DNA from: Methanocaldococcus fervens AG86
GTDB taxonomy: Archaea > AGJL01 > Methanococci > Methanococcales > Methanocaldococcaceae
Length of the DNA: 64,000 nucleotides
Assembly: GCF_000023985.1 (NCBI RefSeq)
Contig: NC_013156.1
Coordinates: forward strand, 608,363 to 672,362
Direction of reading: 5' to 3'
The notes beneath the pieces were generated by a model. It did no database searches, was not told where the DNA came from, and saw only the letters and a program-made list of their open reading frames with translations. This document shows, piece by piece, positions 1 through 64,000 of this stretch. Each line of letters opens with the position of its first letter. Positions within the stretch are counted from its first letter, which is position 1. The translations under genes and the position numbers were made by a program.

Positions 1-77
1 ACTTTATCAACTTTTAATCCATACTCATTATTTCCCAATCTAAACACAACAATCTTCATAATTTCAGAATCAGCCAT
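1..77 (-). CDS. cheW: CheW-like coupling protein, N-terminal fragment
   Basis: Only the first 25 codons lie in the window; the gene runs off the left edge. The start codon follows a good ribosome binding site (GAGGTGG, about 5 nt away). The peptide begins MADSEIMKIVVFRLGNNEYG and matches the opening beta strands of CheW domains, in which a hydrophobic strand and the 'LGNNEYGL' turn are typical. CheW links chemoreceptors to CheA in the cytoplasm. The receiver and histidine kinase genes a few kb away fit a signalling locus. Only the N-terminus is visible, so a CheA or CheV with a leading CheW domain is possible. Confidence 0.6.
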   Translation of the reverse strand, partial: MADSEIMKIVVFRLGNNEYGLKVDK

Positions 78-239
78 ATTTCCACCTCACACAATAATAA
101 TATCATAATTAAGAATTAAAAAATTTTTTGGTCTAAACTTTCTCTTTGAGTTATTGAATTATTTCAAAATTTTCCCTTTAGAATTTATTGTTATTTCGGT
201 TTATTTAAAAATTAAAAATTTTAATTGAGAAAAAGAGAT

Positions 240-653
240 TTATTCATCTTTGGCTATCAACTTACCTGCGTCTGGTCCAGATTTCAAGTTATATATTTCA
301 GTTATTTTTATAACTACTGCTCCTTTTGGTTTAAAATCTGGTCTTAATGCTTTATCGAGCTCTTCAGCAATTTTTAGATACTCCCCCTCTTTATAATATT
401 CAGCAACTCCTTTATATTGGTAAGGCATCTCCCTACAGTTTGCTGTTGTTAAAGCAACGTTAGGATTTTCCAAAATATTTTTTAAGGTTTTGTTCATGAA
501 GTTGTCTGCTATCAAAACCATTCCTTTTTCAGCATCTAAAACTTTAACAGCCTTCATAGGAGCTACGTTAGGAATTCCTTCTTTTGAAGATGTAGCTAAA
601 AACACAATTTCATTTTCTAATGATTTAACCATATCCTCACTTAACTTTACCAT
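240..653 (-). CDS. Pyridoxamine 5'-phosphate oxidase-like FMN-binding protein
   Basis: A 137-residue protein with the split-barrel flavin fold of the PNPOx-like family. Near the N-terminus a strand of the type 'IVFLATSSKEGIPNVAPMK' is the usual first FMN-binding segment. It is followed by 'MVLIADNFMNKTLKNILENP', where a conserved Asn/Lys pair contacts the flavin. These short archaeal members are probably flavin reductases or binding proteins; the substrate is unknown. The ATG follows GGTGACAAC. It appears to be a single-gene unit transcribed leftward, with an AT-rich promoter (TTTAAATATTTTT) at about 693-705. Confidence 0.8.
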   Translation of the reverse strand: MVKLSEDMVKSLENEIVFLATSSKEGIPNVAPMKAVKVLDAEKGMVLIADNFMNKTLKNILENPNVALTTANCREMPYQYKGVAEYYKEGEYLKIAEELDKALRPDFKPKGAVVIKITEIYNLKSGPDAGKLIAKDE

Positions 654-729
654 GTTGTCACCAAAATATGTCGCTATTAAAAATAATATGAACTAAAAAT
701 ATTTAAAGTTATACATTTTGGTGATATTC

Positions 730-909
730 GTGAAAATCTATATTCAACCAGTTGGAGATGTTAATATTGAAGTTTTAGATTTTTAAAGAAAAATTAACTT
801 TTGGAAAGGACTATAAAAATGCGTTGTGGGTTTTTCAAATCTAATCATTAATGTAGATTTTAAAGATTGTAAATATTGCGAAAGATATCTAAAAAAGTTA
901 AAAATATGA
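730..909 (+). pseudogene. Decayed archaemetzincin (N- and C-terminal remnants)
   Basis: A GTG with a GGTGAT ribosome binding site opens a reading frame (MKIYIQPVGDVNIEVLDF) that looks like the N-terminus of archaemetzincin zinc proteases, then meets a stop. After frame changes, the last stretch reads SNLIINVDFKDCKYCERYLK and ends at the TGA. This resembles the family's C-terminal CxxC zinc motif. The middle, including the HExxH active site, is missing: about 180 nt remain of an expected 540. I read it as an internally deleted, frameshifted pseudogene. The assignment is by memory of the family and is moderately secure. Confidence 0.5.
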
Positions 910-919
910 TATAACTTTA

Positions 920-1294
920 TTATTTTCCTTCCTCTAATTTTAATATTGCCTCAGCAATGTCTCCGTTGCATTCTTCTAATGCTTTTCTTGCCTCTTCTTT
1001 TGAGACGTTGCATTCTTTAGCTACCAATTCAACATCCTCATCTGTAATTTCAACCTTAACTTCTTCCTCTTCTATCTCTTCTTTTTTAATCTTCATAGGT
1101 TTTCCTGTTATTGAATATGTTTTAACTCCCAATATGTCCATAACCTGAACTTTTGGCTCTTCAAACACCCATTCCTCATCATCAAATACAAATATCACTT
1201 TTTTTGGGCTTAAATCTTCGGTCTCCATTCCAAAATCTTTCATCATCTTTTGCATTTTCTTCAACATTCTTGGATTTACTTTTCCTGGAAACAT
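920..1294 (-). CDS. nac: Nascent polypeptide-associated complex protein (aNAC)
   Basis: Archaeal NAC, a ribosome-associated homodimeric chaperone. The first ~25 residues (MFPGKVNPRMLKKMQKMMKD) are basic and mediate ribosome contact. Residues ~30-75 form the NAC beta barrel, and the last ~40 residues are a UBA domain (ITDEDVELVAKECNVSKEEA). The ATG at 1294 is preferred because GGTGAAAAA lies directly before it; an upstream ATG at 1309 would add five residues. The 124-residue length is normal. It lies downstream of and parallel to the UbiA-family gene (gap 46 nt), so the two may be cotranscribed. Confidence 0.92.
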   Translation of the reverse strand: MFPGKVNPRMLKKMQKMMKDFGMETEDLSPKKVIFVFDDEEWVFEEPKVQVMDILGVKTYSITGKPMKIKKEEIEEEEVKVEITDEDVELVAKECNVSKEEARKALEECNGDIAEAILKLEEGK

Positions 1295-1340
1295 TTTTTC
1301 ACCAAACATTTTTACCTTTAAGTAGTATAAAGGTTTAGAT

Positions 1341-2171
1341 TTATATTCTTATAGCTCCAACAATAAATGCTAAAAGGACAATGTTCATTATAATTTTTAA
1401 AAATTTTGAAACCTTTGAGGAAGTTTCTTTATCTGGATTTTTTAATAGTAAAACCATAACATAGATAAACAAAATATCACATATTGCTACCAAAATCATG
1501 TAATAAACTCCAAATATTCCAAATAGGCATGGCAGAGGGCTTAATATAACTGCAAAAATAACCAAAAACGTAGCAAAATATAAGGCTTTTTTACCATATT
1601 TTATTGGTAATGATACAACCCCCTCTTTTTTATCCCCTTCCATATCTTCAAAATCCTTAACAATCTCCCTTCCCCAAATTGAAAGCAGGGAGCATAAAAA
1701 CAAAACAACAACTGGCATAACATTCTCTCCAGCAACTCCGCCAAATAAAAATACGGAACCTGTTAAATACCCAATAATAAAGTTTCCTATTGGCTTATAT
1801 CGTTTGTATCTTTTTGCATAAAGGTATAAAAAGAATGCATTAACAACAGCTATAATTAAGGCGTATATGTTTATAAATACTGAGAGAGCTAACCCAAAAA
1901 TTAGTAAAATAGCTGAAAATGTTTTCGCCTCATTCAATTTAATTTTTCCAGAAGGTAGAGGGCGATAGGGCTTATTTATCCTATCTATCTCAATATCAAA
2001 GATGTCATTTATTACATTTCCATAAGCACTAACAAAGAAGACAACAAAAAACACCAAAATACATTTTAAAATATCAATTTCAAAGTTTGATGAAATCAAA
2101 TAACCAATAATCCCTCCAACAGATGCAGTTATGCAATTTTTAACCCTAATAAGCTCTAAGTAACTTCCCAT
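1341..2171 (-). CDS. UbiA-family prenyltransferase, likely digeranylgeranylglyceryl phosphate synthase
   Basis: An integral membrane prenyltransferase with about eight to nine transmembrane segments. The first Asp-rich motif is seen in 'NDIFDIEIDRINKPYRPLPSG' (NDxxDxxxD) and the second in 'KDFEDMEGDKKEGV'. These bind the Mg-diphosphate of the polyprenyl donor. In archaea this family makes digeranylgeranylglyceryl phosphate, the second ether bond of membrane lipids. It sits beside NAC as I recall in M. jannaschii. The ATG at 2171 aligns with the family; a GTG three codons upstream has better spacing from GGTGAT and may be the true start. Confidence 0.82.
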   Translation of the reverse strand: MGSYLELIRVKNCITASVGGIIGYLISSNFEIDILKCILVFFVVFFVSAYGNVINDIFDIEIDRINKPYRPLPSGKIKLNEAKTFSAILLIFGLALSVFINIYALIIAVVNAFFLYLYAKRYKRYKPIGNFIIGYLTGSVFLFGGVAGENVMPVVVLFLCSLLSIWGREIVKDFEDMEGDKKEGVVSLPIKYGKKALYFATFLVIFAVILSPLPCLFGIFGVYYMILVAICDILFIYVMVLLLKNPDKETSSKVSKFLKIIMNIVLLAFIVGAIRI

Positions 2172-2221
2172 CTTTCCCACGAAAATCACCAAAAGTTATT
2201 AAATAAATAATAAATTATGCC

Positions 2222-3637
2222 TTACCAAAACTTTAAAATAAATTTCTCCAATAGCAATTTTCCTAAATCTGTTAATTCTACTTTAGCACCTTCTTTTTTC
2301 ACAAACCCATGTTTTAATAGTGGTTCTACCCTATCATACGCTGTTCTTCTATGTATTCCTAAATTTTCTGCGAGTTCCTCTATCTTTACGGAACCGCCCA
2401 TTTCGTAAATCTTCTTTATAGTTTCCTTTGTAGCAGGATATTTGGTAATCATAGAAATACCTTCTTTTATGCAAATATTTGCCAGGTCTGGAAGTATTGA
2501 ACATAAGGCAATAGTATAATTGTTGTATTCGCTAAATACAATTTCTCCATAAGATGAAAAACCAAATAACGGATATAAATCTTTCAGAACTTCTAACCAT
2601 TCATTTGTTTTGTCTTTTCCGATTTCAGCCAAATAAACTGGAAGTGCCAAAAAACTAAATGCGTGAGGATATTGAGGGGGGGTATTTAAAATACTTTTAT
2701 TTACCTCCTCAAAGATGTGTTTTATTTTATCTTTATCTATTTCATAGTCAATTAGCTCCACACCCTCACGTATATTGGAACCAAAAACCAATGCATTATT
2801 TTTTATTGATATCGGACCTTTTATGTGTATTTTTTCATTGTTTAAATCCAACGTTCCAAATTGATGTGTAAAATAAAATTCCCTGTCTTTTGAAATTTCT
2901 CCAAGTTTTTTATAATTAAAGACAGACATGTAATAATCTAAGGCATTGATGTTGTTTATTTTGCTCACATATCTTTTATTTGCTTCAGTAACCCTTCCTT
3001 TTGTCTTTTTACTAATTAATTCTCTTTCAGTAAATCTCCCCACGGTTATTTTTGGAACAATATCTCCTCCAAATACAACACATACAACACTGTCAACATA
3101 GACATCGTTGCAGTATTGATATGTTCTGCTAAACTCAAAGTTATCACTCGTAACCCCACCAAATATTGGGACACACATGCCAAGTTTTTTGATAATTCCA
3201 TTTAAAACTTCTTCTTCAAAGTTGCAACAATCCATAAACACCATAACCAGCTTTGGAGCCATACCTAAATCTTTTATGGCTGTTTCTATTGCCTTCTTTC
3301 CACATTCTTCTGGATTTATAGATACCCCTAAACCTACTCCAATTCCAATATCGATGTATTTTGATGATATGATGCCAACAGAAACTCCTTTATGTGGTTC
3401 ATTGTTAATTATTGAATATCTCGCACTACCTCCTACAATGGGTATATCATTACCCAATATTAATTTAACACCATTCAACACTTCTTCAGGTTCATAATCT
3501 GGAGATGAAAATAGGAACGCTAAATTTATATATTTATCATTTTCAATGTTTTTTAATGCTTCAGTTACTGCATACGCCCCAGATTTTAGCGGATTTTCAT
3601 CATTTGAATGCCCCCAACCAAATTCTATAAATTTCAT
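2222..3637 (-). CDS. FIST sensory domain protein with C-terminal winged-helix DNA-binding domain
   Basis: A 471-residue protein. The N-terminal ~200 residues show the FIST_N pattern (GWGHSNDENP, then 'GGSARYSIINNEPHKGVSVG' and 'GGVTSDNFEF'). Residues ~220-395 match FIST_C. The last ~65 residues are a winged helix-turn-helix ('VKIEELAENLGIHRRTAYDRVEPLLKHGFV'). FIST is thought to sense small ligands such as amino acids; here it is fused to a DNA-binding domain, so it is probably a one-component transcription regulator. The ATG follows GTGATTAAC. It is divergent from the receiver/kinase operon and shares about 115 bp of promoter region with it. Confidence 0.78.
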   Translation of the reverse strand: MKFIEFGWGHSNDENPLKSGAYAVTEALKNIENDKYINLAFLFSSPDYEPEEVLNGVKLILGNDIPIVGGSARYSIINNEPHKGVSVGIISSKYIDIGIGVGLGVSINPEECGKKAIETAIKDLGMAPKLVMVFMDCCNFEEEVLNGIIKKLGMCVPIFGGVTSDNFEFSRTYQYCNDVYVDSVVCVVFGGDIVPKITVGRFTERELISKKTKGRVTEANKRYVSKINNINALDYYMSVFNYKKLGEISKDREFYFTHQFGTLDLNNEKIHIKGPISIKNNALVFGSNIREGVELIDYEIDKDKIKHIFEEVNKSILNTPPQYPHAFSFLALPVYLAEIGKDKTNEWLEVLKDLYPLFGFSSYGEIVFSEYNNYTIALCSILPDLANICIKEGISMITKYPATKETIKKIYEMGGSVKIEELAENLGIHRRTAYDRVEPLLKHGFVKKEGAKVELTDLGKLLLEKFILKFW

Positions 3638-3751
3638 GTTAATCACTTTAATGAAAATATTAAAAATAAAAATATTTATTAACATAAAAAAGTTGTATAA
3701 GTTAGTGGTTATTTAAACTTTAATTATTATTAAGTGTTACGGTGAGGCAGT

Positions 3752-4114
3752 ATGACGAAAATTTTGGTTGTTGAGGATGAGGAAGATATATTAAATCTAA
3801 TTAAAATAATTTTAGATATGGAAGGATATTTAACAATATTGGCTAAAGATGGAGAGGAAGGAATTAAAGCTTTAGAGGATAATGAAGACATATCTTTGAT
3901 AATACTGGATATAAGAATGCCGAATATGAACGGATGGGAGTTTTTAAAAATAATAAAAAGTAGTGATAAATGGAAGAACATCCCTGTGATTGTATTGACT
4001 GCATACACTCAAGTGAGTGATATAGAAAAAGCAAGAAGTATGGGAGTTGAAGGATACATCGCTAAACCATTTTCAAGAGAAGAGCTAATCAGAAAAATTA
4101 AGGATATTATTTAA
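3752..4114 (+). CDS. CheY-like response regulator, stand-alone receiver domain
   Basis: A 120-residue receiver with no output domain. The acidic pair is E8/D9 (VVEDEED), the phosphoacceptor is D53 (LIILDIRMP), the switch Thr is T83 (VLTAYT) and the invariant Lys is K105 (IAKPFS). All catalytic positions are present, so it should be phosphorylated by a partner kinase, most likely the one encoded immediately downstream with 9 nt between stop and start. The start follows GGTGAGGC. Output could be through protein contact, for example with the divergent FIST-HTH protein or a chemotaxis apparatus; this is inference. Confidence 0.93.
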   Translation: MTKILVVEDEEDILNLIKIILDMEGYLTILAKDGEEGIKALEDNEDISLIILDIRMPNMNGWEFLKIIKSSDKWKNIPVIVLTAYTQVSDIEKARSMGVEGYIAKPFSREELIRKIKDII

Positions 4115-4123
4115 GTGATAAGT

Positions 4124-6022
4124 ATGATGAAAAAAGCACTTAGGATAAAATTGCTGATATTGTCGATAATAATTTCAATAATTCCTGTAACAATTCTGGG
4201 TGCAGTGTCTGTAGAAAACACCATAAAAACAATGAGTGAAGAAGCTCAGAAAAAGATCAATACCGACCTTCAAATTGCCGAATATATCCTAAATGAAAGG
4301 TTAAATTTTTTGTCCAAGTCCTTAGATTTAATGTCAGATAACAAAAATACACTATCATCAATTAAAAACAAAAATCTAAATGAATTAAAAACCATTACAT
4401 TGAATTTAAAAAACACTACGGACTCTGACTTTGTGATAATATTTGACAAAGAAGGTAAAGTTTTAGTGAGTTCAAATAACGATAAAAATAACTACGTTGA
4501 TCTTCCATTAATAACCAAAAAAGTCCTCTCTGGCAGAGAAATAAATAGTATTGAAATAATAGATGAAACTACATTAAAAAATGAGAATTTGCTGAATAAA
4601 ACGTCCATCAAAATAATTTCTACTGAACATTCAATAAATGTTAATAAAACTATTGAAACATCAGCTTTAGGTTTGGTGTCTGCAAGGCCAATATACGACG
4701 AAAATGGAAATATCATAGGCGGAATATTAGTTTGTGATATATTAAATAAAGATTACGAACTTGTTGATGAAATTAGTAAACACTGTGGAGATGTTGTTAC
4801 CATCTTTTTGGACGGTATTAGAATTTCTACAGATGTAAAAAATGATGATGGAACAAGGGCCGTAGGAACTCTTGTATCTAAAGAGGTGTATGATAAGGTA
4901 ATTAAAGAGGGCGAAATGTATCAAGGTAGGGCGTTTGTTGTAGATAAATGGTATATAACTGCATATAAACCAATATACAATTCAGATAATGAAGTTATTG
5001 GGATGTTATTCGTTGGAACTCCAGAAAAGCCATTTATTGAATTACAACAAAACATTAAAACACATACCATTCTCATTGGATTTTTAAGCATAATCTTAGC
5101 GTTGAGTGTATCTTTAGTATTAAGTGAGGCAATAATAGGCCCAATAAAAAAACTAAAATATGCTGCGGAAAAAATTAGCTCTGGAAACTACAATATTCAC
5201 GTGGATGTAAGTAGTGATGATGAAATTGGAGAGCTTGCTAAAGCATTCAATAAAATGGCTGAAGATATAAGAAAATCCCATGAAGAACTTAAAAGACATA
5301 CAAAAGAACTAAAAGAATCCTATGAAAAATTAAAAGAGATAGATAAGCTAAAATCTGAAATTATTTCAATAGTGTCTCACGAGTTAAGAACTCCATTAAC
5401 TTCAATAAAAGGTTACGTAGAATTAGTTTTAGATGGTTTAATGGGAGAGTTAAATAGCAATCAAAGAAGATGTCTTGAAATAGCCAATAATAACATTGAC
5501 AGGCTAAAGAGGTTAATAGATGATATGCTTGACCTCTCTAAAATAGAAAGCGGAACAATAAAATTTGATATAAAGGATGTAAAAATTAAGGATATGGTAG
5601 TGGATGTCTTAAACTCCTTAGGACCACAGATAAAAGAAAAAAATATAGAAATAAAATGTGAAATTGAGGAAAATCTGACTGCAAAAGTTGATAAAGATAG
5701 AATTACTCAAGTTTTAATAAACTTAATTGAAAACGCCATAAAATTCTCACCTGTGAAAGGAGTTATTGAAATACATGCATTTAGGGATAATAACTATGCT
5801 CACATAATTATAAAAGATTATGGACCAGGAATACCTAAAAAAGATTTAGATAAGATATTTGACAAATTCTATCAAGTAAACTTTCCAAAAATCAAAAAGG
5901 ATGGAGCTGGTCTTGGGTTGGCAATATGTAAAAGCATTATTGAAGCACATGGAGGTAAAATTTGGGTTGAAAGTGAGTTAGGTAAAGGTACTTCTTTCCA
6001 CGTGCTTTTACCAATTGAATAA
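4124..6022 (+). CDS. Membrane sensor histidine kinase (Cache-HAMP-HisKA-HATPase)
   Basis: A 632-residue kinase. A first transmembrane helix (~8-28) is followed by ~280 extracytoplasmic residues resembling a Cache-type sensor, including 'YDENGNIIGGILVCDI'. A second helix (~313-334), HAMP (~335-388), a linker coil and HisKA follow, with the phospho-His at about 419 (SHELRTPLTS). The ATPase shows N box NLIENAIKFS (~533), G1 DYGPGIP (~565) and G2 GAGLGLAI (~594). All motifs are intact. It forms an operon with the receiver. M. jannaschii, as I recall, has no histidine kinases, so the locus was probably gained in this lineage or lost there. Confidence 0.95.
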   Translation: MMKKALRIKLLILSIIISIIPVTILGAVSVENTIKTMSEEAQKKINTDLQIAEYILNERLNFLSKSLDLMSDNKNTLSSIKNKNLNELKTITLNLKNTTDSDFVIIFDKEGKVLVSSNNDKNNYVDLPLITKKVLSGREINSIEIIDETTLKNENLLNKTSIKIISTEHSINVNKTIETSALGLVSARPIYDENGNIIGGILVCDILNKDYELVDEISKHCGDVVTIFLDGIRISTDVKNDDGTRAVGTLVSKEVYDKVIKEGEMYQGRAFVVDKWYITAYKPIYNSDNEVIGMLFVGTPEKPFIELQQNIKTHTILIGFLSIILALSVSLVLSEAIIGPIKKLKYAAEKISSGNYNIHVDVSSDDEIGELAKAFNKMAEDIRKSHEELKRHTKELKESYEKLKEIDKLKSEIISIVSHELRTPLTSIKGYVELVLDGLMGELNSNQRRCLEIANNNIDRLKRLIDDMLDLSKIESGTIKFDIKDVKIKDMVVDVLNSLGPQIKEKNIEIKCEIEENLTAKVDKDRITQVLINLIENAIKFSPVKGVIEIHAFRDNNYAHIIIKDYGPGIPKKDLDKIFDKFYQVNFPKIKKDGAGLGLAICKSIIEAHGGKIWVESELGKGTSFHVLLPIE

Positions 6023-6097
6023 CTATTTTTCAATTTTTATTTTTAGTATAAGACATTTACAATTTTATATATTACAATTTTTAAAGATGAACGACAA

Positions 6098-6109
6098 TTA
6101 TTTATATAC
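6098..6109 (+). promoter_or_regulatory. TATA-box promoter of the small gene at 6169
   Basis: TTATTTATATAC is a good archaeal TATA element. Expected initiation is about 25 nt downstream, near 6130, which would put the 19-bp repeat (6128-6146) at or just after the start site. The leader would also contain the inverted pair GTGAGTT (6110-6116) and AACTCAC (6149-6155), although the first copy may lie upstream of the transcription start. Confidence 0.45.
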
Positions 6110-6127
6110 GTGAGTTCAATATAATAG

Positions 6128-6146
6128 TTGTGGTCTTGTGGGGTCT
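6128..6146 (+). repeat. 19-bp element, copy 1 (operator candidate)
   Basis: The 19-mer begins TTGTGGTCTTGTGG and ends GGTCT. It has two TTGTGG hexamers starting 8 bp apart. An exact reverse-complement copy lies at 6646-6664 before fdhC. It is unusually G-rich for its surroundings. It probably marks a shared regulatory protein site for the small gene at 6169 and the formate transporter, but no binding protein is known to me. Confidence 0.6.
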
Positions 6147-6168
6147 CAAACTCACAGAGGGTGTTAAC

Positions 6169-6426
6169 ATGAGCGAAGAGATTATTATCACAACAATATA
6201 TGAAATACCTGGAATAGAAATATGTATAAAAGAAATTATTTCTGAAGCCGTTGAAGGTACAGATGTAGAACAACTCATAAAAAAGTTGGAAGAAAGAGTT
6301 AAAGAAAAAGATTTGGACGGAATCGTAGGACTTAAAATTGTTTCAGCCATTGAAGATGGAAAAGTAAAACTCATAGGTTTTGGAAGTGGATTCAAAATTA
6401 TTAAAAGCCAGTGGGCAGTTTATTAA
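6169..6426 (+). CDS. Small conserved-looking protein of unknown function
   Basis: An 85-residue soluble protein. The ATG follows AGAGGGTGTT. The sequence has an N-terminal strand 'IIITTIYEIPGIEI', an acidic/basic helix, and then 'GIVGLKIVSAIEDGKVKLIG'. The layout (ITT...IPG...helix...GIVGLKI) is loosely like the YbjQ/DUF74 small barrel family, but I am not certain. It lies between the kinase gene and fdhC and shares an exact 19-bp upstream element with fdhC, which hints at co-regulation with formate metabolism. Confidence 0.6.
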   Translation: MSEEIIITTIYEIPGIEICIKEIISEAVEGTDVEQLIKKLEERVKEKDLDGIVGLKIVSAIEDGKVKLIGFGSGFKIIKSQWAVY

Positions 6427-6463
6427 CTCTTTTATTTTTTTAAGAATTTATTTTAAGTTAAAA

Positions 6464-6604
6464 TTATTTTTTCAATGTATTTTTATCGATATTTTTGTAA
6501 TCATATTTAATTACATTGTAGAATTTATCTTAATCCATATAGATTAAATTCTCTTCTATAGTAATTCGATATTTATCTTTTTTTGTCCATACTAAATCGT
6601 TAAT
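6464..6604 (-). pseudogene. Possible remnant of a coding sequence
   Basis: In the 276-nt stretch between the small gene and fdhC, the minus strand reads as an open, protein-like frame (LVWTKKDKYRITIEENLIYM, then DKFYNVIKYDYKNIDKN) broken by a single TAA and lacking a start. Composition is like local genes. No family was recognised. It could be chance in AT-rich DNA. Confidence 0.2.
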
Positions 6605-6645
6605 TATTTATAATGACAAAATGACAAATTATACAATGTGGGATA

Positions 6646-6664
6646 AGACCCCACAAGACCACAA
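6646..6664 (-). repeat. 19-bp element, copy 2 (operator candidate, before fdhC)
   Basis: Exact reverse complement of 6128-6146. It lies 39 bp before the fdhC ATG, downstream of one TATA-like sequence (TTATTTATAAT near 6605-6615) and just upstream of another (CATATATAAAC near 6672-6682). Which is used decides whether the element lies in the leader or upstream of the promoter. A local hairpin TGTGGG...CCCACA (6637-6655) overlaps it. Confidence 0.6.
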
Positions 6665-6702
6665 GTATCAAACATATATAAACATTGTTGGAGGGAATAG
6701 CA

Positions 6703-7515
6703 ATGTTTAATCCACCAGCAAAAGCTGTTGAAATGGCAGCAAATTCAGGAGAATATAAAGCGAACCTTCCTTGGAATCAATTGCTTGTTAGAGGTATTAT
6801 GGGAGGGGCATATATTGCAATGGGTGCTGGTCTTTGTACTGTTTGTAGTACTGGAGTTGCTTCATTAGCTCCAGGTCTTGCAAAACTCGTTGGAGGGGCA
6901 GTGTTCCCAGTTGGTCTGATTTTAATTATTATGACAGGGATGGAACTTGTTACTGGAGACATGATGCTTCTTCCATTAGCAATATTGAAAAGAAAAGCAT
7001 CATTCTCCCAACTGTTAAAAGTTTGGTTTTGGGTATATATTGGAAACCTAATAGGTTCTTTAATATATGCACTAATTATGGCTTATGGTCCATTAAAAAG
7101 TTTCAAAAATGGAGAGTGGATAGTAAATTCCTTTGGACAGACTGCAATTGGAATTGCTGAAGCGAAAGTCCTTCCATACATATCAGGAGGAGCATTAGGA
7201 TGGCTTTCATGCTTGGTTAAAGGTATTGGTTGTAACTGGCTTGTTAATCTTGCAGTCATGGGTTCATTTGCAGCATCAACTGTTATTGGGAAATTCTTCA
7301 TGATTTGGTTCCCAATTATGACATTCGTCGCTTCAGGATTTGAGCACTGTGTAGCAAACATGTACTTCATCCCAGCAGGAATGTTGTTAGGGGCTAATGT
7401 CACAATAGTGGACTGGTGGCTATGGAATGAAATCCCTGCTACAATAGGAAACATTATTGGGGCAGTGATATTCGTAGCAATGGTGTATTGGTATGCGTAT
7501 GGTAGAGAGATCTAA
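6703..7515 (+). CDS. fdhC: Formate transporter FdhC (FNT family)
   Basis: A 270-residue inner-membrane channel of the formate/nitrite transporter family with six predicted transmembrane helices. Family features include the amphipathic N-terminus 'FNPPAKAVEMAANSGEYKA', the long helix 'GGAYIAMGAGLCTVC', 'MELVTGDMMLLPLA' and 'ASGFEHCVANMYFIPAG' near the pore. The ATG at 6703 follows GGAGGG. It is first in a run with an OB-fold protein, carbonic anhydrase and formate dehydrogenase, the classical methanogen formate-uptake order (fdhC-cab-fdhAB, here with one insertion). The 19-bp element upstream suggests regulation. Confidence 0.95.
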   Translation: MFNPPAKAVEMAANSGEYKANLPWNQLLVRGIMGGAYIAMGAGLCTVCSTGVASLAPGLAKLVGGAVFPVGLILIIMTGMELVTGDMMLLPLAILKRKASFSQLLKVWFWVYIGNLIGSLIYALIMAYGPLKSFKNGEWIVNSFGQTAIGIAEAKVLPYISGGALGWLSCLVKGIGCNWLVNLAVMGSFAASTVIGKFFMIWFPIMTFVASGFEHCVANMYFIPAGMLLGANVTIVDWWLWNEIPATIGNIIGAVIFVAMVYWYAYGREI

Positions 7516-7516
7516 A

Positions 7517-8035
7517 ATGAAAAAAATAATTAGATTTGCAAAAACTATGCCTTCGGCAACCTTATCTTTAGTCTTTTGGGGCGGAATAACAATATTTGCG
7601 ACTATAATTTCAAAGAACATATGGATATTAATACTCTCAATACCGTTTCTTTTGGGACTAACTTACGTTCCATATAAAGTTTCAAATATGAACAAAAATA
7701 TTTCGGAGGAGTTAATCCCCATCTATCAGAAAAATGCTCCTTTGTTAAAGATCAGTGAGATAACCAAAGATAAACTAAATGAAAGAGTAAAAGTAATTGG
7801 AACAATTGAAAAAATCATCTACGGGATTTCTCCAAAACCAACAATACGAATTAAAGATGACACTGGCAGTATATACGTAAGTTTAATTGTTCCTCTTCCA
7901 GAAGATGTCAACGTAGGAGACAAAGTTGAAATATATGGAGTTGTGACTAAACATTATAAATTCTTTGGTTTTATGGGAATTCCAAAACTTTGGAAACCAA
8001 AAATTTATGGAATAGGGGCCAAAAAACTGAATTAA
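7517..8035 (+). CDS. Membrane-anchored OB-fold protein in the formate operon
   Basis: A 172-residue protein. The first ~60 residues contain two closely spaced hydrophobic helices ('PSATLSLVFWGGITIFATII' and 'IWILILSIPFLLGLTYV'). Residues ~85-170 look like an OB fold of the tRNA-anti/NfeD-like kind ('ERVKVIGTIEKII...IRIKDDTGSIYVSL...VGDKVEIYGVV'). The ATG begins two bases after the fdhC stop and the gene ends 9 nt before the carbonic anhydrase start, so it is surely cotranscribed. I do not know its role; anchoring or assembly of the formate uptake system is a guess. Confidence 0.75.
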   Translation: MKKIIRFAKTMPSATLSLVFWGGITIFATIISKNIWILILSIPFLLGLTYVPYKVSNMNKNISEELIPIYQKNAPLLKISEITKDKLNERVKVIGTIEKIIYGISPKPTIRIKDDTGSIYVSLIVPLPEDVNVGDKVEIYGVVTKHYKFFGFMGIPKLWKPKIYGIGAKKLN

Positions 8036-8044
8036 AGGGAAAAT

Positions 8045-8494
8045 ATGGGACACGCCACGCCAAGAAAAAAACTTGCAATTGTAACATGTATGGATGCTCG
8101 TCTTGTTAATTTCCTCTCCGAAAAATTGGGAATAAAAAAAGGAGATGCTAAAGTTATCAAAAATGCTGGAAATGTGATAACTGAAGATGTAATAAGATCC
8201 CTTGTTGTTGCAATTTATTGCTTAGACGTTGAGAGAGTTATGGTTGTAGGACATACAGACTGTGGAATGAAATCTGTTGATGCTGAAGAAATTAAGAAAA
8301 AAATGCTTGAAAGAGGAGCCAACCCTTACTTTACTCCTAATCTAAAATGTTGGCTAAATAAAATCGATGATGAAGAAAAAAATGTGATTGAGGGTGTAAA
8401 TATAATAAAAAATCACCCTGCAATTCCAAAAGATGTAACTGTTGAAGGATACATAATAGATGTTGAAACTGGAGAGTTGAAAAAACTCTGCTAA
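8045..8494 (+). CDS. cab: Beta-class carbonic anhydrase
   Basis: A 149-residue cytoplasmic zinc enzyme interconverting CO2 and bicarbonate. Zinc ligands and the Asp-Arg dyad are visible: 'CMDARL' (Cys ligand, Asp, Arg) and 'VVGHTDCGM' (His and Cys ligands). The short length matches the methanobacterial Cab type. Its place between fdhC and fdhA suggests it hydrates the CO2 produced by formate oxidation or balances bicarbonate. Start ATG after AAAGGGAAAAT. Confidence 0.92.
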   Translation: MGHATPRKKLAIVTCMDARLVNFLSEKLGIKKGDAKVIKNAGNVITEDVIRSLVVAIYCLDVERVMVVGHTDCGMKSVDAEEIKKKMLERGANPYFTPNLKCWLNKIDDEEKNVIEGVNIIKNHPAIPKDVTVEGYIIDVETGELKKLC

Positions 8495-8511
8495 ATATTG
8501 TTTTTAGATGA

Positions 8512-8525
8512 GGCCCTTACGGGCC
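8512..8525 (+). terminator. GC-rich hairpin after carbonic anhydrase
   Basis: GGCCC-TTAC-GGGCC forms a perfect 5-bp stem with a 4-nt loop, 17 nt after the stop codon, preceded by TTTTTAG and followed by AT-rich DNA. It could end or attenuate the fdhC-cab transcript, or mark processing between it and the fdhA leader. It lacks the GAA/A internal loop of a SECIS. Confidence 0.4.
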
Positions 8526-8557
8526 GATAATATCAATAAATAATTATTAATGGCACC

Positions 8558-8593
8558 CGCCATCCTGCGAACCCTTAAGGGGAGCAGGTGGCG
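8558..8593 (+). promoter_or_regulatory. SECIS-like element in the fdhA 5' leader
   Basis: The hairpin is CGCCA (8558-8562), one bulged T, CCTGC, then an internal loop with GAA (8569-8571) on the 5' side. A three-pair CCC/GGG apical stem with a 5-nt loop (TTAAG) follows, with a lone A (8583) on the 3' side, then GCAGG and TGGCG. This GAA/A internal loop with a short GC apical stem is the methanococcal SECIS consensus. As I recall, M. jannaschii fdhA also has its SECIS in the 5' untranslated region, unlike its other selenoprotein genes. It lies 100 nt before the fdhA start. Confidence 0.88.
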
Positions 8594-8693
8594 AAAAAAG
8601 ATCCAAAGGCTTCCCAAATAAAATAATTTACTAAAAACTTCTATTAACACCCAAATTATTCAAAAAGCTTCATCATTAGAAAAGGGTGGAACG

Positions 8694-10730
8694 ATGAGTG
8701 AATTTAATGTAGTTCATACAATCTGCCCATACTGTGGGACAGGTTGTGGTATCAACTTAATTGTTAAAGATGATAAAGTTGTAGGGACTTATCCATACAA
8801 AAGACATCCAGTAAATGAAGGAAAAGTTTGTATTAAAGGAAATTACTGTCATGAGTTTATACATAGAGAAGATAGGTTGAAAAAGCCATTAATTAAAAAG
8901 AATGGCGAGTTTGTTGAAGCTACATGGGATGAGGCATTAAACCTAATCGCAGAAAAATTAAAAAATTACAGCCCTGAAGAAGTTGGTTTCTTCTCATCTG
9001 CAAGATGTACAAATGAAGACAACTACATTTTCCAAAAATTTGCGAGAGCTGTTGTAAAAACTAACAACATAGACCATTGTGCAAGACTTTGACACTCTGC
9101 AACTGTTAAAGGTTTAGGGGAAGCCTTTGGATCTGGTGCCATGACAAACTCAATTGAAGACATTGAAGAAGCTGACTGCATATTGATAATTGGTTCTAAT
9201 ACATTTGAACAACACCCGTTAATTGCAAGGAGAGTTGTTAAAGCTAAAGAAAAAGGAGCTAAAATTATTGTTATAGATCCAAGAAAAACAATAACTGCTA
9301 AACAGGCCGATTTATTCCTTCAAATAGTTCCAGGGACAAATGTAGCTTTACTAAATGCAATGATGCACGTAATTATAAAAGAAGGGTTAATAGATGAGGA
9401 ATTTATAAAAAAGAGAACAAAAGGGTTTGAAGAATTGAAAAAGGTTGTAGAAAAATACACTCCTGAATATGCCTCAAAGATTTGTAAAGTTGATAAGGAC
9501 TTGATTATAGAAGCGGCAAGGACATACGGAAGTGCTGATAAAGCAACTATCCTATACTGTATGGGGGTTACACAGTTCACCCATGGTGTAGATAGCGTTA
9601 AATCCTGCTGTAATTTGGCATTGATAACTGGAAATATAGGAAAGAGAGGGGCTGGAGTTAACCCATTGAGAGGACAGAACAACGTTCAGGGAGCTTGCGA
9701 TATGGGGGCATTACCAGATGTGTTCCCAGGTTATCAGAAGGTGAATGTGGCTTATGAAAAATTTAAAGATGCATGGGGTGTTGAGTTAAATCATGAAATT
9801 GGTTTATCAATTCCAGAAATGATTGAAAAGGCAGGAGAAGAGATAAAATTCCTCTACATAATGGGAGAAAACCCAATGGTATCAGATCCAGATACTAAGC
9901 ACGTTGAAAAGGCTTTAAAAAGCTTAGATTTTTTAGTTGTTCAGGATATCTTTTTAACTGAAACTGCGAAATTGGCGGATGTTGTTCTTCCAGCGGCATG
10001 TTGGGCAGAAAAGGAAGGGACGTTTACAAACACTGAAAGGAGGGTTCAAAAAATAAACAAAGCTGTAGACCCTCCAGGAGAAGCTTTACCAGATTGGATA
10101 ATAATTAAAAAGCTTGCGGAAAAAATGGGCTATGCTGATAAGTTTAATTACAACTCACCAAGGGAGATATTTGAAGAAATAAGAAAGGTAACTCCACAAT
10201 ATGCAGGAATTAGCTATGAGAGATTAGGTGTTGATGGAATACATTGGCCATGTCCAAGTGAAGACCATCCAGGAACTCCAATCTTACATACTGAGAAGTT
10301 CTTAACTCACGATGGTTTAGGAAGAATATTTGCAATTGAATATGAAGAGCCAGTAGAATTGCCAGATAATGAATATCCATTCATCCTGACTACTGGAAGA
10401 ATAATATTCCACTACCATACTGGAACAATGACAAGAAGAAGTAAGCACATAATAAATGAAATAAATGAAGGATTTGTTGAGATAAATCCAGAGGATGCCA
10501 AAAAATTAGGAATTAAAAATAATGATTTAGTTAAAGTAAGTTCAAGAAGAGGAGAAGTTGTTGTAAAATCGAGAATTACTGAAGATATCAAAGAAGGAGT
10601 TGTCTTTATGCCATTCCACTTTGCAGAAACTGCTGCAAACATATTAACAAATACTGCCCTTGATCCAAACTGTAAAATCCCAGAACTAAAAGTTTGTGCT
10701 GTAAAAATTGAAAAACTAAAAACTGAATAA
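8694..10730 (+). CDS. fdhA: Formate dehydrogenase alpha subunit, selenocysteine-containing
   Basis: A 678-residue molybdopterin (Mo or W) oxidoreductase that oxidises formate to CO2. The N-terminal [4Fe-4S] motif is CPYCGTGCG...GKVCIKG. The in-frame UGA at 9090-9092 falls exactly at the catalytic position, residue 133 (HCARL-Sec-HSATV), and the frame continues without other stops to 10730. Naive annotation would split it into 8694-9092 and a piece starting at 9141. Downstream domains match the family ('RRPMQ'-like absent; '[10 protein letters not shown]', '[11 protein letters not shown]', C-terminal dinucleotide-binding '[18 protein letters not shown]'). FdhB follows 48 nt later. Confidence 0.97.
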
Positions 10731-10778
10731 CCGTAAATCAAACTGCCTAATTTTGTTAATTTTTATTAAGGTGATATC

Positions 10779-11918
10779 ATGAAATATGCTCTGATTCAAG
10801 CAGCTGATGGAGAGATTTTAAAGAGGGCAGAGTGTGGAGGAGCAGTTACAGCCTTATTTAAATACTTGTTGGACAATAAGCTTGTCGATGGGGTTTTAGC
10901 TTTAAAGAAAGGAGAGGACGTTTATGATGGAATTCCAGCATTTGTAACAAATTCTGATGAGTTGTTAGAGACTGCTGGTTCTTTACACTGCGCTCCAACA
11001 AACTTTGGAAAAATAATCAGTAAATATTTAAACGACAAAAGAATTGCAGTTTCTACAAAACCATGTGATGCAATGGCCATAAAGGAATTGGCAAAGTTAG
11101 AGCAGGTAAATTTAGATAACATCTACATGATTGGTTTGAATTGTGGAGGGACTGTCAGCCCTATCACAGCCATGAAGATGATTGAGTTGTTTTATGAGGT
11201 AGACCCAAAGGATGTTGTTAAAGAGGAGATTGATAAAGGTAAGTTTATAATATTCTTAAAGGATGGTACCGAAAAAGCTGTAAAAATAGATGATTTGGAA
11301 GAGAAGGGCTTTGGTAGAAGAGAGAATTGCCAAAGATGCGAAGTTATGATTCCAAGAATGGCTGATATAGCCTGTGGAAACTGGGGAGCTGAAAAAGGTT
11401 GGACTTTTGTTGAAATTTGTTCAGAGAAAGGAAGAAAGTTGATTGAAGAAGCTGAGAAAAATGGATACCTAAAAATCAAAGAACCCTCAGAAAAGGCAAT
11501 TCAAATCAGGGAAAAAATAGAGAATGTTATGATAAAATTGGCTAAAAAATTCCAAAAGAAGCATTTAGAGGAAGAATATCCAAGCTTAGAAAAATGGCAG
11601 AAATATTGGAACCGATGTATAAAATGCTATGGTTGTAGGGATAACTGCCCTCTATGCTTCTGTGTTGAATGTAAGTTGGAGAAAGATTATATTGGTGAAA
11701 AAGGAAAAATTCCTCCAGACCCAATAATGTTCCAAGGGATTAGGTTAAGTCATACTTCCCAAAGCTGTATAAATTGTGGACAGTGTGAAGATGCATGTCC
11801 AATGGAGATTCCTTTAGCTTACATCTACCACAGAATGCAGTTAAAGTTTAGAGACTCCTTCGGATACGTTCCAGGAGTTGATGATAAGATACCACCATTG
11901 TACAGCTTGAATAAATAA
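10779..11918 (+). CDS. fdhB: Formate dehydrogenase beta subunit, F420-reducing
   Basis: A 379-residue FrhB/FdhB-family iron-sulfur flavoprotein that takes electrons from FdhA and reduces coenzyme F420. The N-terminal '[15 protein letters not shown]' is the family hallmark. The middle carries '[11 protein letters not shown]' and '[20 protein letters not shown]'. The C-terminal third has two cysteine-rich clusters ('[14 protein letters not shown]' and '[16 protein letters not shown]') for [4Fe-4S] centres. The ATG follows AAGGTGATATC. It is in one operon with fdhA and convergent with the YedE genes. Confidence 0.96.
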
Positions 11919-11954
11919 TTTTATTTTTTATTTATAATCTCTTTTAAACTAATC

Positions 11955-12428
11955 TTAAACTAATATCGCTTTTACCAGTGGGGATACAAACTTGTGGAAA
12001 ATAACTGCCCCTACAGCCAAACCAAACAAATAAGCAATAGCTGTTTTGTTTCCTTCAGCAGCCATGACATAGTTTCTTAATGGACAACCTCCCTGTATAA
12101 CTGAGAAAAACCCTACTCCAAATCCACCAATAATAGCCAATATTAAATGCCCTGCTAAGCTTCCACTTGCTCCTAACGGATCTCCAGGAATTGGAGCTAA
12201 TCCTTTATCAACAAACCATGGGAACGCTGAAATATGACCTGTAGCAGTAAATATTATAAATCCAATCAATGCTCCAACAAAAAATCCAAATAAACCTTTA
12301 ATTAACCATGTATCCCTTATTAAATAGAAATCCCTCATTCCTCCAACAAAACACATTCTTGCTCTTTGGAATAAATAACCCAAGATTATCCCAAATATGA
12401 AAGTCCCTATTACGTGGAGATATTCCAT
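11955..12428 (-). CDS. YedE/YeeE-type membrane transport protein, C-terminal half
   Basis: A 157-residue membrane protein with about four helices, second gene of a two-gene unit. It carries 'RARMCFVGGMRDF' and 'QGGCPLRNYVMAAEGN', the paired cysteine motifs of the YedE/TsuA (sulfur transport, DUF395) family. Start at ATG 12428 after GGTGATTTT; the upstream gene stops only 12 nt before. Together the two genes look like the halves of the single-chain putative selenium transporter YedE. Its place next to a selenoprotein formate dehydrogenase supports a role in selenium uptake, which is inferred rather than shown. Confidence 0.8.
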   Translation of the reverse strand: MEYLHVIGTFIFGIILGYLFQRARMCFVGGMRDFYLIRDTWLIKGLFGFFVGALIGFIIFTATGHISAFPWFVDKGLAPIPGDPLGASGSLAGHLILAIIGGFGVGFFSVIQGGCPLRNYVMAAEGNKTAIAYLFGLAVGAVIFHKFVSPLVKAILV

Positions 12429-12440
12429 AAAATCACCCAA

Positions 12441-12899
12441 TTAGATGTTTCTTTTTAAGTAGAGTTCACTTGCTGCAACCACTCCAATAAACATAGCTAT
12501 TAAACTTATAAACGCTATGATATCTCCATAAGCTGTTCTCAAAGTTTCTCTAACAGGACAACCCCCCATTAACAGGGCAAAATTGATAACCAAAATTCCC
12601 AAAATAAAACCAATAGCAGGATTGTGTGTCTGCTTTATTTTAAACTCTTTATGTACAAAAGCTGCTATTAAAGCTCCAATAAAGATTCCTACAACAGTTA
12701 GAACAGGAATAACTTTTGAAACTGGTGCTAAACCTAATGATGTTCCAAATGCATTGTTTACAATCCAATTTACCAAATCTCTTGTATGGCATGCTATACA
12801 GATACCGTAAGCTGGAGGCGGGAATACTTTAAATAACGCCTGCAATAATGCTGCTACAAAACCACTTACTAACCCTGCAACCAATGGAGAAATTCTCAT
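12441..12899 (-). CDS. YedE/YeeE-type membrane transport protein, N-terminal half
   Basis: A 152-residue membrane protein with about five helices. Two motifs point to the selenium-type YedE family: 'YGICIACHTRDLVNWI' near residue 33 and 'MGGCPVRETLRTAYGD' in the second half. The Cys in GGCP lines the substrate path in related thiosulfate transporters. ATG after GGTGAGGTA. It is the first gene of the leftward pair; promoter sequences lie in the AT-rich 12900-13029 stretch, where I see no other feature. Confidence 0.8.
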   Translation of the reverse strand: MRISPLVAGLVSGFVAALLQALFKVFPPPAYGICIACHTRDLVNWIVNNAFGTSLGLAPVSKVIPVLTVVGIFIGALIAAFVHKEFKIKQTHNPAIGFILGILVINFALLMGGCPVRETLRTAYGDIIAFISLIAMFIGVVAASELYLKRNI

Positions 12900-13029
12900 T
12901 ACCTCACCATCTTAGGTTTTTTAATACACCATTTAGGAAAAATATATAGTTATTTAAAGTTCTTGATTATAAAAAAACTTTTTGTAAAAAAATCTAATTG
13001 ATATTAAGTTATTAAGAAAACTAATAACA

Positions 13030-13909
13030 CTAAATTATGAAGAATAAATACCAAACAACCATCACAATTAAAAAAGATATTTCATAGACAATAAAGTGTG
13101 ATGTGGCCAATTTTGTTCCAATTTTTCCAAATATTGAAAGTTGTATTGGCAAATATTTCCTAAGGTAAAGAACTATCCTATTTAAAAATTCTGCGAGAAA
13201 TAAAGAAAAGAGGACTTCATTTGGAGATAACATATTTTTATCTAAAATCCCTGATGCAACACCTACAGCTCCCGAAATTGTTGCCAGACCTGTAATCGCT
13301 ACAATTAAGATAGTTGGGGATAAATTTAAAGAATTCAGCAAAGAGCCAGTAAAGTTTTCAACAATATCTAACAAACCGTGCTCAATAAGATATGTTATTA
13401 TCAAAACAGATGGAACAAATGATGCTAAAACCCTAAAATACTGCTTAAATGTATCTTTTATAGCTTCGCGTAAACCTTCTGACTTGGATTTAAATTCAAC
13501 ATCAATATTGCATTTCCTTTTTTTGAGCATCAACATGCTGATAATCAAATAATTACATGTTACCAAAAATTTTATCAGCACGTAAATGCCCCCAACATAC
13601 CAACCTAAACTTACGGCTATTGGTAAAGTGTAAAATAAAATTATATGGATTCCAAAAACAAACATCCCTAAAAAATAAATTGGCAAAAGATTTTCTTCAA
13701 AAATTGCTCCTTTGTCTAATAAATTTTTTTAATAAAAAGCTACCGGATGTTGAACTAACGAAAAATACAGCAATTATTGGGAAATATTTATTCTTTATGT
13801 ATTTTTGTAGTTTGTATAAGATGTTTAGATGATACATGAGATTTGCTAAAAGAATTCCAAAAAACATTATTGGAAGTATCTCTATAAATATCGGTAATGC
13901 CATCATCAT
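13030..13909 (-). pseudogene. Nucleoside-recognition/Gate-domain membrane protein, frameshifted
   Basis: Two adjacent frames make one protein: 13697-13909 (MMMALPIFIEILPIMFFG...) and 13030-13686, whose apparent start is only a TTG. Skipping one A in the seven-A run (minus strand, 13724-13730) gives an uninterrupted join 'SGSFLLKNLLDKGAIFEENL' and a ~290-residue polytopic protein of the SpmA/nucleoside-recognition type ('ITGLATISGAVGVASGILD'). A real inactivating indel, a sequencing error in the homopolymer or +1 frameshifting could explain it. Function of the intact family in methanogens is unknown to me. Confidence 0.65.
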
Positions 13910-14018
13910 GTTCTCAAGCTGGTTTTTTATATTAAATCTTTTTCTTCAAATAAGAAGTTATTAATAGGTCGATGACATATAATTTTTTATAACCATTAAT
14001 ATAATTGTGGGGGTTTTT

Positions 14019-14939
14019 ATGGTAAAAAAACTCAGAAAGAAGGATATAAAAGTTCCATTAACAGTTCCTGAAAGTGTCAAAAAAGAGTATATAAGCAATT
14101 ATTTGGAATTAACAAAAAAGACTGGAAATGTTATGTTATTTGCTGGAGACCAAAAGATGGAGCATTTAAACGATGACTTTTTTGGGGAGGGAATTGCCAA
14201 AGAAGATGCTTCTCCAGAACATCTGTTTAATATAGCAAGTAAGGGAAAGATTTGTGCCTTTGCTACTCAGCTTGGTTTAATAGCAAGATATGGTATGGAT
14301 TATAGGAAAGTTCCTTATATTGTGAAGATTAACTCAAAAACGCATTTAGTCAAAACAAGAGACCCAATAAGTAAAGCTTTAGTAACAGTTAAGGACGTTG
14401 TGGAGTTTAAAGAAAATTCTGGACTGAATATATTGGGAGTTGGTTATACAATCTATCCAGGAAGTGAATATGAGCACATTATGTTTGAAGAAGCATCTAA
14501 AGTTATTTTAGAAGCTCACAAACATGGACTGATTGCAATACTTTGGAGTTATCCAAGGGGGAAAAATGTTGAGAATGAACGAGACCCTCATCTAATCGCT
14601 GGAGCTGCAGGAGTTGCCGCATGTTTAGGAGCTGATTTTGTTAAGGTTAATTACCCTAAATGTGATAATCCAGCTGAGAGATTTAAAGAATCGGTTTTAG
14701 CTGCTGGAAGAACTGGAGTTTTATGTGCTGGAGGAAAAAGCATAGAGCCAGAGAAATTTTTAAAGCAAATTTGGGAGCAAATTAACATAAGTGGAGCCAG
14801 AGGCAATGCTACAGGAAGAAACATACATCAAAAACCATTGGATGATGCTGTAAGGATGTGTAATGCAATATACGCAATAACCATTGAAGGAAAAAGTTTA
14901 GAAGATGCGTTAAAAATATACTACGGGGATAAAAAATAA
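14019..14939 (+). CDS. Archaeal class I fructose-bisphosphate aldolase (DhnA type)
   Basis: A 306-residue TIM-barrel aldolase. Schiff-base chemistry fits 'GADFVKVNYP' (Lys near residue 208), with 'GDQKMEHLN' near the N-terminus and a phosphate-binding end 'GARGNATGRNIHQKP'. It should cleave or form fructose 1,6-bisphosphate in gluconeogenesis. The M. jannaschii paralogue is reported also to make 6-deoxy-5-ketofructose 1-phosphate for aromatic amino acid synthesis. The related ADH synthase is shorter (~273 residues), so I prefer the aldolase. ATG after GTGGGGGTTTTT; an in-frame GTG at 14007 is less likely. Confidence 0.85.
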   Translation: MVKKLRKKDIKVPLTVPESVKKEYISNYLELTKKTGNVMLFAGDQKMEHLNDDFFGEGIAKEDASPEHLFNIASKGKICAFATQLGLIARYGMDYRKVPYIVKINSKTHLVKTRDPISKALVTVKDVVEFKENSGLNILGVGYTIYPGSEYEHIMFEEASKVILEAHKHGLIAILWSYPRGKNVENERDPHLIAGAAGVAACLGADFVKVNYPKCDNPAERFKESVLAAGRTGVLCAGGKSIEPEKFLKQIWEQINISGARGNATGRNIHQKPLDDAVRMCNAIYAITIEGKSLEDALKIYYGDKK

Positions 14940-15095
14940 TTGATGTTTTAATTGTGTTTATCTCGCTGAAAATTATATTTTTTAAAATAAAAGTTTTTTA
15001 TATTTTATTTATTGATTTCAAGGATTTTTAAGAAATTTCGAATGGTAGTTTATTTTAAGTTGAAGTTTTTATTAGGGGTTTATTCTTTTAAAAAG

Positions 15096-15491
15096 TTATA
15101 GCATTCCAAAAACTTCAAAATATTTTTTCTGCCTAACAACCATTACTGGAACATTATTTTCCATTAACTTTTCTTTAAGCTCCTTATCGTTCGTAGCTAC
15201 AATGACATTTTTATTTTCCGTTGCATAATTTAAAATTGCTTCATCTGCGTAGTTTGCAGAATAATCAACCAACTTATACTTTTTTATTTTTGCCAATGCC
15301 AAATTGACAGCCAATTTTTCCTTACCTTTTAAATTTCCACTTTTTAATAGTTTTTCCAACTCTTCTTTTACTGAAGAGAGGATAACAATCTCAAATTTTG
15401 AATTTATAGCCCTCTCTATCTCATAATCAAAGTTTATCCCATGCTTAAAAACATAGATTAAAAAGTTCGTGTCAGGAACTATTTTATACAT
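15096..15491 (-). CDS. PIN-domain ribonuclease-like protein
   Basis: A 131-residue PIN fold. Acidic residues expected at the active site are present: D in 'VPDTNFLIY', E in 'SSVKEELEKLL', D/E in 'NYADEAILNYA' and D in 'VATNDKELKEKL'. It resembles the archaeal Fcf1/VapC-like single-domain PIN proteins. No antitoxin gene precedes it; instead the Argonaute gene lies 20 nt upstream on the same strand, so the two are likely cotranscribed. Start ATG after GAGGTGAATCTAAG. Target RNA is unknown. Confidence 0.8.
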   Translation of the reverse strand: MYKIVPDTNFLIYVFKHGINFDYEIERAINSKFEIVILSSVKEELEKLLKSGNLKGKEKLAVNLALAKIKKYKLVDYSANYADEAILNYATENKNVIVATNDKELKEKLMENNVPVMVVRQKKYFEVFGML

Positions 15492-15511
15492 ATCTTAGAT
15501 TCACCTCTTTT

Positions 15512-17632
15512 TTATATGAAATATAGGAATCCATGCTTTAGCAATTCTTCATCTATTTTCCAATTTTTGCCAAGAGCCTTAACAAATTTATCAGCGTAAT
15601 GTATTGGAGCAGGAATTCTAAGATTTCTACCTTCTCCATATAATGCAGAATAGTTCATTTTAGTCAAATCATATAATAATTGCATAATTGATTCATTAAT
15701 TTTTAATTTTTCTTCGTTTCCAGAATTAAATCTCAGCCAAGTTGATAGTTTTACAGGATTTGAACCAAAAGTAGTTTTGTGAGGTAAGAAAATACCATCA
15801 TTTCCAAATATACTTCCAATTCCATAGTCAGATGTAAAAACTTTATATTTATTGTTTTTTCTAATGCTAATTACTTCAATATTTGAATTTAGTTCTTTAG
15901 ATAATTTTTTTAGTTCTTCTCTTTCAGAATTTTGAACAAAACCATCTCTTAGGAATAAAATATTTTTATTTTCCATATTTATGTCTGTTTTTGTCTCTAA
16001 AAATTCTACAACAAGATGTATCGGTATTCTTTCACCTGGTGACGGGACGTCTATTGGTTGTATCCTTCTAATTTTACCTTCTGAATCATATATTACAGTA
16101 CAACCACTAACCCTATTAGATTTAAAAGCCCCTAATCCTGAATCTAATCCCATTATGTAATCATAATTTACTTTAGCATCTAAAGCAAAGTATTTAATAC
16201 CTAATTTTCCCATAATTTGTATTAATAGATTATTGGTCATGAAATTATTATCATCTTTGCTCCAATTTTCCCATAATATGTTTTGAGAGATTATATTTAA
16301 ATTAAAGAGTTGCATCTTTAGTGTTTCATAGTAATCATTTTCATAGTATCTATTTCCAATAATCAAAGCAAAACCCAGTTCCTCATTAAATTCATCCTTT
16401 ATTTTTCTTATGACATCTCTAATATTGTTATTAGAAAAGTATTTCCACTTATTAGCAAAATCAAATTTTGGAAGTTCTGTTTTAGATGCTATCTTGTTGT
16501 AGTTTTTAAACATTTGATAAACTTTTCTCTTAATTTTTCCTGAAACATTTTTTAAATTTTCATCTATTAACACAAAGGTTGTTAATGTCTTATTTTTTAT
16601 AATATCTGGTATATCATAGGGTAGATATAGTTTAGATTTAGAATCATAATTCCATCTAAATAATCTATTTGTTGTGTAGATTTTTGTAGGTTTTCCATTT
16701 TCATCTTTAACAATTAGAGGAGTGTTATTAAATTTAATAAATTCCAACTCTATTGGTTCATTTTCTACAAACCTAAGTTTTTTAGCTATTTGATTTATAA
16801 TATTCCCTTTTATTTCATTTGGTAATCTCCAATAACTTTGTAGGTCTTTGAGAGTATTCTCATCTAAATCTTCCATGGTAAATACAATATTACAGAATTG
16901 TGGAGCAAAAGGATAGGGTATCCCTTCACAATGTATAATTGGTTGAGTATAATCAATTTCTCCAAATGTAGATTTTATTTCTTCTTCAGTCCATTTATAA
17001 TACTCTATTATATGCTCTACAATATCATCAATATCTTTCTTATTTTGTTTTTCAATTGACTTAATTGTATATCTTTTTTTAGGATTAGGTTTGAAAATAA
17101 TCTTTTTTCCGATATAGTCTTCTAATTTTAATTTATCCCTACCTACAAAATCCCATAAATTTTTGAGAACTGTTGCTGTATGATTAAAGTCTATTACTAA
17201 ATAATATTCATTATTATGCCTTTTTACAGTAAAATCTGGAATTGGGTCAACTCTTATATCATTAATTATTTTTGATTCTCTAACATCTCTTAAAATTTTA
17301 TATAATATTGGTTTTAATTTATAAATGCTGGTTAAATACCCTCTAACTAACTTTTCAGCTTTTTCTTTGTCTTTGTTTTCTATATCTTCTAAGTTTAATG
17401 TATCAATATGCTCTAATTTTACGTCTTTTCCGTCATATTCTAACACTAAATTTTCAACAGGATATGGCAGAATAAACTCACTTTGATTTAAGGCCACCCC
17501 TCCATAAAATCCAACGAATCTGTAGATATTAATATTCTCTATAAAACTTCTGATTCTATATCGATATACCTCTTTTGGGATATAATCTTTTTTTATTCTA
17601 TAGGCATTTATTTTATATCTTAAATTTTTCAT
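15512..17632 (-). CDS. ago: Prokaryotic Argonaute
   Basis: A 706-residue long Argonaute, very like M. jannaschii Ago (MJ1321), a DNA-guided DNA nuclease reported to act also without a guide. N, PAZ, MID and PIWI regions are all present. The PIWI catalytic tetrad maps by alignment in memory to D497 (IMGLDSGLG), about E534 (PSPGERIP), D563 (LFLRDGF) and about D681 (IHYADKF), so it should be active. ATG at 17632 after GTGGGGGATT. It sits 26 nt downstream of rad50 and upstream of a PIN gene, suggesting one DNA-processing or defence operon. Confidence 0.96.
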   Translation of the reverse strand: MKNLRYKINAYRIKKDYIPKEVYRYRIRSFIENINIYRFVGFYGGVALNQSEFILPYPVENLVLEYDGKDVKLEHIDTLNLEDIENKDKEKAEKLVRGYLTSIYKLKPILYKILRDVRESKIINDIRVDPIPDFTVKRHNNEYYLVIDFNHTATVLKNLWDFVGRDKLKLEDYIGKKIIFKPNPKKRYTIKSIEKQNKKDIDDIVEHIIEYYKWTEEEIKSTFGEIDYTQPIIHCEGIPYPFAPQFCNIVFTMEDLDENTLKDLQSYWRLPNEIKGNIINQIAKKLRFVENEPIELEFIKFNNTPLIVKDENGKPTKIYTTNRLFRWNYDSKSKLYLPYDIPDIIKNKTLTTFVLIDENLKNVSGKIKRKVYQMFKNYNKIASKTELPKFDFANKWKYFSNNNIRDVIRKIKDEFNEELGFALIIGNRYYENDYYETLKMQLFNLNIISQNILWENWSKDDNNFMTNNLLIQIMGKLGIKYFALDAKVNYDYIMGLDSGLGAFKSNRVSGCTVIYDSEGKIRRIQPIDVPSPGERIPIHLVVEFLETKTDINMENKNILFLRDGFVQNSEREELKKLSKELNSNIEVISIRKNNKYKVFTSDYGIGSIFGNDGIFLPHKTTFGSNPVKLSTWLRFNSGNEEKLKINESIMQLLYDLTKMNYSALYGEGRNLRIPAPIHYADKFVKALGKNWKIDEELLKHGFLYFI

Positions 17633-17658
17633 ATAATCCCCCACTTATTCCATTTTTA

Positions 17659-20600
17659 TTAGGATTCATTAATCTTAACTTTTGAAACTCCCCTCTCCTT
17701 TGTAACATTAACTATGGTATCTGCAACCTCTTCCAATTCTCTATGGTGGGTTATAATTATCATCTGTGGAACGCTGTTTATCTTTCTAAATATCTCAGCC
17801 AATTTAGCTCTTCTGTTTTCATCTAAATAGACAGTTGGCTCATCCAAGATAATACATTCAACTTTATTTCCAATTAAAGCGTTAGCTATTGCTAATCTTA
17901 AAGAGAGGGCAACCGCTATTTGCTCCCCACCACTCAAATTGTCTATTGTTAAAACACCAGTTGGTGAGTGAAGCTTTATCTCAAGGTCTTCAGTAAGTTC
18001 TACAAAGCTGTATGGTAAATCAAACTCATTAAATGCCTCATTTAAATACTTCTGAATTAGTGGGGTATATATCTTCCTAAGGTATTTTTGAAACCCATCT
18101 TTGCCAAATACACTTCTAACTTTATTTAAATAATCAATAAACTTTATTAATTTTTCTTTCTCTTTTTCTAAGTCAGATAATTCTTTTAATTTTAAATTTA
18201 AAGTTTCAATATCATCTCTCAGATATTTTATTTCCGATTCTATCTTCCCCTTCTCTATCTCAGCATTCTTTAATTTCTCCTGCTTTTTCTCAAACTCTTC
18301 TTCAATCTTTTTAAATTCTTCTTCTGAGTAATTTATTTCATTGAGTTTTTGATTTATGTAGTCAATTCTCTCTTTAATATCTTTTATTTTTTCATTAACT
18401 TCTAAAATTTTGTTATTTATGTAATTTTCAATATCTTCTTTTCCATATTTTCTTTTAATGTTGTTTAAAGTAATCTCTGCTGAATTGCATATCTTATATA
18501 TATTTTCAAGCTCTTCAACCCTCTTCCTACAATCATTTAATGCCTCATTTAAAGATAAATATTCCTTATACATTCCCAACTTCAACAACATCTTATTTTC
18601 AACATTTTTAAATTCATTTTCTTTCTTTTTAAGCTCTTCAATTTTATTTATTAAGTAAGTTATCTCTTTTTCTTCATCTCTAAGTTTTTTAATCTCCTCT
18701 TTACATTTTTCTTTAAACCAACCTTTAACCTTTTCCTTAATATCTTCAAAATTTCTCCTAAGATTTTCTTCGTCAACGCTATCCAAATAATTCTTTGCAG
18801 ATATGTATTCGTTGTATTTATCCCTAATTTCATTTAATTTTGTTTTATATTCTTCTAAAATTTCATTTATTGGTTTTCCATTTACAATATAGGAAGATAA
18901 TTTGTTTTCTATCATTATTAGCTCTTTTTTAAGCCCATTCATTTTTAATGTTAAATCTTCCAGACGTTTCTTTTTTTCATAATATTTGGTTTCAATTTCC
19001 CTAAATTGTTTTTCTTTAGCTATTTCATTATTTATTTTATCTATTTCATTTTCAATTTCTTTAATTTTTCTTTTTATCTCTTCTAATTCATTGTATTTAT
19101 TGTCTAATTGAGATTTATGAGAATTTATTAAATCCAGCTTTTTGTTTTCGTCTATTGGTGTCTTACACAATGGACATTTTCCTTCAACATCTTTAAGCTC
19201 ATCTAAAATTTTTTTCAGCCTATTAATTTCATTATTAATTTCTCCAATTTTTTGTTTTAACTCTTCTTTCTCTTTTTGTAGTTGAGATAACTCCTCTTTC
19301 TTTTTCTCAATCTCTTCCAATGATTTTTTTATTTCTTCAATATTTATGCCATTTAATTCTTTCTCAATGTTTTCAATTTCGCAATTTAGATTCTTTATAT
19401 TTTCTTCAATAGATTCCTTATTTTGCAATAATTTTGTGTATTCTAAGTTTAGTTTATTATATTCATTTATTTTCTCTTCCAATTTCAAATACTCTTCATA
19501 ATACTTTTTGCATTCATTTGCAATTTTTTTGTATTTTTCAATTTCATTAAGTTTTTGAGATAAAATTTCAAGTTCTCCAAGTAATTCAGCAGTTTTTTCA
19601 ACTTCTTCAATCCTTTTCTTTATACTTTCTAAAATTTCATTCAACTCATCAAGTCTATCCTTATATTTACTTTTATCAACAAATTCCTTTAATTCTTTGA
19701 TATCCTTCTCAATGTTTTCCAATGTTTTAGATAACTTTATGTATTCTTCATAAGCTGGTTGTAAATCTCTCAACCTTCTTTCAATTTCTTTAATTCTGTT
19801 AGTTAATGATTTATATTCCCCATATTCACCTTTATGTGATTTCAATATTTCATTTGCTTTTAAAACTTCATCTAAATCATATTTTAAGTTCTTAAGTTTA
19901 TTTTTTTCGAGTTCTAAAGCTTTTTCTCTTTCTTCAAGTTTGTTTATCAATTTTTCATACAGGGATTTTTTCTCTTTCCATTCCACAAAATTCTTTTTAG
20001 CAGTCTCATATTCAGTTTTAATTTTATCAATATTGGCTTTTATTCTCTCAAGCTCTTTTTCTTTTTCAGCTAATTGATTTTCTTTCTCTTTTAAATCTTT
20101 TTCAAATTTTTCTTTATAGCTTAGATTTACCTCAACCTCCTTCAACTGATTTCTATATTCATTAATAACATCCCTCATTTTTTGATAACATTTTTCAAAA
20201 TCATCTATCCCCAAAAGCTTTCCAATAACCTCTTTCCTATCAGCTGGAGGAAGATTTAAAAGATTTGCTATCTCACCCTGCTTAATGTATATAGAATTTA
20301 AAAACATGTCTTTATCTACTCCTAAAATTTCAGAAATTGCTCTATTAACCTCATTAACTGTTTTTGCATATAGTTCATTGTTTTTATACAGTTTTGCTGA
20401 ACTTCTTCCATCATATTCCCTAACAACTTTATAGCTGTTTCCATTAACCTCAAAATCAAGCTCAACAGACATTGCTTTTTTACCTTTAGTTATAATTTCA
20501 TCATAAGTTAAACCCATTCTTCTTAAAGCATCAGCTCCAAATAAAGCAAAAAACATTGCCTCAAATATTGAAGACTTTCCACTACCGTTCTCTCCGATAA

Positions 20601-20682
20601 TTGCAATTATCCCATCATTAAATGTGATTTTTGTATTAACGTGGCTTTTAAAGTTGTTTATTGTTATGCTATTGATAATCAT
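17659..20682 (-). CDS. rad50: DNA double-strand break repair ATPase Rad50
   Basis: A 1007-residue SMC-like ATPase. Walker A is GENGSGKSS near residue 35, followed by the Q-loop. Two long coiled-coil arms flank the zinc hook GKCPLCKTP (CxxC near residues 500-504). The C-terminal lobe has the signature NLSGGEQIA and Walker B CIILDEPTVYLDE. With Mre11 it binds and processes DNA ends and blocked breaks. ATG at 20682 is 6 nt from AGGGG; the ATG two codons upstream touches that site directly. The mre11 stop is 9 nt before. Confidence 0.98.
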   Translation of the reverse strand: MIINSITINNFKSHVNTKITFNDGIIAIIGENGSGKSSIFEAMFFALFGADALRRMGLTYDEIITKGKKAMSVELDFEVNGNSYKVVREYDGRSSAKLYKNNELYAKTVNEVNRAISEILGVDKDMFLNSIYIKQGEIANLLNLPPADRKEVIGKLLGIDDFEKCYQKMRDVINEYRNQLKEVEVNLSYKEKFEKDLKEKENQLAEKEKELERIKANIDKIKTEYETAKKNFVEWKEKKSLYEKLINKLEEREKALELEKNKLKNLKYDLDEVLKANEILKSHKGEYGEYKSLTNRIKEIERRLRDLQPAYEEYIKLSKTLENIEKDIKELKEFVDKSKYKDRLDELNEILESIKKRIEEVEKTAELLGELEILSQKLNEIEKYKKIANECKKYYEEYLKLEEKINEYNKLNLEYTKLLQNKESIEENIKNLNCEIENIEKELNGINIEEIKKSLEEIEKKKEELSQLQKEKEELKQKIGEINNEINRLKKILDELKDVEGKCPLCKTPIDENKKLDLINSHKSQLDNKYNELEEIKRKIKEIENEIDKINNEIAKEKQFREIETKYYEKKKRLEDLTLKMNGLKKELIMIENKLSSYIVNGKPINEILEEYKTKLNEIRDKYNEYISAKNYLDSVDEENLRRNFEDIKEKVKGWFKEKCKEEIKKLRDEEKEITYLINKIEELKKKENEFKNVENKMLLKLGMYKEYLSLNEALNDCRKRVEELENIYKICNSAEITLNNIKRKYGKEDIENYINNKILEVNEKIKDIKERIDYINQKLNEINYSEEEFKKIEEEFEKKQEKLKNAEIEKGKIESEIKYLRDDIETLNLKLKELSDLEKEKEKLIKFIDYLNKVRSVFGKDGFQKYLRKIYTPLIQKYLNEAFNEFDLPYSFVELTEDLEIKLHSPTGVLTIDNLSGGEQIAVALSLRLAIANALIGNKVECIILDEPTVYLDENRRAKLAEIFRKINSVPQMIIITHHRELEEVADTIVNVTKERGVSKVKINES

Positions 20683-20691
20683 ACCCATCCC

Positions 20692-21783
20692 CTAAAATTT
20701 GGTTTTGTAATAATTGTCTAACAATTCTTTCCAATTTTCATCATTAATTAAAGATTTATATAGGTTCAAAACCAAATTTCCATCAAGCTTTTGTTTTTTT
20801 GCATAATCCAATAGAACTTTTTTAATATCTATCGATTCAACATCAACCTCTTGAATATCAACAAGTTCATCATCAACTACAACAATCTTATTAACCAAAA
20901 CCTTTCCACTTATAAAATCTAAAAATGTCTTAAACTCCCTCTTAACCTTACCAAAAACTACTGGCTTAGTTTTACAGTTGTTAATTTTATTTAATGCCTC
21001 ATTGAAAGTTTTTTGGTCTTTAACGTTCACTTCTACAAAATCTCTGCAATCAACATTAATTTTTTCAATATCACTAATATCCAAATCTCCCCCACTAAAA
21101 TCAACTAAATAAAATCCTTTACCATCTTTTTTGTAATCTTCGTATTCGTTTCTGTAAATAATTTCTGTTGAACCGCTGTATGCTAAAATCCCATCGTTGA
21201 ATCTCTCTAAAACTCTATTGTGTACATGCCCAAGTGCGTAGTAAGAAAATTTTGGCAAATCAAAATACTCCAGCTCATAATCAAATGGAAGATATGGATT
21301 TATTCCCTGATGGAGCATCAATATACTTTTTTTATAATTTTTACTCTCAGCTTCAAAGCTTTTTAGCCTTTCTAACAATTGTTCCCTCTTACTCCTTACA
21401 TGATAATACGTCCCACAAATAAATATTTCCTCTCCATCTACATTTATGACATCCTTTCCATTCAAAATTTTAACGTAATCTTTTAATAAAGATAATGGAG
21501 ATTCTTTTCCTTTTCTTTTAGGCATTTCGTGATTTCCTCCAACAATATAAACTTTTATGTTATTTTCATGCAGTTTTTTGAATGCCTGCATTGCGATCCT
21601 TAAAGCTTTTACTGGAGGTCTTAAATCGTTAAACAAATCTCCACTATGCAAAACAACATCGGGCTTTATTTCTAAAATCTTTTTTATACAGGATATAAAT
21701 GAGTTGTAAATATCCTCCTCTCTATCATCCAAATTATACTGCCTATAGCCAAGATGATTATCAGCTATATGAACAAACTGCAT
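20692..21783 (-). CDS. mre11: DNA double-strand break repair nuclease Mre11
   Basis: A 363-residue manganese phosphoesterase with 3'-5' exonuclease and endonuclease activity in the Mre11-Rad50 complex. All phosphoesterase motifs are visible: ADNHLGYRQ, HSGDLFND, GGNHEMPKR, MLHQG and ALGHVHNR. The C-terminal ~120 residues form the cap and Rad50-binding tail. The ATG follows GAGGTGGGG. It heads the leftward mre11-rad50-ago-PIN unit and is divergent from mobB, with 87 bp between starts. Neighbouring herA/nurA genes, common partners in other archaea, are not seen here. Confidence 0.98.
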   Translation of the reverse strand: MQFVHIADNHLGYRQYNLDDREEDIYNSFISCIKKILEIKPDVVLHSGDLFNDLRPPVKALRIAMQAFKKLHENNIKVYIVGGNHEMPKRKGKESPLSLLKDYVKILNGKDVINVDGEEIFICGTYYHVRSKREQLLERLKSFEAESKNYKKSILMLHQGINPYLPFDYELEYFDLPKFSYYALGHVHNRVLERFNDGILAYSGSTEIIYRNEYEDYKKDGKGFYLVDFSGGDLDISDIEKINVDCRDFVEVNVKDQKTFNEALNKINNCKTKPVVFGKVKREFKTFLDFISGKVLVNKIVVVDDELVDIQEVDVESIDIKKVLLDYAKKQKLDGNLVLNLYKSLINDENWKELLDNYYKTKF

Positions 21784-21870
21784 TTCCCCACCTCTATTTT
21801 AGAGATAATTATAATATTCAAGCTAAAATTTAAATATGTTAAACTTATATTTTTAGTGGATGGTGATAAG

Positions 21871-22578
21871 ATGAGAGTTATTGGCGTTATAGGTTATAAG
21901 GATTCCGGCAAAACTACATTAATTGAAGAAATTTTAAAGCATTCTGATAAAAAAATAGCAGTTATTAAACATTCAAAAGAAGATGTTGAGATAGATAAAG
22001 AAGGAACTGACAGCTATAGGTTGTCAAATGCAGGGGCTAATGTAACTGTTTTATCAACCGATAACAAAACTGCATTTTTTACAGGCAGAATGGATTTAGA
22101 AAATATTTTGGCGGAGCTATCAGATTATGATGTAGATTTTGTTATAATAGAAGGTTTTAAAGAAGCTTTAAAAAGGTTAAATATCCCCAAAATAGTTATG
22201 CTTAGGAATAAAGAGGGTAATGATTTGATTGATGATCACACGGCAATGGTAATAGAAGACTACAACTACAATATCGACGATGTATTAAAAATTATTTATG
22301 ATAAAGCAGTAGTCCCAACGATGAACCTAAACTGCGGGCATTGTGGCTACAATTGTAAAACGTTTGTTAAAGCAGTTATAAAGGAGGAAGCTAAATGGGA
22401 TGATTGTGTATTAGCAAAAGGTGTAAAAATAATTGTTGATGGAAAAATAATTCCTGCCGGTTCTTTTGTCTCAAGTATTGTCGGTAATACAATTAAAGCA
22501 ATGATTGGGTCATTAAAAGGAGTTAATAATCCAAAAACCATTAAAGTGGAGATTGATGTTTCCAAGCTAAATAAATAA
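21871..22578 (+). CDS. mobB: Molybdopterin-guanine dinucleotide biosynthesis protein MobB with iron-sulfur tail
   Basis: A 235-residue protein. A P-loop GTPase domain fills the first ~150 residues (GYKDSGKTTLIEE, 'FVIIEGFKEALKRL'). The C-terminal part has 'NCGHCGYNCKTF', a [4Fe-4S]-type cysteine cluster of the FeS-domain kind. MobB helps attach nucleotide to molybdopterin, the cofactor required by enzymes such as formate dehydrogenase. ATG at 21871 after GGTGAT; an earlier in-frame codon at 21754 would overlap mre11 and is unlikely. Preceded by a TATA-like AACTTATATTTTT. Confidence 0.9.
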   Translation: MRVIGVIGYKDSGKTTLIEEILKHSDKKIAVIKHSKEDVEIDKEGTDSYRLSNAGANVTVLSTDNKTAFFTGRMDLENILAELSDYDVDFVIIEGFKEALKRLNIPKIVMLRNKEGNDLIDDHTAMVIEDYNYNIDDVLKIIYDKAVVPTMNLNCGHCGYNCKTFVKAVIKEEAKWDDCVLAKGVKIIVDGKIIPAGSFVSSIVGNTIKAMIGSLKGVNNPKTIKVEIDVSKLNK

Positions 22579-22713
22579 AGCCTAAATTTTTTAGTTTTAT
22601 TTATTTTTTATTTTTAAATATTTCTAAATTTTTAACATCTTTAATTATCTTTTTTTAAATTATATAAACAATTTTATATAAAAGAGGAAACATATTTCCT
22701 ATGTGGTGGTAAT

Positions 22714-23475
22714 ATGGAAAAAGTTATAGAAAAGATAACAAATTTTATTAAAGAAAAAGTTGAGGAAGCAAAAGCTAACGGTGTTGTTATTGGATTGAGT
22801 GGAGGCATCGATTCTGCGGTTACTGCATATCTATGCGTTAAAGCACTTGGAAAGTATAGGGTTTTAGGCATAATAATGCCAGAGAAAAACACGAATCCTA
22901 AAGATGTCGAGCATGCAAAGATGGTTGCTGAAAATTTAGGGATAAAGTATACTATCTCAGATATAACAGACATTTTAAAGGCATTTGGGGCTGGGGGCTA
23001 TGTCCCAACGAGAGAGTTTGATAAAATAGCTGATGGAAATTTAAAAGCAAGAATTAGGATGTGCATCCTCTATTATTTTGCAAACAAATACAATTTATTA
23101 GTTGCAGGAACTTCCAATAAATCTGAAATCTATGTGGGCTATGGAACAAAATATGGGGATACTGCCTGTGATATAAGACCTATAGGTAATTTGTTTAAAA
23201 CAGAGGTCAGAGAGCTTGCAAAATACCTTGGAGTTCCAAAAGAAATTATTAATAAGCCTCCATCAGCTGGGCTTTGGGAAGGGCAAACTGATGAAGAAGA
23301 ACTCGGCATTAAATATGAAACCTTAGATAAGATATTGAAATTATATGAGGAAGGAAAATCTAAAGAGGAAATATCTAAAGAGCTAAATATTTCAGTAGAT
23401 GTTGTCGAGCATGTATTTAATTTGATTAAAAAGAATGAGCATAAAAGAACTCTTCCCCCAACACCAGAGATTTAA
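22714..23475 (+). CDS. nadE: NH3-dependent NAD+ synthetase
   Basis: A 253-residue N-type ATP pyrophosphatase that amidates nicotinic acid adenine dinucleotide with ammonia. It has the SGGIDSAVTAYL P-loop near residue 30. There is no glutaminase domain, as expected for the ammonia-dependent form. 'NKSEIYVGYGTKYGD' and 'PPSAGLWEGQTDE' are typical family segments. The C-terminal tail ends 'NEHKRTLPPTPEI'. ATG after GTGGTGGTAAT. It is followed in the same direction by pyrD (gap 91 nt). Confidence 0.96.
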   Translation: MEKVIEKITNFIKEKVEEAKANGVVIGLSGGIDSAVTAYLCVKALGKYRVLGIIMPEKNTNPKDVEHAKMVAENLGIKYTISDITDILKAFGAGGYVPTREFDKIADGNLKARIRMCILYYFANKYNLLVAGTSNKSEIYVGYGTKYGDTACDIRPIGNLFKTEVRELAKYLGVPKEIINKPPSAGLWEGQTDEEELGIKYETLDKILKLYEEGKSKEEISKELNISVDVVEHVFNLIKKNEHKRTLPPTPEI

Positions 23476-23566
23476 AAATATTTTAATTTTTAATTTTAGA
23501 GAAATTTATATTAAGAAAAATGTAAAAAATTATGCTAAATTCTCAATAGTGTTGTGGTGGAATATT

Positions 23567-24475
23567 ATGTTAGAAACAGAAATTTGTGGAATAAAGTTTA
23601 AAAACCCAGTTTTTTTGGCTAGCGGGATAATGGGAGAAACAGGAAGTGCATTAAAAAGAATTGCTAAAGGAGGAGCAGGGGCTGTAACAACAAAATCAAT
23701 TGGATTAAATCCAAATCCAGGGCACAGGAATCCTACAATTGTGGAGGTTTATGGAGGATTCTTAAATGCTATGGGCTTACCAAATCCAGGAATTGATGAG
23801 TATTTGGAAGAAATAAAGGAAGTTAGAGCTGAGCTTAATAGGATGAATGTAAAAATTATTGGTTCAGTTTATGGAAAGAATGAAGAAGAATTTGCTGAAG
23901 TTGCTAAAAGAATGGAAAAATATGTTGATATTATTGAATTAAATATCTCCTGCCCGCATGCTAAGGGATATGGAGCAACGATTGGGCAGAATCCTGAGCT
24001 ATCATATAGCGTTTGTAAGGCTGTTAAAAAATCTGTTAAAGTTCCAGTTTTTGCCAAATTAACCCCAAACGTTACAGACATTATTGAGATAGCTCAGGCA
24101 GTTGTAGATGCTGGAGTTGATGGTCTTGTAGCTATAAATACAGTCAGAGGGATGGCAATAGATATTAAAGCAAAAAAGCCGATTTTAGGAAATAAATTTG
24201 GGGGTTTGAGTGGAAAGGCTATAAAACCAATAGGGATAAAAGTTGTTTGGGATTTGTATGAGAACTTTGATGTGCCAATTATTGGCGTTGGAGGAATTAT
24301 GAATGGAGAAGATGCAATTGAATACATGATGGCTGGAGCTTCAGCTGTTCAAATAGGTAGTGGAGTTTATTATAGAGGATACGACATATTTAAAAAAGTT
24401 TGTGATGAAATAATAGATTTTTTAAAAGAAGAAAATTTAACGTTAAAGGAAATTGTTGGAATTGCACATGAATAA
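23567..24475 (+). CDS. pyrD: Dihydroorotate dehydrogenase, catalytic subunit (class 1B)
   Basis: A 302-residue FMN TIM barrel in pyrimidine synthesis. The catalytic Cys lies in 'ELNISCPHAKGYG', substrate contacts are in 'NPGIDEYLEEI', and the flavin-phosphate loop is 'GVGGIMNGEDA...QIGSGVYYRG'. A Cys base places it in class 1B, which normally pairs with a PyrK electron-transfer subunit encoded elsewhere. The ATG at 23567 has GGTGG at proper distance; a longer frame beginning at 23435 overlaps nadE and has no family similarity. It converges with the CBS gene. Confidence 0.95.
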   Translation: MLETEICGIKFKNPVFLASGIMGETGSALKRIAKGGAGAVTTKSIGLNPNPGHRNPTIVEVYGGFLNAMGLPNPGIDEYLEEIKEVRAELNRMNVKIIGSVYGKNEEEFAEVAKRMEKYVDIIELNISCPHAKGYGATIGQNPELSYSVCKAVKKSVKVPVFAKLTPNVTDIIEIAQAVVDAGVDGLVAINTVRGMAIDIKAKKPILGNKFGGLSGKAIKPIGIKVVWDLYENFDVPIIGVGGIMNGEDAIEYMMAGASAVQIGSGVYYRGYDIFKKVCDEIIDFLKEENLTLKEIVGIAHE

Positions 24476-24487
24476 ATTATTTATTAT

Positions 24488-25072
24488 TTATTCTTCTTTT
24501 TCTTCAAATTCTTCTATACATTCATCACATAAGTATCTTCCTTGATATAACCTAACTTTTCCTTGGTATCCACAGCTTTCACATATTCCGTCAATATACT
24601 CCTCTGTAAACTCATCAGTTCCTAATGGAATAGGCTTTTCTTCTTCAGGTTTTATTGATGCATACTCTGCAACTATCTCCAACAACTCTGGAGAAACTTT
24701 AACTATATCACTCTGTGTAATTATCCCCACTAATTCTCCATCTTTTACAACCGGCAATCTTTTAATTCCATGAGTTGCCATTATCTTAGCAGCCTCAGTA
24801 AGTGAAGCATTTTGCGGGATTGTAACTATTTTTTTACTCATCACTTCTTCAGCCAACACATCTTTTGGTTTTAAATTTTTTGAAACAACCCTCTTTACAA
24901 TATCCCTTTCTGTTAAAATACCAACTGGTTTGTTATTTTCTACAATAACAACTGCTCCTATGTTGTTCTCTGTCATTATATTAGCTATATCGTAGATTGT
25001 CATATCTTTTGTAGCTGTAATTACAGGAAAGCTCATAACTTCTGAAACCGGTATATCGTATGCGATTTTCAT
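24488..25072 (-). CDS. Tandem CBS-domain protein with C-terminal zinc ribbon
   Basis: A 194-residue protein. CBS domain 1 spans about residues 8-60 (VSEVMSFPVITATKDMTIYD) and CBS 2 about 72-125 (AEEVMSKKIVTIPQNASLTE). A CxxC...CxxC ribbon follows ('CESCGYQGKVRLYQGRYLCD'). CBS pairs usually bind adenine nucleotides and act as energy sensors; the ribbon may contact nucleic acid or protein. The ATG at 25072 is chosen because GGTGG lies at proper spacing; a TTG at 25084 would swallow that site. Tmk lies upstream on the same strand. Confidence 0.88.
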   Translation of the reverse strand: MKIAYDIPVSEVMSFPVITATKDMTIYDIANIMTENNIGAVVIVENNKPVGILTERDIVKRVVSKNLKPKDVLAEEVMSKKIVTIPQNASLTEAAKIMATHGIKRLPVVKDGELVGIITQSDIVKVSPELLEIVAEYASIKPEEEKPIPLGTDEFTEEYIDGICESCGYQGKVRLYQGRYLCDECIEEFEEKEE

Positions 25073-25112
25073 AATATCCACCAATAAGTAATTTTAACAA
25101 ATAACTCAATAA

Positions 25113-25673
25113 TCATGATTGTTTATATACTTTATTATATTGTTCTAAAATTTCTTTATGAACATCTTTTATTGACTTATTTGTTGTATCAATAACTATA
25201 AAGTTGTATTTTTCAGCTAACTCCAAATATTTATCCTGCACTTTCATTAAAAAATCTTTCTTTTCAAATATATCTTTTGTTTTAACCCTTTTTAAAGCTA
25301 CCTCAATATCGACAATTAGCAGAAAAACTATATCTGGCTTTAAGGCATATTTATTTATTGAGTTTATAAAATCTTCATCAACTCCTGCAACGCTTTGATA
25401 TGCTATTGATGAATATAAATACCTATCACAAACAACGTCCTTTTCTTTTAGCTTTTCTTTAATCAATTTTGTATGCTCCACCCTATCAGCCGCAAATAAT
25501 AAAGCTAAGGTTTTATCATCTACTTTTATATTTCCAGATAGTATTTCCCTTATAAATTTCCCTACATCACTGTTCGACGGTTCATAAGTCCAAAAAGCTT
25601 TTATTTTTTCAGCTAAAAGCTTTGATTGTGTAGTTTTACCACTACCATCAATACCTTCAAACACAATAAACAT
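25113..25673 (-). CDS. tmk: Thymidylate kinase
   Basis: A 186-residue dTMP kinase making dTDP. The P-loop is FEGIDGSGKTTQS near the N-terminus, the DR(Y) motif is 'VVCDRYLYSSIAYQ', and the LID/Asp region is around 'KRVKTKDIFEKKDF'. The ATG at 25673 follows GGTGGTAGTA. It is divergent from dph2 across 84 bp that must hold both promoters (AAAATTTCTATTAAATTTATAAAAAGC is AT-rich enough for TATA elements). About 40 nt separate it from the CBS gene downstream. Confidence 0.95.
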   Translation of the reverse strand: MFIVFEGIDGSGKTTQSKLLAEKIKAFWTYEPSNSDVGKFIREILSGNIKVDDKTLALLFAADRVEHTKLIKEKLKEKDVVCDRYLYSSIAYQSVAGVDEDFINSINKYALKPDIVFLLIVDIEVALKRVKTKDIFEKKDFLMKVQDKYLELAEKYNFIVIDTTNKSIKDVHKEILEQYNKVYKQS

Positions 25674-25757
25674 TACTACCACCTAAGAATTATAAAACTT
25701 ATAAAGCTTATAAAAATTTCTATTAAATTTATAAAAAGCAGATAAAAAGGTGATTGT

Positions 25758-26729
25758 TTGTTTGACGTAGAAACTGGAAAAGTTATAGAAGCGATTGAAA
25801 AATTAGGTAAAAAGAATCCAAAAGTCATTTTTCAAGCTCCAGAAGGATTAAAATTATCTGTTGAAAAAGAAATTGAAAAAATTAAAGAATATTTTAAACA
25901 AAAAGGAAGGGATGTTGAGCTATATTTATGGGGAAATACCTGCTTTGGAGCGTGTGATTTGATAGACAACCATGTGAAAAATTTGGATGTTGATTTAATT
26001 ATACACTATGGCCACGAAAAACTTAGCTATGCAAACCCGGAAATTAAAACCCTCTTTATCCCAGCTTATCATATATTTGAAAAAGATGAAAAGGAAAAAA
26101 TTTTAAACGATATAAAAAATTTTATAGAAAAACAGAAAAGTGAAGGAAAAAAAGTGGCTATAGCAACAACAGTTCAATATAAAAAACTTCTAAGAGATTT
26201 CAATCCAAGCATAATTTTAGGTTGTAGAGGAGAGGTTGAAGAAGGGGATGTTATATTATTTGTTGGAACTGGGAGATTCCATCCTTTAATGATTGCTTAC
26301 AAATACCAAAAAGAGGTTTTCATCTACAATCCAGTTTCTAAATGCTTTGATAAAATATCTGAAGATGAAATTAACAAGTTTATAAAGAAGAGGATTTCAG
26401 CAATATCGAAATTGATGTTAAATAAGCCAGAGAAGGTTGGTGTAGTTTTATCAACAAAAAAGGGACAGTGCAGGAAAAAGGTTTTCAATGAGATTATAAA
26501 GTTGTTAGAGGAAAATAATATCAACTATATCACAGTAGTTGTTGATAACATCTCACCAGAAATGTTATTCTATGACGTTGATTGTTATATAATAGTTGCA
26601 TGTCCAAGGATTGTGTTGGATGACTACATACTATACAAAAAACCAATTTACACTCCAGAGGAATTTAAGCTCTTCCTAAAAAATAGTTTTGAATATAAAT
26701 TTGATGAAATTAAAGAGGATGATTTTTAA
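25758..26729 (+). CDS. dph2: Diphthamide synthesis protein, 2-(3-amino-3-carboxypropyl)histidine synthase
   Basis: A 323-residue non-canonical radical-SAM enzyme of the first diphthamide step on elongation factor 2. The three cysteines that ligate the [4Fe-4S] cluster are visible, one per domain: 'GNTCFGACD', 'ILGCRGEVEEGD' and 'VACPRIVLDD'. The start is an uncommon TTG at 25758, supported by GGTGATTG just upstream and by the absence of a better codon. It ends before a hairpin shared with the convergent zinc-protein gene. Confidence 0.93.
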   Translation: MFDVETGKVIEAIEKLGKKNPKVIFQAPEGLKLSVEKEIEKIKEYFKQKGRDVELYLWGNTCFGACDLIDNHVKNLDVDLIIHYGHEKLSYANPEIKTLFIPAYHIFEKDEKEKILNDIKNFIEKQKSEGKKVAIATTVQYKKLLRDFNPSIILGCRGEVEEGDVILFVGTGRFHPLMIAYKYQKEVFIYNPVSKCFDKISEDEINKFIKKRISAISKLMLNKPEKVGVVLSTKKGQCRKKVFNEIIKLLEENNINYITVVVDNISPEMLFYDVDCYIIVACPRIVLDDYILYKKPIYTPEEFKLFLKNSFEYKFDEIKEDDF

Positions 26730-26749
26730 CAGCATATTAATCTAAGAGA

Positions 26750-26780
26750 CATTATGAGGGGCTTTTAGCCCTCCTTAATG
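26750..26780. terminator. Hairpin between convergent genes
   Basis: CATTA...GAGGGGC-TTTTA-GCCCTC...TTAATG forms an interrupted stem of about 10 pairs with one bulged G, in a region otherwise AT-rich. It lies 20 nt after dph2 and 33 nt after the convergent zinc-protein gene, so it probably serves transcription ends from both sides. Confidence 0.5.
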
Positions 26781-26813
26781 CATCAGTTTTGATGAAACTT
26801 TTACTAAAAGGTT

Positions 26814-27110
26814 CTAACAGAATGTTCTATTTGTTGCAGGTATGCAGAGGGTTTCATTACAATGTGGGCAGGTTATGGTAACTTTACCATTTTCATAATA
26901 TGCCTTAAACGGCTTTTTACAGTAAGGGCAGAAGTAAATCCTTCCACCAGTTTCTTTGCACTCTCCAACTTCTCCAACTGTTGGATATCTTTCAAAAGTA
27001 ACATCGCTCTCTTTATTTTGATATTTGAAAAATTTTTCAACCATCTTCAAGTAAATATTAACTGCATCTTCATTTACACAGTCTTTTCCACAGTAAGGAC
27101 AGCTATACAT
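26814..27110 (-). CDS. Conserved small protein with two zinc-ribbon motifs
   Basis: A 98-residue protein with three CxxC pairs: 'YSCPYCGKDC' at the N-terminus, 'YFCPYCKKPF' near residue 65 and 'ITCPHCNETLC' near the end. These likely bind one or two zinc ions. No enzyme motif was recognised; a nucleic acid-binding or structural role is possible. ATG at 27110 is chosen over 27122 because GGTGATTCC lies between them. Divergent from the NYN-domain gene. Confidence 0.7.
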   Translation of the reverse strand: MYSCPYCGKDCVNEDAVNIYLKMVEKFFKYQNKESDVTFERYPTVGEVGECKETGGRIYFCPYCKKPFKAYYENGKVTITCPHCNETLCIPATNRTFC

Positions 27111-27242
27111 GGAATCACCCATAAAGTTATTTACTGCTATTCATAATATTATTAATATCGTTTTGTAAACATGGTATAAATATGTTCCGTTTCGTTTGGC
27201 AGTGTTTGTTAATTATTTCTAATTAACAATGTTGGTGAAATT

Positions 27243-27830
27243 ATGTGGAAAAAGTTAGAAAGCTTAACAAGTAAAATTTACGAAAAAGCAAGAAAAAGAA
27301 AGGGAGAACATAGGATTGCATTGTTAATTGATGGTCCAAACATGCTTAGGAAAGAATTTAATATTGATTTAGATAAAATTAGGGAAGTTTTAAGTGAATT
27401 CGGCGATATCGTTATCGGTAGAGTTTATTTAAATCAATATGCATCAGATAAGTTAATAGAGGCTGTTATAAACCAAGGTTTTGAGCCAAAGATATCTGCA
27501 GGAGACGTTGATGTTGAAATGGCAGTTGATGCAACAGAACTTGTATTTAATCCAAATATAGACACTATAGCTTATGTAACACGAGATGCTGATTTTCTCC
27601 CAGCGATTAGGAAGGCAAAAGAAAGAGGAAAAAAAGTTATAGTCATTGGGGCTGAGCCAGGATTTTCCACAGCATTACAAAATATTGCAGATTACGTTAT
27701 CAAAATTGGAGAAGAATTCCAATTAGACAAAGAAAAATTAGAGAAAAAGAAGAAAACTAAATTTTCAAAAGTTGAAGAAAGTAAAGAAAATAAGGAAACC
27801 ACCGAAGAAAAAGGAGAAAAAGATGAATAA
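27243..27830 (+). CDS. NYN/PIN-like domain protein (LabA/DUF88 type)
   Basis: A 195-residue protein with a PIN-related NYN fold. The acidic positions are visible in '[14 protein letters not shown]', '[17 protein letters not shown]' and '[15 protein letters not shown]'. Family members are predicted RNases or RNA-binding proteins. The C-terminal ~40 residues are lysine/glutamate-rich and probably unstructured. It converges on the EMC3/YidC-like gene with only 10 nt between ends. ATG after GTTGGTGAAATT. Confidence 0.82.
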
Positions 27831-27840
27831 TTCTATTTTA

Positions 27841-28437
27841 TTATTTTATTCCAAATATTTTTCTTAAGACGGTTGATGTTGCAAATGAGCAGAGAATATA
27901 CCAACCTAACCATCCTAAAGCAGTGTTGGAAACTATTTTAAAACCTCCCTTGTAAAATATTGAGCCAAGCCAGTGCCAGAAATTAATGAATAGAATTTTT
28001 GATAGTATTGTTGGTAGATATACAACAACCCCATTCCAATCTGGATTTAGAGCATGATAAATCCCATCAAATCCATAGACGTGCCTTAAGTAAATGAATA
28101 TCAAAATTATTGGAACCCAAGTATATATCATCGGTTTAAAGCTCATTTTCATCAATTCAGCGTTAAGTCGCATAATTCTCTGCTGCTCTTCTTGGAGCTT
28201 CTCCAACATCTCAGGATTTTTGGACATCTTTTTAAATTTAACTTGGAATTCTTGAATCTCCCTTTTTAACTCTGCAACCCTTTCCTGATTAACTAAAAGC
28301 TTTGTAGCTATATTTATAATTAGGGAAACAATTATTGCAATAATCAAAATTGCCAAAGCAGGATGCAAAATTTTTATTATTGGCATGAAAATTGCATCTA
28401 ACGTATTATAAAATATATTTGTTATGGATTCAAACAT
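27841..28437 (-). CDS. DUF106/EMC3-like membrane insertase of the YidC/Oxa1 superfamily
   Basis: A 198-residue membrane protein matching the archaeal YidC-like family typified by M. jannaschii MJ0480. It has an N-terminal helix ('[18 protein letters not shown]'), a cytoplasmic coiled coil of about 60 residues ('[20 protein letters not shown]'), and two more membrane segments that form the hydrophilic groove. It probably inserts small membrane proteins. It is the last gene of the L22-SecY-adk series, 51 nt after adk, in keeping with a secretion role. Confidence 0.9.
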
Positions 28438-28488
28438 ACATTCACCTTAAGATGATTTATTTAAAAGTGTTAAAAATTATTAAAAAAT

Positions 28489-29076
<588 letters not shown>

Positions 29077-29169
29077 TCAAAAAAATTTTAAGATAATGTT
29101 TTTACACCCAATGCATTTTTAGATAAAGAATGTTAACAACATCACTTCTTCGAATTTTATTCAATAACT

Positions 29170-30480
29170 TCACTTATTTAACAATTTTGCTATTGTTGGA
29201 TGTAGCTCACTTACCTTCTCTCTTAAAAGTTGTTCATACATCCTATATACGATAGAGACTGTCAATAAAACTCCTGTTCCCCCTCCTAAAGCTCCAATGA
29301 AATCAGCTGTTGCTGCTAACAACCCTACAAATGCAGAGCTCATAACTGTCAATGGAGGGATATATCTTTTTAGCCTCTGCTCAATTGCCTTTTCACTCTT
29401 TCTAAATCCTTTAATTGCCATATTTAATGAGCCAATTCTCTTAGCCATTGTTTTTGGATCTAAACCTGTGGTTTCAACCCAGAATATACCAAATATTATA
29501 CAGAAGATAATCATTGCTATCATATAAATTATAGCGTGTAATGGGTCTGAAATTACACTTGTTAATCCATAAGGTGTTGATAAATAATATGCAATCCCAT
29601 CTACAGCCCTTCCTCCTTCGTAATGCCCAAGTATTGGAACCCCAAGCTTATACAAAGCCAAACCCCAAAGTTGTATATTGGCAAATAATGCAGCAGACAA
29701 TATAACAGGTATGTTTGAAACATAAATGAATTTTATAGGGTATTTTCCTACTGCTCCTCTAATCCTTCCATGTGCTAATGGAATCTCAACTCTTAGACAC
29801 TCGGCATAAACAACCATTAAGAATACAATGATAGTTCCAAGTATTGGGGCGATATATTCGATATTAGGCATTCCTTGAACTAAGGAGCTTAAAAACTTCC
29901 ATAAATATCCCTCAGGACCTAAAGCTCCAACAAATATTGTTTGTGAAACACCAGCAGCAATGAACAGTCCAATACCTGAACCAATTCCATATTTTGAGAC
30001 AATCTCATCCAAATAAATTAAGATTATTGAACCTAAAGCAATCTGTATAATTATCAAAAGTGCTAACAATGGTGTTAAAGCTCCAAATGCTCCAGCTCCA
30101 ACGAATAAAACTGCTTCAACAAAACACATTATTATAGATAAGAGCTTTTGACAACCTTGAAACAAAGCCCTATTTTCTGGAATTGACAAATCCATTTGAA
30201 TAATTCCTGCTCCAACCAACAACTGCATGATAATTCCAGCGGTAACTATTGGCCCAATACCCAGTGTAATTAAAGTTCCCATCTTTGATGCCGTAACTGT
30301 TTGCCAAAACTCAAATATTGCAGGAATTTGAGCTCCTGCAGTATATATATCAATAGATCCCATAATAAAATACAAAACTAAAACTATTCCTGTCCATTTA
30401 AGCTTTTCTTTGAACGATATTTCTTTTACTGGTAATTCTACTTCAGGAATCTTTTCTAATATTGGGATTAGCTTTTTCAT
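29170..30480 (-). CDS. secY: Protein translocase subunit SecY
   Basis: A 436-residue, ten-helix pore of the Sec61/SecYEG translocon, nearly the same length as the crystallised M. jannaschii SecY. The N-terminus (MKKLIPILEKIPEVELPVKE) and the cytoplasmic loop 'KRIGSLNMAIKGFRKSEKAI', which contacts ribosomes, are typical. The ATG at 30480 follows GGAGGAATTT; a TTG at 30492 would add four residues and overlap that site. It has its own likely promoter (TTTATATAA near 30520-30530, minus strand). Confidence 0.97.
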   Translation of the reverse strand: MKKLIPILEKIPEVELPVKEISFKEKLKWTGIVLVLYFIMGSIDIYTAGAQIPAIFEFWQTVTASKMGTLITLGIGPIVTAGIIMQLLVGAGIIQMDLSIPENRALFQGCQKLLSIIMCFVEAVLFVGAGAFGALTPLLALLIIIQIALGSIILIYLDEIVSKYGIGSGIGLFIAAGVSQTIFVGALGPEGYLWKFLSSLVQGMPNIEYIAPILGTIIVFLMVVYAECLRVEIPLAHGRIRGAVGKYPIKFIYVSNIPVILSAALFANIQLWGLALYKLGVPILGHYEGGRAVDGIAYYLSTPYGLTSVISDPLHAIIYMIAMIIFCIIFGIFWVETTGLDPKTMAKRIGSLNMAIKGFRKSEKAIEQRLKRYIPPLTVMSSAFVGLLAATADFIGALGGGTGVLLTVSIVYRMYEQLLREKVSELHPTIAKLLNK

Positions 30481-30783
30481 AAATTCCTCCAAGCTCCCAC
30501 CTTTTCAATAAATTTAATAAATTTTATATAAATTGTAACAATTATAGTAGCAAATTGTTAATTAAAATTTTTATAAATTTTTAATAGGCCTGTGGGATGA
30601 AAATAATTAAAAACAAAAATCGTATTTAAATATAAAATTACTCGATCTAGTTTAAATTTTAAATTATTCTTTAAATTTTCATTTTCAATATTATTAATTT
30701 TCTGAAAAAAAAGAGACACTCCACCCTCATTAAAAAATTTTTCGTATTCAAAAATTAAAAATAAAAAGAAAATTGTCAATAAC
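30481..30783 (-). other. 303-nt gap between rpl15 and secY
   Basis: Very AT-rich. A strong minus-strand TATA-like sequence (ACAATTTATATAAAATTT, about 30514-30536) probably starts a secY transcript. A short minus frame here lacks a ribosome binding site and overlaps rpl15, so I do not call it a gene. A GAGGGTGGAGTG patch (30711-30726, minus) resembles a ribosome binding site but no sensible coding sequence follows. Confidence 0.4.
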
Positions 30784-31215
30784 TTAGAGTTCAACAACCT
30801 CTCCACCTACAGCCTCAATCTTCTCTTTTGCCTTTTCTGAAACCTCTATTGCTTTAACAATCATTGGAATTGTAACCTTTCCTTTACCTAAAACTTTTTC
30901 ATAACCTAATTCAATTACATCAACAACAAACTTATCATTTTCTTTTTCAAATTTGTCTGGGTTTTTCAATACAAGTTCTTCAAGTTCTCCAACGTTTATT
31001 GTTTCTAACTGCTTAATTAAGCTTGGGTGTCTCTTGAACCCATATTTTCCAAAGTGGTCTGGCATGTACTTTATAATCCAGGTCCATTTGTGTTTGTGAC
31101 CTCCAGCTAATCCTCTTCCCCCTCTGTTTCCAGCTCCTCTCCTCTTTTTGTGGCTACCTCCACCACAGGTTCTTGAACCTCTAATTTTTTTAACTTTCTT
31201 CTTTTTTCTAATCAT
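30784..31215 (-). CDS. rpl15: 50S ribosomal protein L15
   Basis: uL15, a 143-residue protein of the large subunit. The glycine- and arginine-rich N-terminus ('[20 protein letters not shown]') threads into 23S rRNA and the C-terminal globule ends '[16 protein letters not shown]'. ATG after ATTAAGGTGGTAATT-like spacing. It is preceded 11 nt upstream by the L30 stop, in the standard archaeal order L18-S5-L30-L15-SecY. Confidence 0.97.
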
Positions 31216-31226
31216 AAATTACCACC

Positions 31227-31691
31227 TTACATCATTTTTTCCAATAATTCGTTAATTTTCTCTCCTCTGTAACCTAAAGCTCCACCAACGCTAAATGGTT
31301 TTTTAATTCCTTTTCTTTCAAATCCTTTTCTTGGTGGGTGTAATCTGAATACTGGCTTTAATGGTGTTTCTTTTAATTTAATTTCTCCTTTTATAATCTT
31401 TTCTGCTAACTCCTCAACATCCATTCCTGTTAATTCTTTTATGATTTCTTCATTAACTCTCTTGTTTCCTGGCAATCTTCCTCTCTTTAAAATTAATTTA
31501 ACTAATGTCTCTTTGTTGATTTCTCCATAAGTTACATAATCCTTAACTTTCTGTAACATTCCTTTAAATGTCTCTGTTTCTGGAACTATTACGCAGTGGT
31601 TTACTTTATGTAGCCTTAACATTTTTAGTGTGTCTGCTATATCTCTTCTTACTCCTATTCTTCCTCTTACCCTAATGACAGCATAAGCCAT
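31227..31691 (-). CDS. rpl30: 50S ribosomal protein L30
   Basis: uL30, 154 residues; archaeal L30 is longer than the ~60-residue bacterial form. '[20 protein letters not shown]' begins the protein and '[20 protein letters not shown]' is the archaeal/eukaryotic extension. The ATG at 31691 has GGTGATAAAT before it; the upstream codon at 31700 would overlap this site. In the spc-like operon between S5 and L15. Confidence 0.97.
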
Positions 31692-31753
31692 ATTTATCAC
31701 CTTATTTAAAAATAAAAGTTTTAAAATAGTTTCTTTGATGAAGAATAGTTAAT

Positions 31754-32407
31754 TTACAATACTCTTCCCTCAACAATTCCTAATTTTTCTTTGTGTTTAT
31801 CCATAGTTCTTGTAAAGTTCAAGCTCTTTAATGCTTCGAATGTAGCCATTGCAAAGTTGTATGTTGTTCTTGTTTCTCCAAATGTTTTTGTCCAAACATC
31901 TTTAATTCCTGCTAAACCTAAAACTGCCTTAGCAACATCCCCAGCAACTAAACCAACTCCTTTTGGAGCTGGCAATATCTCTATTGCAGTACTTCCACAC
32001 TTTCCATATCCTTTGTATGGGATTGAGTGAGGTGTTCCACAACCACACTCCCAAGAACCGCAACCTCTTCTAACTTTAATGATGTTTTTCTTTGCCTGAG
32101 CTATAGCTTTTCTAATTGCAGGCCCTACTTCTTTAGCTTTACCTTTTCCAACACCAACATAACCATTTCTGTTTCCTACAACAACTGTAGCTCTAAATCT
32201 TGCTCTTCTTCCTGACTTGTGCATTCTCTGAACTAACTTAACGTCTAAAACTTTCTCCTCTAAATCTGGAAGAAGGGCGTCAACGATCTCTGGCTCCAAA
32301 ATTGGTAAGTTGTTATCTAATATGTAGTCAATATCAGTTATTTGCCCTTCTTTAACCATTTTTCCAACAGTGGTTTTTGGTTCCCACTCGTCAATGTTGA
32401 ATCTCAT
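31754..32407 (-). CDS. rps5: 30S ribosomal protein S5
   Basis: uS5, 217 residues. The double-stranded RNA-binding S5 domain is seen in '[20 protein letters not shown]', followed by the archaeal cysteine-containing '[20 protein letters not shown]' and the C-terminal domain '[20 protein letters not shown]'. S5 guards decoding accuracy and mRNA entry. The start follows GGTGAGACG. Ten nt separate it from L18. Confidence 0.97.
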
Positions 32408-32416
32408 CGTCTCACC

Positions 32417-33004
32417 TTAGAACATGCTGTCTATCTTTGCCTTTATTTCCTCAAAGTGTTCTGGTAATTTTTCTGGCTCCAATCCTTTTTCTAAGTATTT
32501 TGAGAACTGTCTCTTGTATCTTTCTTCATCCTCTTCTTTCAACATTTCAGCGTAAGCTTTTATGTGCTCTCCTCTTATTCTATCCTCGGATGGCAATATC
32601 TCTTCTCCATGTGGGATTTGCATTCCAGCATCTAAAGCTCCTTTTAATATTGCAAATACAGCAGCTCCTTTTGTAGCTCTATGCAATCCAATATCTAAAA
32701 CTGCCTCATTATAGCCCTTAGCTAAGGCTTTCTTACCTAATAAATAACCTGTTAAGTATGCTGATGGCAAGTTTCCGGTGTGCCCTTTGTATCCTAACTT
32801 AACTAACTCTCTTGAGTGAGCTGAAACTACTGTCCTATCTCCTTTCTCATCATACAAGACAATTTGAGCAATACAGTGGTTTAATGATTTTCTTGCGACT
32901 AATCTTGGTTTCCTTGATAATAATAATCTCAATCTTTTTCTGTAATCAGTTTTTGCTTCTCTTCTTCTTCTAAACTTAACTCTATAAGTTGGACCTGTTG
33001 CCAT
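32417..33004 (-). CDS. rpl18: 50S ribosomal protein L18
   Basis: uL18, 195 residues, the 5S rRNA-binding protein. '[20 protein letters not shown]' is the basic N-terminal tail and '[20 protein letters not shown]'-like text (here '[20 protein letters not shown]') is the conserved core. The long C-terminal helix is archaeal. ATG after GGAAGGTGAGGAATC. Between L19e and S5. Confidence 0.97.
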
Positions 33005-33033
33005 GATTCCTCACCTTCCTACCAAAAATTGTT

Positions 33034-33483
33034 TTATTGTTTTAAAAGGTCGTGTTCCTTCATGTATAAGAAGAGGTGACCTCTACTTCTGAATGCTCCT
33101 CCTTTTGCCATTCTGTAAAGTTTTCTGTAAACTTTTCTATCGATTTTTCCAGTATCTCTTAATTGTTTGAGTGTTTTTCTTAAAGCTCTAATTGTAGCCA
33201 TCCATCTCTCTTTTTGTGGGGTTCTTGCCCCAGCAGCCCCTCTTCTTGAACCTGGTCCTCTCCTTCTACCTTTTTTCCTTTGTTCTTTCAACTTTTTAAC
33301 TCTCGCACTGCTAATTCCTTTTTTCTGCTTCTTCTTAATAACTCCTTCTTTAATTAAAGCTCTTATGTCATCTTTTGACATGGCCATTTTTACTCTTTCT
33401 AATTGTGTTGGGTCAATCCATACCCTCTCTATACCGCATTTTAATATTTCAGCCGCCATTCTCCTTTGGACAGATATATTCAT
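33034..33483 (-). CDS. rpl19e: 50S ribosomal protein L19e
   Basis: eL19, 149 residues, an archaeal/eukaryotic protein absent from bacteria. Starts MNISVQRRMAAEILKCG; the middle 'RRKGRRRGPGSRRGAAGA' is the basic rRNA-wrapping segment and the C-terminus is a long helix. ATG at 33483 with GGTGATAGTT before it; a codon at 33492 would overlap that site. Positioned between L32e and L18 as in other archaea. Confidence 0.96.
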   Translation of the reverse strand: MNISVQRRMAAEILKCGIERVWIDPTQLERVKMAMSKDDIRALIKEGVIKKKQKKGISSARVKKLKEQRKKGRRRGPGSRRGAAGARTPQKERWMATIRALRKTLKQLRDTGKIDRKVYRKLYRMAKGGAFRSRGHLFLYMKEHDLLKQ

Positions 33484-33528
33484 AACTATCACCTATAACA
33501 AAGGCAAATTGTCTTTAAAAATAATTAT

Positions 33529-33939
33529 TCATTTTTTTTCAGCTAATTTTAATAATTCTTCTTGTTTTTCTTCTGAGATATTTAAGATTTTTATTCCTAA
33601 CTCTTTTGCTCTTTTGATAATTTCAATTTTCTTTCTTTTACCAACTGTTGAAGCTATTCTTGCTCCCTGTGTTTCTGGATTTAATTTTTCTAAATCTTTT
33701 ACATTGTAAACTAAAACATCCTCTAATCCGCTTGGGTGTAACCCTCTTACAGCTTTAGGGCCTCTGTAACCAACTTCAACAACAGGTGGTTTTTCTTTCC
33801 ACTTTAATCTCATCTTACTGTGTCTTCCTTTAGGTCTTCTCCATTTTTCTCCTAATCTTTTATGCCTGTGAGCTTCTTGCCTTATAAAGTCAGGCTTTTT
33901 TGTTTTTAATTTAAATCTTAATCTTAACAACCTGTTCAT
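33529..33939 (-). CDS. rpl32e: 50S ribosomal protein L32e
   Basis: eL32, 136 residues. '[20 protein letters not shown]' and '[20 protein letters not shown]' are the conserved rRNA-binding segments. ATG at 33939 after GAGGGGGTTGTG; the preceding GTG (33942) is an alternative. A gap of 28 nt separates it from L6 upstream. Confidence 0.96.
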
Positions 33940-33967
33940 CACAACCCCCTCTTACTTAAATTTTTGT

Positions 33968-34516
33968 TTAGATAGCTTTTCCAGCTTTCTCTACAATGTA
34001 AATTCCATCCTGGAAGACCCTTGGATCTCTTCCTTTAATTCTTGTAGCCTGCTCAATGTTAGCAGCTGTTTGCCCTACTTTTTCCTTATCAATTCCGGTA
34101 ACTATAACGTCCTCTCCGCTAATCTTAACTGTAACTCCTTCCATAATTCTTGCTCTTCTTGGGTGTTTTTCCCCTAAGAAGTTTTCAATAATAACTTCAT
34201 TACCTTTAACGCTAACTTTCATTGGGAAGTGTGCATATCTAATCTTTAACTTGTATGTAAATCCTTCAGTAACTCCTTTAATCATGTTGTTTATATGAGC
34301 CCTTATAGTTCCAACCATTGCTTTATCCTTTCTCCTTGGATATTCACAGAAGATGACTATTTCATCCCCTTCTTTTTTAATTACAATTTTTGGATGCTCA
34401 AATTTTCTTCTCAATTCTTTTCCTCCACTTCTTACAACAACTTCGTTGTTGTTTATCTCAACCTGAACGTTTTCAGGTATTTTTATTCTCTCCTCAATAT
34501 AGGCGGCAACTGGCAT
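33968..34516 (-). CDS. rpl6: 50S ribosomal protein L6
   Basis: uL6, 182 residues with the two repeated L6 domains. It starts '[20 protein letters not shown]' and the second domain ends '[20 protein letters not shown]'. It sits near the sarcin-ricin loop and factor-binding site. ATG after TTGAGGTGAGTTT. Follows S8 with a 38-nt gap. Confidence 0.97.
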
Positions 34517-34554
34517 AAACTCACCTCAAAATTTAAATTTAATTTAGAACGTGT

Positions 34555-34947
34555 TTAATATACGTAAGCTAATAACCTTCCTCCTAATCCTCTTTTCTTC
34601 GCTTCTTCGTGGCTCATAACTCCCTGTGTTGTTGAAACAATTAATATACCAAAGTCTCTTGCTGGTAAGTATCTTTTCTCAAATTTTTCGTATCCAAATT
34701 TCTTAACTGGAAATCTTGGTTTTATAGCTCCACACTTGTTTATTTTCCCTACCAACTCAACTTTAAATATTCCAGCTCTACCGTCTTCTATAAATTCAAA
34801 CTCTCCTATGTAGCCGTTATCCTGCATAACTTTTAAAACCCTTCCAATTAATTTAGACGCTGGTTTTATATAGACTACCTTTTTACCCACTCTCTCACAG
34901 TTAGAGATATGGTTTAATGCATTTGCTAGTGGGTCCATTAAACTCAT
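34555..34947 (-). CDS. rps8: 30S ribosomal protein S8
   Basis: uS8, 130 residues. '[20 protein letters not shown]' and the RNA-binding C-terminus '[20 protein letters not shown]' are typical. In M. jannaschii S8 binds 16S helix 21 and can also bind spc operon mRNA; no such hairpin was checked here. ATG after ATGGAGGGAAAAC. Confidence 0.97.
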
Positions 34948-34995
34948 GTTTTCCCTCCATTAAGAATTTTTAATTTAGAGCTTGAGTGTTTTGGT

Positions 34996-35157
34996 TTAAT
35001 CTAATTTTTTAAATCCTAATTTGTAAGCTATTTCTCTAAAACACTGTCTGCAGAGGTTTAATCCATACTTCCTAATTAATCCTGGACCTACGTGCCCACA
35101 TCTTTGGCAAGGTCTAATTCCATAACCATATTTCTTTTTCCATGGTTTTTTTGCCAT
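34996..35157 (-). CDS. rps14: 30S ribosomal protein S14 type Z (zinc-binding)
   Basis: A 53-residue uS14 that is easily missed because of its size. Four cysteines in two CxxC pairs bind zinc: '[11 protein letters not shown]' and '[11 protein letters not shown]'. It begins [19 protein letters not shown] at 35157 after AAAGGTGATGTAA, 13 nt from the L5 stop. The gene fills the L5-S8 interval in the standard archaeal order. Confidence 0.96.
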
Positions 35158-35170
35158 TTACATCACCTTT

Positions 35171-35740
35171 TTATTGTGTTTCTTCTTCCTCCTCTAATAA
35201 TCTCTCAACTTTAACTCCAAATGTTTTTTCTATAAATTCAATAGCCTCTTCTCTTGTTAATCTATGTCTTCTTGGAATCTTAGCTCTACATCTCTTTCTT
35301 CTCTTAACTCTAAATCCTGGTCTTTCTAAAGTGACACAAACGTCCATACCATAAACTCCAATCATTGGGTCGTATTTTTGTCCAGGGAAGTCTATGTGCT
35401 CATGAATACCAAATGAGAAGTTTCCATAATCATCAAATGAGTAATCATACAATTTCTTACCTTCTTTTTGGAAAGCTTCAAATGCATTCTTTAAAAATTC
35501 TTCTGCCCTCTTCCCTCTTAATGTAACTTTTAATCCAATTGGTAATTTCTTCCTAATTCCAAATGATGGGTTTGTTTGTTTAGCTCTTGTTCTTATTGGT
35601 TTTTGTCCTGTTAATTCTTCCATGACTTGAGCTCCTTTTGTTAATCTATCTCCACTCTCACCTACTCCAAAATTAACAACAACTTTTTCAATTCTTGGTT
35701 TTAACATCGGATTCTTTTGCCATAATTCCTCAAAGCTCAT
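35171..35740 (-). CDS. rpl5: 50S ribosomal protein L5
   Basis: uL5, 189 residues, a 5S rRNA-binding protein at the intersubunit bridge. 'NPMLKPRIEKVVVNFGVGES' and 'LPIGLKVTLRGKRAEEFLKN' are conserved. The acidic C-terminal tail (LLEEEEETQ) is an archaeal trait. ATG after ATATGAGGGAGAAAC. Located between S4e and S14. Confidence 0.97.
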   Translation of the reverse strand: MSFEELWQKNPMLKPRIEKVVVNFGVGESGDRLTKGAQVMEELTGQKPIRTRAKQTNPSFGIRKKLPIGLKVTLRGKRAEEFLKNAFEAFQKEGKKLYDYSFDDYGNFSFGIHEHIDFPGQKYDPMIGVYGMDVCVTLERPGFRVKRRKRCRAKIPRRHRLTREEAIEFIEKTFGVKVERLLEEEEETQ

Positions 35741-35764
35741 GTTTCTCCCTCATATTTTGAATTT

Positions 35765-36499
35765 TTATAATTTGATAATTGGCTCTTCATCTCCAACAAC
35801 GAAGACATAATCCTTAACTGTTTTGAACTTATCTCCTTCTAAGTTTTCTAATGTAACGATATCTGGGTAGATTCCTCTCTTTTCAATATCAACGATTCTT
35901 GCAAAGTCTCCAATGTGTTTTCCTCCTGTAATGTAAGCTAATTTACCAACTTCAAATGGTATGTGAGCTTTAATTTCTTGCTCTGGGATTGATATTAATA
36001 AAGTGTCTCCTGTTTTGTAAACATCTTCCTCTGCCTTTGTAGGGTCTGAAACTTTTATAACGATATTTCTTCCATCGTGTAAGTTTAATTGGATGTGTCC
36101 TCCTTTAATAACTGTCTTGTTTTTGATTTTACATAATTTTACATCTGGATTTTCTGTTGGTTTTAATTTAACTCTTCCTTTTCTATCAAAGAGAACTCTG
36201 TAATTTTCATTTGCATCTGGTAATGAAACAACATCCATTAATCCAACTGGAAGCTTTTCTTCCTTTCTAACTCTCCCATCAACTAAGACCTTACCCATCT
36301 TAATAATTTTCTTTGCCTCTCTTGCGTTGTCAGCATATTTTAAAATGTCTCTAACGATTAACAGCAATGGTATTGACTCACTCATTGGGTGTGCTCCTGG
36401 TAATGGTCTAACTGTAAATTTGTGAACTTTTCTTGGTAACTCCCATCTAACTGGAGCTGCTAATCTTTTTAAATGTCTTTTTGGACCTTTTTTTGCCAT
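35765..36499 (-). CDS. rps4e: 30S ribosomal protein S4e
   Basis: eS4, 244 residues, archaeal/eukaryotic only. An S4-type RNA-binding region near residues 42-90 ('LLLIVRDILKYADNAREAKK', 'KVLVDGRVRKEEKLPVGLMD') is followed by the central domain and a KOW-like end 'YITGGKHIGDFARIVDIEKR'. ATG after AAAGGGTGAAAGA. Eleven nt from L24. Confidence 0.97.
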   Translation of the reverse strand: MAKKGPKRHLKRLAAPVRWELPRKVHKFTVRPLPGAHPMSESIPLLLIVRDILKYADNAREAKKIIKMGKVLVDGRVRKEEKLPVGLMDVVSLPDANENYRVLFDRKGRVKLKPTENPDVKLCKIKNKTVIKGGHIQLNLHDGRNIVIKVSDPTKAEEDVYKTGDTLLISIPEQEIKAHIPFEVGKLAYITGGKHIGDFARIVDIEKRGIYPDIVTLENLEGDKFKTVKDYVFVVGDEEPIIKL

Positions 36500-36510
36500 T
36501 CTTTCACCCT

Positions 36511-36873
36511 TTATTCACTCTTAATGTGTTTGAATCTTTTTTCATCTTTGTCATACAACTTAATAATCATAACATTTGATGGATGGATTGGGTATGGAAC
36601 TTCTTTTCCATCTTGTCTTTTGTTGTTAGCTCCTTCAACATAAATTCTGTATCTCTTTAAATCAACTTTTGTAACCTCTCCTTCCAAGCCCTTAAAGTCC
36701 CCTCTCATTATTCTAACAACATCTCCCTTCCTAACTGGAATAGCGTTTTTACCTAACTTTTCCTTCAACTCCTTTGATAACATTGCGGACATGACTTTTT
36801 TTCTCAAGTGGAGAGGTGCATTAAATAATGCTTTTCTTTGTTTTCTTGGTTGTTTTGACCTTGTGAAAGCCAT
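36511..36873 (-). CDS. rpl24: 50S ribosomal protein L24
   Basis: uL24, 120 residues. The KOW motif is clear in '[20 protein letters not shown]', preceded by the archaeal N-terminus '[20 protein letters not shown]'. It nucleates large-subunit assembly. ATG at 36873 after GGTGAAAAAT; codons at 36882 would overlap this site. Confidence 0.96.
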
Positions 36874-36896
36874 ATTTTTCACCTTTTTAAATTGAT

Positions 36897-37295
36897 TTAT
36901 ACAATTATCTTAGCAATTCTTGCAATACCTGGCCATCTTTCGGCTGCTTCTTTTGCTACAGGACCTTTAATATCTGAACCTTTTGGGTTTCCGTCAGGTG
37001 TTACTATAACAACTGCATTATCTGCAAATTTAACTCTTGTTCCATCTGGTCTTCTAATCTCTTTTTTCTGTCTAATAACAACTGCTGGTAAAACCTGTTT
37101 TCTCATGTCTGGTGTTCCTTTTTTGACTGTAACTATTACAATGTCTCCAACTCTTGCTGTTGGTAATCTCTTTGCAACCCCTTTGTAGTTTCTTACAGCT
37201 ATGATTTCAACTTCCTTAGCCCCGGTGTTGTCAGCACAGATGCATCTTGCTCCAACTGGCAATCCTCTTACAGGTTTTGAACCAATTGCTTTCAT
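36897..37295 (-). CDS. rpl14: 50S ribosomal protein L14
   Basis: uL14, 132 residues, a beta barrel at the subunit interface. '[20 protein letters not shown]' and '[20 protein letters not shown]'-type text are conserved. ATG at 37295 after AAAGGTGAAAAAT. Located between S17 and L24, gap 23 nt from S17. Confidence 0.97.
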
Positions 37296-37318
37296 ATTTT
37301 TCACCTTTTTTTGATAAT

Positions 37319-37672
37319 TTATTCTTCACCTTTAACCTCATCAACTCTTCCCAATTTTTCAACTACAACGAATGCCTTTGTTTTACTTATTGGTCTGCAC
37401 TCCATAACTCTTACAATGTCTCCAACTTTTGCGTTTATGCATGGTGGGTTGTGAGCTGCTAATTTTGTTGTTCTTCTCTCGTATCTTTCATACTTTCTGA
37501 GGTATTTTACAACCTCTCTTTTGATAATAACTGTTTTTTGTGGCTTGTCGCTAACAACTACTCCAACAAAGCTTTGCCCTCTTACTGGCAAAGTTCCGTG
37601 GAATGGGCAGTTTTTATCATCACATTCTACTTCTGGAGCTTTAACTGGAATTCCAATATTTTTTGCTACCAT
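37319..37672 (-). CDS. rps17: 30S ribosomal protein S17
   Basis: uS17, 117 residues. The OB-fold core contains '[20 protein letters not shown]' and '[20 protein letters not shown]'. Archaeal S17 carries an N-terminal extension, seen here with '[11 protein letters not shown]'. ATG after GGAGGTAAAAAC. The 190 nt upstream hold a TATA-like TAATATATAGG (minus, 37777-37787) and one arm of a 12-bp inverted repeat, so this gene may have its own promoter. Confidence 0.96.
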
Positions 37673-37792
37673 GTTTTTACCTCCTTATTCATTATGGATT
37701 TGATTTTAACAGCATGAAGTTACAGATGTTAGATTCAAAATTTGTTTATAGAGAAGGTGGCTACTAATAAATAGAAACCTATATATTACTTT

Positions 37793-37804
37793 AACGGTTG
37801 GGGC
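37793..37804 (+). repeat. 12-bp inverted repeat around rnp1, arm 1
   Basis: AACGGTTGGGGC on the plus strand, the exact reverse complement of 38154-38165. In the operon mRNA it lies 59 nt after the rnp1 stop and directly before the TATA-like sequence of rps17. The two arms could pair in RNA across the rnp1 gene, or both could be sites for the same DNA-binding protein. Confidence 0.5.
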
Positions 37805-37862
37805 AAAAATAAGGCTTTTCAAAATATTGTTAAGTTTATGGCAACATTAAGCTTAAAAACAC

Positions 37863-38150
37863 TTAATAGGGATAGAGTATCTTTATCTTTCTTTTTAATC
37901 GCTCCTCTGGCCTCCCTATTAGTAATCTTCCGTCAACCTTCACTTTGCATCCCTTTAGTTGGAAAAGAAATACTGCAACGTCCTTTGGAATCCTCACTTC
38001 TTTTCCGTCCTCTTTCTCTATCACTAGAGTATTCCTCGTCTCATCTACTACTTTTCCTTTAATCCCTATCATCGCTTTGTTCTTTGCTTCAACGATCTCT
38101 ACTTTAAGCCCTATAAGCTCATGCCTAAGAATATTATGAGGAGTGATCAT
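37863..38150 (-). CDS. rnp1: Ribonuclease P protein component 1 (Rpp29/Pop4)
   Basis: A 95-residue Sm-like barrel protein of archaeal RNase P that pairs with Rpp21. 'MITPHNILRHELIGLKVEIV' and 'GIKGKVVDETRNTLVIEKED' are typical, ending 'GRLLIGRPEERLKRKIKILY'. The ATG is preceded by TTGGGGCATC, a poor match to the GGTGAT sites used elsewhere in this operon, and this GGGGC is part of a 12-bp repeat and can pair with an adjacent CCCC. Translation control is therefore plausible. Confidence 0.95.
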   Translation of the reverse strand: MITPHNILRHELIGLKVEIVEAKNKAMIGIKGKVVDETRNTLVIEKEDGKEVRIPKDVAVFLFQLKGCKVKVDGRLLIGRPEERLKRKIKILYPY

Positions 38151-38153
38151 GAT

Positions 38154-38165
38154 GCCCCAACCGTT
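38154..38165 (-). repeat. 12-bp inverted repeat around rnp1, arm 2 (overlaps its ribosome binding region)
   Basis: On the minus strand reads AACGGTTGGGGC, ending 3 nt before the rnp1 ATG. It is the reverse complement of arm 1 when both are read on the same strand, giving a possible 12-pair helix with the sequence downstream of rnp1 in the same transcript. Confidence 0.5.
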
Positions 38166-38169
38166 TTAC

Positions 38170-38205
38170 GGGGACGGGGTGTGCCGTTTCGGCATCCGCG
38201 TCCCC
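38170..38205 (-). ncRNA. GC-rich structured RNA in the rnp1 leader
   Basis: On the minus strand GGGGACG pairs with CGTCCCC (7 bp). After a mismatch, two more pairs and a bulge, an apical stem TGCCG-AAA-CGGCA closes it. GC content is about 70 percent in an AT-rich genome, a known hallmark of structured RNA in Methanocaldococcus. Its 3' CCCC could instead pair with the GGGG next to the rnp1 start, so two exclusive folds exist. It lies in the 95-nt gap between aIF1 and rnp1. No known RNA family was recognised. Confidence 0.55.
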
Positions 38206-38245
38206 TTTTTATTTCCAAAATTTCAAAAATAATAATTAAATTAAA

Positions 38246-38554
38246 TTATCTAACTTCAATTGAATCTCTTGAGAAGCCCATTTTAACGAGTTCTTCAGCA
38301 ACCTTTTTTCTATGGTCTCCCTGAAGTTCAATAGCATCTCCCTTAACAGTCCCTCCACAAGCACAGATATCCTTTAATTTTTTGGCAAGCTCTTTTAAGT
38401 CAATAACGCTTGTATCAAATCCTTCAACTATTGTCATTAATTTACCAAATCTTCTTTTTGTAACATATATTTTTATCTTTTGTTCTTCTTTAGCTATTTC
38501 CTCACAAACACATAGTTCTTTTGGTAATCCACATCTTGGACAAATTTCTGGCAT
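38246..38554 (-). CDS. Translation initiation factor aIF1 (SUI1)
   Basis: A 102-residue SUI1-fold factor that checks start-codon pairing on the small subunit. An archaeal zinc-finger-like N-terminus '[13 protein letters not shown]' precedes the fold '[20 protein letters not shown]' and the conserved '[20 protein letters not shown]'. ATG at 38554 with GAGGTGCAGTG before it. It lies between L29 and rnp1, the order I recall for M. jannaschii. Confidence 0.95.
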
Positions 38555-38663
38555 CACTGCACCTCTGTATTTTATGTGCATTTAAGTAATTGATTATATG
38601 TAAATAATGTTTAGGTAGGGTATTTAAATTTTTCCTTTAATGTTTTGGTTGATTTCTGTCAAT

Positions 38664-38876
38664 TTATTGTGAAGCCATTCTTTTCTTTTCATTCATTATT
38701 GTTAATATTCTTGCTATTGTTCTTCTAATTTCTCTCATTCTTCCTGGATTTGAAGGAGCACCAGCAACTGCCTTACTTGCTCTCTCTTTTAACAATTCTC
38801 TTTTTAATTCTACGAGTTTTTCTTTTAATTCATCTATTGACATTTCTCTTAACTCACTTGCTCTTAATATAGCCAT
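38664..38876 (-). CDS. rpl29: 50S ribosomal protein L29
   Basis: uL29, 70 residues, two antiparallel helices near the tunnel exit where signal recognition particle docks. '[20 protein letters not shown]' and '[20 protein letters not shown]' are typical. ATG after AAGGTGAGATATT. Eleven nt downstream of S3. Confidence 0.96.
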
Positions 38877-38887
38877 AATATCTCACC

Positions 38888-39511
38888 TTATTGTTCCTCT
38901 TCAACTACATGTTTAACTTCTTCATCTTTAATTATAATTTCGTCTGGCAATAAGACATCTGGTCTCATGATTTTTACTGTAACTCCTATAACTCCTGGCT
39001 TTGTTTTTGCAATTGCTCTTCCTTTATCAACAAGTTCTTCAGCAGGTTCTCCACAGTGTTTCATGTATCCAGCCATGAACTTTTCTGTTCTTGCTCTCTC
39101 TCCGGTTAATTTACCTGAGATGATGACTATAACCCCCTTAGCTCCAGCGTTCATAACTCTTCTTACAGCAGTGTGTCCAACTCTTCTAAAGTGCAATCCT
39201 CTCTCTAATGACTGTGCAACTTTTTGTGCAACAACTTGAGCATCTAAATCTGGATTCTCTACTGGCTTAACATCAATTTGTGGTTTTTCAACACCAAATT
39301 CTTCAGCCAATGTTTTTGTTAATTCTCTGATTCTGCTACCTCTTCTACCTATGACGAAACCAGGTTTTTCAGCATATATTGTGATTTTTGTTCCTATAGG
39401 TGTTTTTCTTATATCGCAGTGGCTGTATCCTGCTCTACTCAACTCCTTCTTGAAGTACTCATCGATTAACAATTTTGTGGTATTTTCTTTAACAAATGTT
39501 CTTTCTATCAT
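38888..39511 (-). CDS. rps3: 30S ribosomal protein S3
   Basis: uS3, 207 residues. The N-terminal KH domain has '[20 protein letters not shown]' and the C-terminal domain has '[20 protein letters not shown]'. It lines the mRNA entry tunnel. The acidic tail ends 'KHVVEEEQ'. ATG after AAAGGTGGAGATCC. Follows L22 with a 23-nt gap. Confidence 0.97.
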
Positions 39512-39534
39512 GGATCTCCACCTTTATCTTTATT

Positions 39535-39996
39535 TTAGTGGTATTCTTCTAAGATAACTTGTATGTGGACTGTCTCTTGGAACTTAGGTGTAGCTCTACC
39601 AAATGCTCTTGGCATGTATCTTTTGATTGTTATTCCTTTGTTTGTTGAGATGTGCTTTATTCTCAACTTCTCAGTGTTTAAACCTTTGTATTCAGCATTT
39701 GCTTTTGCGTAGTTTAATATCTTTAAGATTGCCTTAGCTGCTTTAACTGGGTATCTACCAGCAGGCCAGCCGAGTTTACCTTTTCTGTGCCCTACTTTCT
39801 TGCAATGTCTTCTGAATAATACAGGTCTTCTCATTGCAATTACATCTTCTAAAAACTTTATAGCTTCATCTAATTTCATTCCATTTATTGATTTACATAT
39901 CTCTCTTGCATGTTTTCTTGATATTGGAATGTTCCTTCCCATAGCCTTTGCGGTTTTTTCAGGATTGACTTGTATTTTGTATTTTAATTTGGCCAT
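39535..39996 (-). CDS. rpl22: 50S ribosomal protein L22
   Basis: uL22, 153 residues, which reaches into the exit tunnel. It starts 'MAKLKYKIQVNPEKTAKAMG' and contains 'NKGITIKRYMPRAFGRATPK', the tunnel hairpin. The ATG at 39996 follows AAAGGTGATAATA; a longer frame upstream to 40092 has no family match and covers the promoter. It heads the ribosomal operon; L3-L4-L23-L2-S19 are not adjacent, as in M. jannaschii. Confidence 0.96.
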   Translation of the reverse strand: MAKLKYKIQVNPEKTAKAMGRNIPISRKHAREICKSINGMKLDEAIKFLEDVIAMRRPVLFRRHCKKVGHRKGKLGWPAGRYPVKAAKAILKILNYAKANAEYKGLNTEKLRIKHISTNKGITIKRYMPRAFGRATPKFQETVHIQVILEEYH

Positions 39997-40060
39997 TATT
40001 ATCACCTTTAAATAATCATAATAAACTGCGTTAATCTCAAGTGTTATTTTCTGTTTGTGG

Positions 40061-40076
40061 TGTTTATATAATTTAA
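40061..40076 (-). promoter_or_regulatory. Promoter of the L22 ribosomal operon
   Basis: On the minus strand AAATTATATAAACACC is a good TATA element. Initiation would fall near 40037, giving a leader of about 40 nt before the L22 ATG. No other promoter as good is seen between L22 and aEF1-beta. Confidence 0.5.
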
Positions 40077-40214
40077 TTAATAGTATCAGCAACGGTCGAG
40101 ATTTTAGAATGTAAGAATATAGAATTTTTAAAGTGTTATATATAATTTACGAATAAATAGGAAACGGTAAAACAAAAACAATTTTCATCCCAATTATTTA
40201 AAAAAGTATTAAAT

Positions 40215-40484
40215 TTATGCTAATGAGACTTCTACTGTTTCTACACTCTCAACATCTTCAATTTCTGCCAAAGCATTTTCTATTGGCTCAGTTCCTCCTT
40301 CTCTTTCTTCCATTTCAATAACTGCATATACAGCATATAAGCCAAATGCTAATGGTTCATCAAACAAACCTCTTATATCAACATCCTGATTTTCTAAAAC
40401 TTCTTTAACTTTTCCTTTTAATTCTTCTTTATTGACTTCTGGACTTTTAGGCATGATTTTTATTTTTGCTAATACAGCAGCCAT
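40215..40484 (-). CDS. ef1b: Elongation factor 1-beta (aEF1-beta)
   Basis: An 89-residue guanine-nucleotide exchange factor for EF-1 alpha, corresponding to the catalytic domain of eukaryotic eEF1B-beta. 'AAVLAKIKIMPKSPEVNKEE' opens it and 'FDEPLAFGLYAVYAVIEMEE' is the nucleotide-exchange core. ATG after GAGGTGGAATA. It follows a small zinc-ribbon gene and a hairpin-containing spacer of 112 nt. Confidence 0.95.
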   Translation of the reverse strand: MAAVLAKIKIMPKSPEVNKEELKGKVKEVLENQDVDIRGLFDEPLAFGLYAVYAVIEMEEREGGTEPIENALAEIEDVESVETVEVSLA

Positions 40485-40540
40485 TATTCCACCTCAATTA
40501 TTAATTAACCTATAGCCACTTTATAGTCCATCGAATCACA

Positions 40541-40563
40541 CCCATAGGGCTTCGCCCTATTGG
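40541..40563 (-). other. Stable hairpin between zinc-ribbon gene and aEF1-beta
   Basis: Minus-strand CCAATAGGGC-GAA-GCCCTATGGG makes nine pairs with one mismatch and a GAA loop. A flanking self-complementary GGTATACC and a smaller stem CTATA/TATAG (40510-40526) make the whole 40505-40575 region unusually structured. It could be a processing or attenuation site or part of a small RNA. Confidence 0.4.
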
Positions 40564-40596
40564 TATACCCAATATTACTAACGCTATTCTACCTAA

Positions 40597-40761
40597 TTAT
40601 GGTCCTTCGAATCCACACTTTGGACATTTGTATAGGTTGTTTAATTTTCTGCATCTTTCGCATCTTACAATCTCTACCTCTCCACAGTTTGGACATAGGA
40701 ATCTTGTTGCTTTTTCTCTTGGAGCAATCTCAGCGTTGCAGCTTGTGCAAACGTATTTCAT
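40597..40761 (-). CDS. Small multi-zinc-ribbon protein (HVO_2753-like)
   Basis: A 54-residue protein with eight or more cysteines in four pairs: '[10 protein letters not shown]', '[10 protein letters not shown]', 'VRCERCRKL' and '[10 protein letters not shown]'. The pattern matches the widespread archaeal 55-60 residue zinc-finger family often next to aEF1-beta; a halophile member affects biofilm and swarming. ATG at 40761 after TTAGGTGAGAAAG, 21 nt from the mfnE stop. Conserved linkage suggests a translation-related role. Confidence 0.85.
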
Positions 40762-40782
40762 CTTTCTCACCTAATTTTTTAT

Positions 40783-41427
40783 CTATTCTTTTCCAATGAT
40801 TTTTGTGCATAGTGTGTGTTTTCCTTCTAAAATGTCTATAACTCTCTCAGGATATTTACCATTAACAACATAAGCGTTCATTTTAAATTTTTTTAAAAGA
40901 ATTGGAAATGTCTCATCTACAGATGTTAAACCTTTAATGTCATTTGCATTAATGATATTTAATAGTTTCCCTTCTGGGAATTTGTCATATATGCCATCAA
41001 CATCAGTTGCTATTATAATTTCCCTAACATCTAATAACCTACCAATATATAAACTTAATGAATCTGATGTAATAGCCCAAGAATGCTCGGCAATATCTGT
41101 TGAGAGGAGAAGTTTTGAAGGCAGTAATATAGCAATTTTTTCATTTTTTATCTCTTTTTTTAAATCAAATAATGTATCATAAGCTTTTATATTTCCAAGT
41201 TCAGCATAAACCTCTCCAATCAAATCCATACATTTTATTGCCAATTTATGGGATAGAGAATTTGAGATATTTAGAGTTTTATCTATCTTCCTAACAACAT
41301 TTGCAAATTCTCCTCCTCCTGGAATGATAACTATTTCTTTATTCTTTTCATTTGCATAATCTTTTAATGCCTTTAATAATGGCTCTGCTTCATAAGTTAA
41401 AGAACCGCCAATTTTTATTGGATGCAT
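40783..41427 (-). CDS. mfnE: [5-(aminomethyl)furan-3-yl]methyl phosphate kinase MfnE
   Basis: A 214-residue amino acid kinase-fold enzyme in methanofuran synthesis; it phosphorylates the aminomethylfuran phosphate to the diphosphate used by MfnF. The fold shows 'IKIGGSLTYE' at the N-terminus, 'IVIIPGGGEFANVVRKID' and 'IIATDVDGIYDKFPEGKLL'. The M. jannaschii enzyme is MJ0458 as I recall, in this same context. ATG after CAGTGAGAAT. The M20 peptidase gene ends 4 nt upstream. Confidence 0.88.
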   Translation of the reverse strand: MHPIKIGGSLTYEAEPLLKALKDYANEKNKEIVIIPGGGEFANVVRKIDKTLNISNSLSHKLAIKCMDLIGEVYAELGNIKAYDTLFDLKKEIKNEKIAILLPSKLLLSTDIAEHSWAITSDSLSLYIGRLLDVREIIIATDVDGIYDKFPEGKLLNIINANDIKGLTSVDETFPILLKKFKMNAYVVNGKYPERVIDILEGKHTLCTKIIGKE

Positions 41428-41431
41428 ATTC

Positions 41432-42670
41432 TCACTGTTTCAAAATTTCATAAAACACTTCAGCCATCTTAACTAAATCTTCTACTTTAATATGTTCATT
41501 AGGTTGGTGGGCTGTTTCTTCTCCAATACCCCAAACCGCTACATCATATCCCTTACATCTCAAAAATGCCGCAACAGTTCCCCCACCCATACCGCAGAGC
41601 TTTGCCTCTCTATTTAAAACCTTTTTTATTGCTTTTTTTAACTCTTTAACAACTTCAGAGTTTTCACTGCTATAATTTGGATTTTCAGATTTTAATATAT
41701 CGTAAGTTATCTCTACCTTTACTGATCTGTTATAATGCTTTATATATTTTTTAAAGTCAAAGTTTTTTATAAAATCATCTATAAACTTTAAAATTTCATC
41801 TATTGTATAAGTTGGCAAAACTCTGCAGTCAAAAACAACCTCAACATATCCCGGAATTGTATTTGGGTTTTCAACCTTATTTTTTAATATTGTTGGTTCA
41901 AAGGTTGAATACTCTGGCAGAAATATTGGATTAATTTCATTAAATCGCTCATATAAATTATTGTAAAGCTCATTTACAAAGTTAAAAGCTACTATATTGG
42001 CATTCAGCCCATTTTCTGGTGTGCTTCCATGACACTGCCTCCCTTTAATGTTGAATTTTATCCATAAAATACCCTTCTCTCCAATCTCTATGTATTCACC
42101 AGTAGGTGTTCCAAAGTCTGGAACTATAATCAAATCATCCTTCTTAAATATCTCATCCTCAAAATTTAACAAATACTTTAAACCATACTCACTTCCATCT
42201 TCTTCATCAGACACAAAAATTAATGATAAATTGTATTTTGGTTCAATGTTGTTTTCAAAAATCATCTTTAGTAAAAGTAGGGAGGAAACTATCCCTTTGT
42301 GGTTATCTTCAGTCCCTCTTCCATAGATTTTCCCATCCTTAACAACAGGCTCATAAGGATTTGTTTCCCATAAGCTGATATCCCCTTCTGGAACAGTGTC
42401 CAAATGAGAAATAATATGTAATGTTCTGTCTTTTTTAAAATCTATTTTAAATACAATGTTTGGTCTTTCAATGCCATATTTGTCTATAGTGTTGTATTCT
42501 TTTAGAGTGTAATTTTTTATATTGTATTTATCAACATACTCAATTAACTTTCTCTTAACATATTCTGCCTTTTCTTTTTCTCCTTTTCCTCCAAATGAAG
42601 GATTTACTGAATTTATTTTTATTAAATCTTTCTCCAACTTTATAGCTTCCTCTATCAGCATATTCATCAT
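41432..42670 (-). CDS. M20-family metallopeptidase (ArgE/DapE/CPG2 type)
   Basis: A 412-residue di-zinc hydrolase. Metal ligands and base are visible: 'HIISHLDTVPEGD' (His, Asp), 'YGRGTEDNHKGIV' (bridging Asp), 'FVSDEEDGSEYG' (catalytic Glu, ligand Glu), 'VPDFGTP' and 'GEETAHQPNEH'. The dimerisation domain lies in the middle. Substrate is not clear; members remove acyl groups from amino acids or cleave dipeptides. Two ATGs (42670, 42667) overlap the stop of a small frame upstream; a third at 42661 is possible. Confidence 0.88.
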   Translation of the reverse strand: MMNMLIEEAIKLEKDLIKINSVNPSFGGKGEKEKAEYVKRKLIEYVDKYNIKNYTLKEYNTIDKYGIERPNIVFKIDFKKDRTLHIISHLDTVPEGDISLWETNPYEPVVKDGKIYGRGTEDNHKGIVSSLLLLKMIFENNIEPKYNLSLIFVSDEEDGSEYGLKYLLNFEDEIFKKDDLIIVPDFGTPTGEYIEIGEKGILWIKFNIKGRQCHGSTPENGLNANIVAFNFVNELYNNLYERFNEINPIFLPEYSTFEPTILKNKVENPNTIPGYVEVVFDCRVLPTYTIDEILKFIDDFIKNFDFKKYIKHYNRSVKVEITYDILKSENPNYSSENSEVVKELKKAIKKVLNREAKLCGMGGGTVAAFLRCKGYDVAVWGIGEETAHQPNEHIKVEDLVKMAEVFYEILKQ

Positions 42671-42786
42671 CTCAGTTTATGTTTTATACAATTTGATAGA
42701 ATTTTTAATATCCCTTCTACATCTTCTTCATCATTTAGCTCGTTCAATATTTTAACTTTTATGTATTGTTTGATAATGTTTTTCAT
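42667..42786 (-). CDS. Possible 39-residue overlapping small protein
   Basis: An ATG inside the 3' end of the HTH gene opens a frame reading MKNIIKQYIKVKILNELNDE and ending KHKLR, with its TGA overlapping the ATGATG start of the M20 gene. Overlaps at both ends suggest translational coupling. The sequence looks helical and protein-like, but there is no clear ribosome binding site. It might instead be an alternative C-terminus of the HTH gene reached by frameshift. Confidence 0.35.
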   Translation of the reverse strand: MKNIIKQYIKVKILNELNDEEDVEGILKILSNCIKHKLR

Positions 42787-43129
42787 AAATTTTAAGAATT
42801 TTTACTGCCTCATCTGTTAATTCATAAATTTTCTTTTCCTTTCCAATTTTTGTCATTTCTTTAGATTTTAATTTTAAACATCCAATTTTTTCAAGCTCTT
42901 TAATTATATCACTTATCGTTTGCTCCCCAACGTAATGTTTCACAGATAATTTATTGTGCTTCATCTTTTGATTGATTTTTCTGATGATGTTATAGACTGT
43001 AATCTCCTCCCCTTTAACTCCAAGTTCTATAACTTCTTTCATTAATTCCAGCTTATTATGAAGCTTTTTTGGCATAATTTCATCCAAAAATTTACTAGCA
43101 TGCATAATAAGTTTAAATGCTTTATTCAA
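42752..43129 (-). CDS. Winged-helix transcription regulator-like protein
   Basis: A protein of about 117-125 residues with a basic, helix-rich sequence. 'VKHYVGEQTISDIIKELEKIGCLKL' followed by 'GKEKKIYELTDEAVKILKIY' resembles the recognition helix and wing of MarR/PadR-type domains. Start is uncertain: a TTG at 43129 or an ATG at 43105, neither with a ribosome binding site, so the mRNA may be leaderless. A 16-bp palindrome containing a TATA sequence lies just upstream and could be its own operator. Confidence 0.6.
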   Translation of the reverse strand: MNKAFKLIMHASKFLDEIMPKKLHNKLELMKEVIELGVKGEEITVYNIIRKINQKMKHNKLSVKHYVGEQTISDIIKELEKIGCLKLKSKEMTKIGKEKKIYELTDEAVKILKIYEKHYQTIHKS

Positions 43130-43154
43130 AAAAGTGGTGGGTTTTTGTTGAATA

Positions 43155-43170
43155 TTGGTATATATACCAA
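43155..43170. promoter_or_regulatory. 16-bp perfect palindrome overlapping a bidirectional TATA box
   Basis: TTGGTATATATACCAA is fully self-complementary. On the minus strand it places initiation near 43130, at the HTH gene. On the plus strand it places it near 43190, ahead of a possible 12-codon gene. Palindromes like this are typical dimeric regulator sites, and the neighbouring HTH protein is the obvious candidate. Confidence 0.6.
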
Positions 43171-43215
43171 ATTAAGTAGCCGTATTAGTTGTAAAAGTTG
43201 TAGGGGGTGAAGCCC

Positions 43216-43254
43216 ATGGTAGCTCCAAGAAAACCAAAAAACCCAAAAAACTAA
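43216..43254 (+). CDS. Possible 12-residue microprotein
   Basis: ATG GTA GCT CCA AGA AAA CCA AAA AAC, then Pro-Lys-Asn and TAA: MVAPRKPKNPKN. It has a strong ribosome binding site (GGGGGTGA, 6 nt upstream) and a promoter-like palindrome at proper distance. The product is Pro/Lys-rich. With no same-strand gene downstream it is not an attenuator leader. It could be a real microgene, the start of a small RNA or chance. Confidence 0.35.
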   Translation: MVAPRKPKNPKN

Positions 43255-43323
43255 TTTAGCTCATTAATCTCTTTTTATTTTTTCCAAATTTTATTTGTAT
43301 GTCCTCTCTCTTTTAATCTTACA

Positions 43324-44417
43324 TTAAATTAAGAAAAGGTATGTAGCTAAAGCAGTTAGGTGCATTATGTATATTGTCATTCCAATCAATAAAAACCTTA
43401 CTACACTCACTTTTTTATCAGATAATCTCAGTGTTATCAAATTGGCGAATGAAGCTATCAAACTCCCATTACCGCCAGCATTTACTCCATAGGCTATTGG
43501 TAGCCAATTTTCATAGAGGTTTGAGAGTAGTATAGTCGCTGGCACATTGGAAATTATTTGAGAGAGCAGAGAAGAGTAAATCATTAACATAATATCGTCA
43601 CATTTTATTAAAAAGATATCAGCAATTCCAATCCTTTTAAATCCTTCAATGTCAATAAAAAGAAAGACAAAAGTTAATAAAAATAGATAATCTACTTTAA
43701 CTTTCCTATAAATCAAAATAGCCAATATTAATGGAAAAAGCCATATGAAATTCAAAAATCCAAAAATGCATAACAAAACTAAAATAAAGGTTAATATATA
43801 AAATATCCATTCCTTTTTAAACTCAATATTTGTGTTTATCTTAGCATCATATTTTTTAAATTCTAAAAACGGAAAAATAACCAAAATCCCTAAAATTTCA
43901 AATGGAATCATATTGATTATAAAATCTACCACTCCAATATCATAAAAATGAAACAAAAATAGATTTTGAGGATTGCCAATTGGTGTCATGGCACTTCCAA
44001 TATTTGCAGATATCCCTTCAAAGATTATAAGCTTTTCAAGGTCTTTTTTATCAGCCCCTATATACCTAAATAATATTAATGTAAGAGGAACTATAACGAA
44101 TAGGGCAACGTCATTTGTTATCAACATTGATAAAATAAAAGTTAAAGCTATTAAAGTGATAAATGTTCTTTTTGAATATTTTAAGATTTTTAAAGAGACG
44201 TAATCTAAAAACTTCAAATCTCTTAAGACATTTACAATAACCATTAAATAAAACAAAGTAGTATAGTTTTCCACTCCACTACATTAATAGCGTCAGATGG
44301 GCTAACCACAAACATCAACATCAAAATACCAACAAATATAAAAATTAAAAATATGAATGTATCAACCCTCATATTCATCAACCACAGCCTTTTAAGAAAA
44401 CTTGGGAAATCAACCAT
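43324..44417 (-). pseudogene. ArsB/NhaD-type anion permease, frameshifted
   Basis: A polytopic ion transporter-like gene in two frames. The first part starts at ATG 44417 (or 44378) and reads '...VVSPSDAINVVEWKTILLCF' before a stop. The second, 43324-44274, continues 'FYLMVIVNVLRDLKFLDYVS' and carries family signatures ('LLTNDVALFVIVPL'-like 'ITNDVALFVIVPLTL', 'GSAMTPIGNPQNLFLFHF', 'NVPATILL'). Adding one T in the run near 44245 restores a ~360-residue protein. It could be inactive, or the deletion could be a sequencing error. Substrate unknown (arsenite, sodium/proton or dicarboxylate are options). Confidence 0.65.
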
Positions 44418-44429
44418 TTGGTGTTGATA

Positions 44430-44999
44430 ATGAAATGCTCCAAATGTATTAAAAAACTTTGCTATGTAGGAAAAAACTGCAGAGAAGATATAAAAGAAAA
44501 AATTATGGATGAATATAAAAAAGAAGAAAATTTAAAGATTGCTAAGGTTTCATCATATATTGAAGGAGCATATTATATGAGAAAGACGAGATTGGAGGAG
44601 ATTATAGAGTTCTGCAAACTTATGGATTATAAAAAAATTGGCATTGCCTTTTGCATTGGTTTAGAAAATGAGGCGAAAATATTGGATAATATCTTATCAA
44701 AATATTTTGAAGTTTATTCTGTCTGCTGCAAAGTTTGCGGTATTGACAAAGATGTTTTTGAACTAAAGAAAATTCATGAAGGAGAAAAAGAGGCTATGTG
44801 TAATCCTATTGGACAGGCGGAAATTTTAAATGAGATTAGAACTGATTTAAATATTATTGTTGGCTTATGCATTGGGCATGATATACTATTTCAAAAATAT
44901 TCAAAAGCTCCAACAACCACGTTTATCGTTAAAGATAGAGTTTTAGCCCACAACACAGCTGGAGCAATTTATAGCAAATACTATTTAAAAAACTGTTAG
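44430..44999 (+). CDS. DUF1847 cysteine-rich metal-binding protein
   Basis: A 189-residue protein. Cysteines cluster at the N-terminus ('MKCSKCIKKLCYVGKNC') and in the middle ('VYSVCCKVCGI'), with 'CNPIGQAEILNEIRTDLNII' and 'GLCIGHDILF' further on. This matches the methanogen/clostridial DUF1847 family, presumed to bind metal or an iron-sulfur cluster. Function unknown. ATG at 44430 after GGTGTTGATA. It begins a rightward run with mtnA 7 nt later, so a shared operon is likely. Confidence 0.82.
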   Translation: MKCSKCIKKLCYVGKNCREDIKEKIMDEYKKEENLKIAKVSSYIEGAYYMRKTRLEEIIEFCKLMDYKKIGIAFCIGLENEAKILDNILSKYFEVYSVCCKVCGIDKDVFELKKIHEGEKEAMCNPIGQAEILNEIRTDLNIIVGLCIGHDILFQKYSKAPTTTFIVKDRVLAHNTAGAIYSKYYLKNC

Positions 45000-45006
45000 A
45001 GGGAAG

Positions 45007-46002
45007 ATGATGGCAAAAGATTTAAGACCAATAATATGGGATGATGATAAGAAAGAGTTAATTTTAATTGATCAGAGGAAGTTGCCAAACAAATTGGAAT
45101 ATTTTATTTGCAAAACTTATGAGGATGTTGCATTTGCAATAAAGGACATGGTTGTCAGAGGAGCTCCAGCCATTGGAGTTTCTGCAGCTTATGGATTGGC
45201 TTTAGCTGAAATTAGGGGAGATGATATTTATAAAGCCTATGAAGTTTTAAAAAATACACGACCTACAGCTGTCAATCTATTCTGGGCATTGGATAGATGT
45301 TTAGAAGCTTATAAAAATGGAAAATCAATATTAGAGGAGGCAAAAGAAATTCATAATGAAGATGTAGAGACATGTAAAAAAATTGGAATGATCGGAGAAA
45401 AGCTTATTGAAGATGGAGACACTATACTAACTCATTGCAACGCTGGAGCTTTGGCAACCTCTGCCTATGGAACAGCTTTGAGCGTTATTAGGTTTGCGTT
45501 CTACAATGGCAAAAAGATTAAAGTTATAGCTGATGAGACAAGACCAAGATTACAAGGGGCTAAATTAACAGCCTTTGAGTTGAGTTACGAGGGTATTCCT
45601 GTTAAGGTTATAACAGATAATACTGCTGGATTTTTGATGCAGAAAGGCGAGATTGACAAAATTATTGTTGGAGCAGATAGGATTTTAGCAGATGGAACCG
45701 TCTATAATAAAATTGGAACTTACAGCTTAGCAGTTTTAGCTAAATACCATGGAATTCCATTTTATGTTGCCGCTCCATTATCAACCTTTGACTTAAAAAG
45801 TAAGGAAGAGGATGTTATTATAGAGGAAAGGGATGAAAAGGAAGTAGCTTATATAGATGGTGTTAGAATAGTGCCAGAGAACGTTGGCTGCTACAACTAT
45901 GCATTTGACAAAACACCGCCTGAATTAATAACAGCAATTATAACTGAAAAGGGAATTGTAAAACCAAATAAAGATGATATACTAAAGCTTTTTAGCAAAT
46001 AA
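45007..46002 (+). CDS. mtnA: S-methyl-5-thioribose-1-phosphate isomerase (aIF2B-like)
   Basis: A 331-residue member of the aIF2B/MtnA family. 'VVRGAPAIGVSAAYGLALAE' and the catalytic 'THCNAGALATSAYG' (Cys) and 'VGADRILADGTVYNKIGTYS' (Asp) mark it as an isomerase rather than an initiation factor. It converts methylthioribose 1-phosphate to the ribulose form in methionine salvage; in methanogens related activity on ribose phosphates is possible. Start ATG ATG after GAGGGAAG. Confidence 0.92.
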   Translation: MMAKDLRPIIWDDDKKELILIDQRKLPNKLEYFICKTYEDVAFAIKDMVVRGAPAIGVSAAYGLALAEIRGDDIYKAYEVLKNTRPTAVNLFWALDRCLEAYKNGKSILEEAKEIHNEDVETCKKIGMIGEKLIEDGDTILTHCNAGALATSAYGTALSVIRFAFYNGKKIKVIADETRPRLQGAKLTAFELSYEGIPVKVITDNTAGFLMQKGEIDKIIVGADRILADGTVYNKIGTYSLAVLAKYHGIPFYVAAPLSTFDLKSKEEDVIIEERDEKEVAYIDGVRIVPENVGCYNYAFDKTPPELITAIITEKGIVKPNKDDILKLFSK

Positions 46003-46026
46003 TTCATTTATTATTTTGGTGATATT

Positions 46027-46650
46027 ATGAGAAAGATTATTTCTTCAAAGGTTAGTTGCGATGAAGAACTTTTAGAGCTTTGTGAGAGATTATCAAGGAT
46101 GAACATTGACTGCACGATAGAATCAAAAGGAGACCATATAAAGATATATGTATTTGGTTATGATAAAGACTCATTAAACGAAAATTATAGGGCGGTTATG
46201 AACTTAATGGATAAAGTTAGAAGGAAGTATAGGAAAGATAAAGAAGGATTGTATGAATACTCATTATCGGAGCTTAAATACCCAGTTAATAAAAACTTGG
46301 TTATTGATGCATTAAAAACCTTGGGATATAAAGTTATATACCTAGAGGATGAAAATGCTATAAAAACAGATGTGGATATTAATAAATTCAATGAAATATT
46401 AAAAGAGCTTCATGAATTGTATCAAGAGTTGAGATTTTCAAATCTCGGTTCAAAACCTGTTAAAAACTTAGTGGTTTTAGTTTCTTACATAACGAAAAAA
46501 CCAGTTGATGAAGTTATTGAAGAAGCTTTAGAAAAAGGATTCTTTAGAGAAGAAGAAGGAAAAATCGTATTAAACAAAGATATAAACTTAGCTAAAAAAG
46601 TTTTATTGGAGGGAGAAAATGGAGATAAAGATATTGGAGAGGAAAGATAA
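46027..46650 (+). CDS. DUF2067-like archaeal protein
   Basis: A 207-residue cytoplasmic protein that I place, with moderate confidence, in the archaeal DUF2067 family. Visible features are 'IKIYVFGYDKDSLNENYRAV', a basic 'LMDKVRRKYRKDKEGLYEYS' and a C-terminal helix-turn-helix-like segment 'LVSYITKKPVDEVIEEALEK'. Its 3' end overlaps the rpoL start by 32 nt, so the two are translationally coupled. That link suggests a role in transcription or RNA metabolism, but none is known. ATG after TTGGTGATATT. Confidence 0.72.
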   Translation: MRKIISSKVSCDEELLELCERLSRMNIDCTIESKGDHIKIYVFGYDKDSLNENYRAVMNLMDKVRRKYRKDKEGLYEYSLSELKYPVNKNLVIDALKTLGYKVIYLEDENAIKTDVDINKFNEILKELHELYQELRFSNLGSKPVKNLVVLVSYITKKPVDEVIEEALEKGFFREEEGKIVLNKDINLAKKVLLEGENGDKDIGEER

Positions 46651-46918
46651 CTTAATAGAAGTTGAGTTAATTAATGAAGACCATTCACTTCCAAATTTAT
46701 TGAAAGATATTCTATTAACAAAAGAAGGAGTGAAGATGGCTTCATATTCAATAGACCATCCTTTATTACACCCAGAAACTGGAAGATACATATCAAACCC
46801 AAAAATAACAGTAATAACTGAAGAAGGAACAGATCCTTTAGAGGTTTTAAAAGAGGGGTTGAGGGATATTATTGAAATGTGCAACACTTTATTAGATGAA
46901 TTGAAGAAAAATAAATAA
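46619..46918 (+). CDS. rpoL: DNA-directed RNA polymerase subunit L
   Basis: A 99-residue subunit, equivalent to eukaryotic Rpb11, forming the assembly platform with RpoD. 'EVELINEDHSLPNLLKDILL' and 'YSIDHPLLHPETGRYISNPK' are the family core. ATG after TTGGAGGGAGAAA, inside the preceding gene in another frame. The long overlap is unusual but the start is strongly supported by the ribosome binding site and by the family N-terminus. Confidence 0.95.
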   Translation: MEIKILERKDNLIEVELINEDHSLPNLLKDILLTKEGVKMASYSIDHPLLHPETGRYISNPKITVITEEGTDPLEVLKEGLRDIIEMCNTLLDELKKNK

Positions 46919-46993
46919 TCCATTAATCATTTTCTATAACAAACATTTTAGTATAATTGAAAATACCGAACCCAAAGTTCCTGAAATTAATAA

Positions 46994-47010
46994 CCGAAAA
47001 TTTTATATAT
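46994..47010 (+). promoter_or_regulatory. Strong promoter candidate upstream of rpl1
   Basis: CCGAAAATTTTATATAT combines a BRE (CGAAAA) and TATA box close to the methanococcal consensus, with initiation expected near 47033 and a leader of about 135 nt. A second TATA-like TTTATATTA at 47101-47109 would give a leader of about 40 nt. Both may be used. The rest of the 250-nt gap after rpoL holds nothing else I can identify. Confidence 0.5.
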
Positions 47011-47168
47011 GGTATTGGATATCTTAGCAATATAAAATTTCAATAAAATTTTTAACTATTGAAAAATAAATCTGGCTTTTTTCAGTTTTGGTGTAAAATA
47101 TTTATATTAGATACCATATAATATGGATGCTTTTTAATTTAGATTATAAAAAATAAAGGAGGATGAGT

Positions 47169-47828
47169 ATGGACAGAGAAGCACTGTTGCAAGCGGTGAA
47201 GGAGGCTCGCGAACTCGCGAAGCCGAGGAACTTCACACAGTCATTTGAATTTATAGCAACCCTCAAAGAGATTGACATGAGGAAGCCAGAGAACAGAATT
47301 AAAGCAGAGGTAGTGCTTCCTCATGGAAGAGGGAAAGAAGCTAAAATAGCTGTTATTGGAACTGGTGATTTAGCTAAACAGGCAGAAGATTTAGGATTAA
47401 CAGTTATTAGAAAAGAAGAAATTGAAGAATTGGGTAAAGATAAAAGAAAATTAAGAAAAATAGCTAACGCTCATGACTTCTTTATAGCTCAAGCTGACTT
47501 AATGCCATTAATTGGTAGATATATGGGGGTCATCTTAGGTCCAAGAGGTAAGATGCCAAAACCAGTCCCAGCTAACGCAAACATAGCTCCATTAGTGGAG
47601 AGGTTAAAAAAGACTGTTGTTATAAACACAAGGGACAAGCCATACTTCCAAGTATTAGTTGGAAATGAAAAGATGACTGATGAACAGATAGTTGATAACA
47701 TAGAGGCAGTTTTAAACGTTGTAGCTAAGAAGTATGAAAAAGGTCTCTACCACTTGAAAGATGCTTATGTTAAATTAACCATGGGTCCAGCTGTAAAAGT
47801 TAAAAAAGAGAAGGAAAAGAAAAGATAA
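47169..47828 (+). CDS. rpl1: 50S ribosomal protein L1
   Basis: uL1, 219 residues, which binds the L1 stalk of 23S rRNA and represses its own operon. '[20 protein letters not shown]' opens it, with '[20 protein letters not shown]' and '[20 protein letters not shown]' conserved. The ATG at 47169 follows AAAGGAGGATGAGT. The first codons are unusually GC-rich because they encode an RNA hairpin as well. First gene of the L1-L10-L12 operon. Confidence 0.97.
47194..47230 (+). promoter_or_regulatory. L1 autoregulatory mRNA hairpin inside the rpl1 coding region
   Basis: Within codons 9-21 the sequence GGCT-CGCG-AACT-CGCG-A-AGCC (47204-47224) folds into a stem of eight pairs with a bulged A, flanked by GGTGAAGGA and CGAGG. 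In Methanococcus, L1 is known to bind its own mRNA about 30 nt after the start at a site that imitates its 23S target. Position and GC-rich sequence match that description, so the operon is probably translationally repressed by L1. Confidence 0.75.
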
Positions 47829-47855
47829 ACTAAATAATAAGTGAAGGGGATAGAA

Positions 47856-48872
47856 ATGGAAACAAAAGTAAAAGCTCACGTAGCCCCATGGAAGATTGAG
47901 GAAGTTAAAACACTGAAGGGGCTTATTAAAAGTAAGCCTGTAGTAGCTATTGTAGATATGATGGATGTTCCTGCCCCTCAATTGCAGGAAATTAGGGACA
48001 AAATTAGGGACAAAGTTACATTAAGAATGTCAAGAAACACATTAATTATAAGAGCTTTAAAAGAAGCTGCAGAAGAATTGAACGACCCAAAATTAGCTGA
48101 GTTAGCAAACTACGTTGAGAGAGGGGCAGCTATATTAGTTACAGACATGAACCCATTCAAGTTATACAAGATGTTAGAGGAAAACAAAAGTCCTGCCCCT
48201 GTAAGAGGAGGACAAATAGCTCCTTGCGATATTAAAGTTGAGAAAGGTTCAACTGGAATGCCTCCAGGACCTTTCTTAGGAGAGCTTAAAAGTGTTGGTA
48301 TTCCAGCAGCTATAGAAAAAGGTAAAATTGCAATTAAAGAAGATAAAGTTGTTGTTAAAAAAGGAGAAGTTGTTTCACCAAAATTAGCTGCTGTATTGGA
48401 TAGATTAGGAATCAAACCAATAAAAGTTGGTTTAAACGTTTTAGCTGTTTATGAAGATGGTATTATCTACACACCTGATGTCTTAAAAATTGATGAAGAT
48501 AAATTATTAGCAGACATTCAATCAGCATATCAAAAAGCATTTAACTTGGCATTCAACACAGCATACCCAGCAAAAGACGTATTGCCATTCTTGATACAGA
48601 AGGCATTCGTAGAGGCAAGAGCTTTATCAGTAGAAACAGCATTCATAACAAAAGAAACTGCTGGAGATATATTAGCAAAAGCTCAGGCTCAAGCATTAGC
48701 ATTAGCTTCAAAATTGCCTGACGAAGCTTTAGATGAGGATGTTAAAGCTAAAGTATCATCAGTAGAGGCCTCAGCTGCTCCAGCTGTTGAGGAGAAGAAA
48801 GAAGAAGAGAAAAAAGAGGAAGAGAAGAAAGAAGAAGATACAGGAGCTGCTGGATTAGCTCTATTGTTCTAA
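47856..48872 (+). CDS. rplP0: 50S ribosomal protein L10 (P0)
   Basis: A 338-residue archaeal P0 stalk protein, longer than bacterial L10. The N-terminal rRNA-binding part has '[20 protein letters not shown]'-like text, the middle is the archaeal insertion '[20 protein letters not shown]', and helices near residues 210-290 dock L12 dimers. The end is alanine-rich, then a Glu/Lys repeat and a terminal '[11 protein letters not shown]', shared with L12. ATG at 47856 after AAGGGGATAGAA. Confidence 0.96.
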
Positions 48873-49012
48873 CCGAAAAATATAAATAACTAATTATAAA
48901 TAGTGAATTGCAAATCTATTTCAATTATTATTGTTGAATGATGAAACAAAGGCAAAATAAATAAACACAAATATATCATAAAACTAAAAATAGAAAATTG
49001 GAGGTGTAGGTT

Positions 49013-49321
49013 ATGGAATACATATACGCAGCTTTATTATTACACAGTGCAGGAAAAGAGATTACAGAAGACGCTGTTAAAGCAGTTTTATCAGCAGCAG
49101 GAATAGAAGTTGATGAGGCAAGAGTTAAAGCATTAGTTGCTGGATTAGAAGGAGTCGACATCGAAGAAGCTATCGCAAACGCTGCAATGCCAGTTGCAGC
49201 TGCTCCAGCTGCTGCAGCTCCAGCAGCTGCTGCTGAAGAGAAGAAAGAAGAAGAGAAGAAAGAAGAGAAAAAAGAAGAAGATACAGCTGCAGTTGCAGGA
49301 TTGGCAGCTTTATTCGGATAA
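49013..49321 (+). CDS. rpl12: 50S ribosomal protein L12 (P1/P2-type)
   Basis: A 102-residue acidic stalk protein, archaeal P1 type. '[20 protein letters not shown]' is the dimerisation domain, followed by an Ala/Pro hinge, a Glu/Lys repeat and the factor-binding tail '[12 protein letters not shown]', which recruits elongation factors. ATG after GGAGGTGTAGGTT. The 140 nt before it are AT-rich with a weak TATA; it may be expressed at higher level than L1 and L10. Confidence 0.96.
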
Positions 49322-49380
49322 ATTCTTTATTCTTTTTTATTTTTGAACATTATATTTGTTAATTTGGATATATAACTTTT

Positions 49381-49411
49381 ATACCTGATTAATATATAAG
49401 GTATTTATATA
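49381..49411 (+). promoter_or_regulatory. tbp promoter with flanking inverted repeat
   Basis: TTTATATA at 49404-49411 gives initiation near 49436 and a short leader. ATACCT (49381-49386) and AGGTAT (49399-49404) form a 6-bp inverted repeat across the BRE and touching the TATA box. A ribosome binding site AAAGGTGAAATC precedes the ATG. Confidence 0.5.
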
Positions 49412-49457
49412 GGGGAGTTTTTATATTATTTGAGTTATATGCCAAAAAGGTGAAATC

Positions 49458-50000
49458 ATGGAACCTGAAATTAAGATTGTTAATGTTGTTGTCTCAACAA
49501 AAATCGGAGATAATATTGATTTAGAAGAGGTTGCTATGATTTTAGAAAATGCAGAATATGAGCCAGAACAATTTCCTGGGTTGGTTTGCAGATTATCAGT
49601 TCCAAAAGTCGCTTTATTAATATTTAGAAGTGGTAAGGTAAATTGTACAGGAGCTAAGAGTAAAGAAGAGGCTGAAATAGCAATTAAAAAGATTATAAAA
49701 GAATTAAAAGATGCTGGAATTGATGTCATTGAAAATCCTGAGATCAAAATCCAAAATATGGTCGCAACAGCAGATTTAGGAATTGAACCAAACTTGGATG
49801 ACATTGCGCTGATGGTTGAAGGAACTGAATATGAACCAGAACAGTTTCCAGGGCTTGTTTATAGATTGGATGATCCAAAGGTTGTTGTTTTAATTTTTGG
49901 CAGTGGTAAAGTTGTTATTACTGGTTTAAAGAGCGAAGAGGATGCAAAAAGAGCATTAAAGAAGATTTTAGACACAATAAGAGAAGTTCAAGAACTTTAA
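49458..50000 (+). CDS. tbp: TATA-box-binding protein
   Basis: A 180-residue general transcription factor made of two direct repeats, about residues 1-90 and 91-180. Each contains 'EYEPEQFPGLV' followed by an 'LIFxSGKV' strand. It forms the DNA-bending saddle at promoters and recruits TFB. The repeat halves differ at intercalating positions, as in other archaea. It sits between L12 and hisH on the same strand; the hisH start is 17 nt after its stop. Confidence 0.98.
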   Translation: MEPEIKIVNVVVSTKIGDNIDLEEVAMILENAEYEPEQFPGLVCRLSVPKVALLIFRSGKVNCTGAKSKEEAEIAIKKIIKELKDAGIDVIENPEIKIQNMVATADLGIEPNLDDIALMVEGTEYEPEQFPGLVYRLDDPKVVVLIFGSGKVVITGLKSEEDAKRALKKILDTIREVQEL

Positions 50001-50016
50001 ATTTTTAGGGATAAAA

Positions 50017-50607
50017 ATGATTGGTATCATTGATTATAACGCAGGGAATTTAAGAAGTATCCAAAAGGCTGTAGAACTTTATGATAAGGCAGTGATAATA
50101 AACAACAGTGAAGAGTTGTTAGCTTGTGATAAAATAATTCTGCCAGGTGTGGGGAATTTTGGTAGTGCAATGGAAAACCTATCAAAACTAAAAGGGACAA
50201 TATACAAAATTGTTGATGATAAAGTTCCTTTCTTAGGGATATGCCTAGGGATGCAAATATTGTTTGAAGAAAGTGAAGAGAAAAAAGGAATTGAAGGTTT
50301 AGGAATAATAAAAGGAAATGTAGTTAAATTTAAGGATGTTGAAAAACTTCCACACATGGGATGGAACAACGTAAAAATAATCAAAGACTGCCCATTGTTT
50401 GAAGGGATAAAAGATAATAGCTACTTTTACTTTGTTCACTCATACCATGTAAATCCTTCTGAAGACTGTGTAGTTGGCATAACAGAATACGGCAGAGAGT
50501 TTCCAAGCGTTATAAATAAAGGCAATGTCTATGCCACACAATTTCATCCAGAAAAAAGTGGAAAAATTGGACTAAAGATGATTGAAAACTTTGTTGAATT
50601 GCTGTAA
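50017..50607 (+). CDS. hisH: Imidazole glycerol phosphate synthase, glutamine amidotransferase subunit
   Basis: A 196-residue class I glutaminase feeding ammonia to HisF in histidine synthesis. The catalytic Cys lies in 'FLGICLGMQILFEES' and the His-Glu pair in 'ATQFHPEKSGKIG'. The N-terminus 'MIGIIDYNAGNLRSIQKAVE' is family-typical. ATG after TTTAGGGATAAAA. Probably cotranscribed with tbp, although function is unrelated. Confidence 0.96.
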   Translation: MIGIIDYNAGNLRSIQKAVELYDKAVIINNSEELLACDKIILPGVGNFGSAMENLSKLKGTIYKIVDDKVPFLGICLGMQILFEESEEKKGIEGLGIIKGNVVKFKDVEKLPHMGWNNVKIIKDCPLFEGIKDNSYFYFVHSYHVNPSEDCVVGITEYGREFPSVINKGNVYATQFHPEKSGKIGLKMIENFVELL

Positions 50608-50624
50608 TTTAGCTTCCAGGATCA

Positions 50625-51278
50625 TTAATTTTTTGACGTTTCATTTAAAAATTCATCTAAAAACTCCAATCCACCACCGTAATTAACTGCCTTTGGATGA
50701 ATTGAAAGAAAAAACAGCTTTTTTTCTTTTATGGATAGATTGTAGTCAATTATCACTGATTTTTTAGCAGAACTTACCAATGATTTTTGGAGATACCAAG
50801 TATATTCTTTATTTGTAATCTCAATATCTGATACACTTCCATTTTTATTTGTTATCATTTTATTTTTAAAGATTATCGTTATATTTTTTTGTAAAAATAC
50901 CTTTTTAGCATCTTCAGATATTTTGTATCTTGGAGGGATAAAATAATCTATATCTTTTGTTTTGAATCCACATTCTTCTAAAATTTCAAACGATTTATTC
51001 AATTTTTCTTTTGCAGTGGTTTTATTACAGTCAAACTCGTTTCCCACATGATTGTATGCATGGAATTCTATGTGATAGCCTTCTCTCTCCAACTTGTGGA
51101 GATAATCGACAAACTCAGGATAGTTTTTTAGATTGTGTTCATTTGCATGATTAACAATTAAAAAGAGATATGTCATATTTTGATAATGATATTTGTCAAT
51201 AACTTTTGTTATTTTCTTTAATTCTTCAAAATAAACTGGAGAGACATCATGAATTAAAATTATTGGCTTTTGTTTCAC
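50625..51278 (-). CDS. DUF2334/polysaccharide deacetylase-like protein
   Basis: A 217-residue protein of the NodB-like barrel fold. 'PIILIHDVSPVYFEEL' holds the first Asp, 'YHIEFHAYNHVGNEFDC' holds a metal-binding His pattern, and 'IDYFIPPRYKISEDA' and 'SIHPKAVNYGG' complete the site. It may hydrolyse N-acyl groups from sugars in cell-surface glycans; the substrate is unknown. Converges on hisH with 17 nt between ends. Start is an ATG without an obvious strong ribosome binding site. Confidence 0.75.
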   Translation of the reverse strand: MKQKPIILIHDVSPVYFEELKKITKVIDKYHYQNMTYLFLIVNHANEHNLKNYPEFVDYLHKLEREGYHIEFHAYNHVGNEFDCNKTTAKEKLNKSFEILEECGFKTKDIDYFIPPRYKISEDAKKVFLQKNITIIFKNKMITNKNGSVSDIEITNKEYTWYLQKSLVSSAKKSVIIDYNLSIKEKKLFFLSIHPKAVNYGGGLEFLDEFLNETSKN

Positions 51279-51370
51279 ATTATAAACATTATTATTGCTA
51301 TTATTAAAATTAAAAAAAGTTAAAAGATAATAACATTACAAATATGGTAAAAAACAAAAAATATTTCAAC

Positions 51371-51961
51371 TTACTCTTCATCTTCATTCACTTTCTTTTT
51401 TATTCTTGGCATGCATAAAATCTCTCTTGCCTCTATATTAAAGAAGGTATTCATGTTTGCAGGTTTTATGACCATTGCTGTATCAGCTCCTTTTGAAGTT
51501 CCTCCAATAGCTATAACCTCTTCTTTTGCCTTTATTAAACCTGCGTCACATGCCATAACTGTTATTTCATAACAAACCTTAACTCCCTGTCCAAAAGTTC
51601 TCAAAGTTTCTGCTATAACTTGAACCGGTCCATAACCTCCTAATTTATTTGATATTCCTCTCTCAACTCCGCTTAAAGCATGACTTCCCCTAAATACCTT
51701 TGCTCCCCTCTTTTTTAACTCCTCCTCAACCTCTTTGTCCATTGAAATTATATCCTCTCCATAGAATCCCTGGTGGTATGTGACAACAACAACATTTAAA
51801 TTTAAACCTTCTTTTTCCAACAAATCAAGTAATTTTTTAGCAGTCTCTCCTGTGGATGATGCAACAACTATACTTTTTATATCTCCTTTTTTAGCCCTCT
51901 CTACAGCTATTTTCAATGTCTCTTCAGTATTTTGAGCTCCAGGATATTCAAACAATTTCAT
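51371..51961 (-). CDS. Pyruvate kinase C-terminal-domain-like protein
   Basis: A 196-residue protein matching the alpha/beta C-terminal (allosteric) domain of pyruvate kinase, without the catalytic barrel. '[20 protein letters not shown]' and '[20 protein letters not shown]' are recognisable. Stand-alone copies occur in methanogens and other archaea; role unknown, possibly a small-molecule sensor. ATG at 51961 (or 51964) after AGGGGGAT. It lies just downstream of aksA, gap 46 nt, same strand. Confidence 0.78.
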
Positions 51962-52007
51962 CATATCCCCCTTTATTTTTAGTTTTTATTAGTTTTTTAT
52001 TTTTTAT

Positions 52008-53210
52008 TTATTCTTTAATTTTATTTCTCTTTCTTAAAACTTCATCAACAATCTCCTTAAACACTTCCTCAGTTATAAATTTACCACTTTCTCTAACTTC
52101 CTTAACTCTCTTAACGATTTCACACAACGTATCTCTATCGTAATCAATACCCATAAGCTTTAACTTATAGGCAACAGCCCTACATCCAGAATGCTTTCCT
52201 AACAAAATGTTTCTTTTAAGCCCTATTTTTTCTGGAAGGAATGGCTCATAGGTTAATGGATTCTCAATAACTGCATCCACATGTATTCCACTCTCGTGAG
52301 CAAAAACCAACTCTCCAACTATTGGTTTGTTCTTTGGAAGCTTTATTCCTGAATACTCCTCAACCATTCTGCAAAGTTCTGGAAGCACTTCCAAATTTAA
52401 TCCCAAATCAACATCATACAAAACAGTTAAAGCCATAATCAGCTCTTCTAAAGCAGCATTTCCAGCCCTCTCTCCAATTCCATTAACTGTTGTAGAAACT
52501 GCTTTAGCTCCTCCAATTAAACCATATATTGAGTTTATAACTGCAAATCCAAAGTCGTTGTGGCAGTGAACTCCAATATGTGCCTTTTTCAAATTCTCTT
52601 TTAACGTTCTGCAGATAAACTCCATGCTTTGTGGTGTAGCACATCCAGTTGTATCTGCAATATGAACTCTATCAGCTCCAGCCTCTTCAGCGGCTTTATG
52701 AACCTTAATTAAATCTTCTATTGGCGTTCGTGTAGCATCTTCGGCAGAGAAAGCAACAAACAACCCATGTTCTTTTGCATACTCAACAGCTTCAACTCCC
52801 ATGTTTAAAATATCATCTAAGCTTTTGCCATTAAATTTGTATTTTAAATGGAGGGGAGATGTTGCAATAAATGTAATTATCCCATCTACATCACATTCAA
52901 TTGCCTTATCGATATCTTTCTTTAAAGCTCTACATAAAGCTAAGATATCAGCATTCAACCCTTCATTTGCTATTGTTTTAACTATATCCGCCTCTCTCTC
53001 AGATACAATTGGAAAACCTGCCTCAATCTGCTTTAATCCAAGTTCATCCAACTTTCTCGCTATCTCTAATTTTTGTTCTTTTGTAAAGCAAACTCCCGGT
53101 GTTTGTTCTCCATCTCTTAAGGTTGTGTCATATATGTAGATATCTTTCAAATCCAACTTTGGATTGTAAGGACAAACTGCCTTCCAGCTATTCTCAAACA
53201 AAAAGTCCAT
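52008..53210 (-). CDS. aksA: Homocitrate synthase-family enzyme AksA (coenzyme B synthesis)
   Basis: A 400-residue acetyl-CoA-dependent condensing enzyme. 'YDTTLRDGEQTPGVCFTKEQ' and the metal site 'HIGVHCHNDFGFAVINSIYG' are diagnostic, followed by a C-terminal communication domain. AksA condenses 2-oxoglutarate and its longer homologues with acetyl-CoA, building the C7 chain of coenzyme B. Isopropylmalate or citramalate synthase are alternatives, but the M. jannaschii homologue in this context is AksA. ATG at 53210 after GGTGGTGTTT. Confidence 0.85.
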   Translation of the reverse strand: MDFLFENSWKAVCPYNPKLDLKDIYIYDTTLRDGEQTPGVCFTKEQKLEIARKLDELGLKQIEAGFPIVSEREADIVKTIANEGLNADILALCRALKKDIDKAIECDVDGIITFIATSPLHLKYKFNGKSLDDILNMGVEAVEYAKEHGLFVAFSAEDATRTPIEDLIKVHKAAEEAGADRVHIADTTGCATPQSMEFICRTLKENLKKAHIGVHCHNDFGFAVINSIYGLIGGAKAVSTTVNGIGERAGNAALEELIMALTVLYDVDLGLNLEVLPELCRMVEEYSGIKLPKNKPIVGELVFAHESGIHVDAVIENPLTYEPFLPEKIGLKRNILLGKHSGCRAVAYKLKLMGIDYDRDTLCEIVKRVKEVRESGKFITEEVFKEIVDEVLRKRNKIKE

Positions 53211-53228
53211 AAACACCACCAGCATCTT

Positions 53229-54512
53229 TTATCTTATCTCAATATTAGCTCCTATACTTCTCATAACCTCAACAAAATTTGGGAATGATATTTTTACAGC
53301 TTCCTCTCCCTCAATAATTGTCTCTCCCTCTGCCTTTAATCCAGCAACGGTGAATGCCATAACCAACCTATGGTCGTTATAAGTATTCAATTTAGCTCCT
53401 CTCAGCTTTTTAACCCCTCTTATAATCAAACCATCTGGTTTCTCTTCAATATCTGCTCCCATCTTTTTTAACTCTACTGCACAAGCCCTCAACCTATCAC
53501 ATTCTTTCAACCTAACATGCTCTCCATTGTAGATTTCTGTCTTCCCCTCTGCAAAGCATCCAAGAACTGCAATGGTTGGAACCAAATCAGGGATATCTTT
53601 AACATCTACATCTATTCCATTTAAGTTATATTCTCCTTCAACAATAACCTTATCTTTTTTAACTTTAATATCAGCTCCCATCTCTTTAACGATATCAATT
53701 ATCGCCCTATCGCCCTGCTTTGAATCTGCAAATAGGTTTTCAATTGTTATATTTGAATTTATTAAAACTCCTGCTGCTATTAAATATGATGCGGAGGAGT
53801 AATCTCCTTCAACAATATAATCTATAGCTTTATATTTCTGATTTCCATAAACTAAAAATCCTTTTTCTGTTTCATCAATCTTTATACCAAATTTACTTAA
53901 TATATCTAATGTAACATCAATATAAGGTTTTGATTTTAATGGGGTTGTTAATATTATTTCAGTATCTTCTTTATTAAATGGAAGGAGCATCATCAAAGAT
54001 GTGATAAATTGAGAGCTAATATCCCCTCTAATCTCTACTTTATTTCCATTAATCTCTCCACTCTTTACAATTATTGGTGCAGTTCCATCCATTTTTGACG
54101 AAAATGCCTCTATATTCAGCTGTTTTAGAGCATCTAACAAAGGTTGCATTGGTCTCCTTCTTATTGAATCATCTCCAGTTAAAATTGCATATCCTTTTGG
54201 TATCTGTGAAGCTATTGATGTTAAAATCCTTAATGTTGTTCCACTATTTCCAATATCTATAACGTTATCTGGTGTTTTTAACTCCCCACCTTTAACAATC
54301 CACTTATCTTTATCTTTATCTAATTCAATATCTGCTCCCAACATCCTACATCCATGAACTGAGGAGAGGCAATCAGCTCCCCAAAGGGGATTTTTTATTA
54401 CACTTTCTCCTTCAGCTAAGAAAGCCCCAATAACAGCCCTATGAGTGTATGATTTTGAAGGTGGGGCTTTAACAGTTCCTTCCAATCTGTCAGTCTTTTT
54501 TACAATTAACAA
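53229..54512 (-). CDS. aroA: 3-phosphoshikimate 1-carboxyvinyltransferase (EPSP synthase)
   Basis: A 427-residue enzyme of chorismate synthesis. Substrate-binding motifs are all present: 'KAPPSKSYTHRAVIGAF', 'DIGNSGTTLRILTSIA', 'RRRPMQPLLDAL', 'KECDRLRACAVELKKMGADI' and 'YNDHRLVMAF'. The start is a TTG at 54512 after GGTGATAG; no ATG matches the family N-terminus. AksA follows with 18 nt between stop and start, so the two are likely cotranscribed. Confidence 0.96.
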   Translation of the reverse strand: MLIVKKTDRLEGTVKAPPSKSYTHRAVIGAFLAEGESVIKNPLWGADCLSSVHGCRMLGADIELDKDKDKWIVKGGELKTPDNVIDIGNSGTTLRILTSIASQIPKGYAILTGDDSIRRRPMQPLLDALKQLNIEAFSSKMDGTAPIIVKSGEINGNKVEIRGDISSQFITSLMMLLPFNKEDTEIILTTPLKSKPYIDVTLDILSKFGIKIDETEKGFLVYGNQKYKAIDYIVEGDYSSASYLIAAGVLINSNITIENLFADSKQGDRAIIDIVKEMGADIKVKKDKVIVEGEYNLNGIDVDVKDIPDLVPTIAVLGCFAEGKTEIYNGEHVRLKECDRLRACAVELKKMGADIEEKPDGLIIRGVKKLRGAKLNTYNDHRLVMAFTVAGLKAEGETIIEGEEAVKISFPNFVEVMRSIGANIEIR

Positions 54513-54620
54513 ACTATCACCATTAATGATTGTAATATCGTAAATTATTAAAATAAAAAACTACTTTAAGGTTTGTGATTTATATATTATGCCTTAAATT
54601 TAAAAAATGATATCTGGCTT

Positions 54621-55391
54621 TTATACTTTAACAATGTATTTTTTCGAATATTTCTTAAACAATCCAAAAGAGGAGCCGAGCTTTAAATTATATAAGGCTT
54701 TATCAATACCTAATATATGAGTTGAGGCGATGTAGTCAATTCCATAACCTTTAACAAATTCTGGAAGTATTTGAGCACTAGGTCCCACTAAAATCTTTAA
54801 CTTAGCATTTTTAGCCCTATCTAATATCATGTCCAAACTGTTATTTAATATAGAGGTTCCACTAATTAAAACTGCATCCATCTTTGGTAATAAAGTATAT
54901 TCAAAAGCATCACTTATCGTTTCTGGTGTTGAAATTTTTGGATTCCTCTCAAAAACATAAAACTCAAAATCTCCTTTTTCTTTTAGCATTTTGACCAATG
55001 GCATCATATTTCCAATAAATGCAATTTTCTTAATTCCTTTTTTATTCAAAATCAAATTTATTACATCCCTTTTATAATCATCTTCATTTAATTTAATGAA
55101 ATATTGAGAAACAGCATTTATAGCGGCTAATCCAAGGGTTCTATTGATTACATCTAAATCATTAGCCATAGTTATAAAATCTTCAATTGTTTTCTCTCCA
55201 AAATCTACTTTTCTCTTCTCACTATGTCCTTTATATTCCTCTAACAGTGTCATAGCCACTCCTAAAGATTTTTTGCCATCCTTTTCAATCAACACATAGC
55301 TGTATGGAAGGGCAAAAGAGAAATCAAGTATTTTAAATTTATAATTATTTGTAATATCTTTGGCTTTTTTAATAATATGATCAATAATCAC
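54621..55391 (-). CDS. DUF364 / putative heavy-metal chelation domain protein
   Basis: A 256-residue protein. The N-terminal third resembles the DUF4213 enolase-like region ('GHSEKRKVDFGEKTIEDFI', 'LGLAAINAVSQYFIKL'). The rest resembles DUF364 ('IGNMMPLVKMLKEKGDFEFY', 'DAVLISGTSILNNSLDMIL'). Such proteins are thought to bind metals or chelates; evidence is structural only. A GTG start follows GGTGATATT. A box C/D sRNA is encoded just upstream on the same strand. Confidence 0.75.
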   Translation of the reverse strand: MIIDHIIKKAKDITNNYKFKILDFSFALPYSYVLIEKDGKKSLGVAMTLLEEYKGHSEKRKVDFGEKTIEDFITMANDLDVINRTLGLAAINAVSQYFIKLNEDDYKRDVINLILNKKGIKKIAFIGNMMPLVKMLKEKGDFEFYVFERNPKISTPETISDAFEYTLLPKMDAVLISGTSILNNSLDMILDRAKNAKLKILVGPSAQILPEFVKGYGIDYIASTHILGIDKALYNLKLGSSFGLFKKYSKKYIVKV

Positions 55392-55430
55392 AATATCACC
55401 AAATTAGCAATAATAAAATTTTTTTAAAAG

Positions 55431-55490
55431 CCCTCTCAGATACCCCAAAGGGTTCATCACATCTCAGCTTCTATTACTCATCATCGAGGA
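55431..55490 (-). ncRNA. Box C/D guide sRNA
   Basis: On the minus strand: terminal CCTC, box C ATGATGA (55478-55484), a 10-nt guide, box D' CTGA (55464-55467), a 3-nt spacer, box C' GTGATGA (55454-55460), a 14-nt guide, box D CTGA (55436-55439) and GAGG closing the stem. All four boxes are perfect and the D'-C' spacing is the typical 3 nt. It should guide 2'-O-methylation of rRNA or tRNA. Guides before D' and D would pair with CTTCTATTAC and ATACCCCAAAGGGT respectively; targets not checked. Confidence 0.88.
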
Positions 55491-55571
55491 CTATTTGTAA
55501 GTTTTTTATATGACTATTATAAATATTAAATGTCATCATTTTAACATTTATCAATTAATGAAGGTGAAAAT

Positions 55572-56846
55572 ATGGGAATGACTATTGTAGAAAAAATATT
55601 AGCAAAGGCTTCTGGAAAGAAAGAGGTTAGTCCAGGAGACATTGTAATGGCAAATATAGATGTGGCTATGGTTCATGACATTACTGGCCCTTTAACAGTA
55701 AATACATTAAAAGAGTATGGAATTGAGAAAGTTTGGGATCCAGAAAAGATCGTTGTCTTATTTGACCACCAAGTTCCAGCTGACAGTATAAAAGCTGCTG
55801 AAAACCACATATTAATGAGAAAATTTGTTAAAGAGCAAGGCATTAAATACTTCTACGACATTAGAGAAGGAGTTTGCCATCAAGTTTTGCCAGAAAAAGG
55901 ACATGTAGCTCCTGGAGAGGTTGTTGTTGGTGCTGACAGCCACACATGCACACATGGAGCTTTTGGAGCTTTTGCTACTGGAATTGGTTCAACTGACATG
56001 GCTCACGTATTTGCAACAGGTAAATTATGGTTTAAAGTTCCAGAAACAATTTACTTCAACATTACCGGAGATTTGCAACCTTATGTTACTTCAAAGGATG
56101 TTATTTTATCAATTATAGGAGAAGTTGGTGTTGATGGGGCTACATACAAAGCTTGCCAGTTTGGTGGAGAAACTGTTAAAAAGATGAGTATTGCATCAAG
56201 AATGACAATGACAAACATGGCTATTGAAATGGGAGGAAAAACTGGAATTATAGAGCCAGATGAAAAAACTGTACAGTATGTAAAAGAAGCTATGAAAAAA
56301 CATGGAACTGAAAGACCATTTGAAATAATAAAAGGAGATGAAGACGCTGAATTTGCTGAAGTTTATGAGATTGAAGCAGATAAAATAGAGCCGGTCTTTG
56401 CATGCCCACACAATGTAGATAACGTTAAGCCTGCAAGAGAGGTGGCTGGAAGACCTATAGATCAAGTATTCATTGGTTCATGCACAAACGGAAGATTTGA
56501 AGACTTAAAAATGGCTATTGAAATTATAGATAAGCATGGAGGTATAGCAGATAACGTTAGAGTTGTTGTAACTCCTGCTTCAAGAGAAGAGTATTTAAAA
56601 GCTTTAAAAGCGGGAATAATTGAGAAATTCTTAAAGTATGGATGTGTTGTTACAAACCCTTCATGCTCTGCATGTATGGGTTCATTATATGGAGTTTTAG
56701 GGCCTGGAGAGGTTTGTGTTTCAACATCAAACAGAAACTTTAGAGGTAGACAGGGTTCATTAGAGGCGGAAATTTACTTAGCATCACCAATAACCGCTGC
56801 TGCGTGTGCTGTTAAGGGAGAACTAGTAGATCCAAGAGACTTATAA
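55572..56846 (+). CDS. leuC: 3-isopropylmalate/homoaconitate-type dehydratase large subunit
   Basis: A 424-residue aconitase-family protein. The three [4Fe-4S] cysteines are in '[14 protein letters not shown]' and '[17 protein letters not shown]'. '[20 protein letters not shown]' is the substrate-side motif. Methanococci have two such large subunits, one for leucine/isoleucine (LeuC) and one for coenzyme B and homoaconitate (HacA). Position and length fit the MJ0499 LeuC copy, but discrimination needs the small subunit loop, encoded elsewhere. ATG after GAAGGTGAAAAT. TATA-like TTTTTATATGA near 55503. Confidence 0.85.
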
Positions 56847-56971
56847 ATTTTAAATTTTATTTCTCTTTTTGCTATTTTTATATTTTATATTGTTTAAAAT
56901 TTTAAATTTATAGAGCAACATTTATAAGAGATAAGGGCAAATTTTAAATTAATTATAAATTTTATGGTGGA

Positions 56972-57442
56972 ATGATGAAAAAGACCAAGGTTATAGTTTT
57001 AGCTGAAAACGCATTAACTAATCCAGGAAAATTAACAAGATATTTAAACTCACTAAAACAGCCCATTGTCGTAAAAGAGACATGTTTTGGGGCATATATT
57101 GAAGGGGAGGAAGAATTAGTTGATAAATTAGCACAAGATATTAGAAATTTTGAAAAAAATAGGATATTTTGTAAAGATAGAGGTTACCCTATTTGGGATG
57201 AGAGGAGATGTAGGGCATTTAGAGGAGGAGGGCCAAGGGAGGGCTTTCACCAATTAGAAGCTGAGCAGGCAGTTTTAGATAAAATTGGTTTGGCATTGGA
57301 CAAAATTGAAAAAGAAGGATTAACGCCTATGGAAGAGGTTTTAGCTAAAGAGAGGGAGCTAATAAAGAGAGAGAGTAAGATACCGGTTGAAGAATTTAAA
57401 AATATAGTTGAGAAGGTATTAGGGAGCAAAAATGAGGCATAA
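56972..57442 (+). CDS. Methanogen-specific conserved protein, possibly methanogenesis marker 6 family
   Basis: A 156-residue protein with 'VKETCFGAYIEGEEELVDKL', 'KDRGYPIWDERRCRAFRGGG' and an acidic helical tail. The pattern seems to match a family found only in methanogens (DUF2102, methanogenesis marker 6), but I am not sure of the number. Conserved Cys and Arg residues suggest binding of a cofactor or of methyl-CoM reductase components. ATG ATG after GGTGGA. Its end overlaps hjc by 11 nt. Confidence 0.6.
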   Translation: MMKKTKVIVLAENALTNPGKLTRYLNSLKQPIVVKETCFGAYIEGEEELVDKLAQDIRNFEKNRIFCKDRGYPIWDERRCRAFRGGGPREGFHQLEAEQAVLDKIGLALDKIEKEGLTPMEEVLAKERELIKRESKIPVEEFKNIVEKVLGSKNEA

Positions 57443-57833
57443 ATATAGAAAAGGTAGTGCTTTCGAAAGAGAATTAAAAAAACTTTTAGAAAAGGAGGGA
57501 TTTGCAGTAGTTAGAAGTGCTGGAAGTAAAGGAGTTGATTTAATAGCAGGAAGAGATGGGGAGATTTTAATATTTGAATGTAAATCATCTTCAAAAAATA
57601 GATTTTATATAAGCAGAGAAGATGTTGAAAAGCTTATAGATTTCTCAAAAACCTTTGGAGGAAAGCCATATTTAGCTGTAAAGTTTAATGGAGAAATATT
57701 ATTTATAAATCCTTATCTTTTATCAACCAACGGGAAAAACTACGTGATTGATGAAAAGATAAAAGTCATTGCCATTGATTTTTATGAAGTTGTTGGTAAA
57801 GGGAAGCAGTTAAAAATAGAGGATGTAACTTAA
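57432..57833 (+). CDS. hjc: Holliday junction resolvase Hjc
   Basis: A 133-residue archaeal structure-specific endonuclease that cuts four-way junctions. The catalytic residues lie in '[20 protein letters not shown]' (Glu), '[16 protein letters not shown]' (Asp) and '[16 protein letters not shown]' (E-x-K). It overlaps the preceding gene, starting at ATG 57432 after AGGGAGCAAA, and converges with the next gene on the other strand with a 4-nt overlap. Confidence 0.95.
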
Positions 57834-58243
57834 TCCAATTTTATGTTTTCACTTATGAGTTTTGTGATTATAACGCTCAATAAAGCTATTTTCTTTGGTT
57901 TTACTACAACCGCTATATGCCTATCATCCTTATGAAATCCAACGAGGATTGAAGCCACCCTATTTTCATCAGCAGGCAAAACACCAATTGAAATTCTTCC
58001 ATCAACACCAAAAACCGTTCCAATATCTTGAATGTCATGAATTTTTATATTATCTTTTTTAAAATCTTTGTTTATTTTTTCTGCTACTAAAACCCCCTGT
58101 TCCATTAAAATTTTTAATAAAGCAGCTGATTCAAAATTCATCCTTATGCTCTCTTCAACATCTTTAGATTTCATTTTAAAAATTAACTGTTTTCCCTCAA
58201 GCTCTACACCCAATTTTTTATATGGCAAATCAACCACATACAC
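57830..58243 (-). CDS. Unrecognised conserved-looking protein downstream of selB
   Basis: A 137-residue protein when begun at the GTG at 58243, which has GGTGAG four nt before it. A longer frame from ATG 58321 overlaps the selB stop and would add a hydrophobic stretch of 26 residues. The sequence contains '[20 protein letters not shown]', '[20 protein letters not shown]' and a hydrophobic C-terminal strand. It could be one of the methanogen-only DUF families. No function can be assigned. Likely cotranscribed with rnp2 and selB. Confidence 0.6.
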
Positions 58244-58311
58244 AACTCTCACCAACACAGTTAACAATAATATAAATTGTTTTGTTATTCTCATTATATA
58301 AATAATGTGGT

Positions 58312-59709
58312 TTATCCCCATCTTCTAACTCTTTTTAATACAACTCTCTCCCCACCATCAATATCTCCGTTAAATTCAACAATCAAGCTTCCTTTAGTTC
58401 CAAACGTTCCCTTTATAATTCCCCATATATTTTTATCCGGAACATAAACTTTTTCCCCAATAAGTTTTTCCCCAGCTGATTTGGAAGATGCCAAACCTTC
58501 AACATAGGTTTTATCTTTTTTCTTAACAACTCTTCCTTCTTTAACAACTATCTTTTTAAGCTCTAAATCTTCAAAGCCAATAACTTCTCCAAATCCACAA
58601 ATTCTTAATGTTGTTGGTGGCAAATCTAACCTCATTATTAAAACCTTGTCTCCTTCATCAACGACGACTTTTTCATCTAATTTAAAAATACAGTAGCAAG
58701 AATCCCCTCCTTTAATTTCTTCTAAAACAATAGGCACTTCTTTATCGTTAACTTTCTCCATTTTATATGGAATTATTGTTGCTGGGACTGTCAAAAGCCC
58801 TATATTTATATGAACCTTCATTTTTGGAGCTAAGTTGTATTTAAATAAATTTAAGATTTTTACTTTAGCTATAAACTTATCTATGACCTTTAATTTTGTA
58901 TCTTCCGATGTTAAAATACATCCCCTAAACAGGCTTTCTGGCTCTACGCCAATTAAAGCCATCCCCACCCTATCTCCAGCATAAGCTATATCAACATCTT
59001 GTTTAAAACATTGTATGCTCTTAACTTTGACTTCATGGTTTATTGGTAAGATTTTTAATGTATCTCCAACCTCAACCTTTCCTTTATGAATTGTTCCCGT
59101 TACAACAGTCCCCACACCCTTTATTTTAAATGCATGGTCGATAGGCATTTTTAAATAGCTATTTACTTCCCTATTGATGTTTATACTATCCAATAAATTT
59201 TTTAGTTCTTTTTTTAACTCTTCAATTCCAATTCCAGTTTTTGCAGAAATTTTAACAATTTTGGAGTTTTTTAAATTAATTGTTGAGTTTAATATCTGCT
59301 TCATAAAAGCTTCAGTTCTTTTAATCTCTTCATCACTTGCTATATCTATTTTATTTATGACAACGATTGTAGGTATGCCCAATAAATCTAAAACCAACAA
59401 ATGTTCTCCTGTTTGTGTCTTCGGTCCTTCTTTAGCATCAACAACCAATAAAGCAGCGTCTATGATACTCCCCGCCCCAATGGCAGTTCTTATTAGCTCA
59501 GAGTGTCCAGGAGCATCAACTAAGGTAATCCTGTAATTGTCTAAAGTGAAAGAAGAAAAGCCTAAATCAATAGTTATTCCTCTTTTTTGAGACTCCTTTG
59601 GTTTGTCTAATGCAGATGTTGAAGCTATTTCAGTTAATTGTTTTGCCAATTCTGTTTTTCCATGGTCGATATGCCCAAACAGCCCAACATTCACATTTTT
59701 CATTTCCAT
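58312..59709 (-). CDS. selB: Selenocysteine-specific elongation factor SelB
   Basis: A 465-residue archaeal SelB that delivers Sec-tRNA(Sec) to UGA codons. GTPase motifs are '[15 protein letters not shown]' (G1), '[10 protein letters not shown]' (G3) and '[13 protein letters not shown]' (G4). The EF-Tu-like domains 2 and 3 follow and a short domain 4 ends the protein; archaeal SelB lacks the bacterial SECIS-binding winged helices. ATG at 59709 after GGTGGTCTT, 15 nt beyond the rnp2 stop. A longer frame reading into rnp2 is not supported. It serves fdhA in this window. Confidence 0.95.
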
Positions 59710-59723
59710 AAGACCACCAAACA

Positions 59724-60119
59724 TTATTTTTGTTTTTTTGCCCTTAATCTTTCTCTTCTGACTACAAACCATCTTCTTGGTTTTTCTATACCTAAAAATT
59801 TAATCTTTGCTTTTCTTATTGTTCCGGAAACCCCTAAGCAGATGATATTTATTGGTTTTTCTTTAAATTCTCTAACTAAAATTAGAGAGCTTTTTACATA
59901 ATCAACATTTTCCCTTTGACATCTCAAAATTCCATAGGGGAAATCGTAATAAACGAGCCATGGATTTGCTTTAGATGTTCCCCAAAAGCCATAATATTCT
60001 AAAACAGCTTTTCTAATTAAATTAACAACCTCTCCTTCTTTTAATTCTTCATCATACAATATTTTAAAAGCAATATATCTCTTTTTCTCTCTTAAAGTTG
60101 GTGGCAGTGTTTTAAGCAT
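59724..60119 (-). CDS. rnp2: Ribonuclease P protein component 2 (Pop5)
   Basis: A 131-residue Pop5-type RRM-like protein of archaeal RNase P. It begins 'MLKTLPPTLREKKRYIAFKI' and includes 'EYYGFWGTSKANPWLVYYDF' and the basic tail 'RRWFVVRRERLRAKKQK'. It pairs with Rpp30. The second RNase P protein of this window, Rpp29, lies in the ribosomal operon. ATG preceded by GTGTGATAT. Divergent from nadC across 95 bp. Confidence 0.94.
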   Translation of the reverse strand: MLKTLPPTLREKKRYIAFKILYDEELKEGEVVNLIRKAVLEYYGFWGTSKANPWLVYYDFPYGILRCQRENVDYVKSSLILVREFKEKPINIICLGVSGTIRKAKIKFLGIEKPRRWFVVRRERLRAKKQK

Positions 60120-60214
60120 TATATCACACAGCTGTATTTTATATTTTCAAAACAAAAGTTTTTATTATTTAAGGTTTATTAATAAAATTTAGAAACTATC
60201 TTATAGGGGAGACT

Positions 60215-61072
60215 ATGCTCAAAGATTACGCCCTCAAACTATTAAAAAAATCTTTGGAATACGATATCGGATTTGGAGATATAACCACGGCTTCAACAAT
60301 TCCAGAAGGTGTAGAAGCTAAAGGAGTTATTAAATCTAAGGAACCTTGCATTGTTTGTGGAGTTGATTTTATTGTTGCGTTTTTTGAAGAGTATGGCATT
60401 AAATGCAAAAAGTTATTTAACGATGGAGATGAAGCTTATGGAAATATATTAGAGCTTGAAGGTGATGCAAAAACCATATTAATGCTTGAAAGAACTGCTT
60501 TAAATTTGTTGATGCATCTCTCTGGAATAGCCACGATAACAAACAGAATAGTTAAAAAAGTTAGAAAAGTTAATAAAAAAGTTAAAATTGCATGCACGAG
60601 GAAGACTCTTCCCTTATTATCTCCTCTACAAAAATATGCAGTTTATGTTGGAGGAGGAGATACACATAGATTTAGATTAGATGATTGTGTCTTAATCAAA
60701 GATAATCATATAGCAATAGTCGGAATAAAAGAGGCTATAAGGAAAGCTAGGGAAAATGTTAGCTTTACAAAGAAGATTGAGGTTGAGGTTAGCAACTTTG
60801 ATGAGTTGAAAGAAGCCTTAGAGGAGAGAGCTGATATAATAATGCTCGATAACTTTAAACCAGAAGATGTTGAAAAAGCTTTAAATATAATTGATGATTT
60901 TAAAAAAACTACCGGATTTAGACCAATAATTGAAGTTAGTGGAGGAATTAGGGAAGAGAATATTTTAGAATATGCAAAATACAATGTTGATGTTATTTCC
61001 CTTGGAATGCTAACACATTCAGTAAAAAGTGTTGATATGAGCTTAGATATAACATTCTCAAAACAAATGTAA
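60215..61072 (+). CDS. nadC: Nicotinate-nucleotide pyrophosphorylase (quinolinate phosphoribosyltransferase)
   Basis: A 285-residue enzyme of NAD synthesis converting quinolinate and PRPP to nicotinate mononucleotide. 'LERTALNLLMHLSGIATITN', 'ACTRKTLPLLSPLQKYAVYV', 'GGGDTHRFRLDDCVLIKDNH' and 'IEVSGGIREENILEY' are hallmark segments. ATG after TAGGGGAGACT. Divergent from rnp2. NadE elsewhere in the window acts later in the same pathway. Confidence 0.96.
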   Translation: MLKDYALKLLKKSLEYDIGFGDITTASTIPEGVEAKGVIKSKEPCIVCGVDFIVAFFEEYGIKCKKLFNDGDEAYGNILELEGDAKTILMLERTALNLLMHLSGIATITNRIVKKVRKVNKKVKIACTRKTLPLLSPLQKYAVYVGGGDTHRFRLDDCVLIKDNHIAIVGIKEAIRKARENVSFTKKIEVEVSNFDELKEALEERADIIMLDNFKPEDVEKALNIIDDFKKTTGFRPIIEVSGGIREENILEYAKYNVDVISLGMLTHSVKSVDMSLDITFSKQM

Positions 61073-61159
61073 ATAAAGATTTTATATATTTATTTAGTAA
61101 AATTTATATATCTATTAAATAACAAATCCATTTATAAATTCGTTGTATTGGGTAATACC

Positions 61160-61405
61160 ATGGAAATAATCATTTTTTTAATGTTGCTAACATCTACTGG
61201 ATTAGTTGGGGTGTATTGTATATTAACTAAGAATAAAACATCAACAATGAATGAATATAAAAAATTGAGGGAGGAAAAAATAAATAATGAAATTAAAATG
61301 TTAAAAATTTTAAAGAATGAAATATCTCCAAAAATATCTGATGACCTTATCAAAAATATAATGGAAAGTGAAAACAAACTTTTGGATAAAATTTTTAAAG
61401 AATGA
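61160..61405 (+). CDS. Small membrane-anchored protein, unknown
   Basis: An 81-residue protein. The first ~22 residues are a hydrophobic helix ('MEIIIFLMLLTSTGLVGVYC') and the rest a charged, coiled-coil-like tail ('NEIKMLKILKNEISPKISDD'). It would be tethered to the membrane with a cytoplasmic tail. ATG at 61160 after GGGTAATACC; a TTG at 61148 is less likely. A good TATA (AAATTTATATATC) is near 61100. Unrecognised family; a spurious frame on the opposite strand covers the same bases. Confidence 0.5.
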   Translation: MEIIIFLMLLTSTGLVGVYCILTKNKTSTMNEYKKLREEKINNEIKMLKILKNEISPKISDDLIKNIMESENKLLDKIFKE

Positions 61406-61433
61406 ATGTGTGGGGGAAGATATTTCACAAAAA

Positions 61434-61865
61434 TTAAGAAGAAGTGAATAAAACCCCAACAACTTCAACAAATTTTGGGTTTTTTAGTTTTTTATCAAAA
61501 TACATGCAAACTCCAACCATTATATTTCTTTTTTTAGCTATAATATAATCACACTCACATCCAATCATTTCAAAACTCTCTTTCATTCTTTCAAAACCAA
61601 AAGTGTCAGGGTAGAGAGGATTTTCATTTAAAATCTCATTTATTCTACTAACAAATTTATCTATCTCATCAACATCATCAACTATCTCATACCCTTCTTT
61701 TTTCAATTTTTCGATTAGGTAATCTTTAATGTTATCAAATTTTTCAAACTCTTCATCTCTACAAACCCCCTTAACCATTAACATCTCATCCGTTTCAAAT
61801 AATGGCTTAGAACCTTTAAAAGCATTTAAGGCATGCATTAATTTACCAATATTAGCTTTCCACAT
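61434..61865 (-). CDS. Conserved-looking protein of unknown function
   Basis: A 143-residue acidic cytoplasmic protein. It starts 'MWKANIGKLMHALNAFKGSK' and has 'FGFERMKESFEMIGCECDYI' and a hydrophobic C-terminal strand 'KFVEVVGVLFTSS'. ATG at 61865 after GGTGTTAGTA, 13 nt past the malate dehydrogenase stop, so cotranscribed with it. I cannot name a family; downstream location of an enzyme gene and of hcgC/hcgB suggests a methanogen-specific role, which is inference only. Confidence 0.6.
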   Translation of the reverse strand: MWKANIGKLMHALNAFKGSKPLFETDEMLMVKGVCRDEEFEKFDNIKDYLIEKLKKEGYEIVDDVDEIDKFVSRINEILNENPLYPDTFGFERMKESFEMIGCECDYIIAKKRNIMVGVCMYFDKKLKNPKFVEVVGVLFTSS

Positions 61866-61877
61866 TACTAACACCAA

Positions 61878-62819
61878 TTATAAGTTTTTAACTTCCTCAC
61901 AGTATTTTTTAATGAGTTCAGCTGATTTTTTAAATGCAGTAAACTCATCTTTATCCAACTCGATTGATACAACTTCTTCAACTCCATCCTTTCCAATTTT
62001 AACTGGAACCCCTATACAAACATCTCTAATTCCATCAAACTCCCCATCCACGTAGGCAGATAAGGTTAATAGCCTCTTTTCATTATTTACAATACACCTA
62101 ATTACGTTCAAAATAGCTGCTGCTGGTCCAAATTCAGAACCTCCTTTTAATCTAATAATCTCCTCCCCCTTTGTTTTAACATCCTCTATAATCTCATCAA
62201 TAGGCAAATCCTTGAATTTTTCAAATTTGTCTATTGGAATTCCTCCGATGGATGTAGCACTCAATAAAGGAACCATGGTGTCTCCATGCTCTCCAATAAT
62301 TCTTGTCCTGACTTCATCAATATGAACTCCAAAGAATTTGGCAATAGCAACCTTAAACCTCAAAGAATCTAAGTGTGTCCCTAAACCAAAAACCTGATTT
62401 CTTTCAAATTTTGAATCTACTAAAGCCTTATATGTCATCACATCTACAGGATTTGTTATAACGAATATCTTTGTATCACATATTTCAGCTATTTTTTTAG
62501 CATAGTTACCAACAATTTTTGCATTTATTTTTGCTAAATCCATCCTACTCATTCCCTCTTTTCTTGGAACACCACTCGTTATTATTACAACATCACTTTC
62601 ATCCACGATTTTCAAATTTTCATCACTGCTAACGTATATGTTTGCATCACTCCTCGTTCCTGCTAAGGCATCGTAAATATCCTCTTTTAATCCTTCTAAT
62701 TTGTTTATTGAGTGTTCCCTCCCTATCAAAACCAAATCCTTCATAAAAGGTTCTTTGGCCAATAACAAAGCTGTTGCACTCCCAACTCTACCAGAAGCTC
62801 CAATAATAGAAACTTTCAT
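61878..62819 (-). CDS. mdh: L-malate/lactate dehydrogenase
   Basis: A 313-residue LDH-like malate dehydrogenase. The dinucleotide fold reads 'MKVSIIGASGRVGSATALLL', the substrate Arg lies in 'PRKEGMSRMDLAKINAKIVG', and the catalytic His is in 'RIIGEHGDTMVPLLSATSIG'. GASGRVG followed by a basic 'IGREHS' is consistent with NADPH preference, as reported for the M. jannaschii enzyme. Role in the incomplete reductive TCA route. ATG after GAGGGATAGT. Gap of 53 nt from hcgC. Confidence 0.93.
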   Translation of the reverse strand: MKVSIIGASGRVGSATALLLAKEPFMKDLVLIGREHSINKLEGLKEDIYDALAGTRSDANIYVSSDENLKIVDESDVVIITSGVPRKEGMSRMDLAKINAKIVGNYAKKIAEICDTKIFVITNPVDVMTYKALVDSKFERNQVFGLGTHLDSLRFKVAIAKFFGVHIDEVRTRIIGEHGDTMVPLLSATSIGGIPIDKFEKFKDLPIDEIIEDVKTKGEEIIRLKGGSEFGPAAAILNVIRCIVNNEKRLLTLSAYVDGEFDGIRDVCIGVPVKIGKDGVEEVVSIELDKDEFTAFKKSAELIKKYCEEVKNL

Positions 62820-62872
62820 ACTATCCCTCAGAAGAACTTTTATTTTAATTTATTTTTAAAATAAAATAGAAA

Positions 62873-63661
62873 TTAAAGTTTTTCAACAAAAGAATAGATT
62901 GAATTAACGTTATTTGATAATATTTCCTCAGCCTCATCTAACACATCATTTAAGGAACTTATGGTGATTGCTGGCTGTGAAATTTCAGATAAAAATTTGT
63001 GAATATCGTTTTCATGGAAGAGAATCCCTTCATAATACCTAAGATTTGGGATTGCATATAAAACTCCATCTAAAGATGTTATTTCTCTTGAGGCATCAAC
63101 TATTGTGTCAATTGTTAAAGTCATAGTTCCAGACGTTTTTGATACTTTTGCCTTTCTGTATGTTTTTAAAATTCCTACCTTTGCCTTCTCAATAAATGGA
63201 GCTACTCTTTTGTAGGTGTTATCAGCTTCATAAATATCAACATCAAAAACTCCCTTAGGGTCTTCAACAATAACAACTTTTGGATCAAACTTGGCTAAAA
63301 ATTCTGGCTCAATTCCCCCTAATCCAGTTAAATCAACAATTAAATCAGGATTTACCTCATTTTTCATAAACTTTAATTTAAATTCATTTAAACTCAAAAA
63401 TTCTATGCTGTTATTTGAGACAAATCCTTTCATAAATTCGTAGATATCGACCAAATAAACCTTTTCAGCATATTTTGATAACTTTTGAGCTACATAATTT
63501 CCCCACAAATAAACTCCAAATACCACAACCTCCTTAAACTCTTCTCCCTCCAAAAAATTTCTAATTGCATTATATTTTTTCTTAGCTATTTCAGTAATTA
63601 TATCAATAACTCTTGTTTTTGTATCAATTGTTTTTACTGTTTCAGTTATCCCATACTTCAT
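62873..63661 (-). CDS. hcgC: SAM-dependent pyridinol methyltransferase HcgC
   Basis: A 262-residue enzyme of [Fe]-hydrogenase cofactor (FeGP) synthesis that methylates the pyridinol ring at C3. A SAM-binding Rossmann-like region lies near 'VVVFGVYLWGNYVAQKLSKY'. 'LIVDLTGLGGIEPEFLAKFD' and 'VEDPKGVFDVDIYEADNTYK' are characteristic. ATG at 63661 after GAGGTGGAGTT; a longer frame begins at 63709 but overlaps hcgB and lacks similarity. Follows hcgB with a 31-nt gap. Confidence 0.93.
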   Translation of the reverse strand: MKYGITETVKTIDTKTRVIDIITEIAKKKYNAIRNFLEGEEFKEVVVFGVYLWGNYVAQKLSKYAEKVYLVDIYEFMKGFVSNNSIEFLSLNEFKLKFMKNEVNPDLIVDLTGLGGIEPEFLAKFDPKVVIVEDPKGVFDVDIYEADNTYKRVAPFIEKAKVGILKTYRKAKVSKTSGTMTLTIDTIVDASREITSLDGVLYAIPNLRYYEGILFHENDIHKFLSEISQPAITISSLNDVLDEAEEILSNNVNSIYSFVEKL

Positions 63662-63692
63662 AACTCCACCTCCAAACGAAAAAATATAAAAA

Positions 63693-64000
63693 TTAAATGT
63701 CAATTCCAATCCTCTTTAAAGCCTCAATTAGCTCTTTTTTTATTCTCTCCTCAATATCCTCCTTATGAATAACTGATGAAGGAGATAAAGCCGCTGTTAA
63801 AACTCTTCCCTTCTCATCCAATATTATAAGCATAGAACCAGAGCCAGGAACTCCCAATCTTCCTCTCGCAATGTATAAATCAGCTTTTTCAGTATCAACA
63901 GCCATTAATCCTTTGTTTAAAGCTGGCATTCGCGTTAAATCAGCAAATCTTGTATCTATGTTAAGCATTTTTATCTCTGCATTACAAATTCTTAACATAA
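63693..64000 (-). CDS. hcgB: HcgB guanylyltransferase, C-terminal part (runs off the window)
   Basis: The final 102 codons of a longer gene. 'YIARGRLGVPGSGSMLIILD' and 'ILTAALSPSSVIHKEDIEE'-type text match HcgB, which joins GMP to the pyridinol in the FeGP cofactor pathway. Full-length HcgB is about 160 residues, so roughly 60 lie beyond position 64000; the ATG at 63998 is internal. With hcgC it indicates that this organism makes Hmd, the H2-forming methylene-tetrahydromethanopterin dehydrogenase. Confidence 0.85.
   Translation of the reverse strand, partial: MLRICNAEIKMLNIDTRFADLTRMPALNKGLMAVDTEKADLYIARGRLGVPGSGSMLIILDEKGRVLTAALSPSSVIHKEDIEERIKKELIEALKRIGIDI

Follow-up and report, generated by a model that had tools for sequence, protein, structure and literature searches.

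A FIST-winged-helix protein and a two-component system adjoining the formate operon of Methanocaldococcus fervens

Genes and features of the locus

The genome of Methanocaldococcus fervens AG86 (G000) consists of two sequences of 1,485,061 and 22,190 bases, and the stretch analyzed here, referred to as the window, comprises 64,000 nucleotides of the first (C1:608363-672362); unless marked C1, coordinates below are those of the window. The window opens on the minus strand with the start of a cheW gene (1-77; the full gene lies at G000:C1:607999-608415 and scores 126 bits), followed on the same strand by PNPOx (240-653), NAC (920-1309) and UbiA (1341-2192), with a decayed archaemetzincin gene between PNPOx and NAC, which the original prediction had placed at 730-909. 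Next on the minus strand is a gene (2222..3637) for a FIST-winged-helix protein, hereafter FIST-HTH, in which FIST_N, FIST_C and a C-terminal winged helix (wHTH) were recognized from Pfam and from the alignment of its relatives. The FIST_N match is above the Pfam cut-off, and those of FIST_C and the winged helix are just below it. The likely start of the protein is the conserved ATG at 3637 in this alignment, for which a start at 3685 was rejected, and the wHTH is its best conserved part, with a mean identity of 73%.

On the other side of a divergent intergenic region (3638..3751), the plus strand carries a stand-alone receiver with no output domain (3752..4114; PF00072, 100 bits), whose active-site aspartate, threonine and lysine are kept in 14/14 relatives, and a sensor histidine kinase of 635 aa with the Pfam architecture dCache-HAMP-HisKA-HATPase_c (4115..6022), beginning at either GTG 4115 or ATG 4124. 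The HAMP, HisKA and HATPase_c domains of the kinase each score above the Pfam cut-off, two hydrophobic peaks lie near residues 5-37 and 314-345, and the phospho-acceptor, H422, is invariant together with its surrounding motif in 13 orthologues. Pfam and the sequence itself thus bear out the original prediction of a Cache-HAMP histidine kinase, a receiver, a divergent FIST-HTH and the start of cheW, although its description of the locus as a phosphorelay did not hold. The locus contains neither an HPt domain, the sole one seen being that of CheA, nor a second receiver, so that the kinase and receiver are, as predicted from their domain content, a one-step two-component system.

The formate genes begin just to the right of position 6022, where the stretch covered by the original prediction ended. 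All on the plus strand, they comprise a gene for a methanococcal selenium-binding protein (6169..6426; PF11524, with TIGR03884 above cut-off); fdhC, for a formate transporter (6703..7515; PF01226); a conserved formate-cluster protein, OB-fold-like by our reading of the sequence and kept in the clusters of 11 genomes (7493..8035); a carbonic anhydrase (8045..8494; PF00484); fdhA, for the formate dehydrogenase alpha subunit (8694..10730); and fdhB, for the FrhB-like beta subunit (10779..11918). The fdhA frame contains an in-frame TGA (selenocysteine) at 9093-9095, in the context CARL-TGA-HSATV, and matches TIGR01591 above cut-off past this codon.

Partners and neighbors of the triad

Full-length orthologues of FIST-HTH and of the kinase were found in an identical set of 14/36 Methanococcales genomes, counts that refer to genomes and not to independent events, several of the genomes being close relatives; FIST-HTH was never seen here without the kinase. 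In all 14 genomes the receiver adjoins the kinase, FIST-HTH is divergent from the receiver in the relatives, and the triad of FIST-HTH, receiver and kinase is intact in 13/14, the contig of the remaining genome (G034) ending between receiver and FIST-HTH. The constant partner of this triad, as synteny and co-occurrence show, is the formate operon: in 11 of the 14 genomes fdhAB adjoins it and fdhC belongs to the same cluster, eight of these genomes having the order of the window (G014-G017, G033, G034, G000 and G006) and three a convergent order (G018-G020). The triad is also kept in G022, G023 and G029, where fdh is out of reach, a persistence which argues that FIST-HTH goes with the receiver-kinase pair rather than with the operon alone.

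Within the genus, FdhC is present only in G000 and G006, which are also the two genomes with the kinase. These genomes have in common FIST-HTH divergent from the order receiver-kinase-selenium-binding-FdhC-OB-FdhA-FdhB, to which the carbonic anhydrase is an addition in G000, and their blocks lie at different chromosomal places. With regard to a possible horizontal transfer of the block, the Methanocaldococcus pair is not nested with support in the other family in the kinase tree, but FdhA identity is 86% between G000 and G034, a member of another family, and 88% between G000 and G006. A scan of related loci in named genomes returned bacteria only and no named Methanococcales. The kinase is lineage-restricted, as originally proposed, since HisKA occurs in 2/14 genomes of the genus, and searches for HisKA, receiver, CheW and MCP gave no match in M. 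jannaschii, in agreement with the same proposal. CheW occurs in 7/14 of these genomes, and the combination of kinase, receiver and CheW is not found throughout Methanocaldococcus.

The cheW gene at the edge of the window raises the question of whether the pair is wired into chemotaxis, feeding or draining phosphate of the CheA/CheY system. The original prediction considered a Che apparatus to the left, and a cheW-cheB-cheA-cheD cluster does lie within 6 kb to the left of the triad. The sensor of the kinase, moreover, recurs with 41% identity in a chemoreceptor encoded by this genome (C1:21781, 752 aa). CheR, two CheC/CheX-type genes, CheY and CheF, however, lie beside another chemoreceptor near C1:1,042-1,046 kb, approximately 440 kb away, and the receiver has 33% identity to this separate, far-off CheY, on which ground its reading as a second CheY was rejected. 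The module and the che genes also occur independently, which speaks against the suggested link between the receiver and a Che apparatus: G006 has kinase, receiver and FIST-HTH without CheW, CheB, CheY or MCP, while the six other che-bearing genomes of the genus contain no HisKA kinase.

The adjacency itself is better explained by the history of the region. The UbiA-NAC-PNPOx stretch is conserved in G001, G003 and G006, where it is flanked at the UbiA side by an FKBP-like gene and at the PNPOx side by a P-loop ATPase-type gene (names given from our reading of the sequences), and both of its joins are altered in G000. As foreseen, the archaemetzincin remnant is real and the region rearranged: G003 and G006 keep an intact gene of 178-179 aa between NAC and PNPOx, whereas that of G000 has decayed. 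Given the independent distribution, the changed joins and the position of the G006 triad, 35 kb from UbiA, we attach no functional weight to the proximity of che and triad, which appear to be neighbors by REARRANGEMENT, their adjacency arising from local rearrangement. The chemotaxis link was rejected on distribution and synteny; such wiring is highly improbable, and the distribution brings it close to refuted.

A conserved DNA element and the candidate ligand

No single motif was shared by all FIST-receiver gaps, in which no convincing 9-mer was found beyond those of shuffles, and the element described here was reached by scanning with a dyad seen in some of these gaps. It is a block of 28-29 bp, TGTG-N7/8-ACCCCACAAGACCACAA, present upstream of fdhC in 11/11 genomes examined. 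Inside it, the exact 16-mer CCCCACAAGACCACAA is found upstream of fdhC in ten genomes from two families, and the eleventh (G019) differs by one change. In the window, this copy lies at 6637..6664 on the plus strand, downstream of a TATA-like stretch, and a second exact copy, inverted, precedes the selenium-binding gene (6128..6156, minus strand). The inverted copy is likewise exact in G006 and G034 and is degenerate in G033, which has a further degenerate copy before the receiver. Across 532 kb of fetched Methanococcales sequence there were no other scoring copies, and none was found near the triads of G022, G023 and G029. A matrix trained on the other family alone ranked the two window copies first, with scores of 35.9 and 27.7, compared with a best score of 16.7 among 60 random sequences matched in dinucleotide composition. 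Judged by eye, the element lies just downstream of TATA-like stretches and, in most genomes, covers the position where transcription is expected to start. This is where repressor sites usually lie in archaea.

These observations can also be read as two separate regulators standing side by side, FIST-HTH on the one hand and the kinase-receiver pair on the other, with the element read by some other protein or acting as an RNA leader. Such an arrangement would fit the capacity of FIST domains to sense ligands on their own, the overlap of the element with the expected start site, its potential to fold into a short RNA hairpin, and the lack of a nearby element at triads away from fdh. The co-occurrence of FIST-HTH and kinase is nevertheless perfect, even where fdh has moved away, and no DNA-binding protein other than FIST-HTH was recognized in the conserved block by Pfam and from the relatives' loci. 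A DNA site is moreover favored over an RNA hairpin, because the copies at the selenium-binding gene are inverted and because several genomes have mismatches at stem positions with the 16-mer unchanged. We regard separate regulators as unlikely.

Turning to the input of the system, the second Cache module of the kinase (residues 210-312) belongs to sCache_3_3 (PF17202, E 1.5e-39), and its only significant matches to solved chains are 8py1 and 8py0, both chemoreceptor ligand domains. Formate is reported to be bound in PacF by R142, T145 and T158 (PMC12501870), and R236, T239 and T252 of the kinase have the same +3/+16 spacing, a likeness that refers to the reported residue positions; 8py1 is no more than a candidate for the PacF structure. 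These three residues (R/T/T) are kept in 13/13 complete kinase orthologues, although the loop between them is one residue shorter in most; they are also found in 10/15 other Methanococcales relatives and 6/6 bacterial relatives of this Cache family, and being so common they are weakly diagnostic. Among the unlinked kinase paralogues of Methanococcus, 4/5 have lost at least one of them. Formate is our leading guess for the ligand of the Cache module, and the chemoreceptor at C1:21781, whose sensor also has R/T/T, may be a formate chemoreceptor. Two full-length kinase relatives from spirochaetes (L096 and L098, about 30% identity) have FdhA-like and NiFe-hydrogenase-type or proton-antiporter-type genes as neighbors, with receivers nearby, and these clusters connect the kinase with formate or H2 independently.

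The triad might, alternatively, control the formate operon in response to an H2-linked redox state, bicarbonate or another small anion, and not to formate. In M. maripaludis, fdh expression is reported to follow H2 rather than formate (PMC10025317). The operon of the window includes a carbonic anhydrase, bicarbonate resembles formate in shape, and the commonness of R/T/T in the Cache family leaves room for other ligands. Retention of the three PacF residues by every complete orthologue, set beside their loss from most unlinked Methanococcus paralogues, points back to formate, as does the placement of the spirochaete relatives in FdhA-like clusters, and an extracellular Cache domain would be an odd place for sensing H2. 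A signal other than formate is, on balance, rather doubtful, though it carries appreciable weight.

Proposed mechanism and comparison with known systems

The triad is probably a two-component system together with a FIST-winged-helix DNA-binding protein that controls the adjoining operon for formate uptake and oxidation. In the mechanism we propose, the kinase would bind formate, or bicarbonate or another close analogue, at its extracellular Cache module, and the ligand would alter how the kinase autophosphorylates at H422 and passes the phosphoryl group to the receiver, as the domain set suggests. Having no output domain, the receiver would act through contact with FIST-HTH; that the FIST regulator is its target, one of the possibilities raised in the original prediction, is our best guess. 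FIST-HTH would in turn bind the 28-29 bp element over the expected starts of the selenium-binding gene and fdhC, most likely repressing them until formate use pays, and its FIST part may in addition sense an H2 or redox signal inside the cell.

The direction of control assumed here rests on the published M. maripaludis receiver mutant. Disruption of this receiver is reported to raise fdhA1 mRNA and slow growth on formate (PMC10025317); since the mutant had more fdhA1 mRNA and yet grew worse on formate, the control logic is not simple. In the same organism, co-transcription extends over a 10.2-kb region with a role in formate use (PMC11097638). The tension between a formate sensor and the H2-responsive fdh of M. 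maripaludis would be reconciled, in our proposal, if formate were read outside the cell while an H2-linked signal acted on FIST inside. We therefore put forward, as a tentative reading that falls somewhat short of even chances, a formate-sensing two-component system whose output-less receiver works via a FIST-winged-helix repressor on a 28-29 bp operator, so that signals from the external kinase and from the internal FIST sensor would meet at a single DNA-binding protein. To our knowledge, no such division of labor between an external kinase and an internal FIST protein has been described in archaea.

It is an open question how methanogens choose between H2 and formate, and for many receivers of archaea no output is known. 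The module offers an answer that can be tested, since it brings together a sensor for which a ligand is predicted, a putative DNA-binding partner and a well-defined DNA site, and it is kept in the genetically tractable Methanococcus. M. fervens carries fdhC, and its growth on formate has been noted as untested (PMC10025317). The module predicts that M. fervens is able to grow on formate.

Several known systems resemble the triad in part. MsmS, RdmS with the Msr regulators, and FilI/FilR are archaeal kinases found beside HTH regulators or receivers and tied to methanogenesis genes. Like the system described here, they place a membrane or soluble kinase near an HTH regulator or receiver, but we know of no FIST-HTH partner or formate operon for any of them. 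FIST genes often lie beside kinases. The FIST_N and FIST_C domains are also those of NosP-type FIST proteins; the protein of the window, however, scores 30.9 bits against the NCBIfam NosP cut-off of 450, so that the NosP model does not apply, and its winged helix is additional. The formate chemoreceptors PacF, McpF and Atu0526 have a Cache_3-type sensor with the same Arg-x2-Thr-x12-Thr spacing (PMC12501870), but they are chemoreceptors, whereas the sensor considered here, with its predicted ligand, drives a histidine kinase.

The closest counterpart is in M. maripaludis, where a putative response regulator and histidine kinase lie upstream of fdhC-fdhA1B1 (Sattler et al. 2013, as cited in PMC10025317), in the same order as here, receiver-kinase-...-fdhC-...-fdhAB. 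In the four g2 genomes with this block, the orthologous kinase is about 50-52% and the orthologous receiver about 52-55% identical to those of the window. The M. maripaludis account, as summarized in PMC10025317, names the receiver and kinase only and mentions neither the divergent FIST-HTH nor the sensor residues nor the DNA element, and our search of the open-access literature on M. maripaludis locus tags and on FIST with archaeal kinases returned nothing useful. The triad described here stands in a hyperthermophilic genus most of whose genomes lack it. The receiver-kinase pair at fdh is thus already known in Methanococcus, while the FIST-HTH partner, the formate-type pocket, the DNA element and the presence of the system in Methanocaldococcus are apparently new within the open-access literature searched.

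Kinase relatives in other Methanococcales

Five further full-length kinases (loci L229, L230, L231, L228 and L236; genomes G016, G014, G015 and G017) have the architecture of the kinase under study and 35-41% identity to it, and are located elsewhere in their genomes. Only one of them retains the complete set of three formate-type residues; the other four each lack one or more. The G019 orthologue (L225) carries a single in-frame TAG inside its sensor half, representing either a pseudogene, a sequencing error or a recent break.

Coding and non-coding features of fdh and receiver loci

The in-frame TGA of fdhA (window 9093-9095; CARL-TGA-HSATV) is likely a selenocysteine codon, and the same operon includes a selenium-binding protein gene. 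Upstream of fdhC, the conserved element contains an additional repeat, ACCACAAGACCAC, in G018 (L244:6268-6305), G019 (L247:7241-7278) and G020 (L245:9176-9213), so that half-sites recur every 8 bp, a spacing that hints at cooperative binding. Directly upstream of the G029 receiver gene (L205, about 11050-11230), tandem repeats that include the inverted repeat TGTTATCAC...GTGATAACA stand at a site lacking the fdh-type element.

Broken and apparently broken genes in M. fervens

The archaemetzincin gene, a remnant at window 730-909, is whole in G003 and G006, flanked by the same NAC and PNPOx genes. A FIST gene at G000:C1:1048891-1049477 (within L075) is broken by several stops, with three TAG and two TAA in its first part, and lies close to a cheY-cheF-chemoreceptor cluster. 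Two adjoining reading frames some 10 kb to the left of the window (L003:8849-9754; G000:C1:597211-598116) look like the zinc-ribbon N-terminal part and, after it, the catalytic part of a single broken transposase.

A chemoreceptor with the kinase sensor

The Cache-HAMP half of a 752-aa M. fervens chemoreceptor (L074:7773-10028; G000:C1:21772-24027) shares 41% identity with that of the kinase under study and also keeps its Arg/Thr/Thr residues. This protein is possibly a formate chemoreceptor, so taxis and gene control may both rely on a single type of sensor.

Follow-up and report, generated by a model that had tools for sequence, protein, structure and literature searches.

A leader hairpin and a long-range helix around the ribosome-binding site of rnp1 in Methanococcales: a candidate 5'/3'-UTR lock on RNase P protein synthesis

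The RNase P protein Rpp29 is presumably required in lesser amounts than ribosomal proteins. How, then, is its output set when its gene lies among theirs? The window (the whole 64-kb stretch of DNA that was analysed, from a genome of 1.51 Mb in two contigs) carries rps3, rpl29, a SUI1-family gene (sui1), rnp1 and rps17 consecutively on its minus strand, with families assigned by profile match. Here, rnp1 (37863..38150, minus strand) encodes RNase P protein component 1 (Rpp29/p29; 95 aa; PF01868, E 9e-27; NF046110 above cut-off). Between the sui1 stop and the rps17 start lies every element named in an earlier note on this DNA: a GC-rich hairpin, a GGGG at the rnp1 start and, after the stop, a perfect 12-nt complement, each of which lies where that note had placed it. 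Its description of the rnp1 ribosome-binding site as weak is also borne out. Pairing with the 16S tail is worth -5.5 kcal/mol, as compared to -7.1 to -11.5 for 12 neighbouring genes, making this site the weakest of the 13 cluster genes checked.

Complementary arms on either side of the reading frame

The window contains AACGGTTGGGGC at two places and no others, arranged as an inverted repeat (37793-37804, plus strand; 38154-38165, minus strand). Read along the rnp1 message, these copies are a 5' arm, AACGGUUGGGGC (38154..38165, minus strand), which includes the ribosome-binding GGGG, and its exact complement, the 3' arm GCCCCAACCGUU (37793..37804, minus strand), located 58 nt beyond the stop. 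When complementarity between start region and 3' region was scored for the 91 window ORFs of at least 90 aa, rnp1 ranked top with a score of 34; the next gene scored 25 and the median was 14.5. In the ten arm-bearing Methanocaldococcus-type loci that were each tested against 500 shuffles, the real match exceeds every shuffle (p = 0.002 each, computed without correction for relatedness among genomes); the 5-6 bp arms found in mesophiles do not reach significance one by one.

Paired arms occur in 27 genomes: 24 loci were anchored on the G-run, and L007, L028 and G006 complete the set. The helix is a perfect 10-15 bp in Methanocaldococcus and 5-6 bp in Methanococcus. G016 and G024 pair UGGUGGGG with CCCCACCA, while the remaining Methanococcaceae pair GGGGAC with GUCCCC or GGGAC with GUCCC; in the anchored arm columns, G and C counts agree without exception. 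The earlier note had proposed arm covariation across Methanocaldococcus as a check, and compensatory changes are indeed found across genera: A-U becomes U-A (G004/G011), G016/G024 have the arm pair UGGUGGGG/CCCCACCA, and C-G becomes A-U after the G-run. Swapping whole 3' arms between species, again without correction for relatedness, reached the observed pairing in 0 of 2000 trials (123 versus a mean of 104.5 and a maximum of 122), a result to be taken as a guide rather than a probability because the species are related.

The G-run ends 1-6 nt upstream of the rnp1 start codon, and pairing of the arms would enclose the reading frame in a loop of ~300-480 nt. A U-rich stretch often lies before the 3' arm and could end the transcript ahead of it, and a TATA-like box comes after that arm; both speak against a function of the helix in the rnp1 message. 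Termination within operons is described as common in M. maripaludis (PMC10450193), in a paper whose main text contains nothing on rnp1.

A hairpin with an invariant core in the leader

The second structure lies immediately 5' of rnp1. Among rnp1 loci gathered from the source genome and its relatives, this hairpin is present in 30 of 36 Methanococcales genomes and maps in the window to 38169..38206 (minus strand), where a covariation model built from distant sequences (R1) finds it at 28 bits. Its core, 5'-GGAU ... ACACCC-3' (38194-38197 and 38177-38182, minus strand), shows no variation in 25 distinct sequences. Around this core the stem changes on both sides, at 9 of 11 pairs in the lower helix and 2 of 4 in the upper helix, and simple parsimony on a tree of the Sui1, Rnp1 and S17 proteins counts ~25 such double-sided changes. 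The hairpin columns are paired in 91.5% of cells, versus 27-55% in slid controls, and the covariation signal is lost when partners are slid by 1-3 columns. The covariation score is 0.472 versus 0.178 for shuffles (sd 0.020) in an alignment fitted to the model; when the more distant sequences are aligned by themselves with MAFFT, the score is 0.549 versus 0.222 (sd 0.034), which is the cleaner figure because the former alignment was fitted. In each hairpin-bearing genome the top match of the model is the site before rnp1, with no second copy of comparable strength. Most Methanocaldococcus genomes have one additional unpaired base in the lower stem beside the core. The stability of the hairpin alone is unremarkable (z -1.85), and the case for it rests on conservation.

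Scans of five outgroup genomes (under strict filters) and of further archaeal rnp1 loci did not find the element, which seems restricted to Methanococcales. No Rfam 15 family matched it at the gathering threshold (best 20.8 bits against a threshold of 60). Riboswitch families likewise stayed below threshold, and the hairpin, having 15 bp and a single small loop, is small for an aptamer. A short upstream reading frame was considered as well: many species have an AUG in the core (GGAUGCC), which is not conserved because Methanococcus and G006 read GGAUAC.

The arms are missing jointly in 9 of 36 genomes, and neither is missing alone in these counts. Three of the nine (G002, G003 and G010) have the hairpin; the other six, which form one clade (G014, G017, G027, G029, G032 and G034), lack it, and in them rnp1 begins a few bases from the sui1 stop, an arrangement that suggests a shift to coupled translation. 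On the protein tree, there are at least two joint changes of state for the arms and one for the hairpin. The persistence of the hairpin where the arms have been lost argues that it has a separate role.

Folding of the leader, frame and 3' arm as one RNA, at temperatures up to 60 °C and with energy models that are approximate for RNAs of 400 nt, places both structures of the source genome in a single fold (P 0.96 for the hairpin and 0.98 for the helix). Over 13 species at 37 °C, the arm helix has a mean pair probability of 0.94-1.00 in loci of the Methanocaldococcus type or the G016/G024 type, the remainder giving 0.60-1.00. The G-run of the source genome is unpaired at 42% without the 3' arm and at 0% with it. 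For most of the species folded, pairing of the G-run depends on including the 3' arm; in L004 the G-run is mostly paired elsewhere even without that arm. The hairpin is weakly predicted in L030 and L038. Both structures are almost certainly real, and they are predicted to coexist, with the helix burying the ribosome-binding site.

A probable lock on the ribosome-binding site and its alternatives

The best explanation of this architecture has two parts. The leader hairpin would dock a candidate factor, most likely a protein, at its invariant internal loop, and the G-run would pair with the C-rich arm past the stop, hiding the ribosome-binding site. From the time the 3' arm is transcribed, further ribosomes would load poorly, and Rpp29 would be made at a low rate despite the place of rnp1 among ribosomal-protein genes; a factor bound at the hairpin would tune this lock. 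That a 5'/3'-UTR lock holds Rpp29 translation low within a highly expressed ribosomal-protein cluster is, on balance, probable. For the hairpin, an invariant loop within a variable stem suggests a bound protein, and the GGA/CACCC internal loop has the look of a specific docking site, with a protein as its likeliest partner; that the hairpin is a regulated switch is a more tentative proposal and less likely than not. The lowering of translation in cells, the binding of a factor by the hairpin and the tuning of the lock by that factor are all things that we infer. It is rather unlikely that the two parts are coupled such that a protein-sensing hairpin and the lock set RNase P protein output against ribosomal-protein output; if they are, this would be a novel type of archaeal regulatory RNA, and tRNA maturation and ribosome supply would be balanced at one message.

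The same structures could be read in other ways. The earlier note had proposed a switch among three mutually exclusive pairings, in which partners are swapped among the 3' CCCC of the hairpin, the GGGG and the 3' arm. The letters permit this in the main Methanocaldococcus group, and when the 3' arm is omitted from the fold L013 and L038 show 26-28% pairing of a hairpin strand with the G-run. In the source genome, however, the CCCC:GGGG pairing has a probability of 0.000-0.001 while helix and hairpin coexist, and the CCCC is missing in most Methanococcaceae. A three-way switch is not supported because this pairing is near zero in probability and is not conserved, and it is very improbable. What stands of the note's case for translational control is structured RNA around the ribosome-binding site, for which order-wide conservation and covariation provide strong support. 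The helix and hairpin might instead mark RNA processing, which would free or protect the rnp1 message out of a longer transcript. Processing stems bracket rRNAs, and the paired arms enclose exactly one gene, but neither the perfect 10-15 bp helix of Methanocaldococcus nor the 5-6 bp helix of Methanococcus contains a bulge-helix-bulge, and the ribosome-binding G-run is the sole part that is always paired; processing is quite unlikely. The repeat might also act as DNA, either as the site of a regulator (a known one would, by the note, refute its proposal) or as part of the rps17 promoter. Consistent with this, the 3' copy in Methanocaldococcus abuts a TATA-like box (AGTAATATATAGG, about 37778-37790, minus strand, read by eye), a possible rps17 promoter retained by most Methanocaldococcus relatives, and G002 retains AACCGTTAAAGTTATATAT having lost GCCCC. 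Against it, complementarity is kept between genera though the sequence differs, the arm of G007 has no TATA box next to it, and no promoter is evident at the 5' copy, leaving a DNA site disfavoured and very improbable.

A further alternative is feedback, acting alone or by stabilizing the lock, with which it is compatible and to which it would add a sensor. By analogy with the bacterial spc operon, an excess of a cluster ribosomal protein such as S8, or of Rpp29 itself, would bind the core and turn rnp1 translation off, a proposal that is possible but somewhat unlikely. Specific recognition is suggested by the constancy of the internal loop in a stem that otherwise varies, and the S8 gene is located in the same cluster as rnp1. 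S8 is a tempting candidate since the corresponding bacterial operon, spc, is under its control (PMC4176348) and since the loops are loosely alike: the spc S8 leader and the rnp1 hairpin each have a small, asymmetric internal loop in the stem, and in the rnp1 core a U-A pair is followed by an invariant A beside C. Unlike that leader, it lacks the defining base triple and the loop size. The triple (G597-C643)-U641 is not formed by the letters, the positions equivalent to 597/641/643 being A/C/C as compared to G/U/C in 16S helix 21 of the source genome, and the invariant A, set against A642 of the S8 site, lies in a loop of 3/5 or 4/5 rather than 3/4. Mimicry of 16S, 23S or RNase P RNA was also searched for, and none was found above chance; ribosomal-protein leaders often have no obvious rRNA similarity, according to the account in PMC2864571. 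The closest rRNA match to the core is in the 16S decoding region (L032:2810-2854, GAAUGC...UGCACACACC; 12.6 bits, E 0.1), where the lower stem is broken, and this resemblance is probably a coincidence.

L7Ae, which the earlier note had listed as a candidate regulator, is unlikely because the core is without kink-turn G.A pairs. The archaeal L7Ae autoregulatory leader (PMC5539422) is a parallel in that translation of an RNP protein is governed there by a protein-binding RNA motif of the 5' UTR, a role for which the rnp1 hairpin is a candidate. The L7Ae leader, however, carries a kink-turn, which requires a 3-nt bulge followed by tandem sheared G.A pairs; the rnp1 core GGAU/ACACCC has CC after its bulged side.

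Relation to known elements and neighbouring features

To our knowledge, archaea offer few examples of cis-regulatory RNA, and in no group of organisms is it common for a conserved 5'/3'-UTR lock to close off a ribosome-binding site. The open-licence literature searched holds no description of the rnp1 leader and no report of such a lock in archaea, making the hairpin apparently undescribed. If confirmed, the lock proposed here would be order-wide and covariation-supported, including in the genetically tractable Methanococcus, and it would explain a low level of an RNase P subunit inside a ribosomal-protein cluster.

The closest parallel in mechanism is the icaR mRNA of Staphylococcus aureus, in which a CCCC motif of the 3' UTR has been proven to repress by pairing with the SD (PMC3868564). 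In both cases, the G-rich region that binds the ribosome has a C-rich partner in the 3' UTR of its own message: UCCCCUG in icaR, where ribosome loading is blocked, and GCCCC or GUCCC(C), opposite GGGGC or GGG(G)AC, in rnp1, where a 3'-UTR complement to the SD region is kept by compensatory change. The two differ in gene and domain of life, and the rnp1 lock is not a homologue. The icaR pairing feeds RNase III cleavage, whereas rnp1 adds a covarying leader hairpin; the former pairing was shown by experiment and the latter is supported by conservation. A 3'-UTR structure has also been proposed for control of a ribosomal-protein gene in the L17 downstream element, which, as far as the account in PMC2864571 extends, is local and bacterial, with no described pairing to a start region.

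Several smaller features accompany these elements. Methanococcaceae leaders end in GGGUAGGG(G)ACACCC-AUG (for example, L034:975-988), forming a mini-hairpin with the G-run in its loop. Its strands (GGGU...ACACCC before the AUG) resemble the main core (GGRU/ACACCC); this is possibly a second core site, or else chance or a mere 4-bp stem beside the arm. In the window, the TATA-like box after the 3' arm suggests a second promoter, which would divide the ribosomal-protein cluster between rnp1 and rps17. In three Methanococcaceae loci (L022, L026 and L030), TATA-like boxes of the TTTATATA type are located ~75-110 nt upstream of the hairpin, in a longer sui1-rnp1 gap, and rnp1 may therefore be its own transcription unit there.
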